This document shows, piece after piece, positions 1 through 64,000 of a stretch of 64,000 nt of DNA. The position numbers and the translations under genes are program-made. How positions within the stretch are numbered: position 1 is the stretch's first letter; each line of letters begins with the position of its first letter. The notes below the pieces were generated by a model, which saw only the letters and a list, made by a program, of their open reading frames with translations, was not told the origin of the DNA and made no database searches. The stretch is from Haemophilus parainfluenzae (GTDB lineage Bacteria > Pseudomonadota > Gammaproteobacteria > Enterobacterales > Pasteurellaceae): the NCBI RefSeq assembly GCF_014931275.1, contig NZ_CP063110.1, forward strand, positions 1,100,001 to 1,164,000. Direction: 5' to 3'.

Positions 1-1
1 T

Positions 2-727
<726 letters not shown>

Positions 728-746
728 TTAAATCCAGATAAAAAAG

Positions 747-774
747 AGCGGTCAATTTTGACCGCTTTTTTATT
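747..774 (+). terminator. Rho-independent terminator of murA
   Basis: An inverted repeat (AGCGGTCAA and TTGACCGCT) with a very short loop, followed by a T run. It sits 20 bases after the murA stop and just before the stop codon of the convergent yggS, so it may serve both strands. Confidence 0.8.
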
Positions 775-783
775 TTCTATCCA

Positions 784-1488
784 TTATTTTTTCGAATAAT
801 CTCTCGCCCCAAAAATGGCTGTGCCAATGCGTACCATGGTTGAACCGCATTTAATGGCACTTTGCATGTCATCGGTCATTCCCATTGAAAGCGTATCAAT
901 TTGCTGATGAGGCAAAGCGGCTTTAAGTTGTTCAAATAATTGTTCCATCTGGCTAAAAGCCGCTTCTTGTTCAGCAACATTATCTGTTGGTGCAGGGATC
1001 GCCATCAGGCCACGTAAACGTAAGTGCGGTAGATTTTCAATGTGTTTTGCAAGCTCAATCATTTCACTCGGTTGAATACCTGATTTACTGGCTTCATCAC
1101 TGATATTAATTTGAATTAAAACGTTCAAAGGCGCTTTATTGGCAGGACGTTGTTCATTTAAACGATCGGCAATTTTTGCACGTTCTAGCGTTTGCATCCA
1201 ATCGAAATGTTCAGCTACAAGACGGGTTTTATTAGATTGCAATGGGCCAATAAAATGCCATTCAAGTTGAATATTCTGTGCTTCAAAATACTGAATTTTA
1301 TCGACACCTTCTTGAACATAGTTCTCCCCAAATGCTTTTTGTCCGGCTTGGTAGGCTTCTAAAATCGCTTCATTGGGTTTCGTTTTAGAAACCGCTAATA
1401 ACGTGACCGCACTTTCAGGACGATGTGCAAGTTGAGTGGATGTTTGGATTTGTTGATGAATGGTTTCGAGTGCTTGTTGAATTGTCAT
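784..1488 (-). CDS. yggS: YggS/PLPBP family pyridoxal phosphate homeostasis protein
   Basis: Small PLP-binding TIM-barrel protein that keeps pyridoxal phosphate and amino/keto-acid pools balanced; no classical enzymatic activity is known for the family. The PLP lysine sits in the LLAVSKTKP motif near residue 38, followed by GENYVQEG, EWHFIGPLQSNK and SMGMTDDMQSAI, all family signatures. The frame can be extended upstream to a TTG, but a Shine-Dalgarno AGGAAG at 1495-1500 is best spaced from the second of two adjacent ATG codons, so I start at 1488 (234 residues, normal for the family). It is convergent with murA and divergent from the thr operon. Confidence 0.93.
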   Translation of the reverse strand: MTIQQALETIHQQIQTSTQLAHRPESAVTLLAVSKTKPNEAILEAYQAGQKAFGENYVQEGVDKIQYFEAQNIQLEWHFIGPLQSNKTRLVAEHFDWMQTLERAKIADRLNEQRPANKAPLNVLIQINISDEASKSGIQPSEMIELAKHIENLPHLRLRGLMAIPAPTDNVAEQEAAFSQMEQLFEQLKAALPHQQIDTLSMGMTDDMQSAIKCGSTMVRIGTAIFGARDYSKK

Positions 1489-1578
1489 CATTTTCTTCCT
1501 GACCAATGTAAAACTCGTTTTATTCTATACCAAAGTAATGATTTTTAGAAAAAAATCTTCATTTTTTCGATTTTATGT

Positions 1579-1607
1579 TTGACAAGCTCGCGCTTTTTCG
1601 GTATTTC
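1579..1607 (+). promoter_or_regulatory. Candidate promoter of the thr operon
   Basis: A consensus -35 TTGACA at 1579-1584 is followed after 17 bases by TATTTC at 1602-1607, which matches the -10 only in its first half. It lies about 30 bases upstream of the leader peptide start. The -35 is convincing and the -10 weak. Confidence 0.55.
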
Positions 1608-1639
1608 TAAACACATCTTTTTTTCAAGGTAAAAATACA

Positions 1640-1711
1640 ATGAAAAATAACCGCACTTTCACTATTACCACCATTATTATGACCATTACGACAATTAATG
1701 GGGCGGGTTAG
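1640..1711 (+). CDS. thrL: thr operon leader peptide
   Basis: A 23-residue peptide with 7 Thr and 5 Ile, the two amino acids whose charged tRNAs control this operon, ending in Asn-Gly-Ala-Gly like the E. coli leader. Its translation senses Thr/Ile supply: ribosome stalling on the Thr/Ile codons should allow thrABC transcription. Residues 4-7 (AsnArgThrPhe) are encoded by a complete uptake signal ACCGCACTT at 1650-1658, so the competence repeat lies in the reading frame. The start at 1640 is preceded by AAGGT at 1627-1631. It is followed by an attenuator hairpin. Confidence 0.93.
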   Translation: MKNNRTFTITTIIMTITTINGAG

Positions 1712-1766
1712 TGCGTAGCAAACAGGATCAGGAAAACCCGCATTCAGTCTAGTGCGGGTTTTTTAA
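1703..1766 (+). promoter_or_regulatory. thr attenuator: antiterminator segment and terminator
   Basis: The terminator stem pairs AAAACCCGCA (1733-1742) with TGCGGGTTTT (1753-1762) and runs into T residues. The 5' arm core AACCCGC (1735-1741) is also complementary to GCGGGTT at 1703-1709, the last codons and stop of thrL. A ribosome stalled upstream on Thr/Ile codons leaves 1703-1709 free to form the antiterminator; a ribosome at the stop codon covers it and lets the terminator form. The structures are visible in the sequence; the mechanism is by analogy with the E. coli operon. Confidence 0.88.
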
Positions 1767-1799
1767 TATTTAAAAATCACAACATCTGAGGATATTATC

Positions 1800-4247
1800 A
1801 TGCGCGTATTAAAATTTGGTGGCACTTCATTAGCCAACCCTGAGCGTTTCTCGCAAGCAGCTCAATTAATCGAAAAAGCTCATTTAGAAGAACAAGCAGC
1901 CGGTGTTTTATCCGCTCCTGCTAAAATTACTAATCATCTTGTCGCCCTCTCTGAAAAAGCCGCATTAAACCAACCAACCGATACCCACTTTAACGAAGCC
2001 ATTGAAATTTTCTATAACATCATTAATGGTTTGCACGCTGAAAATAATAAATTTGATCTTGCGGGTACCAAAGCCCTCATTGATGCAGAATTTGCCCAAA
2101 TTAAAGGTTTATTAGAAGAAATCCGCCAAGCAGGCAAAGTAGAAGATAAGGTTAAAGCAACCATTGACTGCCGTGGTGAAAAATTATCGATTGCCATGAT
2201 GAAAGCGTGGTTTGAAGCTCGTGGATACAATGTTCACATTGTTGATCCAGTTAAACAATTATTAGCGCAGGGCGGTTACTTAGAATCTTCAGTTGATATT
2301 GAAGAATCTATAAAACGCGTTGATGCGAAAAGTATCGGAAAGGATAAAGTTGTCTTAATGGCAGGTTTTACCGCTTGTAATGACAAAGGCGAATTAGTGT
2401 TATTAGGTCGTAACGGTTCTGATTATTCAGCCGCTTGTTTAGCCGCTTGTTTAGATGCGTCTGTTTGCGAAATCTGGACTGATGTAGACGGCGTTTATAC
2501 TTGTGATCCACGTTTAGTGCCAGATGCACGTTTATTACCAAGCCTTTCTTATCGTGAAGCAATGGAGCTTTCTTATTTTGGTGCGAAAGTGATCCATCCA
2601 CGTACAATTGGTCCATTATTACCAAAACAAATCCCTTGTGTGATTAAAAACACCGGTAATTCATCTGCACCAGGTTCAATAATCGATGGTCATGTGAAAT
2701 CTGAAGGGTTACAGGTGAAAGGGATTACTAACCTTGATAACGTGGCAATGTTCAATGTTTCAGGCCCAGGTATGCAAGGTATGGTGGGAATGGCCGCTCG
2801 TGTCTTCTCTGCCATGTCGAAAGCAGGGATTTCGGTCATTTTAATCACGCAGTCTTCTTCTGAATACAGCATCAGTTTCTGTGTGCCAGTGAAATCAGCG
2901 GATGCTGCGAAAGCAATCTTAGAACAAGAGTTTGCTGCAGAATTAAAAGCCCATGAATTAGAACCGATTGAAGTTGCAAAAGATCTTTCTATTATCTCTG
3001 TTGTGGGCGATGGCATGAAACAAGCTAAGGGTATCGCAGCTCGTTTCTTCTCTGCATTGGCTCAAGCGAATATCAGCCTAGTCGCGATTGCACAAGGTTC
3101 TTCTGAGCGTTCAATTTCAGCGGTAGTGGCGCAAAATAAAGCGATTGAAGCTGTGAAAGCGACTCACCAAGCCCTTTTTAATAATAAGAAGGTCGTCGAT
3201 ATGTTTCTAGTCGGCGTAGGTGGGGTAGGCAGTGAATTGATTGAACAAATCAAACAACAAAAAGAGTACCTTGCAAAGAAGGATATTGAGATCCGTGTTT
3301 GTGCCTTAGCGAATTCAACAAAAATGCTTTTAAATGAAAACGGATTGAATTTAGATAATTGGAAAGCTGATCTTGAAAATGCAACCCAACCTTCTGATTT
3401 CGATGTGTTGTTATCTTTCATTAAATTACATCACGTAGTGAATCCAGTCTTTGTCGATTGTACAACGGCTGAATCGGTCGCAGGACTTTATGCGCGAGCG
3501 TTAAAAGAAGGCTTCCATGTGGTAACACCAAACAAAAAAGCGAATACCCGTGAATTAGCCTATTACCATGAATTACGTCGTAATGCACAAGCAAGCCAAC
3601 ATAAATTCTTATACGAAACTAACGTAGGGGCAGGCTTACCGGTTATCGAAAACTTACAGAACTTATTGGCTGCAGGTGATGAACTTGAGTATTTTGAAGG
3701 CATTTTATCAGGCTCACTTTCTTTCATCTTCGGCAAATTAGAAGAAGGACTTTCTCTTTCAGAAGTGACCGCACTTGCTCGTGAAAAAGGCTTTACAGAA
3801 CCCGATCCTCGTGATGATTTATCGGGTCAAGATGTGGCGCGTAAATTGCTTATTTTAGCGCGTGAAGCGGGTCTAGAACTTGAGCTTTCCGATGTGGAAG
3901 TTGAAGGCGTGTTACCGAAAGGCTTCTCTGAAGGCAAATCAGCGGATGAATTTATGGCGATGTTGCCACAATTGGATGCGGAATTTAAAGCACGCGTTGA
4001 AGCCGCGAAAGCAGAAGGAAAAGTATTGCGCTATGTAGGCCAAATTAAAGATGGCCACTGCAAAGTATCAATCATTGCCGTAGATCAAAATAATCCATTG
4101 TATAAGGTGAAAGACGGTGAAAACGCCCTTGCATTCTATACGCGTTATTATCAACCAATTCCGTTGCTATTACGTGGTTACGGTGCAGGTAATGCAGTAA
4201 CTGCAGCAGGCATCTTTGCGGATATTTTAAGAACATTACATCACTAA
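1800..4247 (+). CDS. thrA: Bifunctional aspartokinase I/homoserine dehydrogenase I
   Basis: Catalyses the first and third steps of the aspartate pathway towards threonine: phosphorylation of aspartate and NAD(P)H-dependent reduction of aspartate semialdehyde. At 815 residues it is a standard ThrA fusion. The N-terminal kinase begins with KFGGTS (residues 5-10); two ACT-type regulatory segments lie about residues 315-460 ([17 protein letters not shown] and a second VVGDGMKQ repeat), the usual site of threonine feedback. The dehydrogenase starts with a Rossmann motif [13 protein letters not shown] near residue 467 and contains NVGAGLPVI. It is the first structural gene after the attenuator and is spaced 12 bases from thrB. 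Confidence 0.97.
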
Positions 4248-4259
4248 AAAGGACATAAC

Positions 4260-5204
4260 ATGTTAAGAATTTATGCTCCCGCATCGAGTGCAAATATTAG
4301 TGTAGGGTTTGACACATTAGGCGCAGCCATTTCACCGATTGATGGTTCATTATTAGGTGATGTCGTACAGATTGAGTCTATTCCAAGTGGTTTTGAGCTT
4401 GAAAGTTCGGGCTATTTTGTGCGTAAATTGCCAAAAGAGCCGCAAAAAAATATCGTGTATCAGGCCTATGTACTGTTTAGTGAGCAATTAAAATTACGCA
4501 ATGTGAGAGTCAAACCATTGCGTTTGATCCTTGAGAAAAATATGCCGATTGGTTCGGGATTAGGCTCAAGTGCCTGTTCTATTGTGGCTGCATTAGTGGC
4601 ATTAAATAAATTCCACGATGAACCATTCTCAAAAATGGAATTGTTAGAGATGATGGGAGAGCTAGAAGGTCGTATTTCAGGTTCGATCCATTATGATAAC
4701 GTTGCGCCTTGCTATCTTGGCGGTGTGCAGTTTATGGTACAATCTCTCGGTAACATTTGCCAAAAACTGCCATTTTTTGATAATTGGTATTGGGTCTTAG
4801 CCTATCCAGGCATTGAGGTTTCAACCGCTGAAGCACGCGCAATTTTACCGAAAAGCTACACGCGCCAAGATGTGATTTCTCATGGTCGTCATTTAGGTGG
4901 CTTTGTGCATGCATGTCACACGCATCAAGAAAACCTTGCAGCGATGATGATGAAAGATGTGATTGCGGAACCTTATCGTGAAGCTTTATTACCAAATTTC
5001 GCAGAAGTGAAACAAGCTACTCGTGATTTAGGCGCGTTAGCGACCGGTATTTCAGGCTCTGGCCCAACGATTTTCTCCATTGCACCTGATTTGCAAACCG
5101 CAACAAAACTGGCAACTTATTTAGAAAATCATTATTTACAAAACAATGAAGGTTTTGTGCATGTTTGTAAGGTCGATAATGATGGCGCGAGAGAGCTAGG
5201 TTAA
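4260..5204 (+). CDS. thrB: Homoserine kinase
   Basis: GHMP-family kinase that phosphorylates L-homoserine with ATP, giving the substrate of threonine synthase. The 314-residue length is normal. The N-terminal [15 protein letters not shown] and the ATP-binding loop [17 protein letters not shown] (about residues 96-112) are diagnostic; a C-terminal [12 protein letters not shown] loop completes the GHMP signature. It follows thrA by 12 bases and is almost certainly cotranscribed and coupled to it. Confidence 0.97.
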
Positions 5205-5221
5205 ACAACAAATCGCTTTTA

Positions 5222-5243
5222 TCCCCTCTTTTATAAGAGGGGA
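5222..5243 (+). other. thrB-thrC intercistronic hairpin
   Basis: A perfect 9-bp stem (TCCCCTCTT and AAGAGGGGA) with a TTAT loop lies in the 78-base gap between thrB and thrC. No T run follows, so it is not a convincing terminator; it could be an RNA-processing or stability element. Confidence 0.7.
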
Positions 5244-5282
5244 ATAACATTTTATTAAAACTCTATAATTAACGGATATACA

Positions 5283-6557
5283 ATGAATTTGTACAATATC
5301 AAACACCCTGAAGAACAAGTAAATTTTGCTCAAGCAGTACGTCAAGGGCTTGGCAAAGATCAAGGTTTGTTCTTTCCAGAAACGATCCCCGCTTTAACCA
5401 ATATTGATGAGTTATTAGCCTTACCATTGGTTGAACGTAGCCAAAAAATTCTTGGCGCCTTAATCGGTGAAGAATTGTCGAAAGCCACTTTGGATGCGAT
5501 GGTAAAAAATGCATTTACTTTTCCAGCACCATTAGAAAAAGTGGAAGACAATATTTATGCCCTTGAGTTATTCCACGGTCCAACTTTAGCATTTAAAGAC
5601 TTCGGTGGTCGCTTTATGGCGCAGGCGCTTGCTGCAGTGCGTGGTGATGGTAAAATCACTATTTTAACAGCGACATCTGGTGATACCGGTGCGGCAGTTG
5701 CCCATGCATTTTATGGGTTGGAAAATATCAATGTCGTGATTTTATATCCGAAAGGCAAAATCAGCCCATTACAAGAAAAATTATTCTGTACTTTAGGTGG
5801 GAATATCCGCACTGTTGCAATTAATGGCGATTTCGATGCGTGCCAAGCGTTAGTCAAACAAGCGTTTGATGACGCAGAACTGCGTCAAGCGATTGGTTTA
5901 AACTCAGCAAACTCCATTAATATTAGCCGTTTATTGGCGCAAGTTTGTTATTACTTTGAAGCGGTCGCGCAGTTACCAAAAGAAAAACGTGATAATGTCG
6001 TGGTTTCTGTACCAAGTGGTAACTTTGGTAACTTAACGGCTGGTTTAATTGCAAAAACATTAGGTTTACCAATTAAACGCTTTATTGCATCAACCAATGC
6101 GAACGACACAGTGCCACGTTATTTAGAATCAGGTAACTGGGCACCTAAAGCGACGGTAGCCACGCTTTCGAATGCGATGGATGTAAGTCGTCCGAACAAC
6201 TGGCCACGTGTAGAAGAACTATTCAAACGTAATGGCTGGAATTTAAGTGATTTAGGTTCAGGTATGTTAAGCGATGGCGAAACAGAAGAAACCTTAAAAG
6301 CGATGTACGCAAAAGGTTATTTGTGTGAACCACACGGTGCGATCGCCTATCAAGTATTGAAAGACCAACTTAAAGCGGATGAAACCGGTATTTTCTTATG
6401 CACGGCACATCCTGCGAAATTTAAAGAGTCTGTAGAGCGTATTCTTTCGCTCGATCTTCCATTGCCAGAAGCCTTGGATAAACACAATAAATTACCATTA
6501 CTTTCTGATGAAATGGATGACGATTTTGCACAATTACGTGCATATTTGTTGAAATAA
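5283..6557 (+). CDS. thrC: Threonine synthase
   Basis: PLP enzyme that converts O-phosphohomoserine to threonine, the last step of the pathway encoded by this operon. The 424 residues match the enterobacterial type. The PLP lysine is in HGPTLAFKDFGGRF (near residue 107), followed by TATSGDTGAAVAHAF and the phosphate-binding SVPSGNFGNLTAG loop. It is separated from thrB by 78 bases holding a hairpin and ends at a strong uptake-signal terminator, closing the operon. Confidence 0.97.
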   Translation: MNLYNIKHPEEQVNFAQAVRQGLGKDQGLFFPETIPALTNIDELLALPLVERSQKILGALIGEELSKATLDAMVKNAFTFPAPLEKVEDNIYALELFHGPTLAFKDFGGRFMAQALAAVRGDGKITILTATSGDTGAAVAHAFYGLENINVVILYPKGKISPLQEKLFCTLGGNIRTVAINGDFDACQALVKQAFDDAELRQAIGLNSANSINISRLLAQVCYYFEAVAQLPKEKRDNVVVSVPSGNFGNLTAGLIAKTLGLPIKRFIASTNANDTVPRYLESGNWAPKATVATLSNAMDVSRPNNWPRVEELFKRNGWNLSDLGSGMLSDGETEETLKAMYAKGYLCEPHGAIAYQVLKDQLKADETGIFLCTAHPAKFKESVERILSLDLPLPEALDKHNKLPLLSDEMDDDFAQLRAYLLK

Positions 6558-6560
6558 TAA

Positions 6561-6594
6561 AAAAGTGCGGTTGATTTTGACCGCACTTTTGTTT
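6561..6594 (+). terminator. Terminator of the thr operon (paired uptake signals)
   Basis: Two uptake signals face each other (AAAAGTGCGGT at 6561-6571 and ACCGCACTTTT at 6580-6590), making an 11-bp stem with A and T tracts on either side. It lies between the convergent thrC and PTS genes; the minus-strand gene stops 44 bases further on, so it may act on both strands. Confidence 0.85.
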
Positions 6595-6637
6595 TGTTAC
6601 TCAAAAGGGCAGGATAAACGCCCTTTATTTTTAGGAA

Positions 6638-8131
6638 TTAATCTTCTTTTCCTAAGATTTGATTCACTTCACTCTTATAGAGTACGGCTTTGGCACCGAA
6701 AATGGCTTGTACGCCACCGCCGACTTCAAGCACATCAATCGCACCTAATTTTTTCAATGTGGCTTTATCAACGGCTTTGACATCCTTAACAGAAACACGT
6801 AAGCGAGTAATACACGCATCCACGTTTTCAATATTTTCAGCACTACCTAATGCTGCAATAATTTTATGTGCATTTTCAGTAAGTGAACTTGTTTCTTGTT
6901 CTACATTTTCTTCGGTTTCTTCACCGCGTCCTGGCGTCATCACATTAAAGATGCGAATCAAGAAAACGAAAGAGAAATAATAGAGCAGCGCCCAAGGAAT
7001 TCCCACGAAAATGACACGCAACCAATGGGTATTTTCATCACCTTGTAAGATACCGAAGAGCAAGAAATCAATAAAACCACCAGAGAAAGTATTCCCGATA
7101 GAGATATTTAAATAATCGGCAATAAAGAAAGATACACCGTCTAAGAATGCGTGGAATACATAAAGCCATGGTGCAACAAACAAGAACATAAACTCGATAG
7201 GTTCAGTAATGCCGGTAATGAATGATGTTAGGGCTGCACCAAGGAATAAACCACCAATTTGTGCACGACGTTTTTTCGGTACACAGTGATACATGGCTAA
7301 ACAGGCAGCTGGTAAGCCAAACATCATGGTATCAAAACGGCCGGCAAAGAAACGCGTCCCTTCAGTAAATAAACCATGGTGATTTGGATCTGCTAATTGA
7401 GCAAAAAAGATTTTTTGCGCACCAACGATCATCTCACCATTGACCATTTCCACACCACCTAATTCAGAATACCAAAATAGTGGGTAAATCATGTGATGTA
7501 AGCCAACCGCGCCAGATAATCGCATTAAGAAACCGTATAAGAATGTTCCAAAGGTTCCCATGGAGGCGATGCTTTTACCTGCAGAAACGAGCCATTGTTG
7601 GAAAGTTGGCCAAATGAGGAAGAAAACTAATCCAACGAAAATAGCTGAAAAAGCAGTCACAATTGGCACAAAGCGAGACCCACCAAAGAAACCTAATACT
7701 TGTGGTAATTGGATGTTGTGATAGCGATTGTGTAATTTAACGGTAATCAAGCCCATCACCAATGCACCAATCACACCCGTATCGATGCTTTTTACATCAG
7801 GAGAGAAAATCGGAATTAATGCGGCAATGGTACCCGTCATAATGAGATAACCGACAACCGCAGCGAGAGCAGCCACGCCTTTGTCACGTTTGGCTAGGCC
7901 AATACCTAAACCGATACACAATAATAAGGCTAAATTAGCGAACACCACGCTACCAGCTGCAGACATAATCTGAAACAGACCTTGCAGTGCCTCATTATTT
8001 AAAATTGGATAGGCTTGCACCGTTGCTTTATTGGAAAGTGCACCACCGATCCCGAGTAAAAGACCCGCAGCAGGCAAAATAGCAATTGGCAACATGAATG
8101 CTTTACCGACTTGTTGAAGTTGTTTAAACAT
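6638..8131 (-). CDS. PTS glucose/maltose-family transporter, IIC-IIB fusion
   Basis: Inner-membrane permease that imports and phosphorylates a hexose or maltose-type sugar with phosphate from HPr/IIA. The N-terminal IIC part (about residues 1-380) has many membrane segments and the GITEPIEFMFLFVAP motif; the C-terminal IIB domain carries the phospho-cysteine in CITRLR (Cys440). No IIA domain is fused, so IIA-glucose from elsewhere is needed. Details such as SIDTGVIGALVMG, FFGGSRFVPI and GLPAACLAMYHC resemble E. coli MalX as much as PtsG, so substrate is undecided. Start at 8131 has an excellent GGAGGT site. A perfect CRP box lies upstream. It is a single-gene transcript. Confidence 0.93.
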   Translation of the reverse strand: MFKQLQQVGKAFMLPIAILPAAGLLLGIGGALSNKATVQAYPILNNEALQGLFQIMSAAGSVVFANLALLLCIGLGIGLAKRDKGVAALAAVVGYLIMTGTIAALIPIFSPDVKSIDTGVIGALVMGLITVKLHNRYHNIQLPQVLGFFGGSRFVPIVTAFSAIFVGLVFFLIWPTFQQWLVSAGKSIASMGTFGTFLYGFLMRLSGAVGLHHMIYPLFWYSELGGVEMVNGEMIVGAQKIFFAQLADPNHHGLFTEGTRFFAGRFDTMMFGLPAACLAMYHCVPKKRRAQIGGLFLGAALTSFITGITEPIEFMFLFVAPWLYVFHAFLDGVSFFIADYLNISIGNTFSGGFIDFLLFGILQGDENTHWLRVIFVGIPWALLYYFSFVFLIRIFNVMTPGRGEETEENVEQETSSLTENAHKIIAALGSAENIENVDACITRLRVSVKDVKAVDKATLKKLGAIDVLEVGGGVQAIFGAKAVLYKSEVNQILGKED

Positions 8132-8184
8132 AGAACCTCCTGAGATTACTTTTTCGAAATGTAACGTATTTGAAGGGAAAAATC

Positions 8185-8200
8185 TGTGAAACCGCTCACA
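8185..8200. promoter_or_regulatory. CRP box upstream of the PTS gene
   Basis: TGTGA-AACCGC-TCACA is a perfect match to the two half-sites of the cAMP-CRP consensus. It lies 54 bases upstream of the start codon of the minus-strand PTS gene, so activation under sugar limitation is likely. It is also about 40 bases upstream of the -35 of the divergent gene. Confidence 0.85.
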
Positions 8201-8241
8201 GTTTCAATCTAACACCTTGCTTTGATGAGTTTTAGCTTATG

Positions 8242-8270
8242 TTGGCGTGTGGTGGATTTCCTTTTATAAT
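8242..8270 (+). promoter_or_regulatory. Promoter of the phosphopantetheinyl transferase gene
   Basis: TTGGCG at 8242-8247, 17 bases, then a perfect TATAAT at 8265-8270. Transcription would start near 8277, downstream of the GTG at 8247, which is why I place the gene start at 8304. Confidence 0.65.
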
Positions 8271-8303
8271 GCAATCAAACTTGCGTGTTTATTCATTATT
8301 TTT

Positions 8304-9014
8304 ATGACAACTTTTATTGCTTACGCCAATATTCAACAACCTTTTCCTTTTAATGAAATTCCTAGGGAGCTCGTCCTTGAGAATTTGCATACGGAACCGA
8401 AGGGGAATTCTCGGATAACGCAACGACATCAATGTCGTCGATTGGCGCATTTTTTACTTTGGCAGTTGCTAAAAACAGCGGAAAAATCAACCGCACTTTT
8501 AGGGCGAATTTATCGTACACAAAGTGACAGACCACAATTTCCCGTCGAGAATATTGATTTTAATATTAGTCACTCTGGTGATTGGGTTGCTGTATTGCTG
8601 CATATTAATGAATCAGAAAAAAGTGCGGTCGGTATTGATATTGAATTTCCCAAAAAACGGAATTTTTCTGCGCTCATGGCTCATTTTGCGCCACAAGCAG
8701 AACAAGATTGGTTTGCTAAACAACCTGATGCAGACCAGGCCTTTTATCGTTGTTGGTGTTTGCGTGAAGCTGTATTGAAATCACAAGGCGTAGGCATAGT
8801 GAAGTTATCAAGTGTGACGCATTTGCCTGAACCACAACAGATCTATTCAGATTATTGTCCGAAAGGTGAGTTGATCTTTACGGATGAATTGCCTTTTTAC
8901 TTTGCGGCATTTATAAATCAGTCAAAAATTCAACCGCACTATTATCAGTGGGATGGAAAAAAATTACTCGAAAAAAATATAAAAAATTCCTTGATTTACC
9001 AAGTAAATGAATAA
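8304..9014 (+). CDS. 4'-phosphopantetheinyl transferase superfamily protein
   Basis: Transfers the 4'-phosphopantetheine arm of CoA to a carrier-protein serine. About 236 residues, the size of Sfp-type enzymes. Diagnostic parts are FNISHSGDWVAV, the Mg-binding GIDIEFP motif and WCLREAVLKSQGVGI (the W-x-x-(K/R)EA-x-x-K motif). The open frame extends upstream to GTG at 8247, but that codon precedes the predicted transcription start, so ATG 8304 is preferred; no strong ribosome site is visible for either. The target is unknown: AcpS normally serves fatty acid synthesis, so this may be a second PPTase. It lies directly before hflK, an arrangement I recall from H. influenzae. Confidence 0.88.
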   Translation: MTTFIAYANIQQPFPFNEIPRELVLENLHTEPKGNSRITQRHQCRRLAHFLLWQLLKTAEKSTALLGRIYRTQSDRPQFPVENIDFNISHSGDWVAVLLHINESEKSAVGIDIEFPKKRNFSALMAHFAPQAEQDWFAKQPDADQAFYRCWCLREAVLKSQGVGIVKLSSVTHLPEPQQIYSDYCPKGELIFTDELPFYFAAFINQSKIQPHYYQWDGKKLLEKNIKNSLIYQVNE

Positions 9015-9017
9015 AAG

Positions 9018-9048
9018 AAAATCCTTGAAAATATTCAAGGATTTTTTA
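9018..9048 (+). terminator. Terminator of the phosphopantetheinyl transferase gene
   Basis: AAATCCTTGAA pairs with TTCAAGGATTT around a short loop, followed by a T run at 9042-9047, starting a few bases after the stop codon. Confidence 0.85.
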
Positions 9049-9142
9049 TTTTATAAAACTTGATTCGCCACTTGTATTTTCATAGACTAACCCCATTTAT
9101 TTCGATAAACTCATTAAAATTTTTAGACAAATGGAGAACGTA

Positions 9143-10384
9143 ATGTCGCAAAACGGTCCAGAGCAAGATCCTTGGGGTAAACCGGGACAGAGCAGCGGTC
9201 CAAAACAGTCAGATAATTCATCAGATAAGCAAAATGAAAATGGCTGGGGCTCGCGAGACAATAAAAATCAGGAGCAATCACCACCAGATATTGAAGAAGT
9301 ATTCAATAATCTGTTGAAAAAATTAGGTGGGGGTAATAAAAAAGGCGGTTCAAATAATACTTCGCCGAACATACCTTCATTTAATTTAGGTAAAATTTTA
9401 CCGATCGCCGCGGTGATCGGGGGAATTATTTGGGGGGCAAGCGGTTTTTACACTATTAAAGAAGCGGAACGTGGTGTGACGTTACGTTTTGGTGAGTTTC
9501 ATTCTACCGTTCAACCTGGTTTGAACTGGAAACCGACTTTCATTGATAAAGTGGTGCCGGTGAATGTAGAACAAGTTCGCGAGCTTAAAACGCAAGGTGC
9601 AATGTTAACCAAAGATGAAAACATGGTTAAAGTGGAAATGACCGTACAATATCGCGTGCAAAATCCAGAAAAATACTTGTTTAGCGTGAGCAATGCAGAT
9701 AATAGTCTTGGACAAGCGACGGACAGTGCGCTTCGTTATGTGATCGGCCATATGACTATGAATGATATTCTGACAACGGGGCGTGCAGTGGTGCGTGAAA
9801 ATACTTGGAAAGCGTTGAACGATATTATTAAACCTTATGACATGGGGCTTGAAGTGATTGACGTGAACTTCCAATCCGCACGTCCACCAGAAGAAGTGAA
9901 AGATGCTTTCGATGATGCGATTAAAGCGCAGGAAGACGAACAACGTTACATTCGTGAAGCTGAAGCTTATGCTCGTGAGAAAGAGCCAATCGCTCGCGGT
10001 GACGCACAGCGTATTATAGAAGAAGCGACTGCTTACAAAGATCGTGTTGTACTTGATGCGCAAGGGGAAGTGGAACGTTTACAACGTCTTCTACCTGAGT
10101 TTAAAGCTGCGCCTGATTTGTTAAAAGAGCGTCTTTATATTCAAACCATGGAAAAAGTCATGGCAAATACGCCGAAAGTGATGTTAGATGCAAATAATGG
10201 TAACAATTTAACCGTATTACCATTAGAACAATTAATGGGTAAAAAAGCGGCTCAACCGACTACTCCAACGTCTGAAAGTGCGGTCAGTTCTGCACCTGTT
10301 TCAACACAGGAACGTCGTGTAGAAACACAAACGGCTCAACCAGTTCAATCAAATGAAGGCATTCGCCAAGGGAGATTTAACTAA
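9143..10384 (+). CDS. hflK: FtsH protease modulator HflK
   Basis: Stomatin/prohibitin-family membrane protein that with HflC forms the large periplasmic complex around the FtsH protease and modulates its activity. Residues 1-80 are rich in Gly, Gln, Asn and Ser and cytoplasmic; a single membrane anchor (ILPIAAVIGGIIWGASGFYTI) is followed by the SPFH domain with ERGVTLRFGEFHSTVQPGLNW, then a charged coiled coil. An ATG at 9131 is in frame but it overlaps the GGAG ribosome site; ATG 9143 has the right spacing. The stop overlaps the hflC start by one base (TAATG), showing translational coupling. Confidence 0.96.
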   Translation: MSQNGPEQDPWGKPGQSSGPKQSDNSSDKQNENGWGSRDNKNQEQSPPDIEEVFNNLLKKLGGGNKKGGSNNTSPNIPSFNLGKILPIAAVIGGIIWGASGFYTIKEAERGVTLRFGEFHSTVQPGLNWKPTFIDKVVPVNVEQVRELKTQGAMLTKDENMVKVEMTVQYRVQNPEKYLFSVSNADNSLGQATDSALRYVIGHMTMNDILTTGRAVVRENTWKALNDIIKPYDMGLEVIDVNFQSARPPEEVKDAFDDAIKAQEDEQRYIREAEAYAREKEPIARGDAQRIIEEATAYKDRVVLDAQGEVERLQRLLPEFKAAPDLLKERLYIQTMEKVMANTPKVMLDANNGNNLTVLPLEQLMGKKAAQPTTPTSESAVSSAPVSTQERRVETQTAQPVQSNEGIRQGRFN

Positions 10385-11271
10385 TGCGTAAATTTTTACT
10401 TCCGATTATTGTGGTGATTGCCGCGGTGCTATATTCCAGCGTCGTGGTTGTAACTGAAGGCACTCGTGGCATCATGTTGCGTTTTAACAAAGTACAACGT
10501 GATGCAGAAAACAAAGTTGTGGTGTATGAGCCTGGTTTGCATTTCAAATTGCCTTTAATTGATAGCATTAAAGTGCTTGATGCGCGTATTCGTACCCTTG
10601 ATGGTTCAGCTACTCGTTTTGTGACAGTCGAGAAAAAAGACTTGTTGGTGGATTCCTATGTAAAATGGAAAATCAGCGATTTCGGTCGTTTCTATACTGC
10701 AACGGGTGGTGGCGATTATAACCAAGCTGCAAGCTTATTAAGCCGTAAAGTGAATGACCGTCTGCGTTCAGAAATAGGTACTCGTACAATTAAAGATATC
10801 GTTTCAGGTACACGTGGTGAATTAATGGCAGGTGCGAAAAAAGCGTTAAATTCAGGGCAGGATAGTACCTCTGAATTAGGGATTGAAGTCGTCGATGTTC
10901 GCGTAAAACAAATCAATTTACCGGATGAGGTTTCTTCTTCGATTTACCAACGTATGCGTGCAGAACGTGATGCGGTTGCCCGTGAACATCGTTCACAAGG
11001 TAAAGAAAAAGCAGCGTTCATTCAAGCGGATGTGGATCGTAAAGTGACCTTGATCTTAGCGAATGCAAATAAAACTGCACAAGAATTACGTGGTAATGGT
11101 GATGCGGCAGCAGCGAAATTGTATTCTCAAGCTTTTGCTCAAGAACCACAGTTTTATAGCTTTATTCGTAGCTTAAAAGCCTATGAAAGCAGCTTTGAAG
11201 GTTCAGGTAATATGATGATCTTGAAACCAGACAGTGATTTCTTCCGCTTTATGCAAGCGCCAAAGAAATAA
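10384..11271 (+). CDS. hflC: FtsH protease modulator HflC
   Basis: Partner of HflK in the FtsH-HflKC complex. It has an N-terminal membrane anchor (residues about 4-23), the SPFH domain beginning TEGTRGIMLRFNKVQRD, a coiled coil with RAERDAVAREHRSQGKEKA, and a C-terminal segment ending in SDFFRFMQAPKK. The 295-residue length is normal for Haemophilus. Its start codon shares one base with the hflK stop. A terminator follows after about 20 bases. Confidence 0.96.
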   Translation: MRKFLLPIIVVIAAVLYSSVVVVTEGTRGIMLRFNKVQRDAENKVVVYEPGLHFKLPLIDSIKVLDARIRTLDGSATRFVTVEKKDLLVDSYVKWKISDFGRFYTATGGGDYNQAASLLSRKVNDRLRSEIGTRTIKDIVSGTRGELMAGAKKALNSGQDSTSELGIEVVDVRVKQINLPDEVSSSIYQRMRAERDAVAREHRSQGKEKAAFIQADVDRKVTLILANANKTAQELRGNGDAAAAKLYSQAFAQEPQFYSFIRSLKAYESSFEGSGNMMILKPDSDFFRFMQAPKK

Positions 11272-11290
11272 GCAAGAGATAATAAAAGTA

Positions 11291-11319
11291 AAGTGCGGTT
11301 AGAAATAACCGCATTTTTT
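11291..11319 (+). terminator. Terminator of hflKC
   Basis: An uptake signal core (AAGTGCGGTTA) pairs with a degenerate copy (TAACCGCAT) and is followed by a T run. Confidence 0.8.
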
Positions 11320-11500
11320 ATTGCTTAATTTTAGGGGAGTTTTCACTTATAAGGTAAAAAGACCTTTAATGCAATCAATTGAATCCATAGCCAAAGTTAA
11401 TTAAATCCATACAAAATATAAGCCAATTTTTTGGCATAATCACCTTGCTTTTTAAGCTTTTTCTTTCTTTTTATATTTTATTGATCATTTGGAGTATTAG

Positions 11501-12889
11501 ATGAAAAAACTGATTATTGGCGGAGCAGCCATTGCAGTATTAGGTTATTTGGGTGTTGTGGGGTATCTACATCAATTTGATAAAGAGAACGCGACCCAAC
11601 TTTTAATGGAAAATCACTATACGGGAGAACAAGAAAAAGTGGCAAAGGCGTTGTTTGATAACAGCTGCCAATATTGTCATAGTCCAAACACACCTCTTCC
11701 ATTTTATTCAAAATTCCCGATTGTGGGTGACCAAATGCAATCGGATATTCAGAATGGGCTTCGTGCTTTCCGCTTAGATCGTTTAGTTGAAGGCTTAAAA
11801 GATCCGAGCAAATTATCCCAAGCTGATTTAGCAAAATTACAACGTGTACTTGAAAATAACGAAATGCCAATTGCTAAATTCAGACATCTTCACTGGGGAA
11901 GTAAACCAGATGAGCAAGAAAAAGTGGCGTTGCTTAACTGGATTCGTGAAGCACGTAAAATGTCTTTACCAAAAGAAACACCAAATGTTGATGCAGATCG
12001 TTTAGTTCAACCGATTCCAGACAGTATTGCTAAAGATGAAGCAAAAGTCGCATTAGGTCATGATCTTTATTTTGATGGACGTTTATCAGGCGATGGTTCT
12101 ATTCAATGTCATACTTGTCACCAATTAGACAAAGGTGGTGTAGATAGACTTGAAACTTCAACAGGAATTGAAGGTAAAAAAGGCCCAATTAACGCGCCAA
12201 CCGTGTTCAATGCGGCATTTAACTTTGTGCAATTCTGGGATGGGCGTGCGGCAGATTTAGCGGATCAAGCGAAAGGTCCTCCAACAAATCCGGTAGAAAT
12301 GGGCTCGCACTCTTGGGATGACATCGTGGCACGTTTTGAAATGGATGAAGAATTCAAACAAGAATTCTTAAAAGAATATCCACAAGTGACGAAAGAAACC
12401 TTAACTCATGCGATTGGTGAATATGAAAAAACATTAATTACGCCAAATAGTGATTTCGACTGTTATTTGAAAGGGGATAAAACAGCCTTGACTGAGCAAC
12501 AAGTTCGCGGTTATGAGTTATTCAAACAACATAAATGCGATACTTGTCATACTGGCGTAGCAATGGGCGGACAATCTTATGAATACATGGGACTCTACGG
12601 CGATTACTTTAAAGATCGTGGTACGCCATTAACTGATGCAGATGAGGGGCGCTTTGCACAAACTAAAGATCCATTCGATATGCATCGCTTTAAAGTGCCA
12701 ACTTTACGTAACATCGCACTTACCGCACCATATTTCCATGATGCCTCAGCAAAAGAGCTAAAAGATGCTGTGAGTGTAATGTTGAAATACCAAAGTAACG
12801 TGCAACAGCCAGCTCAAAAAGATGTGGAGGACATCACTTCTTTCTTAGAAAGTTTGACAGGTGAATTTAAAGGTGAAAAATTGAAATAA
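11501..12889 (+). CDS. Triheme cytochrome c peroxidase (YhjA / quinol peroxidase type)
   Basis: Membrane-anchored periplasmic peroxidase that reduces hydrogen peroxide with electrons from the quinol pool. The N-terminus has an uncleaved-looking anchor (residues 3-22). Three heme c motifs are visible: CQYCH (Cys56), CHTCH (Cys203) and CDTCH (Cys346). The last two belong to the diheme peroxidase (MauG/CcpA) domain with FNAAFNFVQFWDGRA and a C-terminal KVPTLRNIALTAPYFHD; the first is an extra N-terminal heme domain. This is the architecture of E. coli YhjA and of the quinol peroxidase described in Aggregatibacter. Single gene with its own terminator; start preceded by TTGGAG. Confidence 0.92.
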   Translation: MKKLIIGGAAIAVLGYLGVVGYLHQFDKENATQLLMENHYTGEQEKVAKALFDNSCQYCHSPNTPLPFYSKFPIVGDQMQSDIQNGLRAFRLDRLVEGLKDPSKLSQADLAKLQRVLENNEMPIAKFRHLHWGSKPDEQEKVALLNWIREARKMSLPKETPNVDADRLVQPIPDSIAKDEAKVALGHDLYFDGRLSGDGSIQCHTCHQLDKGGVDRLETSTGIEGKKGPINAPTVFNAAFNFVQFWDGRAADLADQAKGPPTNPVEMGSHSWDDIVARFEMDEEFKQEFLKEYPQVTKETLTHAIGEYEKTLITPNSDFDCYLKGDKTALTEQQVRGYELFKQHKCDTCHTGVAMGGQSYEYMGLYGDYFKDRGTPLTDADEGRFAQTKDPFDMHRFKVPTLRNIALTAPYFHDASAKELKDAVSVMLKYQSNVQQPAQKDVEDITSFLESLTGEFKGEKLK

Positions 12890-12910
12890 TCTTTAAATGG
12901 CTAAATAGAA

Positions 12911-12937
12911 ACGACCGCAAGTGCGGTCGTTTTTTTA
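12911..12937 (+). terminator. Terminator of the peroxidase gene
   Basis: ACGACCGCA and TGCGGTCGT form a 9-bp stem with almost no loop (an uptake signal lies at the centre), followed by seven to eight T. Confidence 0.85.
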
Positions 12938-12994
12938 TGTGTTTTATTTTGAGATTTACTATAAAGCAAAACGATGAGTTTCTTTTCCCTTATT

Positions 12995-14308
12995 TTATGC
13001 TAAGTGTTTATCCTTTGTTTCCGTAATAAACCAAAGTCCAATCAAACTTAATACGGCATTTAAGGTTAGATAAATTCCAACACCTTTTAAGCCATAATTT
13101 GCATTCAGTGGTAACGCAATAATTGCTGCTACACTGGCACCGAATAAGCCTGAAATATTGTAGGTCAACGATGCACCGGAATAACGAGCATGTGTTGGAA
13201 ATAATTCTGGTAAGAAACTCGCAAGTGGGCCATAACCCATGCCAATTAACTCCATTCCTATCATCAAGAACCAAAATAAACTGGTAGTTGTTCCATTATC
13301 GAGAAAATATGGCAAGGCTAAGCCGAAAATAGCCACGCCAAAGGTTGTCCAAATTAACCAAATTCTTCGTCCAACGATATCGATATATTTGCCTGAAATA
13401 ACAATTGTAATGGCTAATGAAATCGCACTGCACATTAATAAAGCGGTAAAAATTTGTGGTGAGAAGCCTAAGCCCATTGCATAACCGGCTTCCGATACGG
13501 TAGGGGCAGATTTTGCATAAATTTGGCTGAAAGCGATCATAATATAAAAGAGCACATAGCCTGCAAGACAGATCAGCATGCCTAAGAAGAACGGTTTGAA
13601 ATGAGTAACGATCACTTCCATCATCGGTAAAGTTTTAGGTTTAGGCTTGTTAAGTGTAGCAATAAATATTGGTGCTTCCGTAAGTTTTAATCGAACATAC
13701 AACCCAATGGCAACTAATACAAAAGAGGAAAGAAATGGAATTCGCCATGCCCAGTCAGTCATTGCGGCTTGTCCAAAAAGCGCGGTAATGAGTAAAAAGA
13801 CACCATTGGCAAGTAGTAATCCTAGAGGAGCGCCTAATTGTGGAAAAGTGCCATACCAACCACGTTTTCCTTCAGGTGCATTTTCGATTGCCACTAATGC
13901 AGCGCCGCCCCATTCACCACCTAAACCGATTCCCTGCCCAATACGGCACAAGCAAAGTAAGATGGTTGCCCATATTCCGATACTGTCGTAAGTCGGTAAT
14001 AAGCCAATTACTACAGTTGAGATTCCCATTACTAACAGGCTCATAACAAAGGTATTTTTTCTTCCTAAGCGATCGCCAAAATGTCCGAATAATACCGCTC
14101 CCAGAGGACGAGCAATAAAAGTCAGTGCTAGTGTAGAAAGTGCAGCGATTTGGCCCGAAAGTGGGTCAGCAGCGTGGAAAAATTGATGATTGAAAACGAG
14201 CACCGCCGCCATGGCATAAATATAGTTATCGAAATATTCAATAGTGGTGCCAATCATTGTTGCCATTGCTACACGTTTCAAACTATTTGGCTTATTCAGT
14301 GGTTGCAT
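12995..14308 (-). CDS. MFS transporter at the end of the thiamine operon
   Basis: Twelve-helix major facilitator of the metabolite:H+ symporter (ProP/ShiA-like) family, 437 residues. Family marks include TTIEYFDNYIYA near the first helix, FGHFGDRLGRKNTF in the loop between helices 2 and 3, and CRIGQGIGLGGEWGGAAL in helix 4. It overlaps the end of thiE by 13 bases and is the last gene of a riboswitch-controlled thiamine salvage operon, so its substrate is probably a thiamine precursor or degradation product (for example hydroxyethylthiazole), but that is inference from position. Relatives carry organic acids, proline/betaine or shikimate. Confidence 0.9.
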   Translation of the reverse strand: MQPLNKPNSLKRVAMATMIGTTIEYFDNYIYAMAAVLVFNHQFFHAADPLSGQIAALSTLALTFIARPLGAVLFGHFGDRLGRKNTFVMSLLVMGISTVVIGLLPTYDSIGIWATILLCLCRIGQGIGLGGEWGGAALVAIENAPEGKRGWYGTFPQLGAPLGLLLANGVFLLITALFGQAAMTDWAWRIPFLSSFVLVAIGLYVRLKLTEAPIFIATLNKPKPKTLPMMEVIVTHFKPFFLGMLICLAGYVLFYIMIAFSQIYAKSAPTVSEAGYAMGLGFSPQIFTALLMCSAISLAITIVISGKYIDIVGRRIWLIWTTFGVAIFGLALPYFLDNGTTTSLFWFLMIGMELIGMGYGPLASFLPELFPTHARYSGASLTYNISGLFGASVAAIIALPLNANYGLKGVGIYLTLNAVLSLIGLWFITETKDKHLA

Positions 14309-14973
14309 CCGCTAGCTTCCTTTAATGCTTTGGTGCTTGCCTTTATATCTTTGGCTTGACTGATTGCTGTTATTATCGCGATACCATCTGCACCGTATTT
14401 TCGTAACGTTTTCACATGCTCCAATTTCACGCCACCAATGGCTACAAGTGGTTTTGTGATACCTGCTTTTCTCAAGGTTTGAATAAACGCCATTCCTAGA
14501 GTAGGTTTAGGATTTTCTTTTGACTGAGTCGGAAAAATTGGACCAATACCGAAATAATCGATTTCAGATAATACCTCTCCGATTTTGGCTTCGTCTAAAC
14601 GGTTGACGGACCAACCAATAATGAGTGGTTTATGGGTTCTTGCTCGAATCGTTTTTACGGGCGTATCACTTTGTCCAACATGAATGCCATCCGCTTCAAT
14701 TTCTAAAGCTAAATCAACGTTATCATCGACAATAAATGGCACATTATATTGACGACATAAGTCTCTGCACTTAATGGCTAAGGCTCGTTGTTCTGTTGGA
14801 GAATTTTCTAATGAGAATTTGCCTTTATCGCGAAATTGAAAACAGGTAATGCCTCCTTCTAAAGCTTGTCTAAGAACAGAAAGCAAGTTATCTGCTAGAT
14901 TATCACCTAAATGTCGGCAATCTTGTGTGCCTGCTACAAAATAGAGCGGTAAAATTTCTTGAATATTGTTCAT
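14296..14973 (-). CDS. thiE: Thiamine phosphate synthase
   Basis: Joins HMP-pyrophosphate and hydroxyethylthiazole phosphate to thiamine phosphate. TIM-barrel enzyme of 225 residues. Recognisable parts are QFRDKGKFS (pyrophosphate binding), FIVDDNVDLALEIEADGIHVGQSD, and GIGPIFPTQSKENPKPTLG, followed by VAIGGV. The start overlaps the thiD stop by 4 bases (ATGA) and the 3' end overlaps the transporter gene by 13 bases, so translation is probably coupled along the operon. Confidence 0.96.
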   Translation of the reverse strand: MNNIQEILPLYFVAGTQDCRHLGDNLADNLLSVLRQALEGGITCFQFRDKGKFSLENSPTEQRALAIKCRDLCRQYNVPFIVDDNVDLALEIEADGIHVGQSDTPVKTIRARTHKPLIIGWSVNRLDEAKIGEVLSEIDYFGIGPIFPTQSKENPKPTLGMAFIQTLRKAGITKPLVAIGGVKLEHVKTLRKYGADGIAIITAISQAKDIKASTKALKEASGCNH

Positions 14974-15791
14974 CTTTGAATCCTTATCGGACTATACGCC
15001 CAATGATTAGTCGGTCCATGTCCATGACCAATATTCAATGGGTGAGAAATAGCTGCCGTAATAAAATCCTTGGCTGTTTTGACCGCACTTTTTAGAGGTG
15101 CCCCTTTGGCTAATTCTGCCGTTAAGCAAGCTGAAAAAGTACAACCTGTGCCATGAGTATGTGGGGTATTGAAACGTGGACTTTCCAAAACAAAATGTTC
15201 ACCATTTTGTAAAAGGATCCAATCTTGGCATTGCTCACTTTGTGAATTGAGTGAATGCCCGCCTTTAATAATCACATTCTTCGCACCTTGTTTTTGCAAG
15301 TCTAACGCGGCTTGTTGAATGCTGGCTGTATCAGAAATCTTAAAACCAGTTAAAGCTTCTGCCTCAGGAATATTTGGCGTAATCACATCGGCAAGTGGCA
15401 ATAAATATTTGCTTAGTGCGGAAACCGCTTGTTGTTGCAATAAAGGGGCCCCACCTTTCGCAATCATGACAGGATCGATAACCAATGTGCCGAATGGACG
15501 ATTTTTTAAGAAATCAGCAACGCATTCAATAATATCTGCTGTGCCAAGCATACCAATTTTGGCACTTGCAATCTGAAAGTCATTTTTTACCGCTTCCAGT
15601 TGCGCTTGAATTGTTTTCAGTGGAATAGGGTGAATATCAAATACGCCAAGTGTGTTTTGTGCGGTGACAGCTGTAATCACTGAAGTGCCAAATACGCCCT
15701 GCATTTGAAAGGTTTTCAGATCTGCTTGAATGCCAGCTCCGCCACCACTGTCCGAACCAGCAATAGTCAATGTTTGTGGAATGTTAGACAT
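14970..15791 (-). CDS. thiD: Hydroxymethylpyrimidine/phosphomethylpyrimidine kinase
   Basis: Ribokinase-fold enzyme that phosphorylates HMP twice to HMP-pyrophosphate, one of the two substrates of ThiE. The 273-residue protein opens with [20 protein letters not shown], a signature of ThiD, and has [23 protein letters not shown] and the anion-hole [13 protein letters not shown] near the C-terminus. It overlaps thiM by 8 bases upstream and thiE by 4 bases downstream. Confidence 0.97.
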
Positions 15792-16578
15792 ATTTTACCT
15801 CCGCGTTTTGTTCTATTAAATCAGGTGTTAAGGCTGCCAATTCATCAAGCAAGCGAATTTGGAACTGACCGACTTGCGTGGTTAAGTTTTTAGCCGCAAG
15901 CTCCCCTGCAACGGTGTAAGCGGCACAGGCTTCGACTGTCGCAGAAAAATGATTACCTTCATCAACAGCTAAAAATGCTGCGCATACTGCACTTAATAAA
16001 CACCCCGATGCGGTGACTTTGGGGAATAATGGTGTGCCGTTATGGATGGTAGCCGTTTGCTTTCCATTACTGATGATATCGACCTCTCCACTAATTAATA
16101 CTGTGCAACCATAGCGTTGAGCAACACGTTGAGCGACTTCTTGTAGATTCGTTTTACCTTGTCCTGCATCCACGCCTTTTGCTTGCCAGTCTTCACCAGC
16201 AATCGTAGCTAGCTCACCTGCATTACCACGAATTAAGGCAAATTTCACTTCAGACAGTAACTGACGGATAGTTTCTCGTCGGTAGCTCGTAGCGCCCACT
16301 CCGACAGGATCAAGCACGACAGGAATGCCTATTGAATTTGCGGTTTTACCCGCTAATAACATAGCCTCTCGTTCTTTACCGATAAGCGTGCCGATATTGA
16401 TTACCAATGCTTGGCTGATTTTGGGCACTTCAACCATTTCCTCTATGTTGGCTGACATCAATGGTGATGCACCTAATGCAAGTAAACCATTGGCACTAAA
16501 ATTTGCCGCAACAATGTTGGTTATGTTATGAATAAGCGGGTTTTGCTCACGAATTTTTGATAAATAAATAGATTTCAT
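15784..16578 (-). CDS. thiM: Hydroxyethylthiazole kinase
   Basis: Phosphorylates 4-methyl-5-hydroxyethylthiazole for salvage into thiamine. The 264 residues include the N-terminal [37 protein letters not shown] and the C-terminal [15 protein letters not shown]. Together with TenA, ThiD and ThiE it makes the operon a salvage route; no thiC, thiG or thiH is in the window, which suggests that the cell takes up pyrimidine and thiazole parts rather than making them. Confidence 0.97.
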
Positions 16579-16593
16579 TTCACGCCTTTATTT

Positions 16594-17241
16594 TTATGAT
16601 AAATCCAATCCCATTTGCCAAAATCCGATTTCCATTCGGGTAGCCGTAGTAAAAATTTGTTGGATATGAGCGAATTGGGCATCATTAAGTGATTCACAAA
16701 GTGCGGTAAGAAAATCAACCGTTTCTTGTGCCGCTTGTTGATATTCAGGCGATGAATATGTATCAATCCAGGCTTGATAAGGATTGCTTGATAGCTTTGG
16801 ATAATTTTCTGTAATATAACGTGCTACTTGAGCATAACCCAAAGCACAAGGCGTAACGGCTGCATATAGCTCTGGTAAGCCGCCCGTCATTCCACAATCA
16901 AGCAGGTAACGTGTATAGGAAATACATGCTGAACTTTCTGGAGTTTCGAATATTTCCTGCTCACGAATTTCCCATTGACGACAGTAATCCAAATGTAATT
17001 GGATTTCTTGGCAAAGAATGTCTAGCGTTTTACGTGGAATTTCCATCTCGGCAAAATTTTTTGCCTTGAATACGCCCAAGGCAAAAGCACGGCTGTAATG
17101 GAAAAGATAGATGTAATCTTGTTTTAAGTAGTGCTGAAAACAAGCTTTGGGCAAGGTGCCTTTTGCAAGTTGTTGCACAAATTCATGCTCAACATATTGC
17201 TTCCAATAAGGTTGCGCTTGCTGAATGAGTTGGTTGATCAT
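16594..17241 (-). CDS. tenA: Aminopyrimidine aminohydrolase (thiaminase II, TenA)
   Basis: Hydrolyses aminomethyl-pyrimidine degradation products of thiamine to HMP, which ThiD then phosphorylates. All-helical heme-oxygenase-like fold; about 215 residues. Landmarks are FQHYLKQDYIYLFHYSRAFALG, LHLDYCRQWEI and TPCALGYAQVARYI, the last with the cysteine expected at the active site. Two adjacent ATG codons occur; AAGGGAAA upstream is better spaced from the second (17241). It follows thiY by about ten bases, so the transporter and the enzyme that processes its ligand are neighbours. Confidence 0.94.
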   Translation of the reverse strand: MINQLIQQAQPYWKQYVEHEFVQQLAKGTLPKACFQHYLKQDYIYLFHYSRAFALGVFKAKNFAEMEIPRKTLDILCQEIQLHLDYCRQWEIREQEIFETPESSACISYTRYLLDCGMTGGLPELYAAVTPCALGYAQVARYITENYPKLSSNPYQAWIDTYSSPEYQQAAQETVDFLTALCESLNDAQFAHIQQIFTTATRMEIGFWQMGLDLS

Positions 17242-17250
17242 CATTTTCCC

Positions 17251-18195
17251 TTATTGTAATTCGATGGCATAGTCTTTCAATTCTAATGCTTTTGGAATCA
17301 AGCCTTTCTGATGCATAAATTCCGCCATTTGTTGATAACGTTTGGCATCCAATTGACGGGGTTTCGTTGCTAATAAAGGTAGGGTATCTTTCCACGCTAA
17401 TTGATTTAATTCTGTATTGAGTTCTTTTGACTTATAGCTCACAAATGCTTGCCATGCGTCATTTGGGTTGTTTTGTAGGTAGGTTGTAGCTTGTTCAAGT
17501 GCGGTCAAAAAATCGGAAATTTTTTTAGAAGCAAGACTGTTTTTATTAGCAACTACAATCAATTCATCATAAGCCGGCACACCATATTCTTCAGGGAAAA
17601 ATGCCACACCTTCTTGTTTTTCTAAATGGATCTGATTCAGTTCAAAATTGCGGAAAGCCCCGATGACCGCATCAACTTGTCCGGTTAAAAGAGAAGGGGA
17701 AAGTGACCAATTCACGTTTACTAATTTTACGTCTTGATTGCTGAGTCCAATAGAGCGAAGCATTGTGTCGAGCAACACATCTTCAAAGCCACTAACTGAA
17801 TAGCCTACTTTTTTGCCTTTCAGATCGGCAAGTGTTTTGATGTTGCTATTTTTGAGCACCACAACGCTATTTAATGGACTAGAAATGAGAGAGCCCACTC
17901 TTACTAAAGGTAATCCTTCTAAAACTTGTTGATAAAGTTGAGGTTGATAATTAATAGCTAAGTCCACTTTTCCTGCGGCAACCAATTTAGGCGGTAATGA
18001 TGGATCGGCTGGTTCGATAATCTCGACCTCTAAGTTATTTTTTTCAAAAAAGCCTTTTTGCTGAGCAACGATGATTGCTGCGTGGTCAGGATTCACATAC
18101 CAATCAAGCATTAAGCTGATTTTCTCTTTTGCCAAGCTGGAAAAGCTAGTGGTGAGTCCAATTACAAGGCTGAAATAATGGATGATTTTCTTCAT
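17251..18195 (-). CDS. thiY: ABC transporter pyrimidine-precursor binding protein
   Basis: Periplasmic binding protein of the NMT1/THI5-like family that captures formylaminopyrimidine-type thiamine breakdown products. A signal peptide covers about residues 1-22 (basic start, hydrophobic core, SSLAKE). The mature part begins ISLMLDWYVNPDHAAIIVAQQKGFFEKNNLEVEI, the classic family opening, with KGKKVGYSVSGFEDV later. It precedes tenA and follows the permease gene thiX, matching the ThiXYZ system known from Bacillus. The ligand is inferred from that family and context. Confidence 0.92.
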   Translation of the reverse strand: MKKIIHYFSLVIGLTTSFSSLAKEKISLMLDWYVNPDHAAIIVAQQKGFFEKNNLEVEIIEPADPSLPPKLVAAGKVDLAINYQPQLYQQVLEGLPLVRVGSLISSPLNSVVVLKNSNIKTLADLKGKKVGYSVSGFEDVLLDTMLRSIGLSNQDVKLVNVNWSLSPSLLTGQVDAVIGAFRNFELNQIHLEKQEGVAFFPEEYGVPAYDELIVVANKNSLASKKISDFLTALEQATTYLQNNPNDAWQAFVSYKSKELNTELNQLAWKDTLPLLATKPRQLDAKRYQQMAEFMHQKGLIPKALELKDYAIELQ

Positions 18196-18220
18196 TTTTG
18201 TCTCCTTTTGTCATGAAGTG

Positions 18221-18958
18221 TTAAACGTGCCAAATAAAACGGCGTAGTAGCCAATCGATGCTGAAATATAAACAAAGTGAAATTGCCACTAATATCAGCA
18301 ACGCGGCAAACATTAAATCTACCTGCATACGAGCGTTGGCGTGGATCATTAAATAGCCAAGCCCTTCTGATGAACCCACCCATTCTCCGATTACAGCGCC
18401 AATTGGGGCGACTGAAACGGCAATACGAAAGCCCGATGCAAATGCAGGCAATGCAGCAGGTAATCGCACTTTGAGTAATAAACGCAAAGGGGAAGGATTG
18501 AATGTTTTGGCAAGATCTAGCCAAGCTTGAGGTGTATTGCGTAATCCATCGTAACAAGCTGCTGTTACAGGAAAATAGATGATGAGTATGGCCATCAGAA
18601 TTTTTGATGGCATGCCATAACCCAGCCAAAGTACGAGTATTGGGGCGATGGCAAAAACAGGAATTGCTTGAGAAATTACTAAAATCGGTAACAGTAATGA
18701 TGATGTTTTAGGTGAAAAAGAGAGTAACAGGGCTGATGATAATCCGAAAATAAACCCCAACAATAACCCTAAGCCAATTTCAATTAAGGTGATTTGTGTA
18801 TGCTGCCAAAGTAGTTCTGAATGAGAAACTAATTGCAGCCATACAGCTTGCGGAGAAGGAAATATATAATGGGGAAAATCACCTAATACGCCAATAAGTT
18901 GCCAGAGACACAGCAATATAATTCCAATAAAGAGCGGTTTAAGAAGGCTAAGTTTCAT
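18221..18958 (-). CDS. thiX: ABC transporter permease for thiamine pyrimidine precursor
   Basis: Inner-membrane permease of the SsuC/TauC type, 245 residues with about six hydrophobic helices. The EAA-like cytoplasmic loop is seen in the LAKTFNPSPLRLLLKVRLPAALPAFASGFRIA stretch (near residues 150-180), which would dock the ATPase. The start overlaps the thiZ stop by 4 bases. A longer alternative frame inside this gene (18192-18629) shows no protein-family features and is ignored. The name follows the ThiXYZ convention, with X the permease. Confidence 0.9.
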   Translation of the reverse strand: MKLSLLKPLFIGIILLCLWQLIGVLGDFPHYIFPSPQAVWLQLVSHSELLWQHTQITLIEIGLGLLLGFIFGLSSALLLSFSPKTSSLLLPILVISQAIPVFAIAPILVLWLGYGMPSKILMAILIIYFPVTAACYDGLRNTPQAWLDLAKTFNPSPLRLLLKVRLPAALPAFASGFRIAVSVAPIGAVIGEWVGSSEGLGYLMIHANARMQVDLMFAALLILVAISLCLYFSIDWLLRRFIWHV

Positions 18959-19680
18959 CTTTTTCCCTCTAATAACTCATTTAATAATTGCTGTTGGAGC
19001 ATCCACAAATTTTCTTGGTTAAGTTCTCGTGGTGCTTTACCTTCAGGTTTTATGACATCAGATAATGCTGGTTGATTAGACTGCGGTGAGCGTAATACAA
19101 AAATACGCTGGCTTAAGCGTAATGCTTCTTGAGGATCATGTGTAACCAATAACACTGATTTATTTTTTAATAGTTCATAGGCCAAGTTTTGTAATTGGTA
19201 ACGACTAATCGCATCAAGGGCAGAGAAGGGCTCGTCAAGTAAAACTAAATCAGCATTTTGCATTAAAACTCGAGCTAGGGCGACGCGTTGTTTTTGTCCT
19301 CCAGATAATTGATAACAGTTTTTATGAAGATGTTCTGACATGCCTACTTGTTCAAGTAGTGCTTTTGCTTGAAGAGTTGTTTTTGCAGATTTATTCCCGA
19401 ATAGTACGTTTTCTAATTGGACGTTATCAATAATTGAAAGCCAGGGATAAAGAGTATCTTTTTGTGGTAGCCATGCCACTCGAATATTAGGATGAAAGAT
19501 GATATTACCTTGAATCTTCCCTTGTATTTCAAGCCCTGCAATTAATCTTAAAAGCGTTGATTTACCTACACCAGAACAGCCAAGCAAACTGACCCATTCA
19601 TTAGGTAAAAGCGTTAAATCAAGGTGTTCAAATAGTACTTGCCCACCAAAAGCAAGACTAAGATCCTGAATATGCACCAT
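18955..19680 (-). CDS. thiZ: ABC transporter ATPase for thiamine pyrimidine precursor
   Basis: ATP-hydrolysing subunit that powers uptake through ThiX with ThiY. The 241-residue protein has Walker A GCSGVGKST (near residues 34-42), Q-loop WLPQKDTLYPW, ABC signature LSGGQKQRVALARVL and Walker B DLVLLDEPFSALD, then an H-loop LLVTHDPQEA. It is the first gene of the operon, 86 bases downstream of the TPP riboswitch; AAGG lies 8 bases before its ATG. Confidence 0.93.
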   Translation of the reverse strand: MVHIQDLSLAFGGQVLFEHLDLTLLPNEWVSLLGCSGVGKSTLLRLIAGLEIQGKIQGNIIFHPNIRVAWLPQKDTLYPWLSIIDNVQLENVLFGNKSAKTTLQAKALLEQVGMSEHLHKNCYQLSGGQKQRVALARVLMQNADLVLLDEPFSALDAISRYQLQNLAYELLKNKSVLLVTHDPQEALRLSQRIFVLRSPQSNQPALSDVIKPEGKAPRELNQENLWMLQQQLLNELLEGKR

Positions 19681-19766
19681 AGTATTAACCTTACTGATTA
19701 ATAACTAAAGGCTTTGAGAAAAAAGGATTGAAAATAGATATGAAGAATGAAAAGTATTTTGGCATA

Positions 19767-19842
19767 TTAGTTTCCTACGTCAGTGCTAACTGTTTCAGGT
19801 TCACGGGTATCATCTCAGCCACTTTGTGGCACCCCGACTAAA
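19767..19842 (-). promoter_or_regulatory. TPP riboswitch (THI element)
   Basis: Read on the minus strand, the conserved blocks are GGGGTGCC, GGCTGAGATGATACCC and GTGAACCTGA, followed by GACGTAGGAAACTA. The P1 helix pairs TTTAGT (19842-19837) with ACTAA (19771-19767). This is the standard thiamine pyrophosphate aptamer. The 86 bases after it contain no clear T-tailed terminator stem, so control of translation initiation of thiZ seems more likely than attenuation. Confidence 0.97.
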
Positions 19843-19852
19843 GTTGAAAACG

Positions 19853-19881
19853 ATTGTATATCTCAATGTAGAATAAAACAA
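19853..19881 (-). promoter_or_regulatory. Promoter of the thiamine operon
   Basis: On the minus strand, TTGTTT (19881-19876), 17 bases, then TACAAT (19858-19853). Transcription would begin a few bases before the riboswitch P1 helix, which fits well. Confidence 0.65.
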
Positions 19882-19970
19882 GAATAAATTTCATTTGATG
19901 AGAGAGGTTCTCTTGTTTAGCGCTGATAACGTATACTTAATATGCTTGAATATAAAAAAGATGTAGACCG

Positions 19971-19995
19971 GATCAAACTTAAGTTTGATCTTTTT
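19971..19995 (+). terminator. Orphan terminator-like palindrome
   Basis: GATCAAACTTAAGTTTGATC is a perfect 20-base palindrome followed on the plus strand by five T. No recognised gene lies upstream on the plus strand, only about 110 bases with a 22-codon open frame from 19899 that has no family resemblance. It lies in the 445-base gap between thiZ and the tRNA genes, whose other contents are the riboswitch and thi promoter. It may end a small RNA, or be a palindromic protein-binding site. Confidence 0.5.
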
Positions 19996-20125
19996 AGCTT
20001 GGAATGAGAAGAGCAATATAAGAATAAAATAATTATATTTTCGCAGAAATACTTTCAGTATAAGAAATAACTAATAAAATAAGTTTTTAAAAATTTTCAA
20101 AATGTGATTGGATTTGAAATTAAAA

Positions 20126-20212
20126 TGGTGCCCGAAGCCAGACTTGAACTGGCACGCCTCGAAAGGCGAGGGATTTTAAATCCCTTGTGTCTACCGATTC
20201 CACCACTCGGGC
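20126..20212 (-). tRNA. tRNA-Leu (anticodon TAA)
   Basis: Class II tRNA of 87 bases with a long variable arm. On the minus strand it starts GCCCGAGTGG, has the anticodon loop in GGGATTTAAAATCCC, the T arm GTTCAAGTC, and ends with an encoded CCA. Last of three tRNA genes in a minus-strand cluster. Confidence 0.97.
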
Positions 20213-20240
20213 ATCGAGTGATTAACTAACTGCGTGGTTA

Positions 20241-20314
20241 TGGAGGCGTGTCCCGGAGTCGAACCGAGCTACATGGATTTGCAATCCAGTGCATAACCGC
20301 TTTGCTAACACGCC
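20241..20314 (-). tRNA. tRNA-Cys (anticodon GCA)
   Basis: 74 bases. Minus strand starts GGCGTGTTAGCAAAGCGG, has TGGATTGCAAATCCA as anticodon arm, GTTCGACTC in the T arm and an encoded CCA end. Middle gene of the cluster. Confidence 0.97.
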
Positions 20315-20321
20315 GTTAGTT

Positions 20322-20397
<76 letters not shown>

Positions 20398-20417
20398 ATA
20401 CGCTGTTAGTGCGGTGC

Positions 20418-20445
20418 ATTTTACGGAAATTTGAAATTCTGTCAA
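20418..20445 (-). promoter_or_regulatory. Promoter of the tRNA-Gly-Cys-Leu operon
   Basis: On the minus strand, consensus TTGACA (20445-20440), 16 bases, TAAAAT (20423-20418), then a GC-rich GCACCGCAC stretch just before the tRNA. A GC-rich discriminator is typical of stable RNA promoters under stringent control. Confidence 0.85.
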
Positions 20446-20652
20446 TCGAAGATCTTAAAAAAAAATTCAAATGTTGAAAAAATCTTCGTTTCGGTTGAAA
20501 TTACAGCAAAATTTAGCACAAGAATATAATTTTTACAGAGTTTTCAATTTCTACTTTTATCGTGAGTAGCTTTATGACAAAATTGGAGCGTTTTGCTCGC
20601 CATTAAATAAAGAAAAGTGCGATCAAGTTTTTGCATGTTTTAGAGGTAAATT

Positions 20653-21762
20653 ATGACACAACAATATTCTATCGATACATTATTAGCCCAAGCGGGGAAT
20701 CGCAGCGATGAGCGCACGGGTGCGGTTTCAACGCCAATTTATCTTTCAACAGCTTATGGCCATCATGGGATTGGCGAAAGTACCGGATTTGATTATACGC
20801 GTACGAAAAATCCAACGCGTAGTGTTTTGGAAGATACCGTAGCAAAATTAGAGAATGGTGATCGTGGTTTTGCTTTTGCTTCAGGTATGGCAGCAATTCA
20901 AGTGCTGATGAACCTATTTAAAGGCCCAGATGAATGGATTGTGTCAAGTGATGTATATGGTGGGACTTATCGTTTATTGGATTTTGCCTATAAAAATAAC
21001 AACAGCGTAAAACCCGTTTATGTGAATACCGCTTCTTTAGCTGAAATTGAAGCCGCTATTACAGCGAATACAAAAGCGATTTTTATTGAAACCCCATCGA
21101 ATCCATTAATGGAAGAGTGTGATGTAGCAGAAATTGCGAAATTAGCGAAAAAACACGATTTATTAATGATTGTGGATAATACCTTCTTAACTCCAGTGCT
21201 ATCTCGTCCATTAGATTTAGGCGCAGATATTGTAATCCACAGTGGCACGAAATATATTGCGGGTCATAATGATAGTTTAGTGGGCTTGATTATTGCAAAA
21301 GGGCAAGAACTTTGTGATCGTATCGCTTATATTCAAAATGGTGCAGGTGCCGTACTTTCACCATTTGATTCTTGGTTAACCGTGCGTGGAATGAAAACCC
21401 TTTCATTACGTATGAAACGCCATCAAGATAATGCGAAGGCGATTGCAGAATTTTTACGTCAACAGCCACAAATTGATAGTGTGTTATATCCAAACAAAGG
21501 TGGTATGCTATCTTTCCGTTTGAAAGATGAAAATTGGGTGAATACTTTCTTAAAATCAATCAAATTGATTACCTTTGCTGAAAGTCTAGGAGGAACAGAA
21601 AGCTTTATTACCTATCCTGCAACTCAAACTCATATGGATATTCCAGAAGCAGAACGCGTCGCTCGTGGTATTACAAACACATTATTGCGTTTTTCTGTTG
21701 GTTTAGAAGATGTAGAAGACATCAAAGCCGATTTATTACAGGCATTTGCACAACTTAAATAA
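20653..21762 (+). CDS. metB: Cystathionine gamma-synthase
   Basis: PLP enzyme of the Cys/Met metabolism family that condenses an activated homoserine with cysteine to cystathionine. The 369 residues match MetB from Haemophilus. Visible marks are STAYGHHGIGESTGFDYTRTKNPTR, ASGMAAIQVLM, the PLP lysine in VIHSGTKYIAGHND and the C-terminal RFSVGLED. Close relatives (MetC, cystathionine gamma-lyase) share these, so assignment within the family is less sure. It shares its homoserine source with the thr operon at 1.8-6.6 kb. It is followed by trxA after 117 bases. Confidence 0.9.
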   Translation: MTQQYSIDTLLAQAGNRSDERTGAVSTPIYLSTAYGHHGIGESTGFDYTRTKNPTRSVLEDTVAKLENGDRGFAFASGMAAIQVLMNLFKGPDEWIVSSDVYGGTYRLLDFAYKNNNSVKPVYVNTASLAEIEAAITANTKAIFIETPSNPLMEECDVAEIAKLAKKHDLLMIVDNTFLTPVLSRPLDLGADIVIHSGTKYIAGHNDSLVGLIIAKGQELCDRIAYIQNGAGAVLSPFDSWLTVRGMKTLSLRMKRHQDNAKAIAEFLRQQPQIDSVLYPNKGGMLSFRLKDENWVNTFLKSIKLITFAESLGGTESFITYPATQTHMDIPEAERVARGITNTLLRFSVGLEDVEDIKADLLQAFAQLK

Positions 21763-21879
21763 TTAGTTTTTATCAATCGGACTAATCTGTGCAATTCAAT
21801 ATGCCTTGTGCTATTATGCACAACATCAATTAACGCTAGGTGTTGATTTGTCAGCACCTTATTAAATAAGGAAACAAAA

Positions 21880-22203
21880 ATGAGCGAAGTATTACATATT
21901 AATGATGCAGATTTTGAAACTGCGGTTGTGCAATCAGATATCCCTGTATTAGTGGATTTTTGGGCACCTTGGTGTGGCCCTTGCAAAATGATTGCACCAA
22001 TTTTAGATGAAATCGCACCTGAATTCGCAGGTAAAGCAAAAATCGTTAAAATCAACGTAGATGACAACCAATTAGTGGCTGGTCAATTTGGTATACGTAG
22101 TATTCCAACTTTACTACTTTTCAAAAATGGCCAACTTGTTGCAACACAAGTCGGTGCGTTACCAAAAAATCAATTAGCGGCGTTTATTAATCAACACCTA
22201 TAA
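21880..22203 (+). CDS. trxA: Thioredoxin
   Basis: Cytoplasmic dithiol-disulfide oxidoreductase, 107 residues. The redox motif WCGPC lies near residues 31-35 in [21 protein letters not shown], and the cis-proline loop is [14 protein letters not shown]. The start has AAGGAA 9 bases upstream. It ends at a hairpin terminator shared with the convergent ligase gene. Confidence 0.97.
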
Positions 22204-22220
22204 TTGAGTTATCAAATATA

Positions 22221-22263
22221 AAGAGCGGTCAAAAATAGCGATGTTTTTGACCGTTCTTATTTT
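22221..22263. terminator. Bidirectional terminator between trxA and the ligase gene
   Basis: AAGAGCGGTCAAAAA pairs with TTTTTGACCGTTCTT (one G-T pair) around an eight-base loop, followed by a T run. It overlaps the stop codon of the minus-strand ligase gene. Confidence 0.8.
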
Positions 22264-23066
22264 TTCTCTCGCCAATAAGTGGCAAAACGAGGTTTTCCTG
22301 AATTAGTTAATCCACGATATTTATAGGTGATTGTGGAGCCAATAGGTGGTGGATTTTCGCGCTCACTCAGATTAAATCCTGAACCAATTTTGAATTTTCC
22401 ACGATGGTTTTCACAGGTGAGCGATCCGAGTATATTCTCAAATTGTCCTTTTCCTTTGTGATGTGCTATCACAGTGCACTCTTCATCATAAGTGCTTTTT
22501 AACTTTAAAATTTGTGTACTGCGTTTTCTTTCGTAAGGCGCATTAGGATTACGTAATACAATCCCTTCACCTTTTTTCGCTTCCACTTCATACAAATACT
22601 CGAATAAATGTGTTTTATCTCGTATCGGAATTTGCGGAATAATCTTGATATAAGGTGTAGGGTGTTCTTTCAAATAATCTTCTAAGGTTTTGAGACGTTC
22701 AAAGAGATTGCCTGATGCATTAGGCACATCGAAAACATAAAGTATCAATTTTGTCCAATTATCATCTTTAAAGGATTTCGTGATAGAGGCAATCTCTTCA
22801 AATTGATTACGTTCACTAAATATCTCACCATCAATGGCAAAAGGCGGAAATTGAGCGGTAAAATAGGTCGGTGCGGGCAAGGGCAGTCCTTGACGACTTA
22901 ATAATGTTTTGCCATCCCAATAACCTCGTACCCCATCTAATTTTTCTGACATTACCCAACCTTGAACATCTTGGTTTTCATAAGTGTCTAATAGCATTAA
23001 ATCACGCTCATTCGCCCAGGTTATTTGGCTGAATAGGAGGCAAAGTAATAAGTAAATCGCTCTCAT
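22257..23066 (-). CDS. Periplasmic ATP-dependent DNA ligase
   Basis: Minimal ATP-dependent DNA ligase with a signal peptide. Residues 1-18 form a hydrophobic leader ending in TWA; the catalytic motif I is SEKLDGVRGYWDGK with the adenylated lysine near residue 43; FAIDGEIF, GEGIVLRNP and ILKLKSTYDEECTVIAHHKGKGQ are further nucleotidyltransferase motifs, and an OB-fold follows. The 269 residues match the H. influenzae enzyme that I recall being characterised biochemically. Export suggests a role on DNA in the periplasm, for example during uptake, but this is inference. It is divergent from gmhA. Confidence 0.93.
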   Translation of the reverse strand: MRAIYLLLCLLFSQITWANERDLMLLDTYENQDVQGWVMSEKLDGVRGYWDGKTLLSRQGLPLPAPTYFTAQFPPFAIDGEIFSERNQFEEIASITKSFKDDNWTKLILYVFDVPNASGNLFERLKTLEDYLKEHPTPYIKIIPQIPIRDKTHLFEYLYEVEAKKGEGIVLRNPNAPYERKRSTQILKLKSTYDEECTVIAHHKGKGQFENILGSLTCENHRGKFKIGSGFNLSERENPPPIGSTITYKYRGLTNSGKPRFATYWREKK

Positions 23067-23266
23067 GATGTTTCCTTTTTAAATTTATTGAGTTTAAAAA
23101 GTGCGGTCATTTTTTACAGCGTTTTTAATTGAATTTGTGATTCGTATCGCAAAATAATGAGAAGTCAGCTGAAAAATAGAGAGATAAGAAAGAGCGCTAG
23201 ATTATTTGAAATGAACGCTATACAATGCCAACGCTATCGCGAATTTTAATTTTTAAGGAGAATAAA

Positions 23267-23851
23267 ATGTATTTTGATCAAATTAAAGCTGAGCTTGTGG
23301 AAGCACAAGACGTACTAAATAAGTTTGTTTCAGATGATAACAACATCAAACTCATTGAAAAAGCAGCTAAATTGTTAGCCGAAAGCTTTAAAAATGGCGG
23401 TAAAGTATTATCTTGCGGTAATGGTGGTTCTCACTGTGATGCTATGCACTTCGCAGAAGAACTCACAGGTCGTTATCGTGAAAATCGTCCTGGTTATCCC
23501 GCAATTGCAATTTCAGATGTAAGTCATTTAAGCTGTGTAAGTAATGACTTTGGTTATGAATATGTTTTCTCTCGCTTTGTTGAGGCCGTCGGTAAAGAAG
23601 GCGATGTTTTATTCGGATTATCAACATCAGGCAATTCTAAAAATATCTTAAATGCGATTGAAGCGGCAAAAGCAAAAGGCATGAAAGTGATTGCGATGAC
23701 AGGTAAAGATGGCGGTAAAATGGCCGGCTTAGCGGATGTTGAAATTCGTGTGCCACACTTTGGTTATGCAGATCGTATTCAAGAAATCCACATCAAAGTG
23801 ATCCATATTTTAATGATGTTAGTTGAATTTGAAATGGCGAAAGAGGCTTAA
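23267..23851 (+). CDS. gmhA: Sedoheptulose 7-phosphate isomerase
   Basis: Converts sedoheptulose 7-phosphate to D-glycero-D-manno-heptose 7-phosphate, the first step to the heptose of lipooligosaccharide inner core. The SIS domain is almost identical in sequence to E. coli Gmh[32 protein letters not shown] and STSGNS. The open frame extends to 23225 but AAGGAG at 23255-23260 fixes ATG 23267, giving 194 residues as expected. It has its own terminator before the art operon. Confidence 0.97.
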
Positions 23852-23888
23852 TACACGACAAGTGCGGTTAAAAATTCAATGATTTAAA

Positions 23889-23917
23889 GATCCCAAAAAG
23901 TTTTTTGGGATTTTTTA
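23889..23917 (+). terminator. Terminator of gmhA
   Basis: ATCCCAAAA pairs with TTTTGGGAT, followed by a run of six T. Confidence 0.85.
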
Positions 23918-23927
23918 TAAAAAACGC

Positions 23928-23963
23928 TTGCATAAATAATCACTAAAAAGTAATATTTATTCA
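23928..23963 (+). promoter_or_regulatory. art promoter overlapped by two ARG boxes
   Basis: The promoter is TTGCAT (23928-23933), 17 bases, TAATAT (23951-23956). Two ARG-box-like palindromes, TGCATAAATAATCA (23929-23942) and GTAATATTTATTCA (23950-23963), each match 8 of the 10 fixed positions of TGAAT-N4-ATTCA, and their starts are 21 bases apart, the spacing ArgR hexamers require. Arginine-bound ArgR would cover both promoter elements and repress the operon. Confidence 0.8.
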
Positions 23964-24000
23964 CTCTTACAAGTCAATCAAGGATAGCAGTAAACTTAAA

Positions 24001-24738
24001 ATGGCGATTAGTGTTAAAAATTTGAATTTCTTTTATGGTTCATCACAAGCATTGTTTGATATCAATCTTGATGCACAAGAAGGCGATACCGTGGTGTTGC
24101 TCGGACCAAGTGGAGCAGGGAAAAGTACGTTAATCCGTACATTAAATTTGTTAGAAGTGCCAACTTCTGGTGAATTACATATTGCGAATAACCATTTTGA
24201 TTTGTCTCAGGCGAATAATAATCCAAAAGCCATTCGTCAACTTCGTCAAGATGTAGGAATGGTATTTCAGCAATACAATCTTTGGCCGCATTTAACGGTA
24301 ATTGAAAACCTGATTGAAGCGCCGAAAAAAGTCTTAGGCATTAGCGAGGAAGAAGCGAAAAAAGATGCATTAGAACTTTTAAAACGTTTACGTTTGGAAG
24401 AGCATGCCGATCGTTTCCCCCTTCACTTATCAGGCGGTCAGCAACAACGTGTAGCTATTGCTCGAGCATTAATGATGAAACCGCAAGTGTTATTGTTTGA
24501 TGAACCAACGGCAGCACTGGATCCTGAAATCACAGCTCAAGTTGTTGATATTATTAAAGAACTTCAACAAACAGGTATTACTCAAGTGATTGTAACCCAC
24601 GAAGTGAACGTGGCACAAAAAGTGGCGACAAAGGTCGTTTATATGGAACAAGGTAAGATTATTGAAATAGGCAGTGCAGATTGCTTTGATAATCCCAAAA
24701 CCGAACAATTTAAACAATATCTTTCACACTCAGAATAA
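24001..24738 (+). CDS. artP: Arginine ABC transporter ATP-binding protein
   Basis: ATPase of the high-affinity arginine importer. Walker [10 protein letters not shown] (about residues 36-44), Q-loop [13 protein letters not shown], signature [15 protein letters not shown] and Walker [15 protein letters not shown] are all intact in 245 residues. First gene of the four-gene artPIQM operon; the 12-base gap to artI and the upstream ARG boxes support arginine transport rather than another polar amino acid. Confidence 0.94.
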
Positions 24739-24749
24739 GGAAACACAAC

Positions 24750-25469
24750 ATGAAAAAATTACTTTTAAGCGCAATGTTAATGGGCTCAGCTTTTGCTGCG
24801 AATGCACAAGAAATCACTTTTGCGATGGAGCCGAGCTACCCACCATTTGAAACAACGAATGAAAAAGGTGAAATTATCGGTTTTGATGTGGATGTAGCGA
24901 ATGCAATTTGTAAGGAAATTCAAGCAACTTGTCACTTTAAAAGCCAAGCATTTGATGCGTTAATTCCAGGCTTAAAATCTAAACGTTTTGATGCTTCAAT
25001 TTCTGCTATTGATATTACTGAAGCGCGTGCAAAACAAGTGTCGTTCTCTAATGCTTACTATGATAGTTCAGCAAGCTATGTTGCGTTAAAAGGCAAAGCG
25101 GATTTAGCTTCAGCAAAAACAGTTGGTGTTCAAAACGGAACAACATTCCAACAATATACTGCAGCAGAAAGCAAACAATATAATGCAAAAGCTTATGCCA
25201 GCCTTCAAGATGCGATCTTAGACTTAAAAAATGGTCGTATTGATATCATCTTCGGTGATACCGCCGTATTGTCTGATATGATTTCTAAAGAGCCTGAAAT
25301 TCAATTTGTTGGCGAGAAAGTGACTAACAAAAAATATTTCGGTAATGGTTTAGGTATCGCGGTAAATAAATCAAGCAAAGAATTGCTTGAAAGCTTGAAC
25401 AAAGGTTTAGAAGCGGTGAAAGCAAACGGTGAATACCAAAAAATCTATGATAAATGGATGACTAAATAA
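24750..25469 (+). CDS. artI: Arginine-binding periplasmic protein
   Basis: Solute-binding protein of family 3. Signal peptide of about 19 residues ending AANAQ, then [34 protein letters not shown], the family-3 opening signature. 239 residues. Amino-acid binding residues cannot be assigned further by eye. It sits between the ATPase and the two permease genes. Confidence 0.93.
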
Positions 25470-25472
25470 TCT

Positions 25473-26144
25473 ATGTTTTATGATTATCTTACATTAATTG
25501 GACACGCAGCCCTAATGACCTTAGGGCTTGCTATTTGCTCTCTGATTGTCGGTTTATTACTCAGCATTGTTTTCACCGCCTTAGAAGCCAATAAATATGC
25601 ATTTATTGCAAAACCAGCTTCTGTTGTGATTGCTTTATTGCGTGGTTTACCGGAAATCTTGGTGGTTCTACTGATTTATTTTGGTTCAACCCAAGTAGTA
25701 GAAATGCTGACAGGGGAGTATATCGAATTCAGCGCCTTTGGTTGTGGTGTATTTGCATTGTCTTTGATTTTTGCCTCTTATGCTTCACAAACTTTACGTG
25801 GTGCGATTCAAGCCATTCCAAAAGGGCAGTGGGAATCAGGTGCAGCGTTAGGCTTAAGCCGTCCTTATACCTTCATCAATTTAATTATGCCACAAGTGTG
25901 GCGACATGCTTTACCGGGCTTAAGCAATCAATGGCTCGTGTTATTAAAAGATACCGCGCTGGTGTCGTTAATCGGGGTAGATGATTTAATGCGTCAAGCC
26001 GGATACATCAATACAAACACCCATGAACCTTTCACTTGGTATGGTATTGCAGCCTTGATTTATTTAGTGATTACTTTGATTAGCCAAGCAGGTATTCGAA
26101 AATTAGAATTACGTTTCACTCGATTTGAACGGGGAGTCGAATAA
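25473..26144 (+). CDS. artQ: Arginine ABC transporter permease ArtQ
   Basis: Membrane permease of the HisMQ family, 223 residues with about five helices. The family loop [27 protein letters not shown] (near residues 105-131) contacts ArtP. Begins 3 bases after the artI stop and overlaps artM by one base (TAATG), so the two permeases are coupled. Confidence 0.93.
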
Positions 26145-26827
26145 TGTTTCAAGAGTATTTAGCAGTGATTGCTCAAGGTATTCCGACTAGCCTGTTGCTT
26201 ACAGTTGTGTCTTTGTTTATTGCCTTTTTCTTAGCGTTAGGTCTAACCTTCTTACTTTCTATTGGCAATAAATTGGTGAAAAGTGCGGTCAATTTGTTCC
26301 TTGTTTTATTTACAGGCACCCCACTTTTAGTGCAATTTTTCTTAATTTATGCAGGCCCTGGCCAATTCCAATGGTTGGTGGACAGCCCATTATGGGGATT
26401 ATTCTCCAATGCATGGTTCTGTGCTGCATTAGCTTTAGCATTGAATAGCGCGGCTTATTCAACCCAATTATTCCATGGGGCAGTAAAAGCGATCTCTAAA
26501 GGTCAATGGGAAAGCTGTGCAGCATTAGGTTTAAGTCGTATGCAGACTTTAAAAATCCTGATTCCTTATGCGTTAAAACGTGCGCTCCCGTCTTATACCA
26601 ATGAAATTATTTTGGTATTTAAAGGTACAGCATTAGCTTCTACCATTACGATCATGGATATCATGGGATATGCTCGCCAACTTTACGGCACCGAATATGA
26701 TGCACTCACTATCTACGGTATTGCAGGCGGTATTTACCTCATCATTACTGGTATTGCCACTTTATTACTCCGTCAGTTAGAAAATAAAGTGTTGTCATTC
26801 GAACGTATTGATACCGCCAAGGCATAA
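26144..26827 (+). CDS. artM: Arginine ABC transporter permease ArtM
   Basis: Second HisMQ-type permease of the heterodimer, 227 residues, with LNSAAYSTQLFHGAVKAISKGQWESCAALGLSR as the EAA-like loop. One-base overlap with artQ. The 3' end is followed by an uptake signal and then the terminator at 26851. Confidence 0.93.
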   Translation: MFQEYLAVIAQGIPTSLLLTVVSLFIAFFLALGLTFLLSIGNKLVKSAVNLFLVLFTGTPLLVQFFLIYAGPGQFQWLVDSPLWGLFSNAWFCAALALALNSAAYSTQLFHGAVKAISKGQWESCAALGLSRMQTLKILIPYALKRALPSYTNEIILVFKGTALASTITIMDIMGYARQLYGTEYDALTIYGIAGGIYLIITGIATLLLRQLENKVLSFERIDTAKA

Positions 26828-26850
26828 AGTGCGGTCAAAAATAGAAACAA

Positions 26851-26881
26851 ATCGGGCAGTTTAAAAATTGCCCGATTTTTT
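26851..26881 (+). terminator. Terminator of artPIQM
   Basis: ATCGGGCA and TGCCCGAT form an 8-bp stem around a ten-base loop, followed by six T. It also marks the left boundary of the accessory region. Confidence 0.88.
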
Positions 26882-26919
26882 ATATGATTAAAGAAAATAT
26901 TTTTATTTATGAGGCAATT

Positions 26920-27870
26920 ATGTCCGAATCATCTTCCCTAAAATTCCATCTCGAACTATTACGTTTAATTCCGAAAAACTATTCCATCAGCTCATTAGAA
27001 CTGCGAGAGAAATTGCTTGCATTAGGTATTGAGCGGGATTTGCGCAGTATTCAGCGTGCATTGAATACGTTATGTGAGCAGTTTGAAATTGATTGCAATA
27101 CCAATGATAAACCGTATAGCTATCGTTGGAAACCCGATGCAAAAGGCTTAGATATGCCGATTTTAAACGAACAACAATCGTTGGTGTTGATGTTGGCAAA
27201 GCAATATTTAGCCGGCATTTTACCTGCCAATATTATGCAATCGATGGAGGGGTTCTTTAAACAAGCGGATTACAATCTTGCTTATGAACCGCATAAAAAA
27301 GGCGCTTCAGAATGGCTCAATAAAGTGGCTATTGCACCAACTAGCCAGCCATTATTGCCTGCAAAAATTGATCCTGAAATTTTTAAGCAAATTAGTACCG
27401 CACTTTATCAAAACCGATTTTTGCAAGTGCATTATCGTAGCATCCACGGCAAAGAACATAAGGCTAAAGTTAAACCACTCGCTCTTGTCCAGCAAGGCCC
27501 TAGCAGTTATGTGGTGGCAGAATATGAGCATGGTGATATCTTACATTTAGCCTTGCATCGATTACTTGAAGTGAATGTCAGCACAATGCAATTTGAACGT
27601 CCGAAATTTAATCTAAAAGCTTATGTTGAAAGCCAAAAATTTGGCTTTAGTTCTGGTAGAAAAATTCGTTTAACTTTCCGTATTGATAAAAAAACAGGTG
27701 GCTTTTTGACAGAAACCCCGCTTTCAGCCGATCAAAGCGTAAAAGATTGTGGCACTGAATATGAAATTTCCGCGACCGTGATTGAGAGCGCCATGCTGGA
27801 GTGGTGGATTGCCCATTTTGGTGAAGATTACCAAGAAATTGACCGCACTTATTTAGACAAAAATACCTAA
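26920..27870 (+). CDS. WYL-domain transcriptional regulator
   Basis: About 316 residues. The N-terminal part (about 1-70) is a winged helix-turn-helix (LLRLIPKNYSISSLELREKLLALGIERDLRSIQRALNTL), the rest is a WYL-type ligand-sensing region (LQVHYRSIHGKEHKAKVKPLALVQQGPSSYVVAEYEHGDILHLALHRL) with a WCX-like C-terminal extension. GAGG upstream of ATG 26920 decides the start; an in-frame ATG at 26884 lies inside the terminator tail region. WYL proteins often control defence and DNA-stress genes. It is the first gene of the accessory region, and its stop codon shares a base with the first copy of an inverted repeat found before three units here. Confidence 0.88.
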   Translation: MSESSSLKFHLELLRLIPKNYSISSLELREKLLALGIERDLRSIQRALNTLCEQFEIDCNTNDKPYSYRWKPDAKGLDMPILNEQQSLVLMLAKQYLAGILPANIMQSMEGFFKQADYNLAYEPHKKGASEWLNKVAIAPTSQPLLPAKIDPEIFKQISTALYQNRFLQVHYRSIHGKEHKAKVKPLALVQQGPSSYVVAEYEHGDILHLALHRLLEVNVSTMQFERPKFNLKAYVESQKFGFSSGRKIRLTFRIDKKTGGFLTETPLSADQSVKDCGTEYEISATVIESAMLEWWIAHFGEDYQEIDRTYLDKNT

Positions 27871-27886
27871 CGACATAAATTGTCGC
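27870..27886. repeat. Island inverted repeat, copy 1
   Basis: ACGACA-TAAAT-TGTCGC, 17 bases. It begins on the last base of the WYL gene stop and lies 42 bases before the nucleotidase-like gene. Same 6-5-6 layout as copies at 30695 and 33897. Candidate operator or processing hairpin. Confidence 0.7.
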
Positions 27887-27928
27887 TTCATCTTTTATCA
27901 TTAAGCCATCAACAGAGAGGGCATTAAA

Positions 27929-28819
27929 ATGAAGAAAATTGTTTATATTGATATGGATAATGTGATGGTTGATTTTCCGTCTGGTATTGCAAAATTAGAT
28001 GAGAAAACCAAGCAAGAGTATGAAGGTCGATATGATGAAGTTGAAGGTATTTTCAGCTTAATGGAACCCATGCCAAACGCCATTTCTGCCGTTCATAAAT
28101 TGATGAAGAAATATCATATTTACGCACTTTCTACCGCGCCTTGGCATAATCCATCGGCGTGGAGTGATAAAGTGAAATGGATTCAGCATTATTTCGGCGA
28201 AGAAAAAGGCTCGGCATTATACAAGCGGTTAATTTTATCTCACCATAAAAACCTGAACCAAGGCGATTATTTAATTGATGATCGCACTAAAAATGGGGCA
28301 GATAAATTCGAAGGCAAACACTTACATTTTGGTACTGAACAATTTGCTAACTGGAACTGTGTACTATCTTACTTAGATTGCGGGCCTTTTACACCAAGTG
28401 ATATTTTGCAAGATTGCTTGAAAAAGCCGACCGCACTTGTGCAAGTTGAAAATGAGGAGCAAAGTCGAATCATTGGTGCTTTTGCAGATCGCTATAAATG
28501 GCAAGTGTTTAATTTGTCATGTGTTTATACGGATGAAACAGCAACCGAACAGAAAACGGTCTATTTAATTATCAGCCCTTATCTCAGTGATGAATTTAAA
28601 ATGCGTATTGAAGCAATGTGTGCTCATATTCAAGCCGAATATGATGTGTTATTACGCTCAAAATCACAGCTAAAACAATATTTCCAACGCCTTTCAGAGA
28701 GGCCATTCTTGCATATTGAAAGCTATACTTATCAACCCCTTTATAAAGCAGGGAATATTTTAGGTATGATGGGAAGAGATAGACAGGTTGATGAAATTTT
28801 AGAACAAAAAGGAGCCTGA
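27929..28819 (+). CDS. 5'(3')-deoxyribonucleotidase-like protein with unknown C-terminal half
   Basis: HAD-fold protein, 296 residues. Residues 1-160 resemble the NT5C family: the nucleophile motif DMDNVMVDF (Asp8, Asp10), LSTAPWHNPSAWSDKVKWIQ as motif II, LILSHHKN with the motif III basic residue, and LIDDRTKNG as the acidic motif. Such enzymes remove phosphate from (deoxy)nucleoside monophosphates. Residues about 170-296 match nothing I recognise. Start is preceded by AGAGAGGG. It lies between the WYL regulator and a sirtuin gene that begins 3 bases after its stop, so nucleotide and NAD-linked chemistry are encoded side by side. Confidence 0.8.
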   Translation: MKKIVYIDMDNVMVDFPSGIAKLDEKTKQEYEGRYDEVEGIFSLMEPMPNAISAVHKLMKKYHIYALSTAPWHNPSAWSDKVKWIQHYFGEEKGSALYKRLILSHHKNLNQGDYLIDDRTKNGADKFEGKHLHFGTEQFANWNCVLSYLDCGPFTPSDILQDCLKKPTALVQVENEEQSRIIGAFADRYKWQVFNLSCVYTDETATEQKTVYLIISPYLSDEFKMRIEAMCAHIQAEYDVLLRSKSQLKQYFQRLSERPFLHIESYTYQPLYKAGNILGMMGRDRQVDEILEQKGA

Positions 28820-28822
28820 AAA

Positions 28823-29533
28823 ATGACAGAAAAAAATAAACCAATTTGCGTGGTATTAACGGGCGCTGGAATTAGTGCCGAAAGTGGTATTCCTACTTTT
28901 AGAGCAGAAGATGGCTTGTGGGCAGGGCATAAAGTAGAAGAAGTTTGTACGCCCGAAGCCTTAAAGAAAAACCGTGCAAAAGTATTGGCGTTTTATAATG
29001 AACGACGTCGTAATGCTCAAGCGGCAGAGCCTAATGCAGCACACTTGGCGTTGGTTGAATTGGAAGCGTTTTATGAAGTTCATATAATCACTCAAAATGT
29101 AGATGATTTACATGAGCGAGCGGGAAGTACTAACGTACTCCATTTACATGGAGAATTGAATAAAGCTCGCAGCAGTTTTAATACCGATTACATTGTTCCA
29201 TGTTTGGGTGATCAACTGTTAGAGGATAAGGATAATCACGGTCATCCAATGCGTCCACATATAGTCTTTTTTGGGGAAAATGTACCTATGTTTCCTAAAG
29301 CAGAAAAGTTAGTGAAAAAGGCAGATATTGTGATTGTTATTGGTACTTCATTACAAGTTTATCCAGCTAATGGATTGGTAAATCTCGCTCCATATGGTTC
29401 ACTTATCTATTTGATCGATCCTAATCCAAATACAGGATTTGTCCGTAAGAAAGTGATTGCAATCAAAGAAAAAGCGGGTGAGGGCGTACCGAAAGTGGTC
29501 GCTGAGTTATTGGAGAAAATTAAAAAATCATAG
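28823..29533 (+). CDS. SIR2-family NAD-dependent deacylase lacking the zinc cysteines
   Basis: Sirtuin of 236 residues. The NAD-binding GAGISAESGIPTFR (residues 14-27), TQNVDDLHERAG and the catalytic His in LHLHGEL (His109) are intact, as are VVIGTSLQVYPA and the late DPNP. The usual four zinc-binding cysteines are missing: the stretch after HGEL has a single Cys (IVPCLG). CobB-like deacylases normally have them, though some bacterial classes do not. Expected activity is removal of acyl groups or ADP-ribose transfer with NAD. It follows the nucleotidase-like gene by 3 bases (AAGGAG in that gene's end) and ends before a UUCG-loop terminator. Confidence 0.9.
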   Translation: MTEKNKPICVVLTGAGISAESGIPTFRAEDGLWAGHKVEEVCTPEALKKNRAKVLAFYNERRRNAQAAEPNAAHLALVELEAFYEVHIITQNVDDLHERAGSTNVLHLHGELNKARSSFNTDYIVPCLGDQLLEDKDNHGHPMRPHIVFFGENVPMFPKAEKLVKKADIVIVIGTSLQVYPANGLVNLAPYGSLIYLIDPNPNTGFVRKKVIAIKEKAGEGVPKVVAELLEKIKKS

Positions 29534-29556
29534 AAAAACAACCGCACTTTTTAAAC

Positions 29557-29580
29557 AAATAGCGACTTCGGTCGCTATTT
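29557..29580. terminator. Bidirectional terminator with UUCG tetraloop
   Basis: AAATAGCGAC and GTCGCTATTT form a perfect 10-bp stem closed by TTCG, ending two bases before the stop codon of the convergent RhuM gene. The GCGAC/GTCGC core resembles the island repeats. Confidence 0.85.
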
Positions 29581-29581
29581 A

Positions 29582-30580
29582 TCATTTATTCTCTTGTTTA
29601 AGCATATGCATAATGAGCCTAATAAGCGTTTCTTTTTGTTTCGGATCAGATTCTGCAACTAATAAAGTGAGTGCTGCAAGCCCAGTATCATTGATAACTG
29701 GGTATCCATTATGATCCAACAAACGCCCATTTCTATGTAAGAAATCTACAAATAAAAATGCGCCACTACGTTTATTACCATCTGAAAAAGGATGGTTCTT
29801 GACGACAAAATAAAGTAAATGCGCTGCTTTTGCTTCAATGCTTGGATAAGCAGGTTCACCAAATACACTTTGATCTAAATTGCCTAAAATCGCAGATAAG
29901 CCATTATCTCGTTCACGTCCAAACAGATCACTTGCTTCACCTTTTGCCATCAGCTGTAATTTTAACTCTGCTAGTGCAGAACAGGCTTCGGCATAAGTCG
30001 GTAATGTACCACCTTGCTGTGTTTGTGGTTCAGTAAGTAAACCTTCATCATATTGTTGTAGCCATAAAAAGGTATGCGTATAACGGCTGACAATATCAAC
30101 TAATCCACGACCGCTTTCTAGCGTTAATTCCGATGAATTTGCCGTTTTTTGAATAAGCGCAAGTGCTTGTTCTAATTTGTGAGCATTTTGCTGTAAACGT
30201 TTTTGGTTAATGGTATAGCCTTGAGTCAGATATTCTTTTAAACGTGCAGTTGCCCAAATTCTAAATTTAGTACCTAAAATAGAATTAACTCTATAGCCCA
30301 CAGATATAATTACATCAAGATTATAGTATTCGATTGTTCGATTAATTTGTCTTTTGCCTTCAATTTGAACTGTTGCATTTTTTGCAACAGTTGCTTCTCT
30401 ATTTAACTCGCCATCAGTATAGATATTGCGTAAATGACGTGAAATAACGGACTTATCTCGCCCAAATAAATCAGCCATCTGCTGTAAACTTAGCCAAACG
30501 GTATCATTTTCAAATCTTACTTCCACTTGCGTTGTGCCATCTTGAGCTTGGTAAATTTCAATCGGATTTTGGTTATTCAT
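29582..30580 (-). CDS. RhuM-family protein with C-terminal Fic/Doc domain
   Basis: 332 residues. The N-terminal RhuM part (about 1-190) begins with a DNA-binding-like segment VWLSLQQMADLFGRDKSVISRHLRNIYTDGEL and contains NLDVIISVGYRVNS and FRIWATARLKEYL. The C-terminal domain carries HPFSDGNKRSGAFLFVDFL (His263), which matches the Doc variant of the Fic motif (NKR) rather than the AMP-transferring GNGR type, so a Doc-like kinase/toxin activity is the better guess. No separate antitoxin gene is adjacent. It runs opposite to its neighbours, with a possible -10 TATAAT at 30603-30598. Confidence 0.88.
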   Translation of the reverse strand: MNNQNPIEIYQAQDGTTQVEVRFENDTVWLSLQQMADLFGRDKSVISRHLRNIYTDGELNREATVAKNATVQIEGKRQINRTIEYYNLDVIISVGYRVNSILGTKFRIWATARLKEYLTQGYTINQKRLQQNAHKLEQALALIQKTANSSELTLESGRGLVDIVSRYTHTFLWLQQYDEGLLTEPQTQQGGTLPTYAEACSALAELKLQLMAKGEASDLFGRERDNGLSAILGNLDQSVFGEPAYPSIEAKAAHLLYFVVKNHPFSDGNKRSGAFLFVDFLHRNGRLLDHNGYPVINDTGLAALTLLVAESDPKQKETLIRLIMHMLKQENK

Positions 30581-30694
30581 ATTCTTTTTCCTAATAAATT
30601 ATATGTATATATAAACAGATAAATGTGCATATTGCAATACAGATAATCTTATTTGCAAACAATCTTCTAAAAATAACCGCTTGTAATATTCGCA

Positions 30695-30711
30695 GCGACA
30701 CGAACTGTCGC
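30695..30711. repeat. Island inverted repeat, copy 2
   Basis: GCGACA-CGAAC-TGTCGC, perfect 6-bp arms. It lies in the 225-base gap between the divergent RhuM gene and the FtsK-gamma/sirtuin operon, 94 bases before the operon's first ATG and upstream of its candidate promoter (TTTACA at 30756, 18 bases, TATATA at 30780). Confidence 0.75.
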
Positions 30712-30805
30712 TTCCTTCCATATAATTTTTTCCATAAAAGAGAGATTTTTTACTTTTTACAAGGCTCTTAAGCCCTTTCTATATAAACAACACAGGAGCA
30801 AACTT

Positions 30806-31005
30806 ATGGCAATGAAAGTGACTTTTAAACGCGATCCGCTTTTTGAGGATGTAAAAAATTCGTGCAACAAGAAAAATTTACATCTGGTTCACGGATTCAA
30901 CGCAAATTTAGTTTAGGCTTTAATCGAGCTGCGAGAATTGTAGAACAACTAGAAGAAGCTGGAATTATTTCACCAATGAAAAATGGACAGAGAAAAGTAT
31001 TATGA
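30806..31005 (+). pseudogene. Small FtsK-gamma-type DNA-binding protein, frameshifted
   Basis: From ATG 30806 (AGGAG 8 bases upstream) the frame reads 18 codons ending DPLFEDVKN, then leaves homology and stops after 36 codons. In the -1 frame from 30859 the sequence continues FVQQEKF and [29 protein letters not shown], the winged helix of the FtsK gamma domain that reads chromosome polarity sites. One missing base, or a -1 slip on A AAA AAT (30853-30859), would restore a protein of about 66 residues. The -1 frame stop overlaps the next gene's ATG (ATGA), so coupling works only if that frame is read. It lacks any translocase motor and is not FtsK itself. Confidence 0.75.
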
Positions 31006-31847
31006 AAAATGATTTAAATTATGCAGTGGAACTTATCCATAAGGCTGATGGCATTTTAATTACTGCTGGTGCAGGAATGAGCGTAGATTCAGGTTTGCCG
31101 GATTTTAGAAGTGTAGGCGGGTTTTGGAATGCCTACCCAATGTTTAAAGGCCACAATATCAATTTTGAAGATATTGCGACGCCATTGGCTTATGAAACTC
31201 ATCAAGAGTTAGCTTATTGGTTTTATGGGCATCGTTTGTCGCAATATCGTGCAACAAGTCCGCATGATGGCTACCAGATTTTAAAACGTTGGGCAGAAAG
31301 CAAACCGCATGGTTATTTTGTTTTTACAAGCAATGTGGATGGGCATTTTCAGAAAGCGGGTTTTGAAGAAGGACGCATTTATGAAGTGCATGGCACACTA
31401 GAGCGTTTACAGTGTGCGCATAATTGCCGGGATCTGAGCTGGTCTGCAAAAGAATTTCAACCTGTGGTAGATAATGAAAATTTGCGCTTATTGAGTGAGC
31501 CGCCTCGTTGCCCTTATTGTCAGCGTTTAGCAAGACAAAATGTGCTTATGTTTGACGATTATTTTTACAGCAGTAATTATCAAAATTTAAAACGAAATAA
31601 GCTCGATTTATGGTTAAAAGAAGTGCAAAATCTCGTCGTCATCGAACTGGGTGCGGGAAAAGCCATTCCAACTGTGCGTCGATTTTCTGAACGTACGGCG
31701 AAAGCAAAAAAGGGTGGATTTATCCGTATTAACCCACAAGATGCAGGTGTGCCGAAAATGCACTTTTTAAGTCTAGAAATGAAGGCGTTAGACGCGCTAA
31801 AAGCGATTGATTGCCTTCTAAATCCTTCTCAACAAGCGGTTGAATAA
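31002..31847 (+). CDS. SIR2-family NAD-dependent protein deacylase with zinc motif
   Basis: 281 residues, clearly different from the sirtuin at 28.8 kb. It has [14 protein letters not shown] (about residues 22-35), [14 protein letters not shown], the catalytic His in EVHGTLE (His130), and two Cys pairs (CAHNC from Cys138 and CPYC about 30 residues later) for structural zinc. Expected to use NAD for deacylation or ADP-ribosylation; in several described defence systems SIR2 domains instead consume NAD. It is coupled to the preceding frame by ATGA and overlaps the PP2C gene start by one base (TAATG). Confidence 0.9.
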
Positions 31848-32599
31848 TGGAAAATTTTTGCGAAATTACCTTCTGCCAACAAATTGGCAGCAACAAGCGA
31901 CATAACCAAGATGCCCTTTTTAATGGCGAGGCGGTGTTTCAATATAAACTCAAAACGGCTGAAAAACGTCTTGAAAACCGACCGCACTTTATTGTGGGCG
32001 TGGCAGACGGTATTTCCAATAGTAACCGACCTGAAAAAGCGAGCAAGTTGGCTATGCAATTATTAAGCCAAATGGAAAGCATAAGTCGTCAAACGATCTA
32101 CGATTTACAATCCAGTTTATCAGCAGAATTAGCTGAGGATTATTTTGGCGCAGCAACCACTTTTGTGGCGGCTGAAATTGATCAAATAACCCGTAAAGCC
32201 AAAATTCTCAGCGTAGGAGATAGTCGTGCTTATTTAATTGATGCACAAGGTAAATGGCAACAAATCACCCAAGATCATTCTATTCTGTCTGAATTATTGA
32301 CTGATTTTCCCGATAAAAAAGAAGAAGACTTTGCCACTATTTATAGTGGCGTTTCTTCTTGTTTAGTTGCGGATTATTCGGAATTTCAAGATAAAATTTT
32401 TTATCAAGAAATTGAAATTCAAAAAGGGGAAAGTTTATTACTGTGTTCTGACGGATTAACAGATGGTCTTTCAGAAGAAATGAGAGAAAAGATTTGGAAA
32501 CAATATGATAATGATAAATCTCGATTGACGGTGTGTCGTAAATTAATTGCGAAACAAGGGTTTTATGATGATTTATCAGTTATAATTTGTGCGTTTTGA
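31847..32599 (+). CDS. PP2C-family serine/threonine phosphatase
   Basis: 250 residues with the complete PPM metal and substrate motifs: KRHNQDALF, VGVADGIS (Asp54), VGDSRAYLID, LLCSDGLTDGL and the final DDLSVIICAF. It would remove phosphate from Ser/Thr residues of a partner. No protein kinase gene is nearby, so the partner kinase is either elsewhere or the target is phosphorylated differently. Its first base is the last base of the preceding sirtuin gene; the nuclease gene follows after 18 bases with AAGGAGCC. Confidence 0.9.
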   Translation: MENFCEITFCQQIGSNKRHNQDALFNGEAVFQYKLKTAEKRLENRPHFIVGVADGISNSNRPEKASKLAMQLLSQMESISRQTIYDLQSSLSAELAEDYFGAATTFVAAEIDQITRKAKILSVGDSRAYLIDAQGKWQQITQDHSILSELLTDFPDKKEEDFATIYSGVSSCLVADYSEFQDKIFYQEIEIQKGESLLLCSDGLTDGLSEEMREKIWKQYDNDKSRLTVCRKLIAKQGFYDDLSVIICAF

Positions 32600-32905
32600 T
32601 TAACCTAAGGAGCCTCTATGGCAAATAATATTAACCAAATTGTTGATTCTTTAATTTCTATCAATCAAGTGATAGAAAATTTTAGATTACAACGAGAAAA
32701 AAATGAGTTGTACGATTCTAATCGTTTTAACCCGTTTCAATTTTTACGAACGGATGAAATGGGATTGTCTAAGATTCTTGCATTTTTATTAGATCCAACA
32801 GAAACACATGGGCAAGGTGATTTATTTCTAAATAGTTTTTTAAAATTTATTGGTAAGCACCAATTTCTAGCTTACCAAAAAGTCAATATTTATTGCGAAA
32901 AAACA

Positions 32906-32965
32906 ACTCAAGAAACAGCTCAGGAAACAGTTCAGGAAACAGCTCAAGAAACAATTCAAGAAAAT
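32906..32965 (+). repeat. Five tandem 12-base units in the nuclease gene
   Basis: Units such as GCTCAGGAAACA repeat five times with a few changes and encode (A/V/I)QET repeats just before the catalytic Asp. As 12 is a multiple of three, copy-number change would alter length without breaking the frame. Confidence 0.9.
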
Positions 32966-33662
32966 CGTCGTCATGATATTTTTATTGAAGGTTTATTAGG
33001 CAATAAAATAGCCTGGGTGATTTCTATTGAAAATAAATTGCAAGGTGCGGTTGATCGGCCAAATCAAATGCATGATTATGCTAAAGATCTCAAAAATTAT
33101 GTTTCAGAGTCTTATTTTCTTATTTATCTTCCTATATTTAGTAATAATCCACCAGAAAAATCTATTTCTGAAAAGGACTGGGCTAAATTAATAAGTGATA
33201 AGAAAGCAATGGTATTATCAGTAAGTATGCTTATACAGTGGCTTGACAATACTATAATTATTGCACCTGCAGTAAAACAATTTTGTAATGATTTTAAGAA
33301 GTTTTTAAGTGAGGATATTATGGGAAATACTCAGAATTCAAATGAATTGATTGAATATCTAATTAATAATGATAAGGCATTGTTTTCAGCATTAACTGTG
33401 CTTGAGACAAAGGAAACACTATATGAAAAACTTATGGCTATGTTAGTTGAACAGTTGAAAATTAGGTTTAATCGGTATACTAAATTAATAAATATTAATT
33501 TTGAATGTGGAGAGGATGAGAGTTTTAATAAAAAAGGATATGGGTTGTATATAGGTAATGATGATTTTGGCGTTTGTATTTACTTTAATAAAAAAGGGCT
33601 TGGTGACGCTTACTATGGTATTTATGCTAATCATGATAATTTATTTAATAATATACTTAATG

Positions 33663-33673
33663 TTTTTTTTTTT
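33663..33673 (+). repeat. Homopolymer of 11 T inside the nuclease gene
   Basis: Eleven T in a row at the point where the coding frame shifts. Twelve (or nine) would join the two frames. Confidence 0.9.
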
Positions 33674-33896
33674 CAGAATTTATTAAAGAGAATGACTTTT
33701 ATGACTCAGACAAGGATGACAATATGCCATTATGGAAATGGCTAGAAGATGAATATGAAGTATGGGATGCGGCAGTTCTTAGTAAGATTCCTAGTGGCGA
33801 GCTAGCGAATTATATTTTCGAATTATGGAAACCATTACTGGAGATCATCTCAAATAACTTAGATAAAATAAAAGAGCTAAAAATGGAAAATTCATA

Positions 33897-33913
33897 GCGA
33901 CATCTTTTGTCGC
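33897..33913. repeat. Island inverted repeat, copy 3
   Basis: GCGACA-TCTTT-TGTCGC, perfect 6-bp arms. Starts on the last base of the nuclease stop codon and lies 47 bases before the AAA ATPase gene. Confidence 0.75.
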
Positions 33914-33924
33914 ACCCCTCACTA

Positions 33925-33960
33925 AAATACTCCTTACTAACCCAGTAAGGAGTATTTTTT
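33925..33960 (+). promoter_or_regulatory. Hairpin that buries the ribosome site of the AAA gene
   Basis: AAATACTCCTTACT (33925-33938) pairs perfectly over 14 bp with AGTAAGGAGTATTT (33944-33957); loop AACCC; six T follow up to the base before ATG 33961. It looks like an intrinsic terminator, but its 3' arm contains the only Shine-Dalgarno (AAGGAG, 33947-33952, 8 bases before ATG). It should therefore block transcription into, or translation of, the ATPase gene unless opened. Confidence 0.85.
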
Positions 33961-36018
33961 ATGTCCGAATATAAATTAAATCCACCAACAGTGTCTTCTT
34001 ATACTGAAAATATGATGCTCAAAATTTTATTTGAGCATAAAGGTTTTTCCGAAGTATTTCGGGAGAGTAGTTGGCGAAACGATGAAATTGCTAGTGCGTT
34101 TGGACTGCCAGAAGAATTAGAGAATGATAAAAATTTACGCGTAGTTGCTCGTCGGCTTTTAAAAGAGCGTTATAAAACACTCCAAAAATCCACCGCACTT
34201 TTATCAGATTTATGGAAACAAGCTTATGAAAATTTGGCAAGTTTGGCGGAATTTTTGCAGCTGAATCCCGTTGAACAGGAACTTCTCCGCTTTGCCATGC
34301 ACTTACGTAGTGAAGGACCTATGCAAGATTTGTTTAAGTGCTTGCCGAAATCGGATTTGCAAAGAACGGCTGCGATCATGGCGGATTTACTGAAACAGCC
34401 GAAAAATGAGATTTTGTCCGCCTTAAAGAAAGGTAGTAAACTCGATGCTTATGGGCTAATTGATCGGAATTATCGCCTAGATGGTGTGCAAGATTATTTA
34501 GCGTGGGGCGAAACTTTAGATTTTGACGAATTTGTAACACAGCCTCTAAATGAATATGCGCTATTGAAATCTTGTACAGAAATACCTCAAGTGCCAAGTT
34601 TGCAACTAGATGATTTTGTACATATTGCTAGCATGAAAGAGATGATGTTGACTTATTTGCAACAGGCACTAAAACATCATCAGAAAGGTGTGAATCTTTT
34701 AATTTATGGTGTGCCCGGCACCGGTAAAACTGAATTTGCCGGGTTGCTTGCTCAGACATTAGGGATTTCGGCGTATAACATTACTTACATGGATTCTGAC
34801 GGTGATGTTGTGAAGGCAGAGCAACGCTTGAATTACAGTCGTCTTGCTCAAACGTTATTGAAAGGCAAGCAGGCACTTTTAATTTTTGATGAAATTGAAG
34901 ATGTGTTTAACGGTTCGCTCATGGAGTGTTCTGTTGCACAAAAAAATAAAGCATGGACAAATCAATTGCTGGAGAATAATAACGTGCCGATAATTTGGTT
35001 GTCCAATTCGGTACACAGCATAGATTCAGCTTTTTTACGTCGCTTTGATTTTGTGTTTGAAATGCCAGATTTACCGTTAAAAAATAAATCGGCGTTAATT
35101 TCGCAGCTGGCAGGCGGTAAATTAACGGCGGAATACGTGCAGCATTTTGCCAAAGTGCGGTCGCTTTCGCCGGCGATTTTAACGCGCGTGTTCAATGTAG
35201 CAAATGCGGTTGATAACGGTAAAAAAGCTTTTTCTGAGGTCTTGCTGACGCTATTTAATGAAACTTTACAGGCACAAGGTAAAAAGAAAATTGAGCCGTT
35301 GGTGGAAAGTAAACTGAGTTATCAGCTTGAGTGGGTTTCCTGCAATGAAAATATTCATAAAATCAGTGAAGGATTAATGCGAACCAAGAAAGGCAGAATT
35401 TGCTGTTATGGCCCACCTGGCACAGGGAAAACTGCTTGGGCAGCTTGGCTTGCCGAGCAGTTAGATATGCCGTTGTTGCTTTGCAAAGGGTCTGATTTGC
35501 TCGATCCTTATGTCGGCGGAACAGAACAAAAAATTGCGGAGGCATTTGAATCGGCGAAGCGTGATAATTGTTTGCTAGTGCTGGACGAAGTGGATACCTT
35601 CCTGTTTTCACGCGATGGTGCAGAACGTAGTTGGGAGCGTTCACAAGTCAATGAAATGCTGACACAAATTGAACGCTTTGAGGGTTTAATGGTGGTGTCA
35701 ACAAATTTAATTGAGGTACTCGATCCTGCAGCCTTACGCCGTTTTGATTTGAAACTGAAGTTTGATTATTTAACGCTGCCACAACGTTTAGATTTTGCTA
35801 AACAACAAGCGGAAATTTTAGGGTTGCCGTTGTTATCGGAAGAGGATTTAAGTCAGATTGAATCGCTTAATCTGCTGACGCCTGGAGATTTTGCCGCAGT
35901 AGCTCGCCGCCACCAGTTTTCTCCTTTTCAAAAGGTGCAAGATTGGCTGAGCGCGTTACAAGGTGAGTGTGAAGTGAAACCAGCATTTTCTGCAACGACA
36001 AGGCGGATAGGGTTCTAA
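33961..36018 (+). CDS. Tandem AAA+ ATPase
   Basis: 685 residues. An all-helical N-terminal region (about 1-230) is followed by two AAA+ modules: module 1 with Walker A GVPGTGKTEFAG (from residue 250) and Walker B ALLIFDEIEDVF; module 2 with Walker A GPPGTGKTAWAAW (from about 483), Walker B LLVLDEVDTFLF and the arginine-finger-like ALRRFDLKLKF. The LRRFDF sequence in module 1 is also present. It resembles classic AAA proteins that remodel partners; no protease or helicase domain is seen. Its start is under the hairpin at 33925. It is the last gene of the accessory cluster and ends at a paired uptake-signal terminator. Confidence 0.9.
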   Translation: MSEYKLNPPTVSSYTENMMLKILFEHKGFSEVFRESSWRNDEIASAFGLPEELENDKNLRVVARRLLKERYKTLQKSTALLSDLWKQAYENLASLAEFLQLNPVEQELLRFAMHLRSEGPMQDLFKCLPKSDLQRTAAIMADLLKQPKNEILSALKKGSKLDAYGLIDRNYRLDGVQDYLAWGETLDFDEFVTQPLNEYALLKSCTEIPQVPSLQLDDFVHIASMKEMMLTYLQQALKHHQKGVNLLIYGVPGTGKTEFAGLLAQTLGISAYNITYMDSDGDVVKAEQRLNYSRLAQTLLKGKQALLIFDEIEDVFNGSLMECSVAQKNKAWTNQLLENNNVPIIWLSNSVHSIDSAFLRRFDFVFEMPDLPLKNKSALISQLAGGKLTAEYVQHFAKVRSLSPAILTRVFNVANAVDNGKKAFSEVLLTLFNETLQAQGKKKIEPLVESKLSYQLEWVSCNENIHKISEGLMRTKKGRICCYGPPGTGKTAWAAWLAEQLDMPLLLCKGSDLLDPYVGGTEQKIAEAFESAKRDNCLLVLDEVDTFLFSRDGAERSWERSQVNEMLTQIERFEGLMVVSTNLIEVLDPAALRRFDLKLKFDYLTLPQRLDFAKQQAEILGLPLLSEEDLSQIESLNLLTPGDFAAVARRHQFSPFQKVQDWLSALQGECEVKPAFSATTRRIGF

Positions 36019-36020
36019 TT

Positions 36021-36061
36021 AAAGTGCGGTCAAAATTTTCATTATTTTTTGACCGCACTTT
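36021..36061. terminator. Bidirectional terminator of paired uptake signals
   Basis: AAAGTGCGGTCAAAA and TTTTGACCGCACTTT form a 15-bp perfect stem between the convergent AAA and zinc-ribbon genes. T and A tracts flank it on both sides. Confidence 0.9.
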
Positions 36062-36295
36062 TTATTCTCCTGTCAGCCAACTTGCGAGCAAAATAACGAT
36101 AGTGAAAATAGCGAACCAAATAAGGTGAAGTTTAGTACTTTTTCGATTAATTTCGGCATTATGTTGGCGTCGTTCTTCGAGTTTTTGTTTGTAAATTTCA
36201 AGATCTTCTTCTTTAAAAGAAAACCCACAATTTGGACAAAATTGGGCAGATTCGCTGATTTTTTTACGACATTCTGGGCAGCGGGTGAGAGCCAT
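36062..36295 (-). CDS. Small zinc-ribbon membrane protein
   Basis: 77 residues. Two Cys pairs (CPECRKK and CPNCGF) make a zinc ribbon at residues 6-24; a charged stretch follows and one hydrophobic segment (LIWFAIFTIVILLASWL) near the C-terminus anchors it in the membrane. Family members are found in many bacteria without a defined function. Start has AAAGGAT upstream. It is on the strand opposite to the flanking genes and probably stands alone. Confidence 0.8.
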   Translation of the reverse strand: MALTRCPECRKKISESAQFCPNCGFSFKEEDLEIYKQKLEERRQHNAEINRKSTKLHLIWFAIFTIVILLASWLTGE

Positions 36296-36360
36296 TGATG
36301 ATCCTTTTTTAATTATTTTAATTTATAAACATATTGTAAGTGAAAAAAACGTAATGATAA

Positions 36361-36378
36361 ACGTGACATGGATCACAA
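36361..36378. promoter_or_regulatory. Probable CRP site upstream of the CstA-type gene
   Basis: CGTGA-CATGGA-TCACA matches nine of ten half-site positions of the CRP consensus. A possible -10 TAGAAT lies at 36427-36432, which would put the site about 70 bases upstream of the start of transcription, a distance CRP can use. A hairpin (GAATACCG 36430-36437 with CGGTATTC 36464-36471) would then sit in the 5' leader. Confidence 0.7.
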
Positions 36379-36496
36379 AATTGAAACAATATAAAAATTA
36401 AAATTTTGATTTTGATGATTTTCACTTAGAATACCGCCGACGAAGTCTAGTATATGACTAAATTTCGGTATTCATTTATTCCTGAGGAGTATTTTT

Positions 36497-38071
36497 ATGT
36501 TGTGGTTTTTCTTCTGCGTGGCGTTATTGCTTGCAGGTTATTTCTTTTATAGTCGTGTAATTGAGCGCATTTTTGTGATCAATCCAAATCGTCAAACGCC
36601 AGCTTATACAATGAATGATGGCGTTGACTATATGCCAATGTCTAAAACCAAGATTTGGTTAATTCAATTATTAAACATTGCTGGTACAGGTCCAATCTTT
36701 GGTCCGATTCTTGGTGCGTTATACGGACCAGTTGCTATGCTTTGGATCGTAGTTGGTTGTATCTTTGCTGGTGCAGTACACGATTATTTCTGCGGAATGT
36801 TAAGTGTGCGTAATGGCGGGGCATCTATGCCAAACCTTGCAGGTAAATACTTAGGTCGTCCAGTTAAAGCATTCATTAACGTATTAGCTGTTGTGCTTTT
36901 ATTATTAGTGGGTGTGGTATTCGTTGCAAGTCCTGCTCAATTAATGGGTACAATTACGATGGACGTATTCGGTGCTGCTACAAGTAGCATTTCTATTAGC
37001 AATGCGGAAGAAATCCATCAAGCAGCTGAAGCGGGCGGTATCACCGTTTGGGGTATGGACAAAGCGACTGTTATCAGTGTTTGGACTGCTATCATCTTCA
37101 TTTACTATATTCTTGCGACATTACTTCCAGTTGATAAAATCATCGGTCGTATCTATCCGTTCTTCGGCGCATTATTGCTCTTTATGTCAGTAGGTATGGT
37201 ATATGGTTTAGTCAGTGCAGATCTTAGCTCAGCGGATCCAATTTCTTTCTATCGTTCAGTGGACGGTATGTCTTTTGAGAAATTCTTCCAAAACTTTGAA
37301 ACCCGTGCAGATTTACCATTATGGCCACTCTTGTTCTTAACAATCTCTTGTGGTGCATTATCTGGTTTCCACGCAACACAAAGCCCATTAATGGCTCGTT
37401 GTACTGAAAACGAAAAAGAAGCTCGTTTCATTTTCTACGGTGCGATGATCGGTGAAGGTGTGATTGCATTAGTATGGTGTGCGGTTGGTTTAAGTTTCTA
37501 TGATTCTTTACCAGACTTATTAGCTGCAATTAAAGCAGGTTCTCCTTCTAAAGTGGTTTATGATTCTTCTATCCACTTCTTAGGTCTCGTTGGTGGTATT
37601 TTTGCGGTGTTAGGTGTGGTTGTTCTTCCAATTACATCAGGCGATACAGCATTCCGTGCGGCACGTCTTGTTATTGCAGAATTCTTCAACTTAGAACAAA
37701 AAACCTTAGCTAAACGTTTAATAATTGCTGTTCCATTATTTACGCTTGGTTTTATCGTATCAAAAATCGACTTCTCAATCTTATGGCGTTACTTCACTTG
37801 GGCAAACCAAACCACAGCGATGGTAATGTTATGGACTGCAGCAGCATACTTATACCGTTATAATAAATTCCACTGGGTATGTACAATTCCTGCGGTATTC
37901 ATCAGTACAGTATGTTTCACTTACCTAGCATACAACAAAATTGGTTTCGGTTTAGACTATCAATTATCTGTTTATATCGGCTTAGGTTTAACAGCTCTTT
38001 GTTTAGTATTATTCTTCACACAGCTTAAACCATTAGGTGCACGTGACGAAGAAGCTTATGTAAATAACTAG
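36497..38071 (+). CDS. Carbon starvation CstA family transporter
   Basis: Multi-pass inner-membrane protein of 524 residues, shorter than the roughly 700-residue E. coli CstA and BtsT. The family core is clear: IAGTGPIFGPILGALYGP, GAVHDYFCGMLSVRNGG and LSGFHATQSPLMARCTENEKEAR. Relatives import pyruvate or peptides when carbon is limiting; the substrate here cannot be read. The CRP site upstream fits such a role. CCTGAGGAG precedes the ATG. A strong terminator follows, separating it from the dcw cluster. Confidence 0.9.
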   Translation: MLWFFFCVALLLAGYFFYSRVIERIFVINPNRQTPAYTMNDGVDYMPMSKTKIWLIQLLNIAGTGPIFGPILGALYGPVAMLWIVVGCIFAGAVHDYFCGMLSVRNGGASMPNLAGKYLGRPVKAFINVLAVVLLLLVGVVFVASPAQLMGTITMDVFGAATSSISISNAEEIHQAAEAGGITVWGMDKATVISVWTAIIFIYYILATLLPVDKIIGRIYPFFGALLLFMSVGMVYGLVSADLSSADPISFYRSVDGMSFEKFFQNFETRADLPLWPLLFLTISCGALSGFHATQSPLMARCTENEKEARFIFYGAMIGEGVIALVWCAVGLSFYDSLPDLLAAIKAGSPSKVVYDSSIHFLGLVGGIFAVLGVVVLPITSGDTAFRAARLVIAEFFNLEQKTLAKRLIIAVPLFTLGFIVSKIDFSILWRYFTWANQTTAMVMLWTAAAYLYRYNKFHWVCTIPAVFISTVCFTYLAYNKIGFGLDYQLSVYIGLGLTALCLVLFFTQLKPLGARDEEAYVNN

Positions 38072-38093
38072 TCAAATTGAGTTAAAAATTGAA

Positions 38094-38127
38094 AAACCGT
38101 TTGAGGAAAACCTCAAACGGTTTTTTT
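38094..38127 (+). terminator. Terminator of the CstA-type gene
   Basis: AAACCGTTTGAGG and CCTCAAACGGTTT form a 13-bp perfect stem with an AAAA loop, followed by seven T. Confidence 0.93.
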
Positions 38128-38172
38128 ATTTATTTTATTACCAAAATTTACCAATCTTTACGTTTTAATTGC

Positions 38173-38235
38173 TTGCAAGTTAAGGTTACAACCGATAAAC
38201 TTACACAAAGTGGTGAAAAGTGGAATTTTGTGGAG
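38173..38235 (+). promoter_or_regulatory. dcw promoter and MraZ operator
   Basis: Promoter candidate TTGCAA (38173-38178), 17 bases, TAAACT (38196-38201). Just downstream, three direct repeats GTGGTG, GTGGAA and GTGGAG start at 38210, 38220 and 38230, exactly 10 bases apart. MraZ binds such spaced repeats in E. coli and represses its own operon. Confidence 0.75.
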
Positions 38236-38279
38236 AATTCTGCTAATTTTTCTAAAAATAAACGTTTAAAGGTAGAAAA

Positions 38280-38738
38280 ATGTTTCGTGGTGCAGCAGCG
38301 GTAAATTTAGATGCGAAGGGGCGTGTAGCGATTCCTACACGTTACCGTGCTGAAATCATGGAAAAGAACCAAGGCCAAATGGTTTGTACCGTTGATATTC
38401 GTCAGCCTTGTTTATTGCTTTATCCTTTAGATGAGTGGGAAAAAATCGAACAAAAACTACTTTCACTCTCCAACTTTGACCCAAATCAACGCCGTTTACA
38501 ACGTGTTATGCTCGGTTATGCCACTGAATGTGAAATGGATGCACAAGGTCGTATTTTATTAAGTGGTCCATTACGTCAACACGCAAAATTAGAAAAAGGC
38601 TTAATGTTGGTAGGGCAGTTGAATAAATTTGAAATTTGGAGTGATACCGAATGGTATGCACAAATTGATGAAGATATCGAAATTGGCTCAAGTGCTGAAT
38701 TCGGAGCTTCTGAAGAACTAAAAATGCTGTCATTATAG
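38280..38738 (+). CDS. mraZ: Transcriptional regulator MraZ
   Basis: Ring-forming DNA-binding protein of the AbrB-like fold that represses the dcw operon. Two copies of the MraZ motif are visible: [14 protein letters not shown] near residue 11 and [17 protein letters not shown] near residue 83. 152 residues, normal. First gene of a 16-gene cluster on one strand with short gaps. Three GTGG repeats upstream form its likely target. Confidence 0.96.
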
Positions 38739-38815
38739 AACAGCAGCACTAGCAGGATAAGCGGTGCTTGCGCCGCTCTATCTTCTCTTTATCGATTTTG
38801 ATTTAACGTTTACTT

Positions 38816-39784
38816 ATGACTATGCAAAATTCCTTTTCTGCACCTGAACATATCACAGTTTTGCTTCACGAAGCGGTGAATGGTTTGGCGTTGAAAGAAA
38901 ATGGAATTTATATCGATGGTACCTTTGGTCGTGGTGGTCATTCTCGTCTAATTCTTTCCCAACTTTCTGAACATGGTCGTTTAATTGCCGTTGATCGTGA
39001 TCCACGTGCGATTGCTGAAGCTGAAAAAATTCAAGACCCTCGTTTTCATATTGAACATAATAGCTTTTCTCACATCCCAGATATCTGTCAAAAACTCGAT
39101 TTAGTTGGTAAAATTGACGGTATTTTGCTGGATTTAGGCGTATCATCTCCACAGCTTGATGAAGCCGAACGAGGTTTCAGTTTTATGAAAGATGGTCCGT
39201 TAGATATGCGTATGGATACTACTCAAGGTTTATCTGCGGCAGAGTGGCTAAAACAAGTATCTGTTGATGATTTAACTTGGGTGTTAAAAACCTTTGGTGA
39301 AGAGCGTTTTGCAAAACGAATTGCTACTGCTATCGTAGAATTTAATAAAAGTGCGGTTAAAAATGGCACAGAATGTTTAAGTCGTACTTCTCAACTCGCT
39401 GAATTAATTGCTCAAGCCGTACCGTTTAAAGATAAACATAAGCATCCAGCGACGCGTAGTTTCCAAGCCATTCGAATTTATATTAATGCGGAATTAGATG
39501 AATTAGAAAGTGTATTAAATTCTGCATTAGATATGTTGGCACCAGAAGGGCGTTTATCGATTATCAGTTTCCATTCACTTGAAGACAGAATGGTAAAACA
39601 TTTCATGCGTAAACAAAGTAAAGGTGAGGATATTCCGAGAGGCTTACCATTACGTGAAGATCAAATCCAACGTAATCAAAAATTAAAAATCATTGGTAAA
39701 GCAATTCAGCCAAGTGAGGCAGAAATTTCAGCGAATCCACGTTCAAGAAGCGCGGTATTACGTATTGCGGAAAGGGTGAAATAA
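38816..39784 (+). CDS. rsmH: 16S rRNA (cytosine(1402)-N(4))-methyltransferase
   Basis: SAM-dependent methyltransferase acting on C1402 of 16S rRNA. 322 residues with [22 protein letters not shown] (SAM loop), [21 protein letters not shown] and [13 protein letters not shown], all RsmH signatures. A second ATG two codons later is an equally good start. The 77 bases before it hold a small GC-rich hairpin (AGCGGTGC and GCGCCGCT). Ends one base before ftsL. Confidence 0.96.
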
Positions 39785-39785
39785 G

Positions 39786-40106
39786 ATGTTAGAAAATAGC
39801 GAACGTTATCCTTTACAACATATTCTCGTTGAAGATATTTTTTCTTCTAATAAATTGATTGTCGTCCTACTTTTATTAATTTTAGCCTCTGCAATGGGCA
39901 CAATTTGGATGACCCATCAAACACGAGGCTTGATTTCTGAAAACGGGCAGTTGGTATTACAACACCAAGCGCTTGAAAACGAATATCGCAATTTGCAATT
40001 ACAAGAAGCAACCGAAAGTGATAATACAAGAGTTGAATCCATTGCAATCGGTACATTAAAAATGCAACGTGTTCAAAGTGAACAAGAAGTGGTTATTTTT
40101 GAATAG
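39786..40106 (+). CDS. ftsL: Cell division protein FtsL
   Basis: Small bitopic divisome protein, 106 residues: short cytoplasmic tail, one membrane helix ([22 protein letters not shown]) and a periplasmic leucine-zipper-like coiled coil ([20 protein letters not shown]). It links FtsQ/FtsB with FtsW/FtsI. Identity relies on this architecture and its position between rsmH and ftsI. Confidence 0.93.
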
Positions 40107-40120
40107 GGATTTTGAATAAA

Positions 40121-41941
40121 ATGGTTAGATTTAATTCTTCTAAGAAACCAGGAAAGCCAAAGAAAACAATTAGAAAATTGGCTCAACCTGCGTCAGTAAA
40201 ACCAAATAAACCGAAGATGGTGTTTGAGAAATGCTTCCTTCGTGGTCGTTATCTCATCGCGACAAGTTTTATTTTCTTAGGCTTAGGCGCATTAGTGGCT
40301 CGTGCTGCTTATGTGCAATCTGTTAATTCTGAAACCCTTTCTGGTGAAGCGGACAAACGTTCATTACGTAAAGATGATGTCCTCTCTGTTCGCGGCTCAA
40401 TTTTAGATCGTAACGGCCAATTGTTATCGGTGAGTGTACCGATGAGTGCAATCGTGGCTGAACCACGTTTAATGCTAAAAGAAAATGCATTAGATGATAA
40501 AGAACGCATTAAAGCCCTTGCTAATGAATTAAATATGACACCAGCGGAATTGGTGAAAAAAATTGAGAAAAATGCAAAATCAGGTTTCTTGTATTTAGCG
40601 CGTCAAGTGGAAGCGAGCAAGGCAAATTATATCCGTGAACTCAAAATTAAAGGTATCTCATTAGAGACAGAACCACGTCGTTTTTATCCACGTGTAGAAG
40701 AAGCAGCTCAATTAATCGGCTTTACTAACATTGATGGTAAAGGGATTGAAGGCGTTGAGGCAAGCTTCAACTCAATGTTAGTGGGTAAAGACGGTGCGCG
40801 TGTTGTTCGTAAAGACAAACGTGGTAACGTGGTTGAACATATTGCCGATGAGAAAAAATACGATGCACAAGATGTTACCTTAAGTATTGATGAAAAATTA
40901 CAATCCATGGTGTATCGTGAAATCAAAAAAGCGGTAACTGAGAACAAAGCTGAATCTGGTACTGCGGTATTGGTGGATGTACGTACGGGTGAAGTATTAG
41001 CAATGGCAACCGCGCCTTCCTACAATCCGAATAACTTATCCAATGTAAAAGACGAGTTAAAACGTAACCGTGCGATTACCGATACCTTTGAACCTGGTTC
41101 AACCGTAAAACCTTTCGTTGTATTGACCGCACTTCAACGTGGCGCAGTCAGACGTGATGAGGTAATTAATACAGGTTCATTTACCGTAAGTGGTAAAGAA
41201 ATTGTGGACGTGGCACCTCGCCCACAACAAACCTTAGATGAAATTTTGATTAACTCCAGTAACCGTGGTGTAAGCCGTCTTGCGTTACGTATGCCACCTT
41301 CTGCATTAATGGAAACTTACCAGAATGCGGGCTTAGGTAAAGATACAGAGTTAGGCTTAATTGGTGAACAACGTGGTGTATTAAATGCAAACCGTAAACG
41401 TTGGGCAGATATCGAACGTGCTACTGTGGCTTATGGTTATGGTATCACTTCAACACCATTACAAATTGCACGCGCTTATGCAACTTTAGGTAGCTTCGGG
41501 ATTTATCGTCCGCTTTCTATCACGAAAGTTGATCCACCAGTCATTGGTCAACGTGTATTCTCAGAGAAAATCACGAAAGACGTAGTGGGCATGTTAGAAA
41601 AAGTCGCGATCAAAAATAAACGAGCGATGGTTGAAGGGTATCGTGTAGGCGCGAAAACCGGTACAGCGCGTAAAATTGAAAATGGTCACTATGTTAAGAA
41701 ATATGTGGCATTTACAGCGGGTATTGCACCAATTAGCGATCCACGTTATGCACTAGTTATTTTGATTAATGATCCGAAAGCAGGGCAGTACTATGGTGGT
41801 GCGGTATCAGCACCAGTATTCTCGAGCATTATGGGTTATACCTTACGTGCTAACGGTATTGCACCAGATGCAGAACCAACAGAAAAAACAGCAAGACGTA
41901 CCGTTCGCTTAAGCGATCAAAAATTTGAAAAAATGAATTAA
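40121..41941 (+). CDS. ftsI: Peptidoglycan D,D-transpeptidase FtsI (PBP3)
   Basis: Septal peptidoglycan crosslinker and beta-lactam target. A membrane anchor (about 40-60) is followed by the dimerisation domain and a transpeptidase with STVK in [12 protein letters not shown] in INSSNRG and KTG at 512-514. The frame is open to a TTG at 40112, but ATG 40121 gives 606 residues and numbering that coincides with H. influenzae. At positions known from resistance work it has Ile377, Ser385, Ala511 and Lys526; H. influenzae wild type, as I recall, has Met377, Val511 and Asn526. Fourth gene of the dcw cluster, close behind ftsL and 14 bases before murE. Confidence 0.96.
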
Positions 41942-41955
41942 GAAAAGGCAAAACA

Positions 41956-43425
41956 ATGAAAAAATTGACCGCACTTTTTGATCTTCCGGTGCTTTCAGAC
42001 ATTAAAGTGAAGGCGATGGTGTTAGACAGCCGCAAGGTTACCCAAGGTGATTTGTTTGTGGCAGTAAAAGGGCATCGTTTTGATGCGAGTCAATTTGTTC
42101 CTCAAGCCATCTCTTCTGGCGCAAGTGCGGTCGTTTTGGAAACAGATTTAGAAAACGAGCATTTAAGCATCCAGTGGCAAAATAATGTGCCTGTGATTCA
42201 TTATTATCATTTATCTGCCAATCTTTCTGCATTGGCAGGTAAATTCTATGAACATCCTTCCGAAAAACTGACTTTAGTTGGTGTAACTGGAACAAACGGT
42301 AAAACCACCGTTTCTCAATTATTAGCCCAATGGGCTACACTATTCGGCCATAAAGCAGCCGTCATGGGCACCATTGGTAATGGTTTATTAGGTCAAGTCA
42401 AAGAAGCCAAAAATACCACAGGATCAGCCGTTGAAGTTCAAGAAAATTTAGCTGATTTTGTAGAAAAAGGTGCAGATTTTGCTTCTATTGAAGTGTCTTC
42501 ACATGGTTTAGTTCAACACCGTGTTGAAGCCCTTAAATTTAAAGCCGCTATTTTTACCAATTTAAGTCGTGATCATTTGGATTATCACGAGACAATGGAA
42601 AAGTATGCGGAAGCTAAAAAACGCTTTTTCATTGATTTAGCCCCAGAATTACAAATTCTCAATGCTGACGATCCAATTGGGGTTGCATGGTTAAATGAAT
42701 TACCAAATGGTATTGCAGTCAGCTGTCGCCCAGATTTTCAACCAACTTCTAAACAATGGCTTTATGCAACACAGATTCGTTTTACTCACGAAGGTGCGGT
42801 GATTGATGTTGCTTCAAGTTGGGGTAATGGCACATTACATAGCCCATTAATTGGCGCCTTTAACGTGAGTAATCTGCTGTTAGCCACAGCTGTTTTATTG
42901 GCTTTAGGTTATTCTTTCGACGATCTTATCCGTACTGTTTCACAGCTAAAAGGGGTAAATGGAAGAATGGAATTGATTAAAAAAGCAGGTAAACCAACGG
43001 TTATCGTTGATTATGCCCATACTCCAGATGCATTAGAAAAGGCATTAAATGCCGCGCGTGAACACTGCAAAGGTAAACTTTGGTGTATCTTTGGTTGTGG
43101 CGGAGATCGTGATGCAGGCAAGCGTCCGCTGATGGCGAAAGCTGCTGAACAGTTTGCAGATTTAGTGATCGTAACCCAAGATAATCCACGCACAGAAGAC
43201 CCAAATAAAATTGAAGCAGATATCCTTACGGGATTTAGCCGTATGGAAGATGTTGGAGTGATTCCAGATCGCGAAGAAGCCATTAAATTTACCATTGAGA
43301 ATGCGGTTGAAAATGATGTGATTGTGATTGCCGGTAAAGGCCATGAAAACTATCAGATCATTGGGGATAAAACACTTCATTTCTCCGATCAAGAAGTGGC
43401 TGAAGCCTATTTAACGAAAAAATAA
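41956..43425 (+). CDS. murE: UDP-MurNAc-L-Ala-D-Glu:meso-diaminopimelate ligase
   Basis: Adds meso-diaminopimelate to the peptidoglycan stem precursor. 489 residues; ATP-binding [13 protein letters not shown] near residue 112, [26 protein letters not shown] and the DNPRTEDP motif that recognises diaminopimelate. The start codon region includes an uptake signal in frame (ACCGCACTT at about 41968). Starts 14 bases after ftsI and ends 8 bases before murF. Confidence 0.97.
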
Positions 43426-43433
43426 AAAATAGA

Positions 43434-44804
43434 ATGATTAAACTAACTACCCAACAGCTTGCTCAAATTTTAAACGCTAATCTTATTGGAGATGGGCAGG
43501 CCGTTGTTGAAAATATCAATACAGATACGCGTAAAGCGGTATCCAACTCACTTTTCTTTGCATTAAAAGGTGAGCATTTTGATGCACATCAATACTTGGA
43601 TAAAGCCGTTGAGCAAGGTGCGACAGCTTTAGTTGTGCAACAGGCCAACACTGAAATAGCAACGCCACAATTGGTTGTTGCAGATACGCGCTTAGCCCTT
43701 GGTCAATTAGCAAAATGGTTACGTGAAAAAATTAATCCTCGTACTGTGGCGATGACAGGCTCTTCAGGTAAAACTACAGTAAAAGAGATGACCGCATCCA
43801 TTCTGCAACAAACAGCAGGCAATCCTGAGGCCGTGTTATTCACAAATGGTAATTTTAACAACGATATTGGCGTACCATTAACGTTATTACGCTTAACCGA
43901 ACAACATAAATTTGCCGTTATTGAATTAGGTGCCAATCATCAAGGTGAAATTGATTACACCACGCATCTTGCTCAGCCTGAAGCCGCATTAGTGAATAAT
44001 GTAGCGGCTGCACATTTAGAAGGATTTGGTTCAATTGAAGGTGTAGCACGTGCGAAAGGGGAAATCTATCGTGGTTTAACCCCAGATGGTGTAGCCATTA
44101 TTAACAGTGAACATGATTATATTGAATTGTGGCAAAAAGAAATAGGTTCCCATGCTATTCAATATTTTAATGGTGGCGATTACAAAGCTGAAAATGTAAA
44201 ACATTCACCTAATGGCTCGATGTTTACGTTAGTTTCGCCAAAAGGTAGTATTGAAATTAATTTGCCTTATTTAGGTGAGCATAATGTAAAAAATGCGTTG
44301 GCAGCGACCGCACTTGCTATGAATGTGGGCGCGAGTCTTGCTGATGTAAAAGCAGGTCTTGAACATCGTTCTCAAGTAAAAGGACGCTTATTCCCGATTC
44401 AAGTGAACGAAAATCTACTTTTATTAGATGATACTTACAATGCGAATGTTGATTCTTTACAAGCTGCGATTGATGTTTTAAAAGGTTATGATGCTTTCCG
44501 TATTCTACTCGTGGGCGATATGAAAGAATTAGGCGAGGATAGTCTAAAATGTCATCGACAAGTGGGCGAGCACGCAAAACAAGCTAAATTAGATTTGGTG
44601 CTTTCTTACGGAACAGAAAGTGCGGTCATTTCTGAAGCTGTTTTGGGAAAACATTTTACAGATAAAGCTGAATTGACAGCTTATGCGTTAGATATTATTA
44701 AACAGAAATTACAAGAAAACCAAAAAGTCGTCGTATTAGCGAAAGGCTCGCGCTCAATGAAAATGGAAGAGACGATTTATTCATTAAAGGATAGTTTATG
44801 TTAG
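43434..44804 (+). CDS. murF: UDP-MurNAc-tripeptide:D-alanyl-D-alanine ligase
   Basis: Attaches D-Ala-D-Ala, made by Ddl further down this cluster, to complete UDP-MurNAc-pentapeptide. 456 residues with [41 protein letters not shown] and [12 protein letters not shown]. Its last codons overlap mraY by 7 bases. Confidence 0.97.
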
Positions 44805-45880
44805 TTTGGCTTGCTGAATACTTAGTTCGCTATGAAACGGCATTCAATGCCATTTCCTATATTACCGTACGTGCGATTTTGGCATTATTGACCGCACTTT
44901 TCATTTCTTTATGGATTGGTCCGAAAGTGATCAAACGCCTTCAAATTTTAAAATTTGGCCAAGAAGTGCGTAATGATGGTCCTGAAAGTCACTTTGCGAA
45001 AAAAGGTACGCCAACCATGGGCGGTGTGATGATTTTATTCTCCATCGGTGTGAGTACGTTATTATGGGCTAACTTAATGAATCCTTATGTTTGGATTTGC
45101 TTATTTGTGTTGTTTGGCTACGGTGCAATTGGCTTTGTGGATGATTTCCGTAAAATCACGCGTAAAAATACAGATGGTTTAATTGCGCGTTGGAAATATT
45201 TCTGGATGTCAGTAGTCGCATTAGTAGCGATCATTTGGTTATATTGGTTAGGTCATGATACAGATGCAACCCGTTTAGTGATTCCATTCTTCAAAGATAT
45301 CATGCCGCAATTAGGCCTATTCTATATTGTGTTGTCTTACTTTGTGATTGTGGGCACAGGCAATGCGGTAAACTTAACCGACGGTTTAGATGGTCTTGCC
45401 ATCATGCCAACAGCGTTAGTCGCAGGTGCATTTGCTTTAATTGCATGGGCGACTGGTAACGTTAATTTTGCAGAATACTTACATATTCCTTATATCAAAT
45501 ATAGTTCAGAAGTCGTAGTGTTCTGTACTGCAATCGTAGGGGCTGGCTTAGGATTCTTATGGTTTAACACTTATCCGGCTCAAGTCTTTATGGGCGATGT
45601 AGGTTCTCTAGCACTTGGTGGCGCACTCGGTGTTGTTGCCATCCTTGTTCGTCAAGAATTCTTATTAGTGATTATGGGTGGTGTATTTGTTGTTGAAGCC
45701 TTGTCTGTGATTTTGCAAGTGGGTTCTTACAAATTAAGAAAACAACGTATTTTTAGAATGGCACCAATTCATCACCACTTTGAATTAAAAGGTTGGCCAG
45801 AACCAAGAGTGATTATTCGGTTTTGGATTATCTCCTTAATGTTGGTGTTGATGGGGCTTGTAACGCTCAAACTAAGATAA
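44798..45880 (+). CDS. mraY: Phospho-N-acetylmuramoyl-pentapeptide transferase
   Basis: Integral membrane enzyme that moves phospho-MurNAc-pentapeptide to undecaprenyl phosphate, forming lipid I. 360 residues, about ten helices; catalytic Asp motifs GFVDDFRKI and [21 protein letters not shown], and the final [14 protein letters not shown]. Overlaps murF by 7 bases. Confidence 0.97.
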
Positions 45881-45887
45881 TTTTTGT

Positions 45888-45908
45888 AGGGTGCACTTGT
45901 TGCACCCT
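45888..45908. repeat. REP-like hairpin between mraY and murD
   Basis: AGGGTGCA-CTTGT-TGCACCCT, a perfect 8-bp stem in the 62-base gap between mraY and murD. Similar GTAGGGTGCA repeats are scattered in many proteobacterial genomes; only this copy is in the window. There is no T run, so it is not a terminator. Confidence 0.7.
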
Positions 45909-45942
45909 GCGTGATCCCAGAATACGAGAGAAGAAAAACAAC

Positions 45943-47256
45943 ATGACAAATCTATATCAAAATAAAACTATCACCATCATAGGCCTCGGAAAAACAGGCC
46001 TTTCTTGCGTTGAATATCTTCAATCTCAACAAGCGAATATTCATGTAATTGATACTCGCGAACATCCTGCTGGCGCGGATCAATTACCTAAAAATGTTCC
46101 TTTACACACAGGTAGTCTAAATCAACAATGGTTACTTGAAAGCGATATTATTGTCATTAGCCCAGGGCTCGCGGTAAAAACACCTGAAATTCAGACCGCA
46201 CTTTCGGCAGGCGTAGAAGTGATTGGAGATATTGAATTATTCTGCCGAGCAGCAACGAAGCCAATTGTCGGGATTACCGGCTCTAACGGTAAAAGCACCG
46301 TGACAACATTAGTTTATGAAATGGCGAAATCGGCCGGAATAAAAGTCGGAATGGGGGGGAACATTGGCATTCCTGCGTTGTCATTATTAAATGAAGATTG
46401 CGAACTTTATGTATTAGAACTTTCCAGTTTCCAACTTGAAACCACTTATAGTTTAAAAGCGGCTGCAGCGACTGTGCTTAATGTGACTGAAGATCACATG
46501 GATCGCTATGTGGATTTAGAGGATTATCGCCAAGCCAAATTACGCATTTACCACAATGCAGAAACAGCGGTAGTGAATTTAGAAGATAAACTCACGTTTG
46601 GCGAAGGTGAAAATCAAGCTAAGAAGGTTGTGTCTTTTGCTGAAAATCAAGCGGATTACTGGCTAAAAACCGAAAACGGTAAACAGTACTTAATGGCGAA
46701 AGAGGAAGTCATTTTACCTTGTGATGAAGCGACCTTAGTTGGCCGTCATAATTACATGAATATTTTAGCCGCTACAGCATTAGCGCAAGCAGTAGGTATA
46801 AATTTAGAGGCAATTCGTACCGCACTTCGTCAATTTAAAGGCTTAGAGCATCGTTTCCAATTAGCCCATCAAGCGAATGGTGTTCGTTGGATTAATGATT
46901 CTAAAGCCACCAATGTAGGTAGCACCGTTGCAGCATTGGCAGGGTTATATGTTGAGGGAACGTTACATCTTTTATTAGGTGGTGATGGTAAAGGGGCAGA
47001 TTTTTCTGAACTCGCTGATTTAATCAACCAACCTCATATTTCAACCTATTGCTTTGGTCGTGATGGCAAACAACTCGCAGCACTTTCAAGTCAAAGCCAT
47101 TTGTTTGAAACTATGGAACAAGCCATTTCATTTTTACGTCCACATTTAAAATCAGGCGATATGGTGTTATTATCTCCTGCTTGCGCAAGTTTGGATCAGT
47201 TTGCCTCTTTTGAAAAACGTGGCGAAGAGTTTACTCGTTTAGCAAAATTAGCTTAA
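45943..47256 (+). CDS. murD: UDP-N-acetylmuramoyl-L-alanine:D-glutamate ligase
   Basis: Adds D-glutamate to UDP-MurNAc-L-Ala. The open frame begins 150 bases earlier inside mraY, but the conserved N-terminus ([18 protein letters not shown]) and GAGAGAAG upstream of ATG 45943 set the start, giving 437 residues. [15 protein letters not shown] is the ATP loop; [10 protein letters not shown] and [12 protein letters not shown] are further Mur ligase marks. Confidence 0.96.
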
Positions 47257-47271
47257 AGAATTAAGGTAGTA

Positions 47272-48456
47272 ATGGAATTTATCAATAAAATAAAACAAAA
47301 TTATGAACAATGGGCGAGAGTGACACCGCAAGGATTACTTTACGATCGCGCATTGTTTTGGCTTTTTGTCGTGCTATTGCTGATTGGTTTAGTAGCGGTA
47401 ACTTCTGCTTCAATGCCTTACAGTGCACGCGTATTTAATGATACATTCTATTTTGCTAAACGTGATGCCGTTTATGTCTTACTTTCTTTAGCGACTTGTT
47501 ATTTAACTCTCCAAATTTCTTCTTCTCAATGGGAAAAGTGGCACGCTAAAATTTTCTTACTAGCCATTGTTTTATTAATACTGGTTCTCGGTATCGGTAC
47601 TTCTGTTAATGGTGCAAAACGTTGGATTTCTTTGGGGATTTTAAATTTCCAGCCTGCGGAATTTGCTAAGTTAGCTTTAACCTGTTTCCTCGCGAGCTAT
47701 TTTACGCGTCGTTATGATGAAGTTCGAGGTAAAAAATTCAGTGCGGTTAAGCCTTTCATTGTGATGGGGGTATTAGGCGTATTCTTACTCGCTCAACCTG
47801 ACTTAGGGAGTACAGTGGTACTATTTGTGATCACTTTCGGTATGCTTTTTATTGTTGGTGCAAATTTTTGGCAATTTATTTTGCTAATTGGTACAGGCAT
47901 ACTTCTCTTTATTTGGTTAGTCCTTTCTGCCTCTTATCGTTTAAAACGGTTTACCGGTTTCTTAGAGCCGTTTAAAGATCCTTACGGAACAGGATTTCAG
48001 TTAACGAATTCATTGATGGCGTTTGGTCGTGGTGAAATTAGTGGGGAAGGACTGGGTAACTCCATTCAAAAACTTGATTATCTTCCTGAAGCACATACTG
48101 ACTTTATCATGGCGATTATTGGTGAAGAATTCGGTTTTATTGGTATTTTTGTTGTTGTCATTCTTTTAGGTTTATTGATTTTCCGTGCGATGAAAATCGG
48201 ACGTGAATCACTCATGTTAGAACAGCGTTTCCGTGGTTTTTTTGCTTTGGGTATTAGTTTCTGGATTTTCTTCCAAGGGTTTGTCAATCTCGGTATGGCA
48301 TTAGGGATGTTACCGACAAAAGGTTTAACTTTCCCGTTAGTGAGTTACGGTGGTTCAAGTATCATTATTATGTCGGCAACCGTAGGGATTTTATTGCGTA
48401 TTGACCATGAAAATAGATTACAACGTGGTGGTCAAGCTCGTTTGAGAGATGATTAG
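47272..48456 (+). CDS. ftsW: Septal peptidoglycan glycosyltransferase FtsW
   Basis: SEDS-family polytopic membrane protein that polymerises lipid II at the septum together with FtsI. 394 residues with about ten helices; [23 protein letters not shown] and [21 protein letters not shown], then [13 protein letters not shown], are family signatures. Lies 15 bases after murD and 8 before murG. Confidence 0.96.
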
Positions 48457-48464
48457 GGATATTT

Positions 48465-49517
48465 ATGAGTAAAAAATTATTAGTTATGGCAGGTGGTACT
48501 GGTGGACATGTTTTCCCCGCCATCGCTGTTGCTCAAACCTTACAAAAAGAAGGTTGGGAAATTTGCTGGTTAGGCACCAAAGATCGCATGGAAGCACAGC
48601 TTGTACCAAAACATGGCATTCCTATTCGTTTTATTCAAATTTCAGGGTTGCGTGGTAAAGGCATTAAAGCATTACTAGGCGCACCTTTTGCTATTTTAAG
48701 AGCGGTATTGCAAGCTCGTAAAATTATTCAAGAATATCAACCTAATGCGGTATTAGGCATGGGTGGTTATGTGTCAGGCCCTGGAGGTATCGCTGCAAAA
48801 CTTTGTGGCGTGCCAGTTATTTTACATGAACAAAATGCCGTAGCAGGCTTAACCAATGAATGGTTGGCTAAAATTGCAACACGTGTATTACAAGCTTTTC
48901 CAACGGCATTTAAAGATGCCGAAGTTGTAGGAAACCCAGTTCGCCAAGATTTATTTGAAATGCCATCACCACAAGCGCGTTTTTCAGAAAGAAGTGGAAA
49001 ATTGAGAGTACTTGTCGTGGGGGGAAGCCAAGGAGCTCGCGTACTCAATCAGACTATCCCACAAGTTGTTGCTCGTTTGGCAGATAAATTAGAGGTTCGT
49101 CATCAAGTGGGGAAAGGTTCTGTTGAAAGTGTGACCGCACTTTATGGTGAACATGCAGATTCGGTCAAAATTACAGAATTTATTGATGATATGGCGGAAG
49201 CTTACGCTTGGGCAGATGTGGTGATTTGTCGCTCTGGTGCACTAACAGTATGCGAATTAGCTGCTGTGGGGACGCCTGCGATTTTTATACCATTCCAGCA
49301 TAAAGATCAACAACAATATTTAAATGCGAAATATCTTGCCGATGCAGGCGCAGCAAAAATTATTCAGCAAAATGAATTAAATGCAGATGTGTTAGTCGAT
49401 TTCTTAGAAAAAACAGATCGTGAAACATTACTAGCGATGGCGATTAAGGCAAAAGAAATGTCATCACCATTAGCGGCTAAACGTGTAGCTGATGTCATCG
49501 TAGAGAACGCGAAATAA
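48465..49517 (+). CDS. murG: UDP-GlcNAc:lipid I N-acetylglucosaminyltransferase
   Basis: GT-B glycosyltransferase on the cytoplasmic face that turns lipid I into lipid II. 350 residues, normal. [17 protein letters not shown] at the N-terminus, [48 protein letters not shown] and [13 protein letters not shown] are diagnostic. Confidence 0.97.
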
Positions 49518-49589
49518 GAACAGAGAAGTTGAGGGATAGTAAATAAACCCTTAACCTAAAAGTGCGGTTAAAAATAAAGGTGAAATAAT

Positions 49590-51017
49590 ATGAAACATAT
49601 TTCGGACGAGATTAGAAAGATTATCCCTGAGATGCGTCGGGTTCAACAAATTCATTTCATTGGTATCGGTGGTGCTGGTATGAGTGGGATTGCCGAAATT
49701 TTATTGAATGAAGGTTATGATATCTCTGGTTCTGATATTGCAGATGGTGTCGTGACTCAGCGTCTTGCTCAAGCTGGCGCAAAAATTTTCATTGGTCACC
49801 AAGCTGAAAATGTGAAAGGGGCAAGTGTGGTTGTGGTATCAAGTGCGATCCATGAAGACAACCCAGAATTAATCGCTGCTAAACAAAATCGTATTCCCGT
49901 GATTCAGCGAGCACAAATGTTAGCTGAAATTATGCGTTTCCGCCATGGTATTGCTGTTGCGGGTACCCATGGTAAAACCACCACCACTGCCATGATTTCG
50001 ATGGTGTATACTCAAGCGAAACTGGATCCAACTTTCGTTAATGGTGGTTTAGTTAAATCAGCCGGTAAAAATGCGCATTTAGGTGCAAGCCGTTATTTAA
50101 TCGCAGAAGCAGATGAAAGTGATGCATCTTTCCTACACTTGCAACCTATGGTTTCTGTGGTAACCAATATTGAACCGGATCATATGGATACGTACGGTGG
50201 TGATTTTGAGAAGATGAAAGCCACTTACGTGAAGTTCTTACATAACTTACCGTTCTACGGTTTAGCGGTGATGTGCGCAGATGATGCGGTATTAATGGAA
50301 CTTGTTCCTCAAGTTGGACGTCAAGTATTAACCTATGGTTTCAGTGAACATGCTGACTACCGTATTGAGGATTATGAACAAACGGGTTTCCAAGGCCATT
50401 ACACCGTAGTTTGCCCAAGTGGTGAACGCATCAATGTATTATTGAATGTGCCAGGTAAACACAATGCGTTAAATGCGACGGCAGCACTTGCTGTAGCAAA
50501 AGAAGAAGGTATTGGCAATGAAGCAATTTTAGAAGCGCTTGCTGATTTCCAAGGTGCGGGCAGACGTTTTGACCAATTAGGTGAGTTTATCCGTCCAAAT
50601 GGTAAAGTACGCTTAGTGGATGATTATGGTCATCACCCAACAGAAGTTGATGTAACAATTAAAGCGGCACGCGAAGGTTGGGGGGATAAACGTATTGTCA
50701 TGATTTTCCAACCTCACCGTTATTCACGCACTCGCGATTTATTTGATGAATTCGTGCAAGTATTATCCCAAGTGGATGCATTGATTATGTTAGACGTGTA
50801 TGCCGCAGGCGAAGCACCAATTGTCGGTGCAGATAGTAAAGCACTTTGTCGTTCTATTCGTAATCTAGGAAAAGTCGATCCTATTTTAGTTTCTGATACG
50901 GAACAACTTGGCGATGTATTAGATCAAATTATTCAAGATGGTGATTTAATTCTTGCCCAAGGTGCGGGAAGTGTAAGCAAAATTTCTCGTGGTTTAGCTG
51001 AGAGTTGGAAAGCATAA
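49590..51017 (+). CDS. murC: UDP-N-acetylmuramate:L-alanine ligase
   Basis: First Mur ligase, adding L-Ala to UDP-MurNAc made through MurA/MurB. 475 residues; [18 protein letters not shown] (nucleotide fold), [13 protein letters not shown] (ATP loop), [12 protein letters not shown] and [10 protein letters not shown]. The 72-base gap before it holds an uptake signal but no terminator stem that I can see. Confidence 0.97.
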
Positions 51018-51075
51018 ATACACCGAAAAATAACCGCACTTTTGATGAAGAATAAAAAGAAAACAGGATAAAACA

Positions 51076-51996
51076 ATGAATTTAAAACAAGAAAAAATTG
51101 CTGTATTGTTAGGCGGCACATCTGCTGAACGTGAAGTTTCCCTTAATTCTGGCGCAGCCGTGTTAAACGCATTAGTGAGCCAAGGTTATAATGCACATGG
51201 TATCGATCCTAAAGAATATAATGTCGCGAATTTAAAGGCTGATGGTTTTGATCGTGTCTTTAACATTTTACATGGTCGCGGAGGTGAAGATGGCACCATG
51301 CAAGGTTTATTAGAACAAATCGGTTTGCCTTACACTGGTTGTGGCGTGATGGCTTCAGCGTTAACCATGGATAAAATGCGTACTAAAATGTTATGGAAAT
51401 CCTTTGGTTTACCTGTTGCTGATATGGAGATCGTGACCAAAGAAAACGCTCACGAACTAAACCCACAAGCTGTGGTCGAAAAGTTAGGTTTACCTTTGAT
51501 GGTTAAGCCATCTCTTGAAGGTTCAAGTGTGGGTTTAACGAAAGTAAAAGCAGTCGAAGAATTAAAAAGTGCGGTCGATTATGCACTTAAATTTGATAAC
51601 ACCATTTTGATTGAAGAATGGTTGGCTGGTGATGAATTAACTGTGCCTGTTTTAGGTGGTGAAGTATTGCCAGCTGTTCGCATTGTGCCAGAAGGTGAGT
51701 TTTATGATTATGATGCGAAATATATTTCAGATAATACTCAATATTTTTGTCCTGCCGGCCTTTCAGCTGAAGGTGAAGAAGAATTAGCGAAATTAGTTAA
51801 ACGAGCTTATGACGTCGTGGGTTGTCGTGGCTGGAGCCGCATTGATGTGATGACTGATGCACAAGGTAATTTCCGTTTAGTCGAAGTAAATACGAACCCA
51901 GGCATGACAAGTCACAGTTTATTCCCTAAATCTGCGTCAACAGTCGGAATTTCATTTGAACAACTCGTTGTGAAAATTTTGGAGTTGAGTGCGTAA
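51076..51996 (+). CDS. ddl: D-alanine:D-alanine ligase
   Basis: ATP-grasp enzyme making D-Ala-D-Ala for MurF. 306 residues; [46 protein letters not shown] and [15 protein letters not shown] are intact. This is the DdlB-type copy found in dcw clusters. Overlaps ftsQ by one base (TAATG). Confidence 0.96.
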
Positions 51997-52781
51997 TGAA
52001 TGTAATTAAGCGCAAAAATACACCGCCAACGCAATTTGGTCGCACATCTAACGGAGAAGGTAAATTCCGTTTTATGTTGCAGATTAAACTTGCTTTGGTG
52101 TTACTTTGTGCGGGGCTAGGGTATTTCGTTTATTCAAACTGGCAGAGTTGGCTTGAAAGCTTAGACGGTGATAGAAAAATTACTGCCTATGCCTTAGTAG
52201 GTCAAAATGAATTTACCACTTATCCGGATGTGCAGGATGTGTTGCTCAAAATGGGCTCTCTCAAGGGCTTCTGGGGACAAGACGTTAAGCAAATTCAAGA
52301 GCAACTTGAAACGATTCCGTGGGTAAAAGGTGCGGTGGTTCGTAAAATTTGGCCAAATCGTTTAAGTATTTGGCTGTCAGAATATCAGCCAGTTGCAATT
52401 TGGAATAAAACAGAGTTCGTCACAAAAGAGGGAACTGTTTTCCAATTACCGATGGATAAGTTAAAAGAAAAAGCTTTACCTTATTTAGGTGGCCCAGATT
52501 ATCAAAGCTTGAAAGTATTAGAAGCTTGGAATCAAATTTTCGCTGATTTTAAAGCCAAAAATTTAGTTGTTAAAGGTGTTCGAATTGATGATCGCGGTGC
52601 ATGGCAAGTTACGCTAGATAATGATATAGTATTGAAACTTGGGCGCGGAGATTGGAAACCAAAATTAGATCGATTTGTAACGATTTACCCACAAATTGAA
52701 GTGCCTGAAGGTAAACGAATTGATTATGTAGATTTGCGCTATGCATCTGCATCAGCAGCGGTTGGATTGACAGAGAAATAA
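51996..52781 (+). CDS. ftsQ: Cell division protein FtsQ
   Basis: Bitopic divisome protein, 261 residues: cytoplasmic tail, one membrane helix (IKLALVLLCAGLGYFVYSNW, about residues 30-50), a POTRA domain (WGQDVKQIQEQLETIPWVKGAVVRKIWPNRLSIWLSEYQPVAIWN) and a beta domain. Recruits FtsL/FtsB. One-base overlap with ddl. Confidence 0.95.
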   Translation: MNVIKRKNTPPTQFGRTSNGEGKFRFMLQIKLALVLLCAGLGYFVYSNWQSWLESLDGDRKITAYALVGQNEFTTYPDVQDVLLKMGSLKGFWGQDVKQIQEQLETIPWVKGAVVRKIWPNRLSIWLSEYQPVAIWNKTEFVTKEGTVFQLPMDKLKEKALPYLGGPDYQSLKVLEAWNQIFADFKAKNLVVKGVRIDDRGAWQVTLDNDIVLKLGRGDWKPKLDRFVTIYPQIEVPEGKRIDYVDLRYASASAAVGLTEK

Positions 52782-52807
52782 AATAATTCATTAGGTGTAA
52801 TAAGAAA

Positions 52808-54082
52808 ATGGGAAAAGAGTTGGAACCGAAAGTCATTGTAGGTCTTGAAGTTGGTACATCAAAAGTTGTTGCTGTTGTTGGGGAAGTGCTTCCTGATGGC
52901 GTCGTAAACGTACTTGGCGTGGGTAGCTGTCCATCGAAAGGGATTGATCGTGGCAGTATTACTGATTTAGATGCCGTTGTTAACTCTATCCAACGTGCTA
53001 TTGAAGCGGCTGAATCAATGGCTGATTGCCAAATTATGAGTGTGACTCTTGCAATTACGGGTGAACATATTCAAAGCCTGAATGAGAGCGGTTTTGTTGC
53101 TATTTCTGAAAATGAAGTGACTCAAGAAGAGATTGATGATGCTTTACATACAGCAAGTTCAGTAAAATTACCTGAAGGCCTTTCTTTATTACACATTATT
53201 CCTCAAGAATACGCGGTAGATAAACAAGTTAATATTAAAAATCCATTAGGTCTACACGGTGTTCGTTTGAAAGCAAATGTACACTTAATCGCTTGTCACC
53301 AAGACTGGCAAAATAACTTGAAAAAAGCGGTTGAGCGTTGTGGATTACAAGTTGATAAAGTGGTGTTCTCCGGCTTTGCTGCAACGCATTCTGTTTTAAC
53401 TGAAGATGAAAAAGATTTAGGCGTGTGCTTAATCGATTTCGGCGCGGGTACTATGAATGTGATGGTTTATACCAATGGTTCATTACGCTTTAGCAAGGTT
53501 ATTCCTTATGCAGGCAATATTGTCACGAATGATATTGCTCATGCATGTACCGTTTCTCGTGCAGAAGCCGAACGTATTAAAGTGAACTATGCAAGTGCAT
53601 TGTATCCAGCTCGCCTACATGGTGATAAAAAAATTGAAGTAGCAAGTATTGGTGGGCGAGCGCCACGTGCTTTAACAAAAAGTGATTTATCTTTAATCAC
53701 TTCAGCAAGATATATTGAACTATTAGGCGTTGTTAAGGACGAATTAGATAAGCTTAAAGCAGATTTAGAAAGCAAACATATTAAATTTGAATTAATTGCT
53801 GGTGTCGTTATTACCGGTGGTGGTGCACAAATTGAAGACCTAAAAGATTGTGCTTCGAATGTATTTGGTTGCCAAGTGCGCATTGGTAGTCCATTGAATA
53901 TTACAGGCTTAACGGATTATGTAAATCGCCCGCAATATTCAACAGTAGTCGGGTTACTACAATATCATCATCAAAATAGTGATAATGATCCTGTTGATCC
54001 TGGTTACGGCGAAGAGGCGCTTTGCAAAAAAATCTGGAAAGGTGTAAAAAGTTTTTTCAATAAAGTGAAGTCAGAATTTTGA
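52808..54082 (+). CDS. ftsA: Cell division protein FtsA
   Basis: Actin-like protein that tethers FtsZ to the membrane. 424 residues; [23 protein letters not shown] (phosphate 1), [18 protein letters not shown] (phosphate 2) and [14 protein letters not shown] (adenosine motif), ending in a basic amphipathic helix [18 protein letters not shown] that binds the membrane. Confidence 0.97.
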
Positions 54083-54168
54083 TAATTTTAGCGTTTTAAT
54101 TTACAATAGAAAATATTTAACTTTTATTAATATGCTAACAGAGTATTAGCAGTAACGGAGAACAGCAA

Positions 54169-55476
54169 ATGTTATACCCAGAGTATGGTGATTTTGAAGA
54201 GCAAACAGGTGCACTGATTAAGGTTGTCGGTGTTGGTGGAGGCGGCGGTAACGCAGTTAACCACATGGTTGCTAACATGGTTCAACAAGAATTCAATGGT
54301 AATTTCTTGGGCGAAAGTGCAATTGATAGCGATGAACACGGTAAGATCGTATTCTATGCGGTGAATACCGATGCGCAAGCATTACGCAAAAGCCAAGTTC
54401 AACAAACTGTACAAATTGGTGGGGCAACAACGAAAGGTCTTGGTGCGGGTGCAAATCCAAATGTAGGTCGTAAAGCGGCTGAAGATGACCAAGAAGAAAT
54501 CCGTAAAATGCTTGAAGGTGCAGACATGGTCTTTATCGCTGCTGGTATGGGTGGTGGTACAGGTACTGGTGCGGCACCAATCGTTGCTAAAGTAGCGAAA
54601 GAATTAGGCATTTTAACTGTTGCTGTTGTTACTAAGCCATTTAGCTTTGAAGGCAAAAAACGTATGCAATTTGCTGAATTAGGGATTAAAGATCTTTCAC
54701 AATATGTGGATTCAATGATCATCATTCCTAACCAACAAATTCAAAAAGTTCTCCCGAAAAATGCAACATTAATTGATGCTTTTGCTGCTGCGAATGACGT
54801 ATTACGTAACTCTGTTATGGGCATCTCCGATATGATTACCTCTCCAGGTTTAATCAACGTGGACTTTGCTGACGTAAGAACCGTTATGTCGGAAATGGGC
54901 CAAGCGATGATTGGTTTTGGTTCTGCTCAAAGTGAGCCTGGTGCGGGTCGTGCAGAAGAAGCAGCACGTCTTGCAATTAAAAATGATTTATTAGAGAAAG
55001 TCGATCTGTCTAATGCTAAGGGTATCCTTGTTAATATTACCTCAGGCATGGATCTCGGCTTTGATGAATTTAACGTGGTGGGTGACACAGTAGGTAGCTT
55101 TGCATCAGAGGACGCAACTATCGTAGTAGGTACCAGTTTAGTTCCTGAAATGAGCAATGAAATTCGTGTAACGATCGTTGCGACAGGTTTAGGTGATGTA
55201 GTTTCAGCAGAGCCTGTAGTGATTGCTCGTCCCCAAGCGACAGTGCAACAAGCTCAAGTTCAACAACCTGTAGCGCAAGAAACGATTCAACCACAACCGC
55301 CAGTTGGTTTACATGGTTTAGATGCATTAAGACATAATCCACAACCAGAACCAGCACAGGAACAAAATTCGCAATACGGTAACTTAAATAAACCGCTTGA
55401 TCCAAGTCGTTTAGAACAGTTAAGAAACAATCCTAATTTCTTCAATCCGGCATCATTTGGTCGTGATGAGAAATAA
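54169..55476 (+). CDS. ftsZ: Cell division protein FtsZ
   Basis: Tubulin-like GTPase that forms the Z ring. 435 residues. The GTP loop is [11 protein letters not shown], with [12 protein letters not shown] and [10 protein letters not shown] as the T7 region. Compared with E. coli there is an insert of about 18 residues (from [12 protein letters not shown]) between GGNAVNHMV and [13 protein letters not shown], which H. influenzae shares in my memory. The Gln/Pro-rich linker (about 350-400) ends in [13 protein letters not shown] rather than the enterobacterial DIPAFLR-type tail, so contacts with FtsA/ZipA may differ. 86 bases separate it from ftsA. Confidence 0.97.
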
Positions 55477-55517
55477 GAGTAAAAGTAATCTTGTTGTAAA
55501 GCAATAAGGTAAAAGAG

Positions 55518-56435
55518 ATGATTAAACAAAGAACATTAAAACAAAGCATTAAAGTCACAGGTGTAGGCTTACATAGCGGTAAAAAAGTAACATTAACGTT
55601 GCGCCCGGCTATGCCGAATACTGGCGTGATTTACTGCCGTACTGATCTTAATCCGCCAGTGACTTTCCCTGCGAATGCGGATTCAGTGCGCGATACAATG
55701 CTTTGTACTGCACTTGTGAATGAACAAGGTGTGCGTGTTTCAACCGTAGAACACTTAAACGCAGCATTAGCAGGTTTAGGTATCGATAATATCATTATCG
55801 AAGTTGATGCACCTGAGATTCCAATCATGGACGGTAGTGCAAGCCCATTCATTTACTTGCTTTTAGACGCAGGTATTGAAGAACAAAATGCACCGAAGAA
55901 ATTTATTCGTATTAAGAAAAATGTACGAGTAGAAGACGGTGACAAATGGGCAGAATTCAAACCTTATAATGGTTTCCGTTTAGATTTCACAATCGACTTT
56001 GATCATCCTGCAATTAGTAAAAATGTACGTAATTACGTGATGGATTTCTCAGCACAAGCATTCGTACATCAAATTAGTCGTGCAAGAACCTTTGGTTTCA
56101 TGAAAGATATTGAGTATCTTCAATCTCAAGGTCTTGCATTAGGCGGTAGCCTAGATAATGCCATCGTATTAGATGATTACCGTATCTTAAATGAAGACGG
56201 ATTACGCTTCAGAGATGAATTAGTTCGTCACAAGATGCTTGATGCGATTGGCGATCTTTATATGTGTGGTTATAACATCATCGGTGATTTCAAAGCTTAT
56301 AAATCTGGTCACGGTTTAAATAATAAGTTACTCCGTGCTGTACTTGCCGATCAGGAAGCGTGGGAATTTGTTACCTTTGAAGATAAGAAACAAGTTCCAC
56401 AAGGTTATGTTGCGCCTGCACAGGTACTCATCTAA
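55518..56435 (+). CDS. lpxC: UDP-3-O-acyl-N-acetylglucosamine deacetylase
   Basis: Zinc deacetylase, committed step of lipid A synthesis. 305 residues; [15 protein letters not shown] has the first zinc His, and [14 protein letters not shown] holds the other zinc ligands (His and Asp). [13 protein letters not shown] and KSGHGLNN are also typical. Last gene of the dcw cluster, before a terminator. Confidence 0.97.
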
Positions 56436-56449
56436 CAATGTTTTGTTGA

Positions 56450-56484
56450 AAAGCTATACTTCTTTCGGGAGTATAGCTTTTTTA
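56450..56484 (+). terminator. Terminator at the end of the dcw cluster
   Basis: AAAGCTATACT and AGTATAGCTTT form an 11-bp stem around a nine-base loop, followed by six T. This is the first strong terminator that I see after the mraZ promoter. Confidence 0.92.
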
Positions 56485-56557
56485 TTTCCTATCTTGCTCT
56501 GTTATTTTTGTTTTCTGCGAAGGTAAAGAGCGGTCAAAAATAGAGGTGTTTTTTATT

Positions 56558-58198
56558 ATGAAAAAATTATTTACCGTACTTCCTCTTGTGCTAGCAACTT
56601 CTGCGGCAATGGCATATGAACAAGATAAAACTTATCAATTTACCATATTGCACACCAATGATACGCACGGACATTTTTGGCCGAATGCAAAAGGTGAATA
56701 TGGCTTTCCAGCACACAAAACAATTGTTAATCGCGTAAAAGCCGAAGTGGAGCAAAAAGGTGGCTCACTCGTTTTATTAAATGCAGGTGATTTTAATACC
56801 GGTGTACCTGAGTCAGATATGCAAACAGCAGAACCTGACATTAAAGCAATGAATGCGATGGGCTATGAAGCAACCGTATTAGGTAATCACGAGTTTGATA
56901 ATCCATTACAAATCCTTGACATGCAAGAAAAATGGGCGAACTTCCCATTCTTATCTGCAAACGTCATTAACACCAAAACAGGTAAAACTTTAGTTAAACC
57001 TTATACCATTTTAAATAAACAAGATCTTAAAATTGCCGTGGTCGGTTTAACCACAGAGGATACCGCAAAATTAGGTAACCCAGAATATCTTCACAATGTG
57101 AAGTTTGAAGACCCAACAACAGTAGCAAAAGCCACATTAAAAGAGCTAAATGAAAAAGTTAAGCCCGATGTAAAAATCGCTTTAACACATATGGGCTATT
57201 ACTATGATGCGAAACATGGTTCAAATGCACCAGGCGATGTAAGTCTTGCGCGTAATTTAGATAAAGGCGCATTCGATATGATTATCGGTGGCCACAGCCA
57301 TGATCCGATTTGTGTGGATGACAAAGGTGTATGGATTAAAGATTATCAACCAACTCAGCCATGTAAACCAGATTTCCAAAATGGTACTTGGATTATGCAG
57401 GCGTTTGAATGGGGTAAATATGTTGGTCGTGCAGACTTTGAGTTCAAAAATGGTGAATTAAAATTAGTGAATTATCAATTAATTCCAGTGAACTTGAAGA
57501 AAAAAGTGAAAAAAGAAGATGGCAAAACAGAATATGTGAATTATGCCGAAGAGATTCCACAAGATCCAGAAATGGAAAAACTTTTAAAATCTTACCAAGA
57601 TAAAGGAGATGCTTTATTAAGCCAAAAAGTGGGTAAACTAAATGGTAAGTTAGAAGGTGATCGTACCATTATTCGTTTTGAACAAACTAACCTTGGTCAC
57701 TTAATTGCAGAAGCACAACGCCAAAAAGCGAAAGCAGACATTGGTATCATGAACTCAGGTGGTATTCGTGATTCTATCCAAGAAGGTGATGTGACTTATA
57801 AAGACATTTTAAAAATCCATCCATTTGGTAACATTGTGAGCTATTTTGAATTAACCGGTAAAGAATTATTGGATTATTTAAATGTGGTGGCATTGAAAGA
57901 AGTAGATTCTGGTGCCTATGCACAATATTCAGGTATCAGCATGACAGTGAATCGTGCGGATAAGAAAGTTGAAAATGTGAAAATTCAAGGCAAACCATTG
58001 GATTTAAATAAAATTTACCGTATTTCTGTACCAAGTTATAATGCTGCAGGTGGAGATGGTTATCCGGTTATGACCAAAAATCCAACTTTTGTTAATACTG
58101 GTTTTATTGATGCGGATGTTTTAAAAGAATTTTTTGAGAAAAATTCACCTATTAATGCGGAGAAATACATCCCTCACAATGAAGTAACCTTTAAATAA
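56558..58198 (+). CDS. ushA: UDP-sugar hydrolase/5'-nucleotidase UshA
   Basis: Periplasmic metallophosphatase that hydrolyses UDP-sugars and nucleotides to supply nucleosides. Signal peptide of about 19 residues ([19 protein letters not shown]). Metal-site motifs [42 protein letters not shown] and GGHSHDP are followed by the C-terminal substrate domain with [14 protein letters not shown] and NAAGGDGYP. Very close to E. coli UshA in sequence and length. ATG 56558 has GAGGTG upstream; an in-frame ATG at 56546 would add four residues before the signal. Confidence 0.95.
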
Positions 58199-58206
58199 GG
58201 AATGAA

Positions 58207-59364
58207 ATGGCATTAGATTTATCAGAAATTCGTCAGCAAATTACGCAAATTGATCGCAGCTTGTTAAAGCTGCTTTCAGAGCGTCATCGTCTGGCATATG
58301 ATGTAGTGAGAAGCAAAGAAGTAACGCAAAAAGCGTTGCGTGATTTAGAGCGTGAACAACAGCTCTTACAAGAGCTTGTGCAATTTGCTGAAAGTCAAAA
58401 TTATCAGCTTGAACCACAGTATATTACATCAGTCTTCCAAAAAATCATTGAAGATTCAGTGTTAACACAACAAGTGTATTTGCAGAAAAAACTCAATGAG
58501 CAACGAGAAGAAACGTTACATATCGCTTTTTTAGGCAAGCGTGGTTCTTACTCTAATTTGGCTGCGCGTAATTATGCGGCTCGCTACCATCAACAATTTG
58601 CTGAAATCAGTTGCGATTCTTTTGCTCAAATTTTTGAAAAGGTTGAAATTGGGGAAGCTGATTATGGCGTACTTCCTTTAGAAAACACCACGTCAGGTGC
58701 AATTAATGAAGTTTATGATTTGCTTCAACATACAACCTTATCTTTGGTGGGCGAGTTGGCTTATCCTATCAAACACTGTGTTTTAGTGAATGAGCAGGAT
58801 GATTTAAGCAAAATTGATACACTTTATAGCCATCCACAGGTGATCCAGCAGTGTAGTCAATTTATTCAAAGTCTTGAGCGTGTGCATATCGAGTACTGCG
58901 AAAGTAGCTCTCATGCAATGCAGCTTGTGTCAAGCTTGAATAAACCGAATATTGCGGCATTAGGTAATGAAGATGGTGGCAAGCTTTACGGCTTACATGT
59001 GTTAAAACATAATATTGCGAATCAAGAAAACAACATTACTCGTTTTATTGTGGTAGCCAAACAAGCTCGTGAAGTTTCACCACAAATTCACACAAAAACT
59101 TTATTGTTGATGACAACATCGCAACAAGCGGGTTCCCTAGTGGATGCTTTACTTGTGTTTAAAAAGCACGGTATTAATATGACCAAGCTTGAATCTCGTC
59201 CAATTTATGGCAAACCTTGGGAAGAAATGTTCTATTTGGAGATTGAAGGAAACATTCATCATCCAGATACCCAAATTGCCTTGGAGGAGCTTAAGCAATT
59301 CAGTAATTATCTGAAAGTGCTTGGTTGTTATCCAAGTGAAATTGTGAAACCTGCGAAGGTATAA
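58207..59364 (+). CDS. pheA: Bifunctional chorismate mutase/prephenate dehydratase
   Basis: Two steps from chorismate to phenylpyruvate. 385 residues: mutase helices at 1-90 ([20 protein letters not shown]), prephenate dehydratase at about 100-280 ([34 protein letters not shown]) and a C-terminal ACT domain for phenylalanine feedback (GALVDALL-like stretch [27 protein letters not shown]). Only 8 bases after ushA, so it may be cotranscribed. I see no Phe-rich leader peptide. Confidence 0.96.
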
Positions 59365-59375
59365 CGAAAATAAAA

Positions 59376-59422
59376 AAAGAGCGGTCGATTTAAAACAACG
59401 TTAAAATCGACCGCTCTTTTTA
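59376..59422. terminator. Bidirectional terminator of pheA and yjdM
   Basis: AAAAGAGCGGTCGATTT pairs with AATCGACCGCTCTTTT around a loop of about 15 bases, with A and T tracts on either side. It lies between convergent genes. Confidence 0.88.
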
Positions 59423-59432
59423 TTGTGAATTC

Positions 59433-59759
59433 TTAAGCTTTTTTCAAGAATTCGGATTTCAACATGATTTTTCCACAATCGACGTTGTGATCACCGTTTA
59501 CTAGACGGATGTTTTTGAATTTAGTGCCTTTCTTCAACACTTCAGATGAACCTTTTAATTTTAAATCTTTAATTAAAAGCACATCATCACCATCGGCTAA
59601 TAAATTACCGTTGCTATCTTTAACAATCAGTTGATCGTCATCGGTTTCAACTGTTTCGTTACCATTCCACTCATTGCCACAATCAGGGCAAACAAAATTC
59701 ACAGAATCATGATAAACATATTCGCCTTTACATTTTGGGCAAGCTGGCATTTGATCCAT
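59433..59759 (-). CDS. yjdM: PhnA/YjdM family zinc-ribbon protein
   Basis: 108 residues. N-terminal zinc ribbon ([25 protein letters not shown]) and a C-terminal SH3-like PhnA domain ([35 protein letters not shown]). Once linked to phosphonate use, the family has no established role there. The open frame extends to 59852, but AAGGAAAAAGAA just before ATG 59759 and the family N-terminus fix the start. Confidence 0.93.
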
Positions 59760-59870
59760 TTCTTTTTCCTTCTTTATCTGATTTAAGCAAAGTATAATGC
59801 GCACGGAGTATAACAAAAAAGTGACTATTCGCCAAAAAATGGGCAATTTCACGAAATTTATGAGGTATTT

Positions 59871-60431
59871 ATGAAAAAAATCATGCTTTTGAGTGCAGTG
59901 ATGGGCAGTTTAATCTCAGTTAATGCATTCGCACACAATATTCAACCTAATCAGATTTTAGCGAACGTAACGGTTTCGGATAAAGGTGAAATCACTTTAA
60001 ATGGCAATGATGTAGCGTATAAATCGTGGAGCTCAACGGCATTGCCAGGCAAAGTTCGAGTGATTCAGCATATTGCAGGCAGAAGTGCGGCAAAAGAGAG
60101 AAATCAAGCGATGATAGAAGCCATCAAAGCCTCTCATTTTAACCAAGCTAAATATCAAACCACGACGATTATTAATGCAGATGATGCCGTCGTGGGCACA
60201 GGCATGTTTGTGAAAAGTAGTGCAGAAAAAGGTAAAAAAGAAAATGCCCACAGCCAAGTGATTTTAGATGATAAAAGTGCGGTCAAAAATGCATGGGGAT
60301 TGCGTGAAAAAGACAGCGTGATTATTTTGCTTGATAAAACCGGCAAGGTGCAATTTGTGAAAGAAGGTAAATTGACGGATGATGAAGTTAAAGAAGTGAT
60401 TTCACGTGCAGAAGCGTTAATTGCGAAGTAA
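59871..60431 (+). CDS. ytfJ: YtfJ family periplasmic protein
   Basis: 186 residues with a signal peptide (residues 1-21, ending AFA). The body matches E. coli YtfJ over most of its length: [52 protein letters not shown] and [17 protein letters not shown]. Thioredoxin-like fold is reported for the family but there is no CxxC here; function unknown. Divergent from yjdM. Confidence 0.92.
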
Positions 60432-60444
60432 TAGAGTAAATAAG

Positions 60445-60467
60445 CGGAAGTTGTCTTCCGATTTTTT
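60445..60467 (+). terminator. Terminator of ytfJ
   Basis: CGGAAG-TTGT-CTTCCG followed by A and six T. It overlaps the stop codon of the minus-strand anti-sigma gene. Confidence 0.7.
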
Positions 60468-60633
60468 ATCCCTTGAAATCCTTCATTAATTTTCTCAATG
60501 TGCCACAATTTCGTTGAAATTTACGGCAATGTGTACAGATGGCAAGATGCAAATTGAGCCCAATTTTTTCTTTAGTCATTAATGAGCGTTCTTGCGCATC
60601 TGAAATGAGTCGAGTCGCTTGGCGACATTTCAT
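60466..60633 (-). CDS. Zinc-finger anti-sigma factor
   Basis: 55-residue protein, too short for many gene finders. It has the zinc anti-sigma pattern: Cys3 near the start, KCRQATRLISDAQERSL, then His29-x3-Cys33-x2-Cys36 in HLAICTHC. Such proteins hold an ECF sigma factor inactive and release it when the zinc-thiol centre is oxidised. It begins 11 bases after the stop of the sigma gene with GGAG at 60640-60644, so the two are cotranscribed. Soluble: no membrane segment. Confidence 0.85.
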   Translation of the reverse strand: MKCRQATRLISDAQERSLMTKEKIGLNLHLAICTHCRKFQRNCGTLRKLMKDFKG

Positions 60634-60644
60634 AAAATCACTCC

Positions 60645-61193
60645 TTAAAGTTTATGAGATAAGCAGTTTTGAAGTTGTAAGCGAGCACGATAGAGTGTCG
60701 TGTGCAAGTTACTTATGCTTAGTTGATTTTCTTGGCAAATTTCTTCGGAAGATAATTCCAAAAACTCTCTCATCATAAAAATCTTGGCTTGTTTGGCTGG
60801 CAGGCAAGTTAAGCAAGTTTCAAAAATCAGCCAGAATTCTTCAGAATAGACCGCACTTTCGCTCAGTTCGAGATCGAGTGGAGAATGTTCAGCTTTCCAG
60901 TGGCCCCCTTCATCAAAGAAATGATTAGTTTGTTCTTCATCTTCAATTTCGGTTTCTAGCACTAATTTGCCTTTCTGACGAAGAAAATCAATGATTTTAT
61001 TTTTTAAGATAGCAAAGACCCAGGTCTTAAATGCCGCTTGTCGTTTAAATTGCTCAAGATGGTTAAATGCACTTAAAAAACTCTCTTGCACCAAATCTTC
61101 AGCTAATACAGAATCGCCCACCTGTAATGTGGCAAATTTCAGCATTTGCTCTCTAATTTGAGCCAAGTCTTTATTGGAAATTCCAGTTTTCAT
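60645..61193 (-). CDS. ECF-type RNA polymerase sigma factor
   Basis: 182 residues with sigma region 2 (DSVLAEDLVQESFLSAFNHLEQFKRQAAFKTWVFAILKNKIIDFLRQ, about 28-74) and region 4 (LPAKQAKIFMMREFLELSSEEICQENQLSISNLHTTLYRARLQLQ, about 130-175); no region 1 or 3, as in ECF sigmas. AAGGAAAA precedes ATG 61193. The zinc anti-sigma gene follows, and a methionine-rich secreted protein is encoded divergently, which points to an oxidant-responsive regulon like those described for hypochlorous acid. Confidence 0.92.
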   Translation of the reverse strand: MKTGISNKDLAQIREQMLKFATLQVGDSVLAEDLVQESFLSAFNHLEQFKRQAAFKTWVFAILKNKIIDFLRQKGKLVLETEIEDEEQTNHFFDEGGHWKAEHSPLDLELSESAVYSEEFWLIFETCLTCLPAKQAKIFMMREFLELSSEEICQENQLSISNLHTTLYRARLQLQNCLSHKL

Positions 61194-61305
61194 ATTTTTT
61201 CCTTGAAAAAAGTGTAAGAAATAGATTTCTCATTCGTCTAATGATAATGAAAGGGGAAACCTTTCCATCCAATGCTAATTATTCACAAATTAAGGAAGAT
61301 TCAAA

Positions 61306-61647
61306 ATGAAAAATATTACTTCAAAAACAACCTTTACTGCTATTGCTGCACTTTTCTTCGCAACCAGTCTTTATGCGACCGATATGAAATCTAATGAAAT
61401 GTCGATGGCAAAAGATTCCATGCCGATGACAAAAGATTCCATGCCGATGACAAAAGACGCTATGCCAATGCAAAATGACAAAATGGCATCTGATGGGATG
61501 ATGAAATCTCATGATATGAAATCTCACGACATGAAAATGGATAATATGAAATCAGAAGGAATGAAATCTGATGATATGAAAACAAAAGAAATGAAAGCAA
61601 AAGAAATGAAGAAAAAAGCAAAAACAATGGAAAAACCGAAAATGTAA
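61306..61647 (+). CDS. Methionine-rich secreted protein
   Basis: 113 residues with a signal peptide (about 1-25, FTAIAALFFATSLYA). The mature part is low-complexity and has 22 Met in about 88 residues, with Lys, Asp and Ser making up most of the rest. It contains tandem DSMPMTK units encoded by near-identical 21-base repeats (about 61410-61470), then MKSHD and MKSDD repeats. It resembles the methionine-rich peptides that act as sacrificial hypochlorite scavengers next to ECF sigma/anti-sigma pairs in other proteobacteria; a metal-binding role is the alternative. AAGGAAG precedes the ATG. Confidence 0.85.
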   Translation: MKNITSKTTFTAIAALFFATSLYATDMKSNEMSMAKDSMPMTKDSMPMTKDAMPMQNDKMASDGMMKSHDMKSHDMKMDNMKSEGMKSDDMKTKEMKAKEMKKKAKTMEKPKM

Positions 61648-61664
61648 TGCTTTCTTCTTAAAAG

Positions 61665-61696
61665 AAAAACTGCGGTCAATTTGACCGCAGTTTTTG
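61665..61696. terminator. Bidirectional terminator after the methionine-rich gene
   Basis: AAAAACTGCGGTCAA and TTGACCGCAGTTTTT form a 15-base inverted repeat with a single-base centre, between convergent genes. Confidence 0.88.
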
Positions 61697-61709
61697 TATC
61701 AAAGTGAGA

Positions 61710-63089
61710 TTATTGTTTACGCCACGTCGTGCCGTTAGGGCCGTCTTCTAACACAATTCCCATTGCAGTGAGTTCATTACGAGCCGCATCTGCAGCAGCC
61801 CAATCTTTAGCAGCACGCGCTTCGTTGCGTTGTTTGATGAGCGCTTCAATTTTTGCGACTTCATCATCGTCAGAGCCCGCTTGTAAGAATTTTTCTGGAT
61901 CTTGTTGAAGTAAACCTAAGATACCCGCTAATTCACGTAAACGAGCAGCAAGACCATTGGCTTTTTCTGTATCTTCAGTTTTCAATTTATTGATTTCACG
62001 AGCCATTTCAAATAAGACAGAAAGGGCATTCGGTGTATTGAAATCATCATCCATTGCCTCACGGAAGGCTTCCACAAAATTTTCACCACCAAAAGCAACC
62101 GCACTTTGATCGGTGCCACGTAAAGCGGTGTACAAACGTTCTAATGCACTTTGTGCTAAATTCAGGTTTTCTTCACTATAATTGAGTTGGCTGCGATAGT
62201 GTGCTGTTAATAAGAAATAACGCACCGCTTCTGCATTGTAGTGGTTTAATACATCACGAATAGTGAAGAAGTTGCCGAGGGATTTCGACATTTTTTCTTT
62301 ATCTACCATAATCATGCCAGAATGGATCCAATAATTCACATATTGGCCCCCATGAGCACAGCAAGATTGGGCGATTTCATTTTCGTGATGCGGGAACATT
62401 AGGTCAGAACCGCCACCGTGAATATCAAAATGTTCGCCAAGTTGTTTGCAGTTCATTGCTGAACATTCAATGTGCCAACCTGGACGGCCCGCACCCCATG
62501 GTGATGGCCAGCTTGGTTCGTTTTCTTTCGACATTTTCCAAAGCACGAAATCCATTGGGTTTTTCTTGATTTCATTAATTTCAATACGTGCACCGGCTTG
62601 TAATTGGTCGAGATCTTGGCGCGATAATTTGCCGTATTCTTTAAAGCTTTCCACATCAAACATCACGTCGCCATTGTCTGCAACATAAGCATGGCCACGA
62701 GCAATCAATTTTTCCACAATTTCAATAATTTCAGGGATATGGTGTGTTGCACGAGGCTCAAAATCAGGGCGTAATACGTTTAATGCATCAAAATCTTTAT
62801 ACATTTCTTGCACCATACGATCCACAAGTTGATCGCAGGTTTCTTTGTTTTCTAATGCACGTTTAATGATTTTATCGTCTACATCCGTGATATTACGCAC
62901 ATAAGTCAAATCGTAGCCTAAAGAGCGTAAATAGCGGGCAATCACATCAAAACATACAAAGGTACGGCCGTGGCCAATATGGCATAAATCGTAAACGGTC
63001 ACGCCACACACATACATACCCACTTTTCCTTCATGGATAGGTTTGAACACTTCTTTTTCACGAGTGAGGGTATTAAAAATCTTTAACAT
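61710..63089 (-). CDS. cysS: Cysteinyl-tRNA synthetase
   Basis: Class I synthetase charging tRNA-Cys (a tRNA-Cys gene is at 20.2 kb). 459 residues from ATG 63089; the upstream extension of the frame to 63188 lacks family similarity. Zinc Cys in [16 protein letters not shown] signature (HIGH class), HIECSAM and KMSKS in [12 protein letters not shown] are intact. Divergent from ppiB, sharing a 111-base gap with an uptake signal. Confidence 0.97.
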
Positions 63090-63200
63090 ATTTTTTCTCT
63101 TAAAACTAGTTGGAAAACGACCGCACTTTTTCTGCTCCTTGTGGCACTTTCTCGCCATTTGTGGAATAATGAATGCCTTAATTTTCAAGAGGAAAACAAC

Positions 63201-63710
63201 ATGGTTACATTACACACAAATTTTGGCGATATTAAAATTAAACTTGATTTTGATAAAGCGCCAATCACTGCAGAAAACTTTTTAAACTATTGTAAAAACG
63301 GTTTCTATGATAACACAATTTTTCATCGTGTTATTGATGGATTTATGATTCAGGGCGGTGGTATGGAAAGCGGAATGCGTGAAAAAGCAACAAACGCACC
63401 GATCCAAAATGAAGCTAACAATCGTTTAAGTAACAAACGTGGCACAATCGCCATGGCGCGTACCTCTGATCCACATTCTGCAACGGCACAATTCTTTATT
63501 AACGTGGCAGATAATGACTTCTTAAACTACCGTTCAAAAGAGATGTTTGGTCGCGAAGTGGTACAAGAATGGGGCTATGCCGTATTCGGTGAAGTGGTTG
63601 AAGGCATGGATGTGGTTGATAAAATTAAAAAAGTAAAAACCGGTAATAAAGGTTTCCACCAAGACGTTCCGACCGAAGATGTGGTGATTACATCCGTTTC
63701 TGTTGAATAA
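63201..63710 (+). CDS. ppiB: Cytoplasmic peptidyl-prolyl cis-trans isomerase B
   Basis: Cyclophilin of 169 residues without signal peptide. [13 protein letters not shown], the catalytic Arg and [28 protein letters not shown] are the PpiB signatures. AAGAGGAAA upstream and the family N-terminus ([11 protein letters not shown]) place the start at 63201; the open frame runs back to 63141. Confidence 0.96.
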
Positions 63711-63717
63711 TTAATTC

Positions 63718-63750
63718 GGTGTGTGGATGCGCAATCTACACACCTTTTTT
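63718..63750 (+). terminator. Terminator of ppiB
   Basis: GGTGTGTGGA and TCTACACACC (one mismatch) form a stem around a seven-base loop, followed by six T. Confidence 0.8.
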
Positions 63751-63768
63751 CTTAAGTGAAATAACGTT

Positions 63769-64000
63769 ATGCCTTTCTTCGATACTCATACCCACCTCGA
63801 TTATCTTCATCATGATACGGGAGAGCCATTAGCTCAGCTCGTAGAGAACGCTAAGCAAGCTGATGTGCAGAAAATCTTGATTGTGGCGGTAAAAGAATCG
63901 GATTTTAAAACAATCCAAAATATGACCGCACTTTTCCCTGAGCATCTTTATTGTGGACTTGGGTTACACCCTCTTTATATCAAAGAACATCAAGAGCATG
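63769..64000 (+). CDS. TatD-family metal-dependent hydrolase, 5' part
   Basis: 77 codons up to the window edge: the N-terminus MPFFDTHTHLDY gives the first metal-binding His pair of the TatD amidohydrolase fold, and GLGLHPLYI is the next conserved block. The sequence is closer to the YjjV branch than to TatD itself. Deoxyribonuclease activity is known for the family. An uptake signal lies in frame near 63923. The rest is outside the window. Confidence 0.88.
   Translation, partial: MPFFDTHTHLDYLHHDTGEPLAQLVENAKQADVQKILIVAVKESDFKTIQNMTALFPEHLYCGLGLHPLYIKEHQEH

Follow-up and report, generated by a model that had tools for sequence, protein, structure and literature searches.

What holds a regulator, two sirtuins, a protein phosphatase, a nuclease and a tandem AAA+ ATPase together at one chromosomal site, and could these genes act as one system? 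The locus occupies positions 26920..36018 of a 64,000-nt stretch of Haemophilus parainfluenzae DNA (NZ_CP063110.1, 1,100,001-1,164,000, forward strand), hereafter the window. A preliminary description had listed nine genes here. All nine are present by open reading frames and Pfam (Table 1), but two of them, FtsK-gamma and the nuclease, are frame-broken. The close linkage it had read in the five plus-strand genes from FtsK-gamma to the ATPase (AAA2) is borne out: FtsK-gamma, SIR2b and PP2C overlap, 18 nt separate PP2C from the nuclease, and about 60 nt lie between the nuclease frame and AAA2. The FtsK-gamma domain is confined to a 47-aa frame (30862-31005), its 5' part sitting in a different frame, while relatives have an intact ORF of 66 aa; the nuclease frame stops at 33745, and the sequence for its C-terminal part extends to about 33898 in a different frame. 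One relative (G009) has the gene intact, with 447 aa. These breaks may be real or sequencing errors. GC content falls to 29.8% at 33001-34000, an interval containing the end of the nuclease gene. The WYL gene has an additional in-frame ATG at 26884, the hairpin at the AAA2 start likely holds the ribosome site within its 3' arm, and an Rfam search gave no match.

Table 1. Features of the locus, in window coordinates.
Feature	Position	Strand	Basis
WYL-domain regulator (WYL, WCX-like end), probable island-operator binder	26920..27870	+	Pfam
Putative operator-promoter copy 1 (CGACA-N5-TGTCG-N10-TANNNT), 5' of NT5C	27871..27901	+	pattern match
NT5C, HAD-fold 5'(3')-deoxyribonucleotidase-like, extra C-terminal half	27929..28819	+	Pfam PF06941 E=3e-11; relatives
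SIR2a, CobB-like sirtuin, resident at site	28823..29533	+	Pfam; congeners
RhuM-Fic/Doc protein, PADLOC candidate PDC-S23	29582..30580	-	Pfam, PADLOC
Putative operator-promoter copy 2, 5' of FtsK-gamma/SIR2b/PP2C/nuclease genes	30696..30726	+	pattern match
Small FtsK-gamma winged-helix protein, frame broken in window	30806..31005	+	ORFs, Pfam, relatives
SIR2b, second sirtuin, catalytic His kept	31002..31847	+	Pfam, alignment
PP2C-type protein phosphatase, metal-binding Asp kept	31847..32599	+	Pfam, alignment
PDDEXK_4 nuclease, swappable slot, PADLOC candidate PDC-S26, frame broken near 3' end	32618..33898	+	Pfam, PADLOC, relatives
Putative operator-promoter copy 3, 5' of AAA gene, near right-hand swap boundary	33898..33928	+	pattern match
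15-bp perfect hairpin with terminal T run at AAA start codon	33924..33958	+	
Tandem AAA+ ATPase (AAA2), Cdc48/Rix7-like double module, helical N-domain in model	33961..36018	+	Pfam, model

Two outcomes had been named in advance as speaking against an accessory island: presence of the block in all strains and a lack of conserved adjacency. Neither was observed. The block is absent from 5 of 11 congeners, and in the 26 Pasteurellaceae genomes that carry both SIR2b and PP2C the two genes always lie less than 4 kb apart (200 bp or less in 20). Since the five island-less congeners show the order artM-SIR2a-znR-cstA, SIR2a is a resident gene, and the earlier statement that these genes are not typical of a core chromosome fails for SIR2a. 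One genome (G010) retains a RhuM-Fic remnant. Across 121 Pasteurellaceae genomes, SIR2b was found in 27, AAA2 in 25 and PP2C in 31; SIR2b co-occurs with PP2C in 26 (p=2e-20) and with AAA2 in 21 (p=2e-14), an association that exceeds chance. It is nevertheless incomplete: 4 of the 25 genomes with AAA2 lack SIR2b, and 6 of the 27 with SIR2b lack AAA2, which counts against a single system.

In other genera the gene set recurs at different sites and in shuffled order. Because the block is missing from those congeners, recurs elsewhere rearranged and has its nuclease exchanged for restriction-type genes, it behaves as an accessory conflict island, much as first proposed. Beyond the family, SIR2b is mostly not beside AAA2, again a point against our preferred reading: the two adjoin in one of seven plasmid records examined (11 matched; one record lacks its start) and are near each other in one of five other non-Pasteurellaceae genomes. 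A betaproteobacterial plasmid carries WYL, AAA2, a SIR2b-type sirtuin, DUF4804 and a phosphatase in a row, with DUF262 further along and BREX genes adjoining. A DNA-level search of E. coli genomes gave no match to SIR2b. The idea that the island is a single mobile element was discarded: no SIR2b relative was confirmed in viral contigs, and none was found in phage records. One unannotated phage record contains an AAA2 relative (97% of its length at 35%).

A sign of common control lies in the promoters. A palindrome, CGACA-N5-TGTCG, stands 5' of three transcription units, each time followed by a -10 box at a constant spacing, and the composite pattern has three exact matches in the 64-kb window (0.00 expected), all at island promoters. 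A wider survey found 89 such sites in 39 loci, 74 of them no more than 130 nt from a start codon; the pattern precedes AAA2 in 26 of 28 mapped loci and is absent from the five island-less loci. The palindrome without its -10 box is not island-specific, which weakens the case: with up to one mismatch it occurs at 109 sites in 68 of the 121 genomes (0 to 6 per genome; 23 sites for the reversed control pattern). Five of the seven perfect matches listed lie in islands, and among 30 palindrome loci inspected five were in islands, four of these having a correctly spaced -10 box upstream of an ORF; in the remaining 25 no -10 box stands at that distance. At 20 loci of AAA2 homologues outside Pasteurellaceae the operator was not found 5' of the gene, three showing other palindromes; exact composite matches beyond the family come from a single place in Spiribacter (in both L064 and L066) and from a Diaphorobacter plasmid (L170), and these are not 5' of AAA2. 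Viral contigs gave 30 operator matches, which we treated as background.

The probable binder of this element is the WYL protein (Pfam WYL E=3e-11; WCX below cut-off), whose N-terminal region RDLRSIQRAL is conserved in ten island homologues. Of the 28 mapped AAA2 loci, 25 carry the gene or a fragment of it (two are fragments; two lie on neighbouring stretches). Its profile matches to solved structures are weak, PafBC being best at E=0.001 and the WYL protein 7qfz following at E=0.08, and this speaks against the assignment. The FtsK-gamma protein is a less likely binder, because islands without it retain the operator. In PMC9122601 and PMC9122589, BrxR operators are described as inverted repeats whose halves lie 5 bp apart and which overlap the -35 element in Acinetobacter; as the palindrome shares this geometry, the block probably forms a single WYL regulon. 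What is new here is the shared putative operator, a palindrome with a fixed -10 distance.

Between PP2C and AAA2 the sister loci differ. This slot holds PDDEXK_4, GmrSD or Mrr genes at the present site and McrBC and others elsewhere, the scanned slot genes being restriction-type by Pfam; in 23 of 25 AAA2-positive genomes the island has a gene recognisable as one of this type (none in G099; G062 was left out of the mapping). The swap boundaries are sharp at the DNA level, at the PP2C end and immediately 5' of AAA2, and by comparison of these loci the nuclease is exchanged between strains. Family-wide, 27 of 94 GmrSD_N matches and 10 of 22 PDDEXK_4 matches fall within 10 kb of SIR2b or AAA2, a zone that covers about 0.3% of the sequence; the other 67 and 12 lie away from the island and count against a dedicated partnership. 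Of the type I methylase matches listed, none falls in this zone on inspection by eye. A link between AAA2 N-domain type and nuclease type was considered and dropped, the two showing no tracking in eight Haemophilus-type islands compared.

Alignments indicate that SIR2b and PP2C keep their catalytic residues, H130 of SIR2b being invariant in 13 of 13 sequences. The AAA2 structure model matches p97, Rix7 and NVL across both modules and so resembles a Cdc48/Rix7-like double AAA module; in the same model of the whole protein, residues 1-200 consist largely of helices, and this N-domain is the protein's most variable part. RhuM-Fic may be an enzyme that transfers AMP or phosphate.

We consider the block best explained, with a probability of roughly 0.45, as a WYL-controlled modular anti-phage regulon in which a conserved sirtuin/PP2C/unfoldase core handles an exchangeable nuclease. 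The regulon and the swapping rest on the comparison of loci; that the core controls the nuclease is our inference. A BrxR-type WYL repressor would sit on the palindrome overlapping the -35 element of each unit (NT5C; FtsK-gamma/SIR2b/PP2C/nuclease; AAA2), so that expression of the set would be absent or low until a signal arising during infection freed the repressor. The attacking part would be the restriction-type nuclease, PDDEXK_4 here and GmrSD, Mrr or McrBC elsewhere, presumably aimed at foreign or modified DNA, and the core would serve any nuclease that occupies the slot: SIR2b and PP2C may strip away acyl or ADP-ribosyl groups and phosphate, and the Cdc48-like ATPase may dismantle nuclease-containing complexes or their protein targets. 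As first proposed, a modification cycle may control both nuclease and ATPase. Invading DNA may thereby be cut while the host's own DNA is cleared of cutting, and a swapped-in module would come under the resident regulator at once, because modules bring their own operator copy. Tentatively, this could amount to a restriction system of a new kind, in which a post-translational licensing core of sirtuin, PP2C and Cdc48-like unfoldase, with a WYL operator repeated per module, makes unrelated nucleases (PDDEXK_4, GmrSD, Mrr, McrBC) host-safe, and defence evolves by warhead swaps on a constant, self-regulating chassis.

The locus might instead be a collecting site where the nuclease, AAA2, the sirtuin/PP2C pair, NT5C and RhuM-Fic are independent defence genes that have just WYL regulation and the operator in common, with no action of the core on the nuclease. 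Separate operator copies for each module, the shuffled gene order with members gained and lost, the frequency of restriction-type genes elsewhere and the PADLOC defence candidates matched by the RhuM-Fic, PDDEXK_4 and GmrSD proteins would all suit such a site. We find it less probable, however, as SIR2b and PP2C are nearly inseparable (26/27) and, within the genus, are predicted to be transcribed in one operon together with the nuclease slot, and as AAA2 recurs with a SIR2b-type sirtuin and a phosphatase in the distant betaproteobacterial island.

It is improbable, though not negligibly so, that the sirtuins, PP2C, NT5C and the unfoldase reverse modifications imposed on host proteins by phage kinases, acyl- or ADP-ribosyltransferases, with the nuclease as a second line. 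Removal of ADP-ribose from proteins is not the activity for which sirtuins are mainly known. The retained catalytic residues of SIR2b and PP2C would fit such erasers, as would the Pfam families listed for the nine proteins, which include no kinase or ADP-ribosyltransferase domain; the same families, however, lack the glycohydrolase that defines the ADP-ribosylglycohydrolase (ARG)-centred systems on which the idea is modelled. The gene kinds agree with section 3.8 of PMC9503650, but the neighbourhoods behind that proposal, as presented there, were without sirtuins. Very unlikely, finally, is a stress or DNA-uptake island devoid of any anti-phage role, controlling for instance DNA acquired in natural transformation. 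Pasteurellaceae are naturally competent, and uptake signals occur in the island at about the density of the whole window. These signals (AAGTGCGGT) are found in WYL (2), NT5C (1), PP2C (1) and AAA2 (2) and, as noted earlier, not in the nuclease gene, but SIR2a, SIR2b, RhuM-Fic and FtsK-gamma have none either. Patchy presence, swapping of restriction-type nucleases and BrxR-type operator geometry are, by contrast, the usual marks of a defence locus.

A fixed enzyme set under an apparent shared switch, beside an exchanged DNA-cutting gene, is the expected look of a plug-in antiviral defence. Were the regulon reading true, type IV-like nucleases could be exchanged between strains without host death, control residing in a fixed chassis and a portable operator, and the role of NAD-dependent deacylation, dephosphorylation and an unfoldase in restriction would become testable. 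The operator with its fixed -10 distance offers a simple DNA handle for finding further regulon members in Pasteurellaceae.

As the preliminary description had supposed, no described system with this gene set was found in the open papers searched in PubMed Central. Its parts have relatives. Like Cdc48/p97, Rix7 and NVL, AAA2 has two AAA modules in the same arrangement, its N-domain being helical in the model; compared with IetAS, it scores 112.7 against an IetA cut-off of 510 bits, and the families listed for the nine proteins include no protease. GmrSD, McrBC and Mrr type IV enzymes fill the slot in sister islands, whereas the window's PDDEXK_4 gene falls outside these families. SIR2b aligns over nearly its whole length, including a C-terminal ELGxGxxxPxVxR stretch, with 5a3a and 8rsn, which we take to be SirTM (class M) sirtuins; it differs in retaining the catalytic His, where 8rsn has Q at the aligned position, and no macrodomain is among the nine proteins. 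A PP2C-like phosphatase encoded beside a type IV restriction machine is shared with the TerY-P triads of CoCoNuT (McrBC-related) systems, as PMC11090510 presents them, but neither VWA nor a Ser/Thr kinase is among the Pfam families shown here. The ARG-centred systems, predicted in the cited section of PMC9503650 to counter viral ADP-ribosylation, have a WYL or Nudix regulator, a HAD 5'-nucleotidase and chaperones, and their conserved core is flanked by restriction nucleases that vary. A WYL regulator, a HAD 5'-nucleotidase and variable nucleases recur here, but the core enzymes are two sirtuins and PP2C, a Cdc48-like ATPase is present, and no glycohydrolase domain is among the Pfam families listed. 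Closest in regulation are the BrxR/WYL-controlled islands that carry BREX together with BrxU, a GmrSD enzyme; according to PMC9122601 and PMC9122589, these likewise pair a WYL regulator with a type IV restriction gene and place an inverted repeat with a 5-bp spacer at the promoter, with half-sites of 10-11 bp against 7 bp here. BrxR has an HTH-WYL-WCX architecture; in our protein WYL is clear, WCX falls under the cut-off and the HTH is indicated by conservation alone. PglZ, PglX and BrxC are unmatched in the nine proteins (Pfam, NCBIfam and PADLOC, best 25 matches per protein); what sets the present island apart from those with BREX is its sirtuin/PP2C/Cdc48-like core, its three putative operator copies and its swappable nuclease slot.

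By comparison of sequences, the island at the art-cstA site is shown to be accessory and patchy, with an exchangeable restriction-type nuclease and with genes that share one operator, a palindrome plus -10 box at the island promoters. The nine genes of the preliminary description (WYL regulator, NT5C nucleotidase, first sirtuin SIR2a, RhuM-Fic, FtsK-gamma, second sirtuin SIR2b, PP2C, PDDEXK_4 nuclease and AAA2, a tandem AAA+ ATPase) and their positions are borne out by open reading frames and Pfam matches. In the window copy, the small FtsK-gamma gene is frame-broken, as is the nuclease gene close to its 3' end; a relative (G009) carries both unbroken. The closest compared genome (G001) has 39% of sampled words in common with the window. 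Uptake signals, at 45 copies per 64-kb window, are lacking within the nuclease gene, as had been noted, and six lie inside WYL, NT5C, PP2C and AAA; the nuclease is not alone in this, since four further island genes also have none. The RhuM-Fic gene is divergent from the operator that precedes FtsK-gamma.

A first sample of 61 genomes yielded full-length AAA2 relatives in 9, one of them split over two frames; in the window's genus, 6 of 11 genomes have one. All five AAA2-less congeners keep the order artM-SIR2a-znR-cstA, and SIR2a is therefore resident at the site. On this gene-order evidence, the island consists of WYL-NT5C ahead of SIR2a and RhuM-Fic/FtsK-gamma/SIR2b/PP2C/nuclease/AAA2 behind it. 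One of the five (G010) retains a RhuM-Fic remnant, which speaks for island loss in that genome.

At the art-cstA site, the slot between PP2C and AAA2 is occupied by different restriction-type genes in different genomes, while PP2C identity stays at 91-96%.

Genes in the nuclease slot at the art-cstA site, or within the island at other sites (G numbers, compared genomes)
Gene	art-cstA site	Islands at other sites
PDDEXK_4	window, G009	G017, G026, G068, G081, G085, G088, G089, G108, G116
GmrSD types	GmrSD enzyme: G005; GmrSD_N protein unlike that of G005: G001, fragment in G006; two paired GmrSD_N proteins: G004	G026, G031, G085, G087, G089, G104, G117, G123, G130, G135, G140, G141, G144, G148
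Mrr_cat	G003	G026, G101, G116, G129
McrB+McrC		G028
NOV_C protein		G142

A restriction-type gene lies inside the island in 23 of 25 AAA2-positive genomes; G062 is unmapped, and none was recognised in the G099 island. Family-wide, 27 of 94 GmrSD_N, 10 of 22 PDDEXK_4 and 4 of 20 Mrr_cat matches (the last counted by hand) lie no more than 10 kb from SIR2b or AAA2; with genome size set at 2.25 Mb, regions that close make up about 0.3% of all sequence. Among the type I methylase control matches listed, inspected by eye, none was that close, the nearest lying at about 29 kb. When ten slot or neighbour proteins were scanned with PADLOC, the PDDEXK_4 and GmrSD ones matched HEC-05, HEC-06 or PDC-S26, the McrB protein matched weakly, and the Mrr and McrC proteins gave no match.

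Coordinates of features (L numbers, compared loci)
Feature	Position	Observation
RhuM-Fic protein	window 29582-30580	PADLOC candidate PDC-S23 match, E=3e-146
Left swap boundary	window 32577-32590	identity to window stops in final PP2C bases (G001, G003, G005)
Tandem repeat in nuclease gene	window 32901-32963	12-bp period, four overlapping copies
Right swap boundary	window 33889-33894	identity restarts directly ahead of AAA2 (G003, G005)
AAA leader hairpin	window 33924-33958	perfect 15 bp plus T run, ending at AAA start codon; z -9.4; contains putative ribosome site
Identity restart, other AAA2 allele carriers	window 34403-34489	within AAA2
Leader hairpin, other AAA2 allele	L036:12080-12182	strong, z -10.9; sequence unrelated to window's
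Bacterial OGFr_N-domain protein (PF04664)	L033:11924-12418	also in islands of other genera; some with own operator
DNA glycosylase-like small proteins	L035:17367-17999; L143:8180-9016; L146:6794-7594	by eye only; L143 protein, the one scanned, without Pfam match

Among 121 Pasteurellaceae, SIR2b was present in 27 genomes, AAA2 in 25 and PP2C in 31. Fisher p-values, uncorrected for shared descent, are 2e-20 for the joint presence of SIR2b and PP2C (26 genomes), 2e-14 for SIR2b with AAA2 (21 genomes) and 5e-14 for PP2C with AAA2 (22 genomes). SIR2b and PP2C are at most 200 bp apart in 20 of 26 cases (maximum 3.4 kb), and SIR2b and AAA2 less than 7 kb apart in 19 of 20 same-contig pairs, with G006 the exception at 38 kb; in G099 they are on separate contigs. 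FtsK_gamma domains apart from the chromosomal FtsK gene gave 26 matches, sorted by hand, of which 16 lie no further than 10 kb from SIR2b or AAA2 and another 3 are close to PP2C. A single fixed block passed on by descent does not explain this, because in the locus maps of other genera the set lies at different sites and in shuffled order. Phage-like genes, judged by eye, separate the slot gene from AAA2 in the 38-kb interval of G006 and two SIR2b pieces in G017 (L034, L165, L037). A hexapeptide-repeat (YdcK-like) family, one member of which was scanned, recurs in islands (L126, L127, L131, L134, L139, L148), in some with an operator copy upstream.

Folding the leaders of 24 loci revealed a recurring palindrome upstream of AAA2, TGCGACA-N5-TGTCGCA, with a TAWAWT -10 box 8 nt further on and the -35 region under the palindrome. 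Allowing up to 3 mismatches, the 94 palindrome sites that have a start codon no more than 130 nt away carry a strict -10 box at offset 8 in 43, 7 in 2 and 9 in 2; the 108 remaining sites have one at offset 8 in 6. The window contains three exact copies of the composite CGACA-N5-TGTCG-N10-TANNNT (shuffles expect 0.00), ahead of NT5C, the FtsK-gamma operon and AAA2. With one mismatch tolerated in the two five-base cores, 89 sites were found in 39 loci (781 kb); 74 of them lie within 130 nt of a start codon and 15 do not. The composite precedes AAA2 at 26 of 28 mapped loci; other genes behind the 74 sites are FtsK-gamma (14), NT5C (12), SIR2b (7), PP2C (4), OGFr_N protein (3), LRR, PDDEXK and DUF262 (1 each) and others (5). 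Five island-less loci (90 kb) held no composite. On both strands, real sequences gave 114 palindromes and 36 composites, versus 6, 0 and 0 palindromes and no composites in Markov-resampled ones; the palindrome without its -10 box is less specific. The AAA2 leader hairpins are possibly an attenuator; folding detected no comparable excess in several other genera.

The operator is likely bound by the island WYL protein, by analogy with BrxR, a WYL protein that represses BREX islands: BrxR recognises inverted repeats of 10-11 bp separated by a 5-bp spacer (PMC9122601), and its Acinetobacter site overlaps the -35 element (PMC9122589). Our operator likewise has a 5-bp spacer and covers the -35 region. 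The N-terminal region of the WYL protein is conserved across operator-sharing genera. FtsK-gamma is disfavoured as the binder, since the operator persists in islands that lack it.

Beyond Pasteurellaceae, the operator was not seen upstream of 20 AAA2 relatives. Plasmid relatives (17 records) are 28-37% identical, and in all six records inspected a WYL gene lies no more than 8 kb away; McrBC-like (DUF2357 counted as McrC-like), RecB-like, PD-(D/E)XK, RtcB or BREX genes are also nearby in individual records. In Sphaerotilus, WYL, AAA2, sirtuin, DUF4804, dual-specificity phosphatase, two hypotheticals, MoxR, VWA-like, hypothetical and DUF262 genes follow one another beside BREX-2 genes; this sirtuin is close to SIR2b (44% identity, 239 bits) and distant from SIR2a (53 bits). 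In a Moraxella MAG, WYL, a pair of GmrSD genes and AAA2 stand side by side. SIR2b relatives outside the family mostly have no AAA2 nearby, which counts against a conserved link. The surroundings of the AAA2 relatives in Wohlfahrtiimonas (L054-L057, L059) are conserved but unlike those of the island, and nothing there matches the WYL or sirtuin seed sequences.

We propose that the WYL protein would bind the operator and repress the island genes, that infection would induce them, and that SIR2b, PP2C and AAA2 would govern the nuclease beyond sharing its switch. That the genes are instead independent weapons under one common switch is a strong alternative to such governance. No description of this gene combination was found in the open papers searched, including PMC9503650, PMC7159879, PMC12839542, PMC11090510, PMC9122601 and PMC9122589. 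WYL-controlled defence islands, and type IV enzymes within them, are already known; as far as searched, the chassis of this island and its repeated operator are not.
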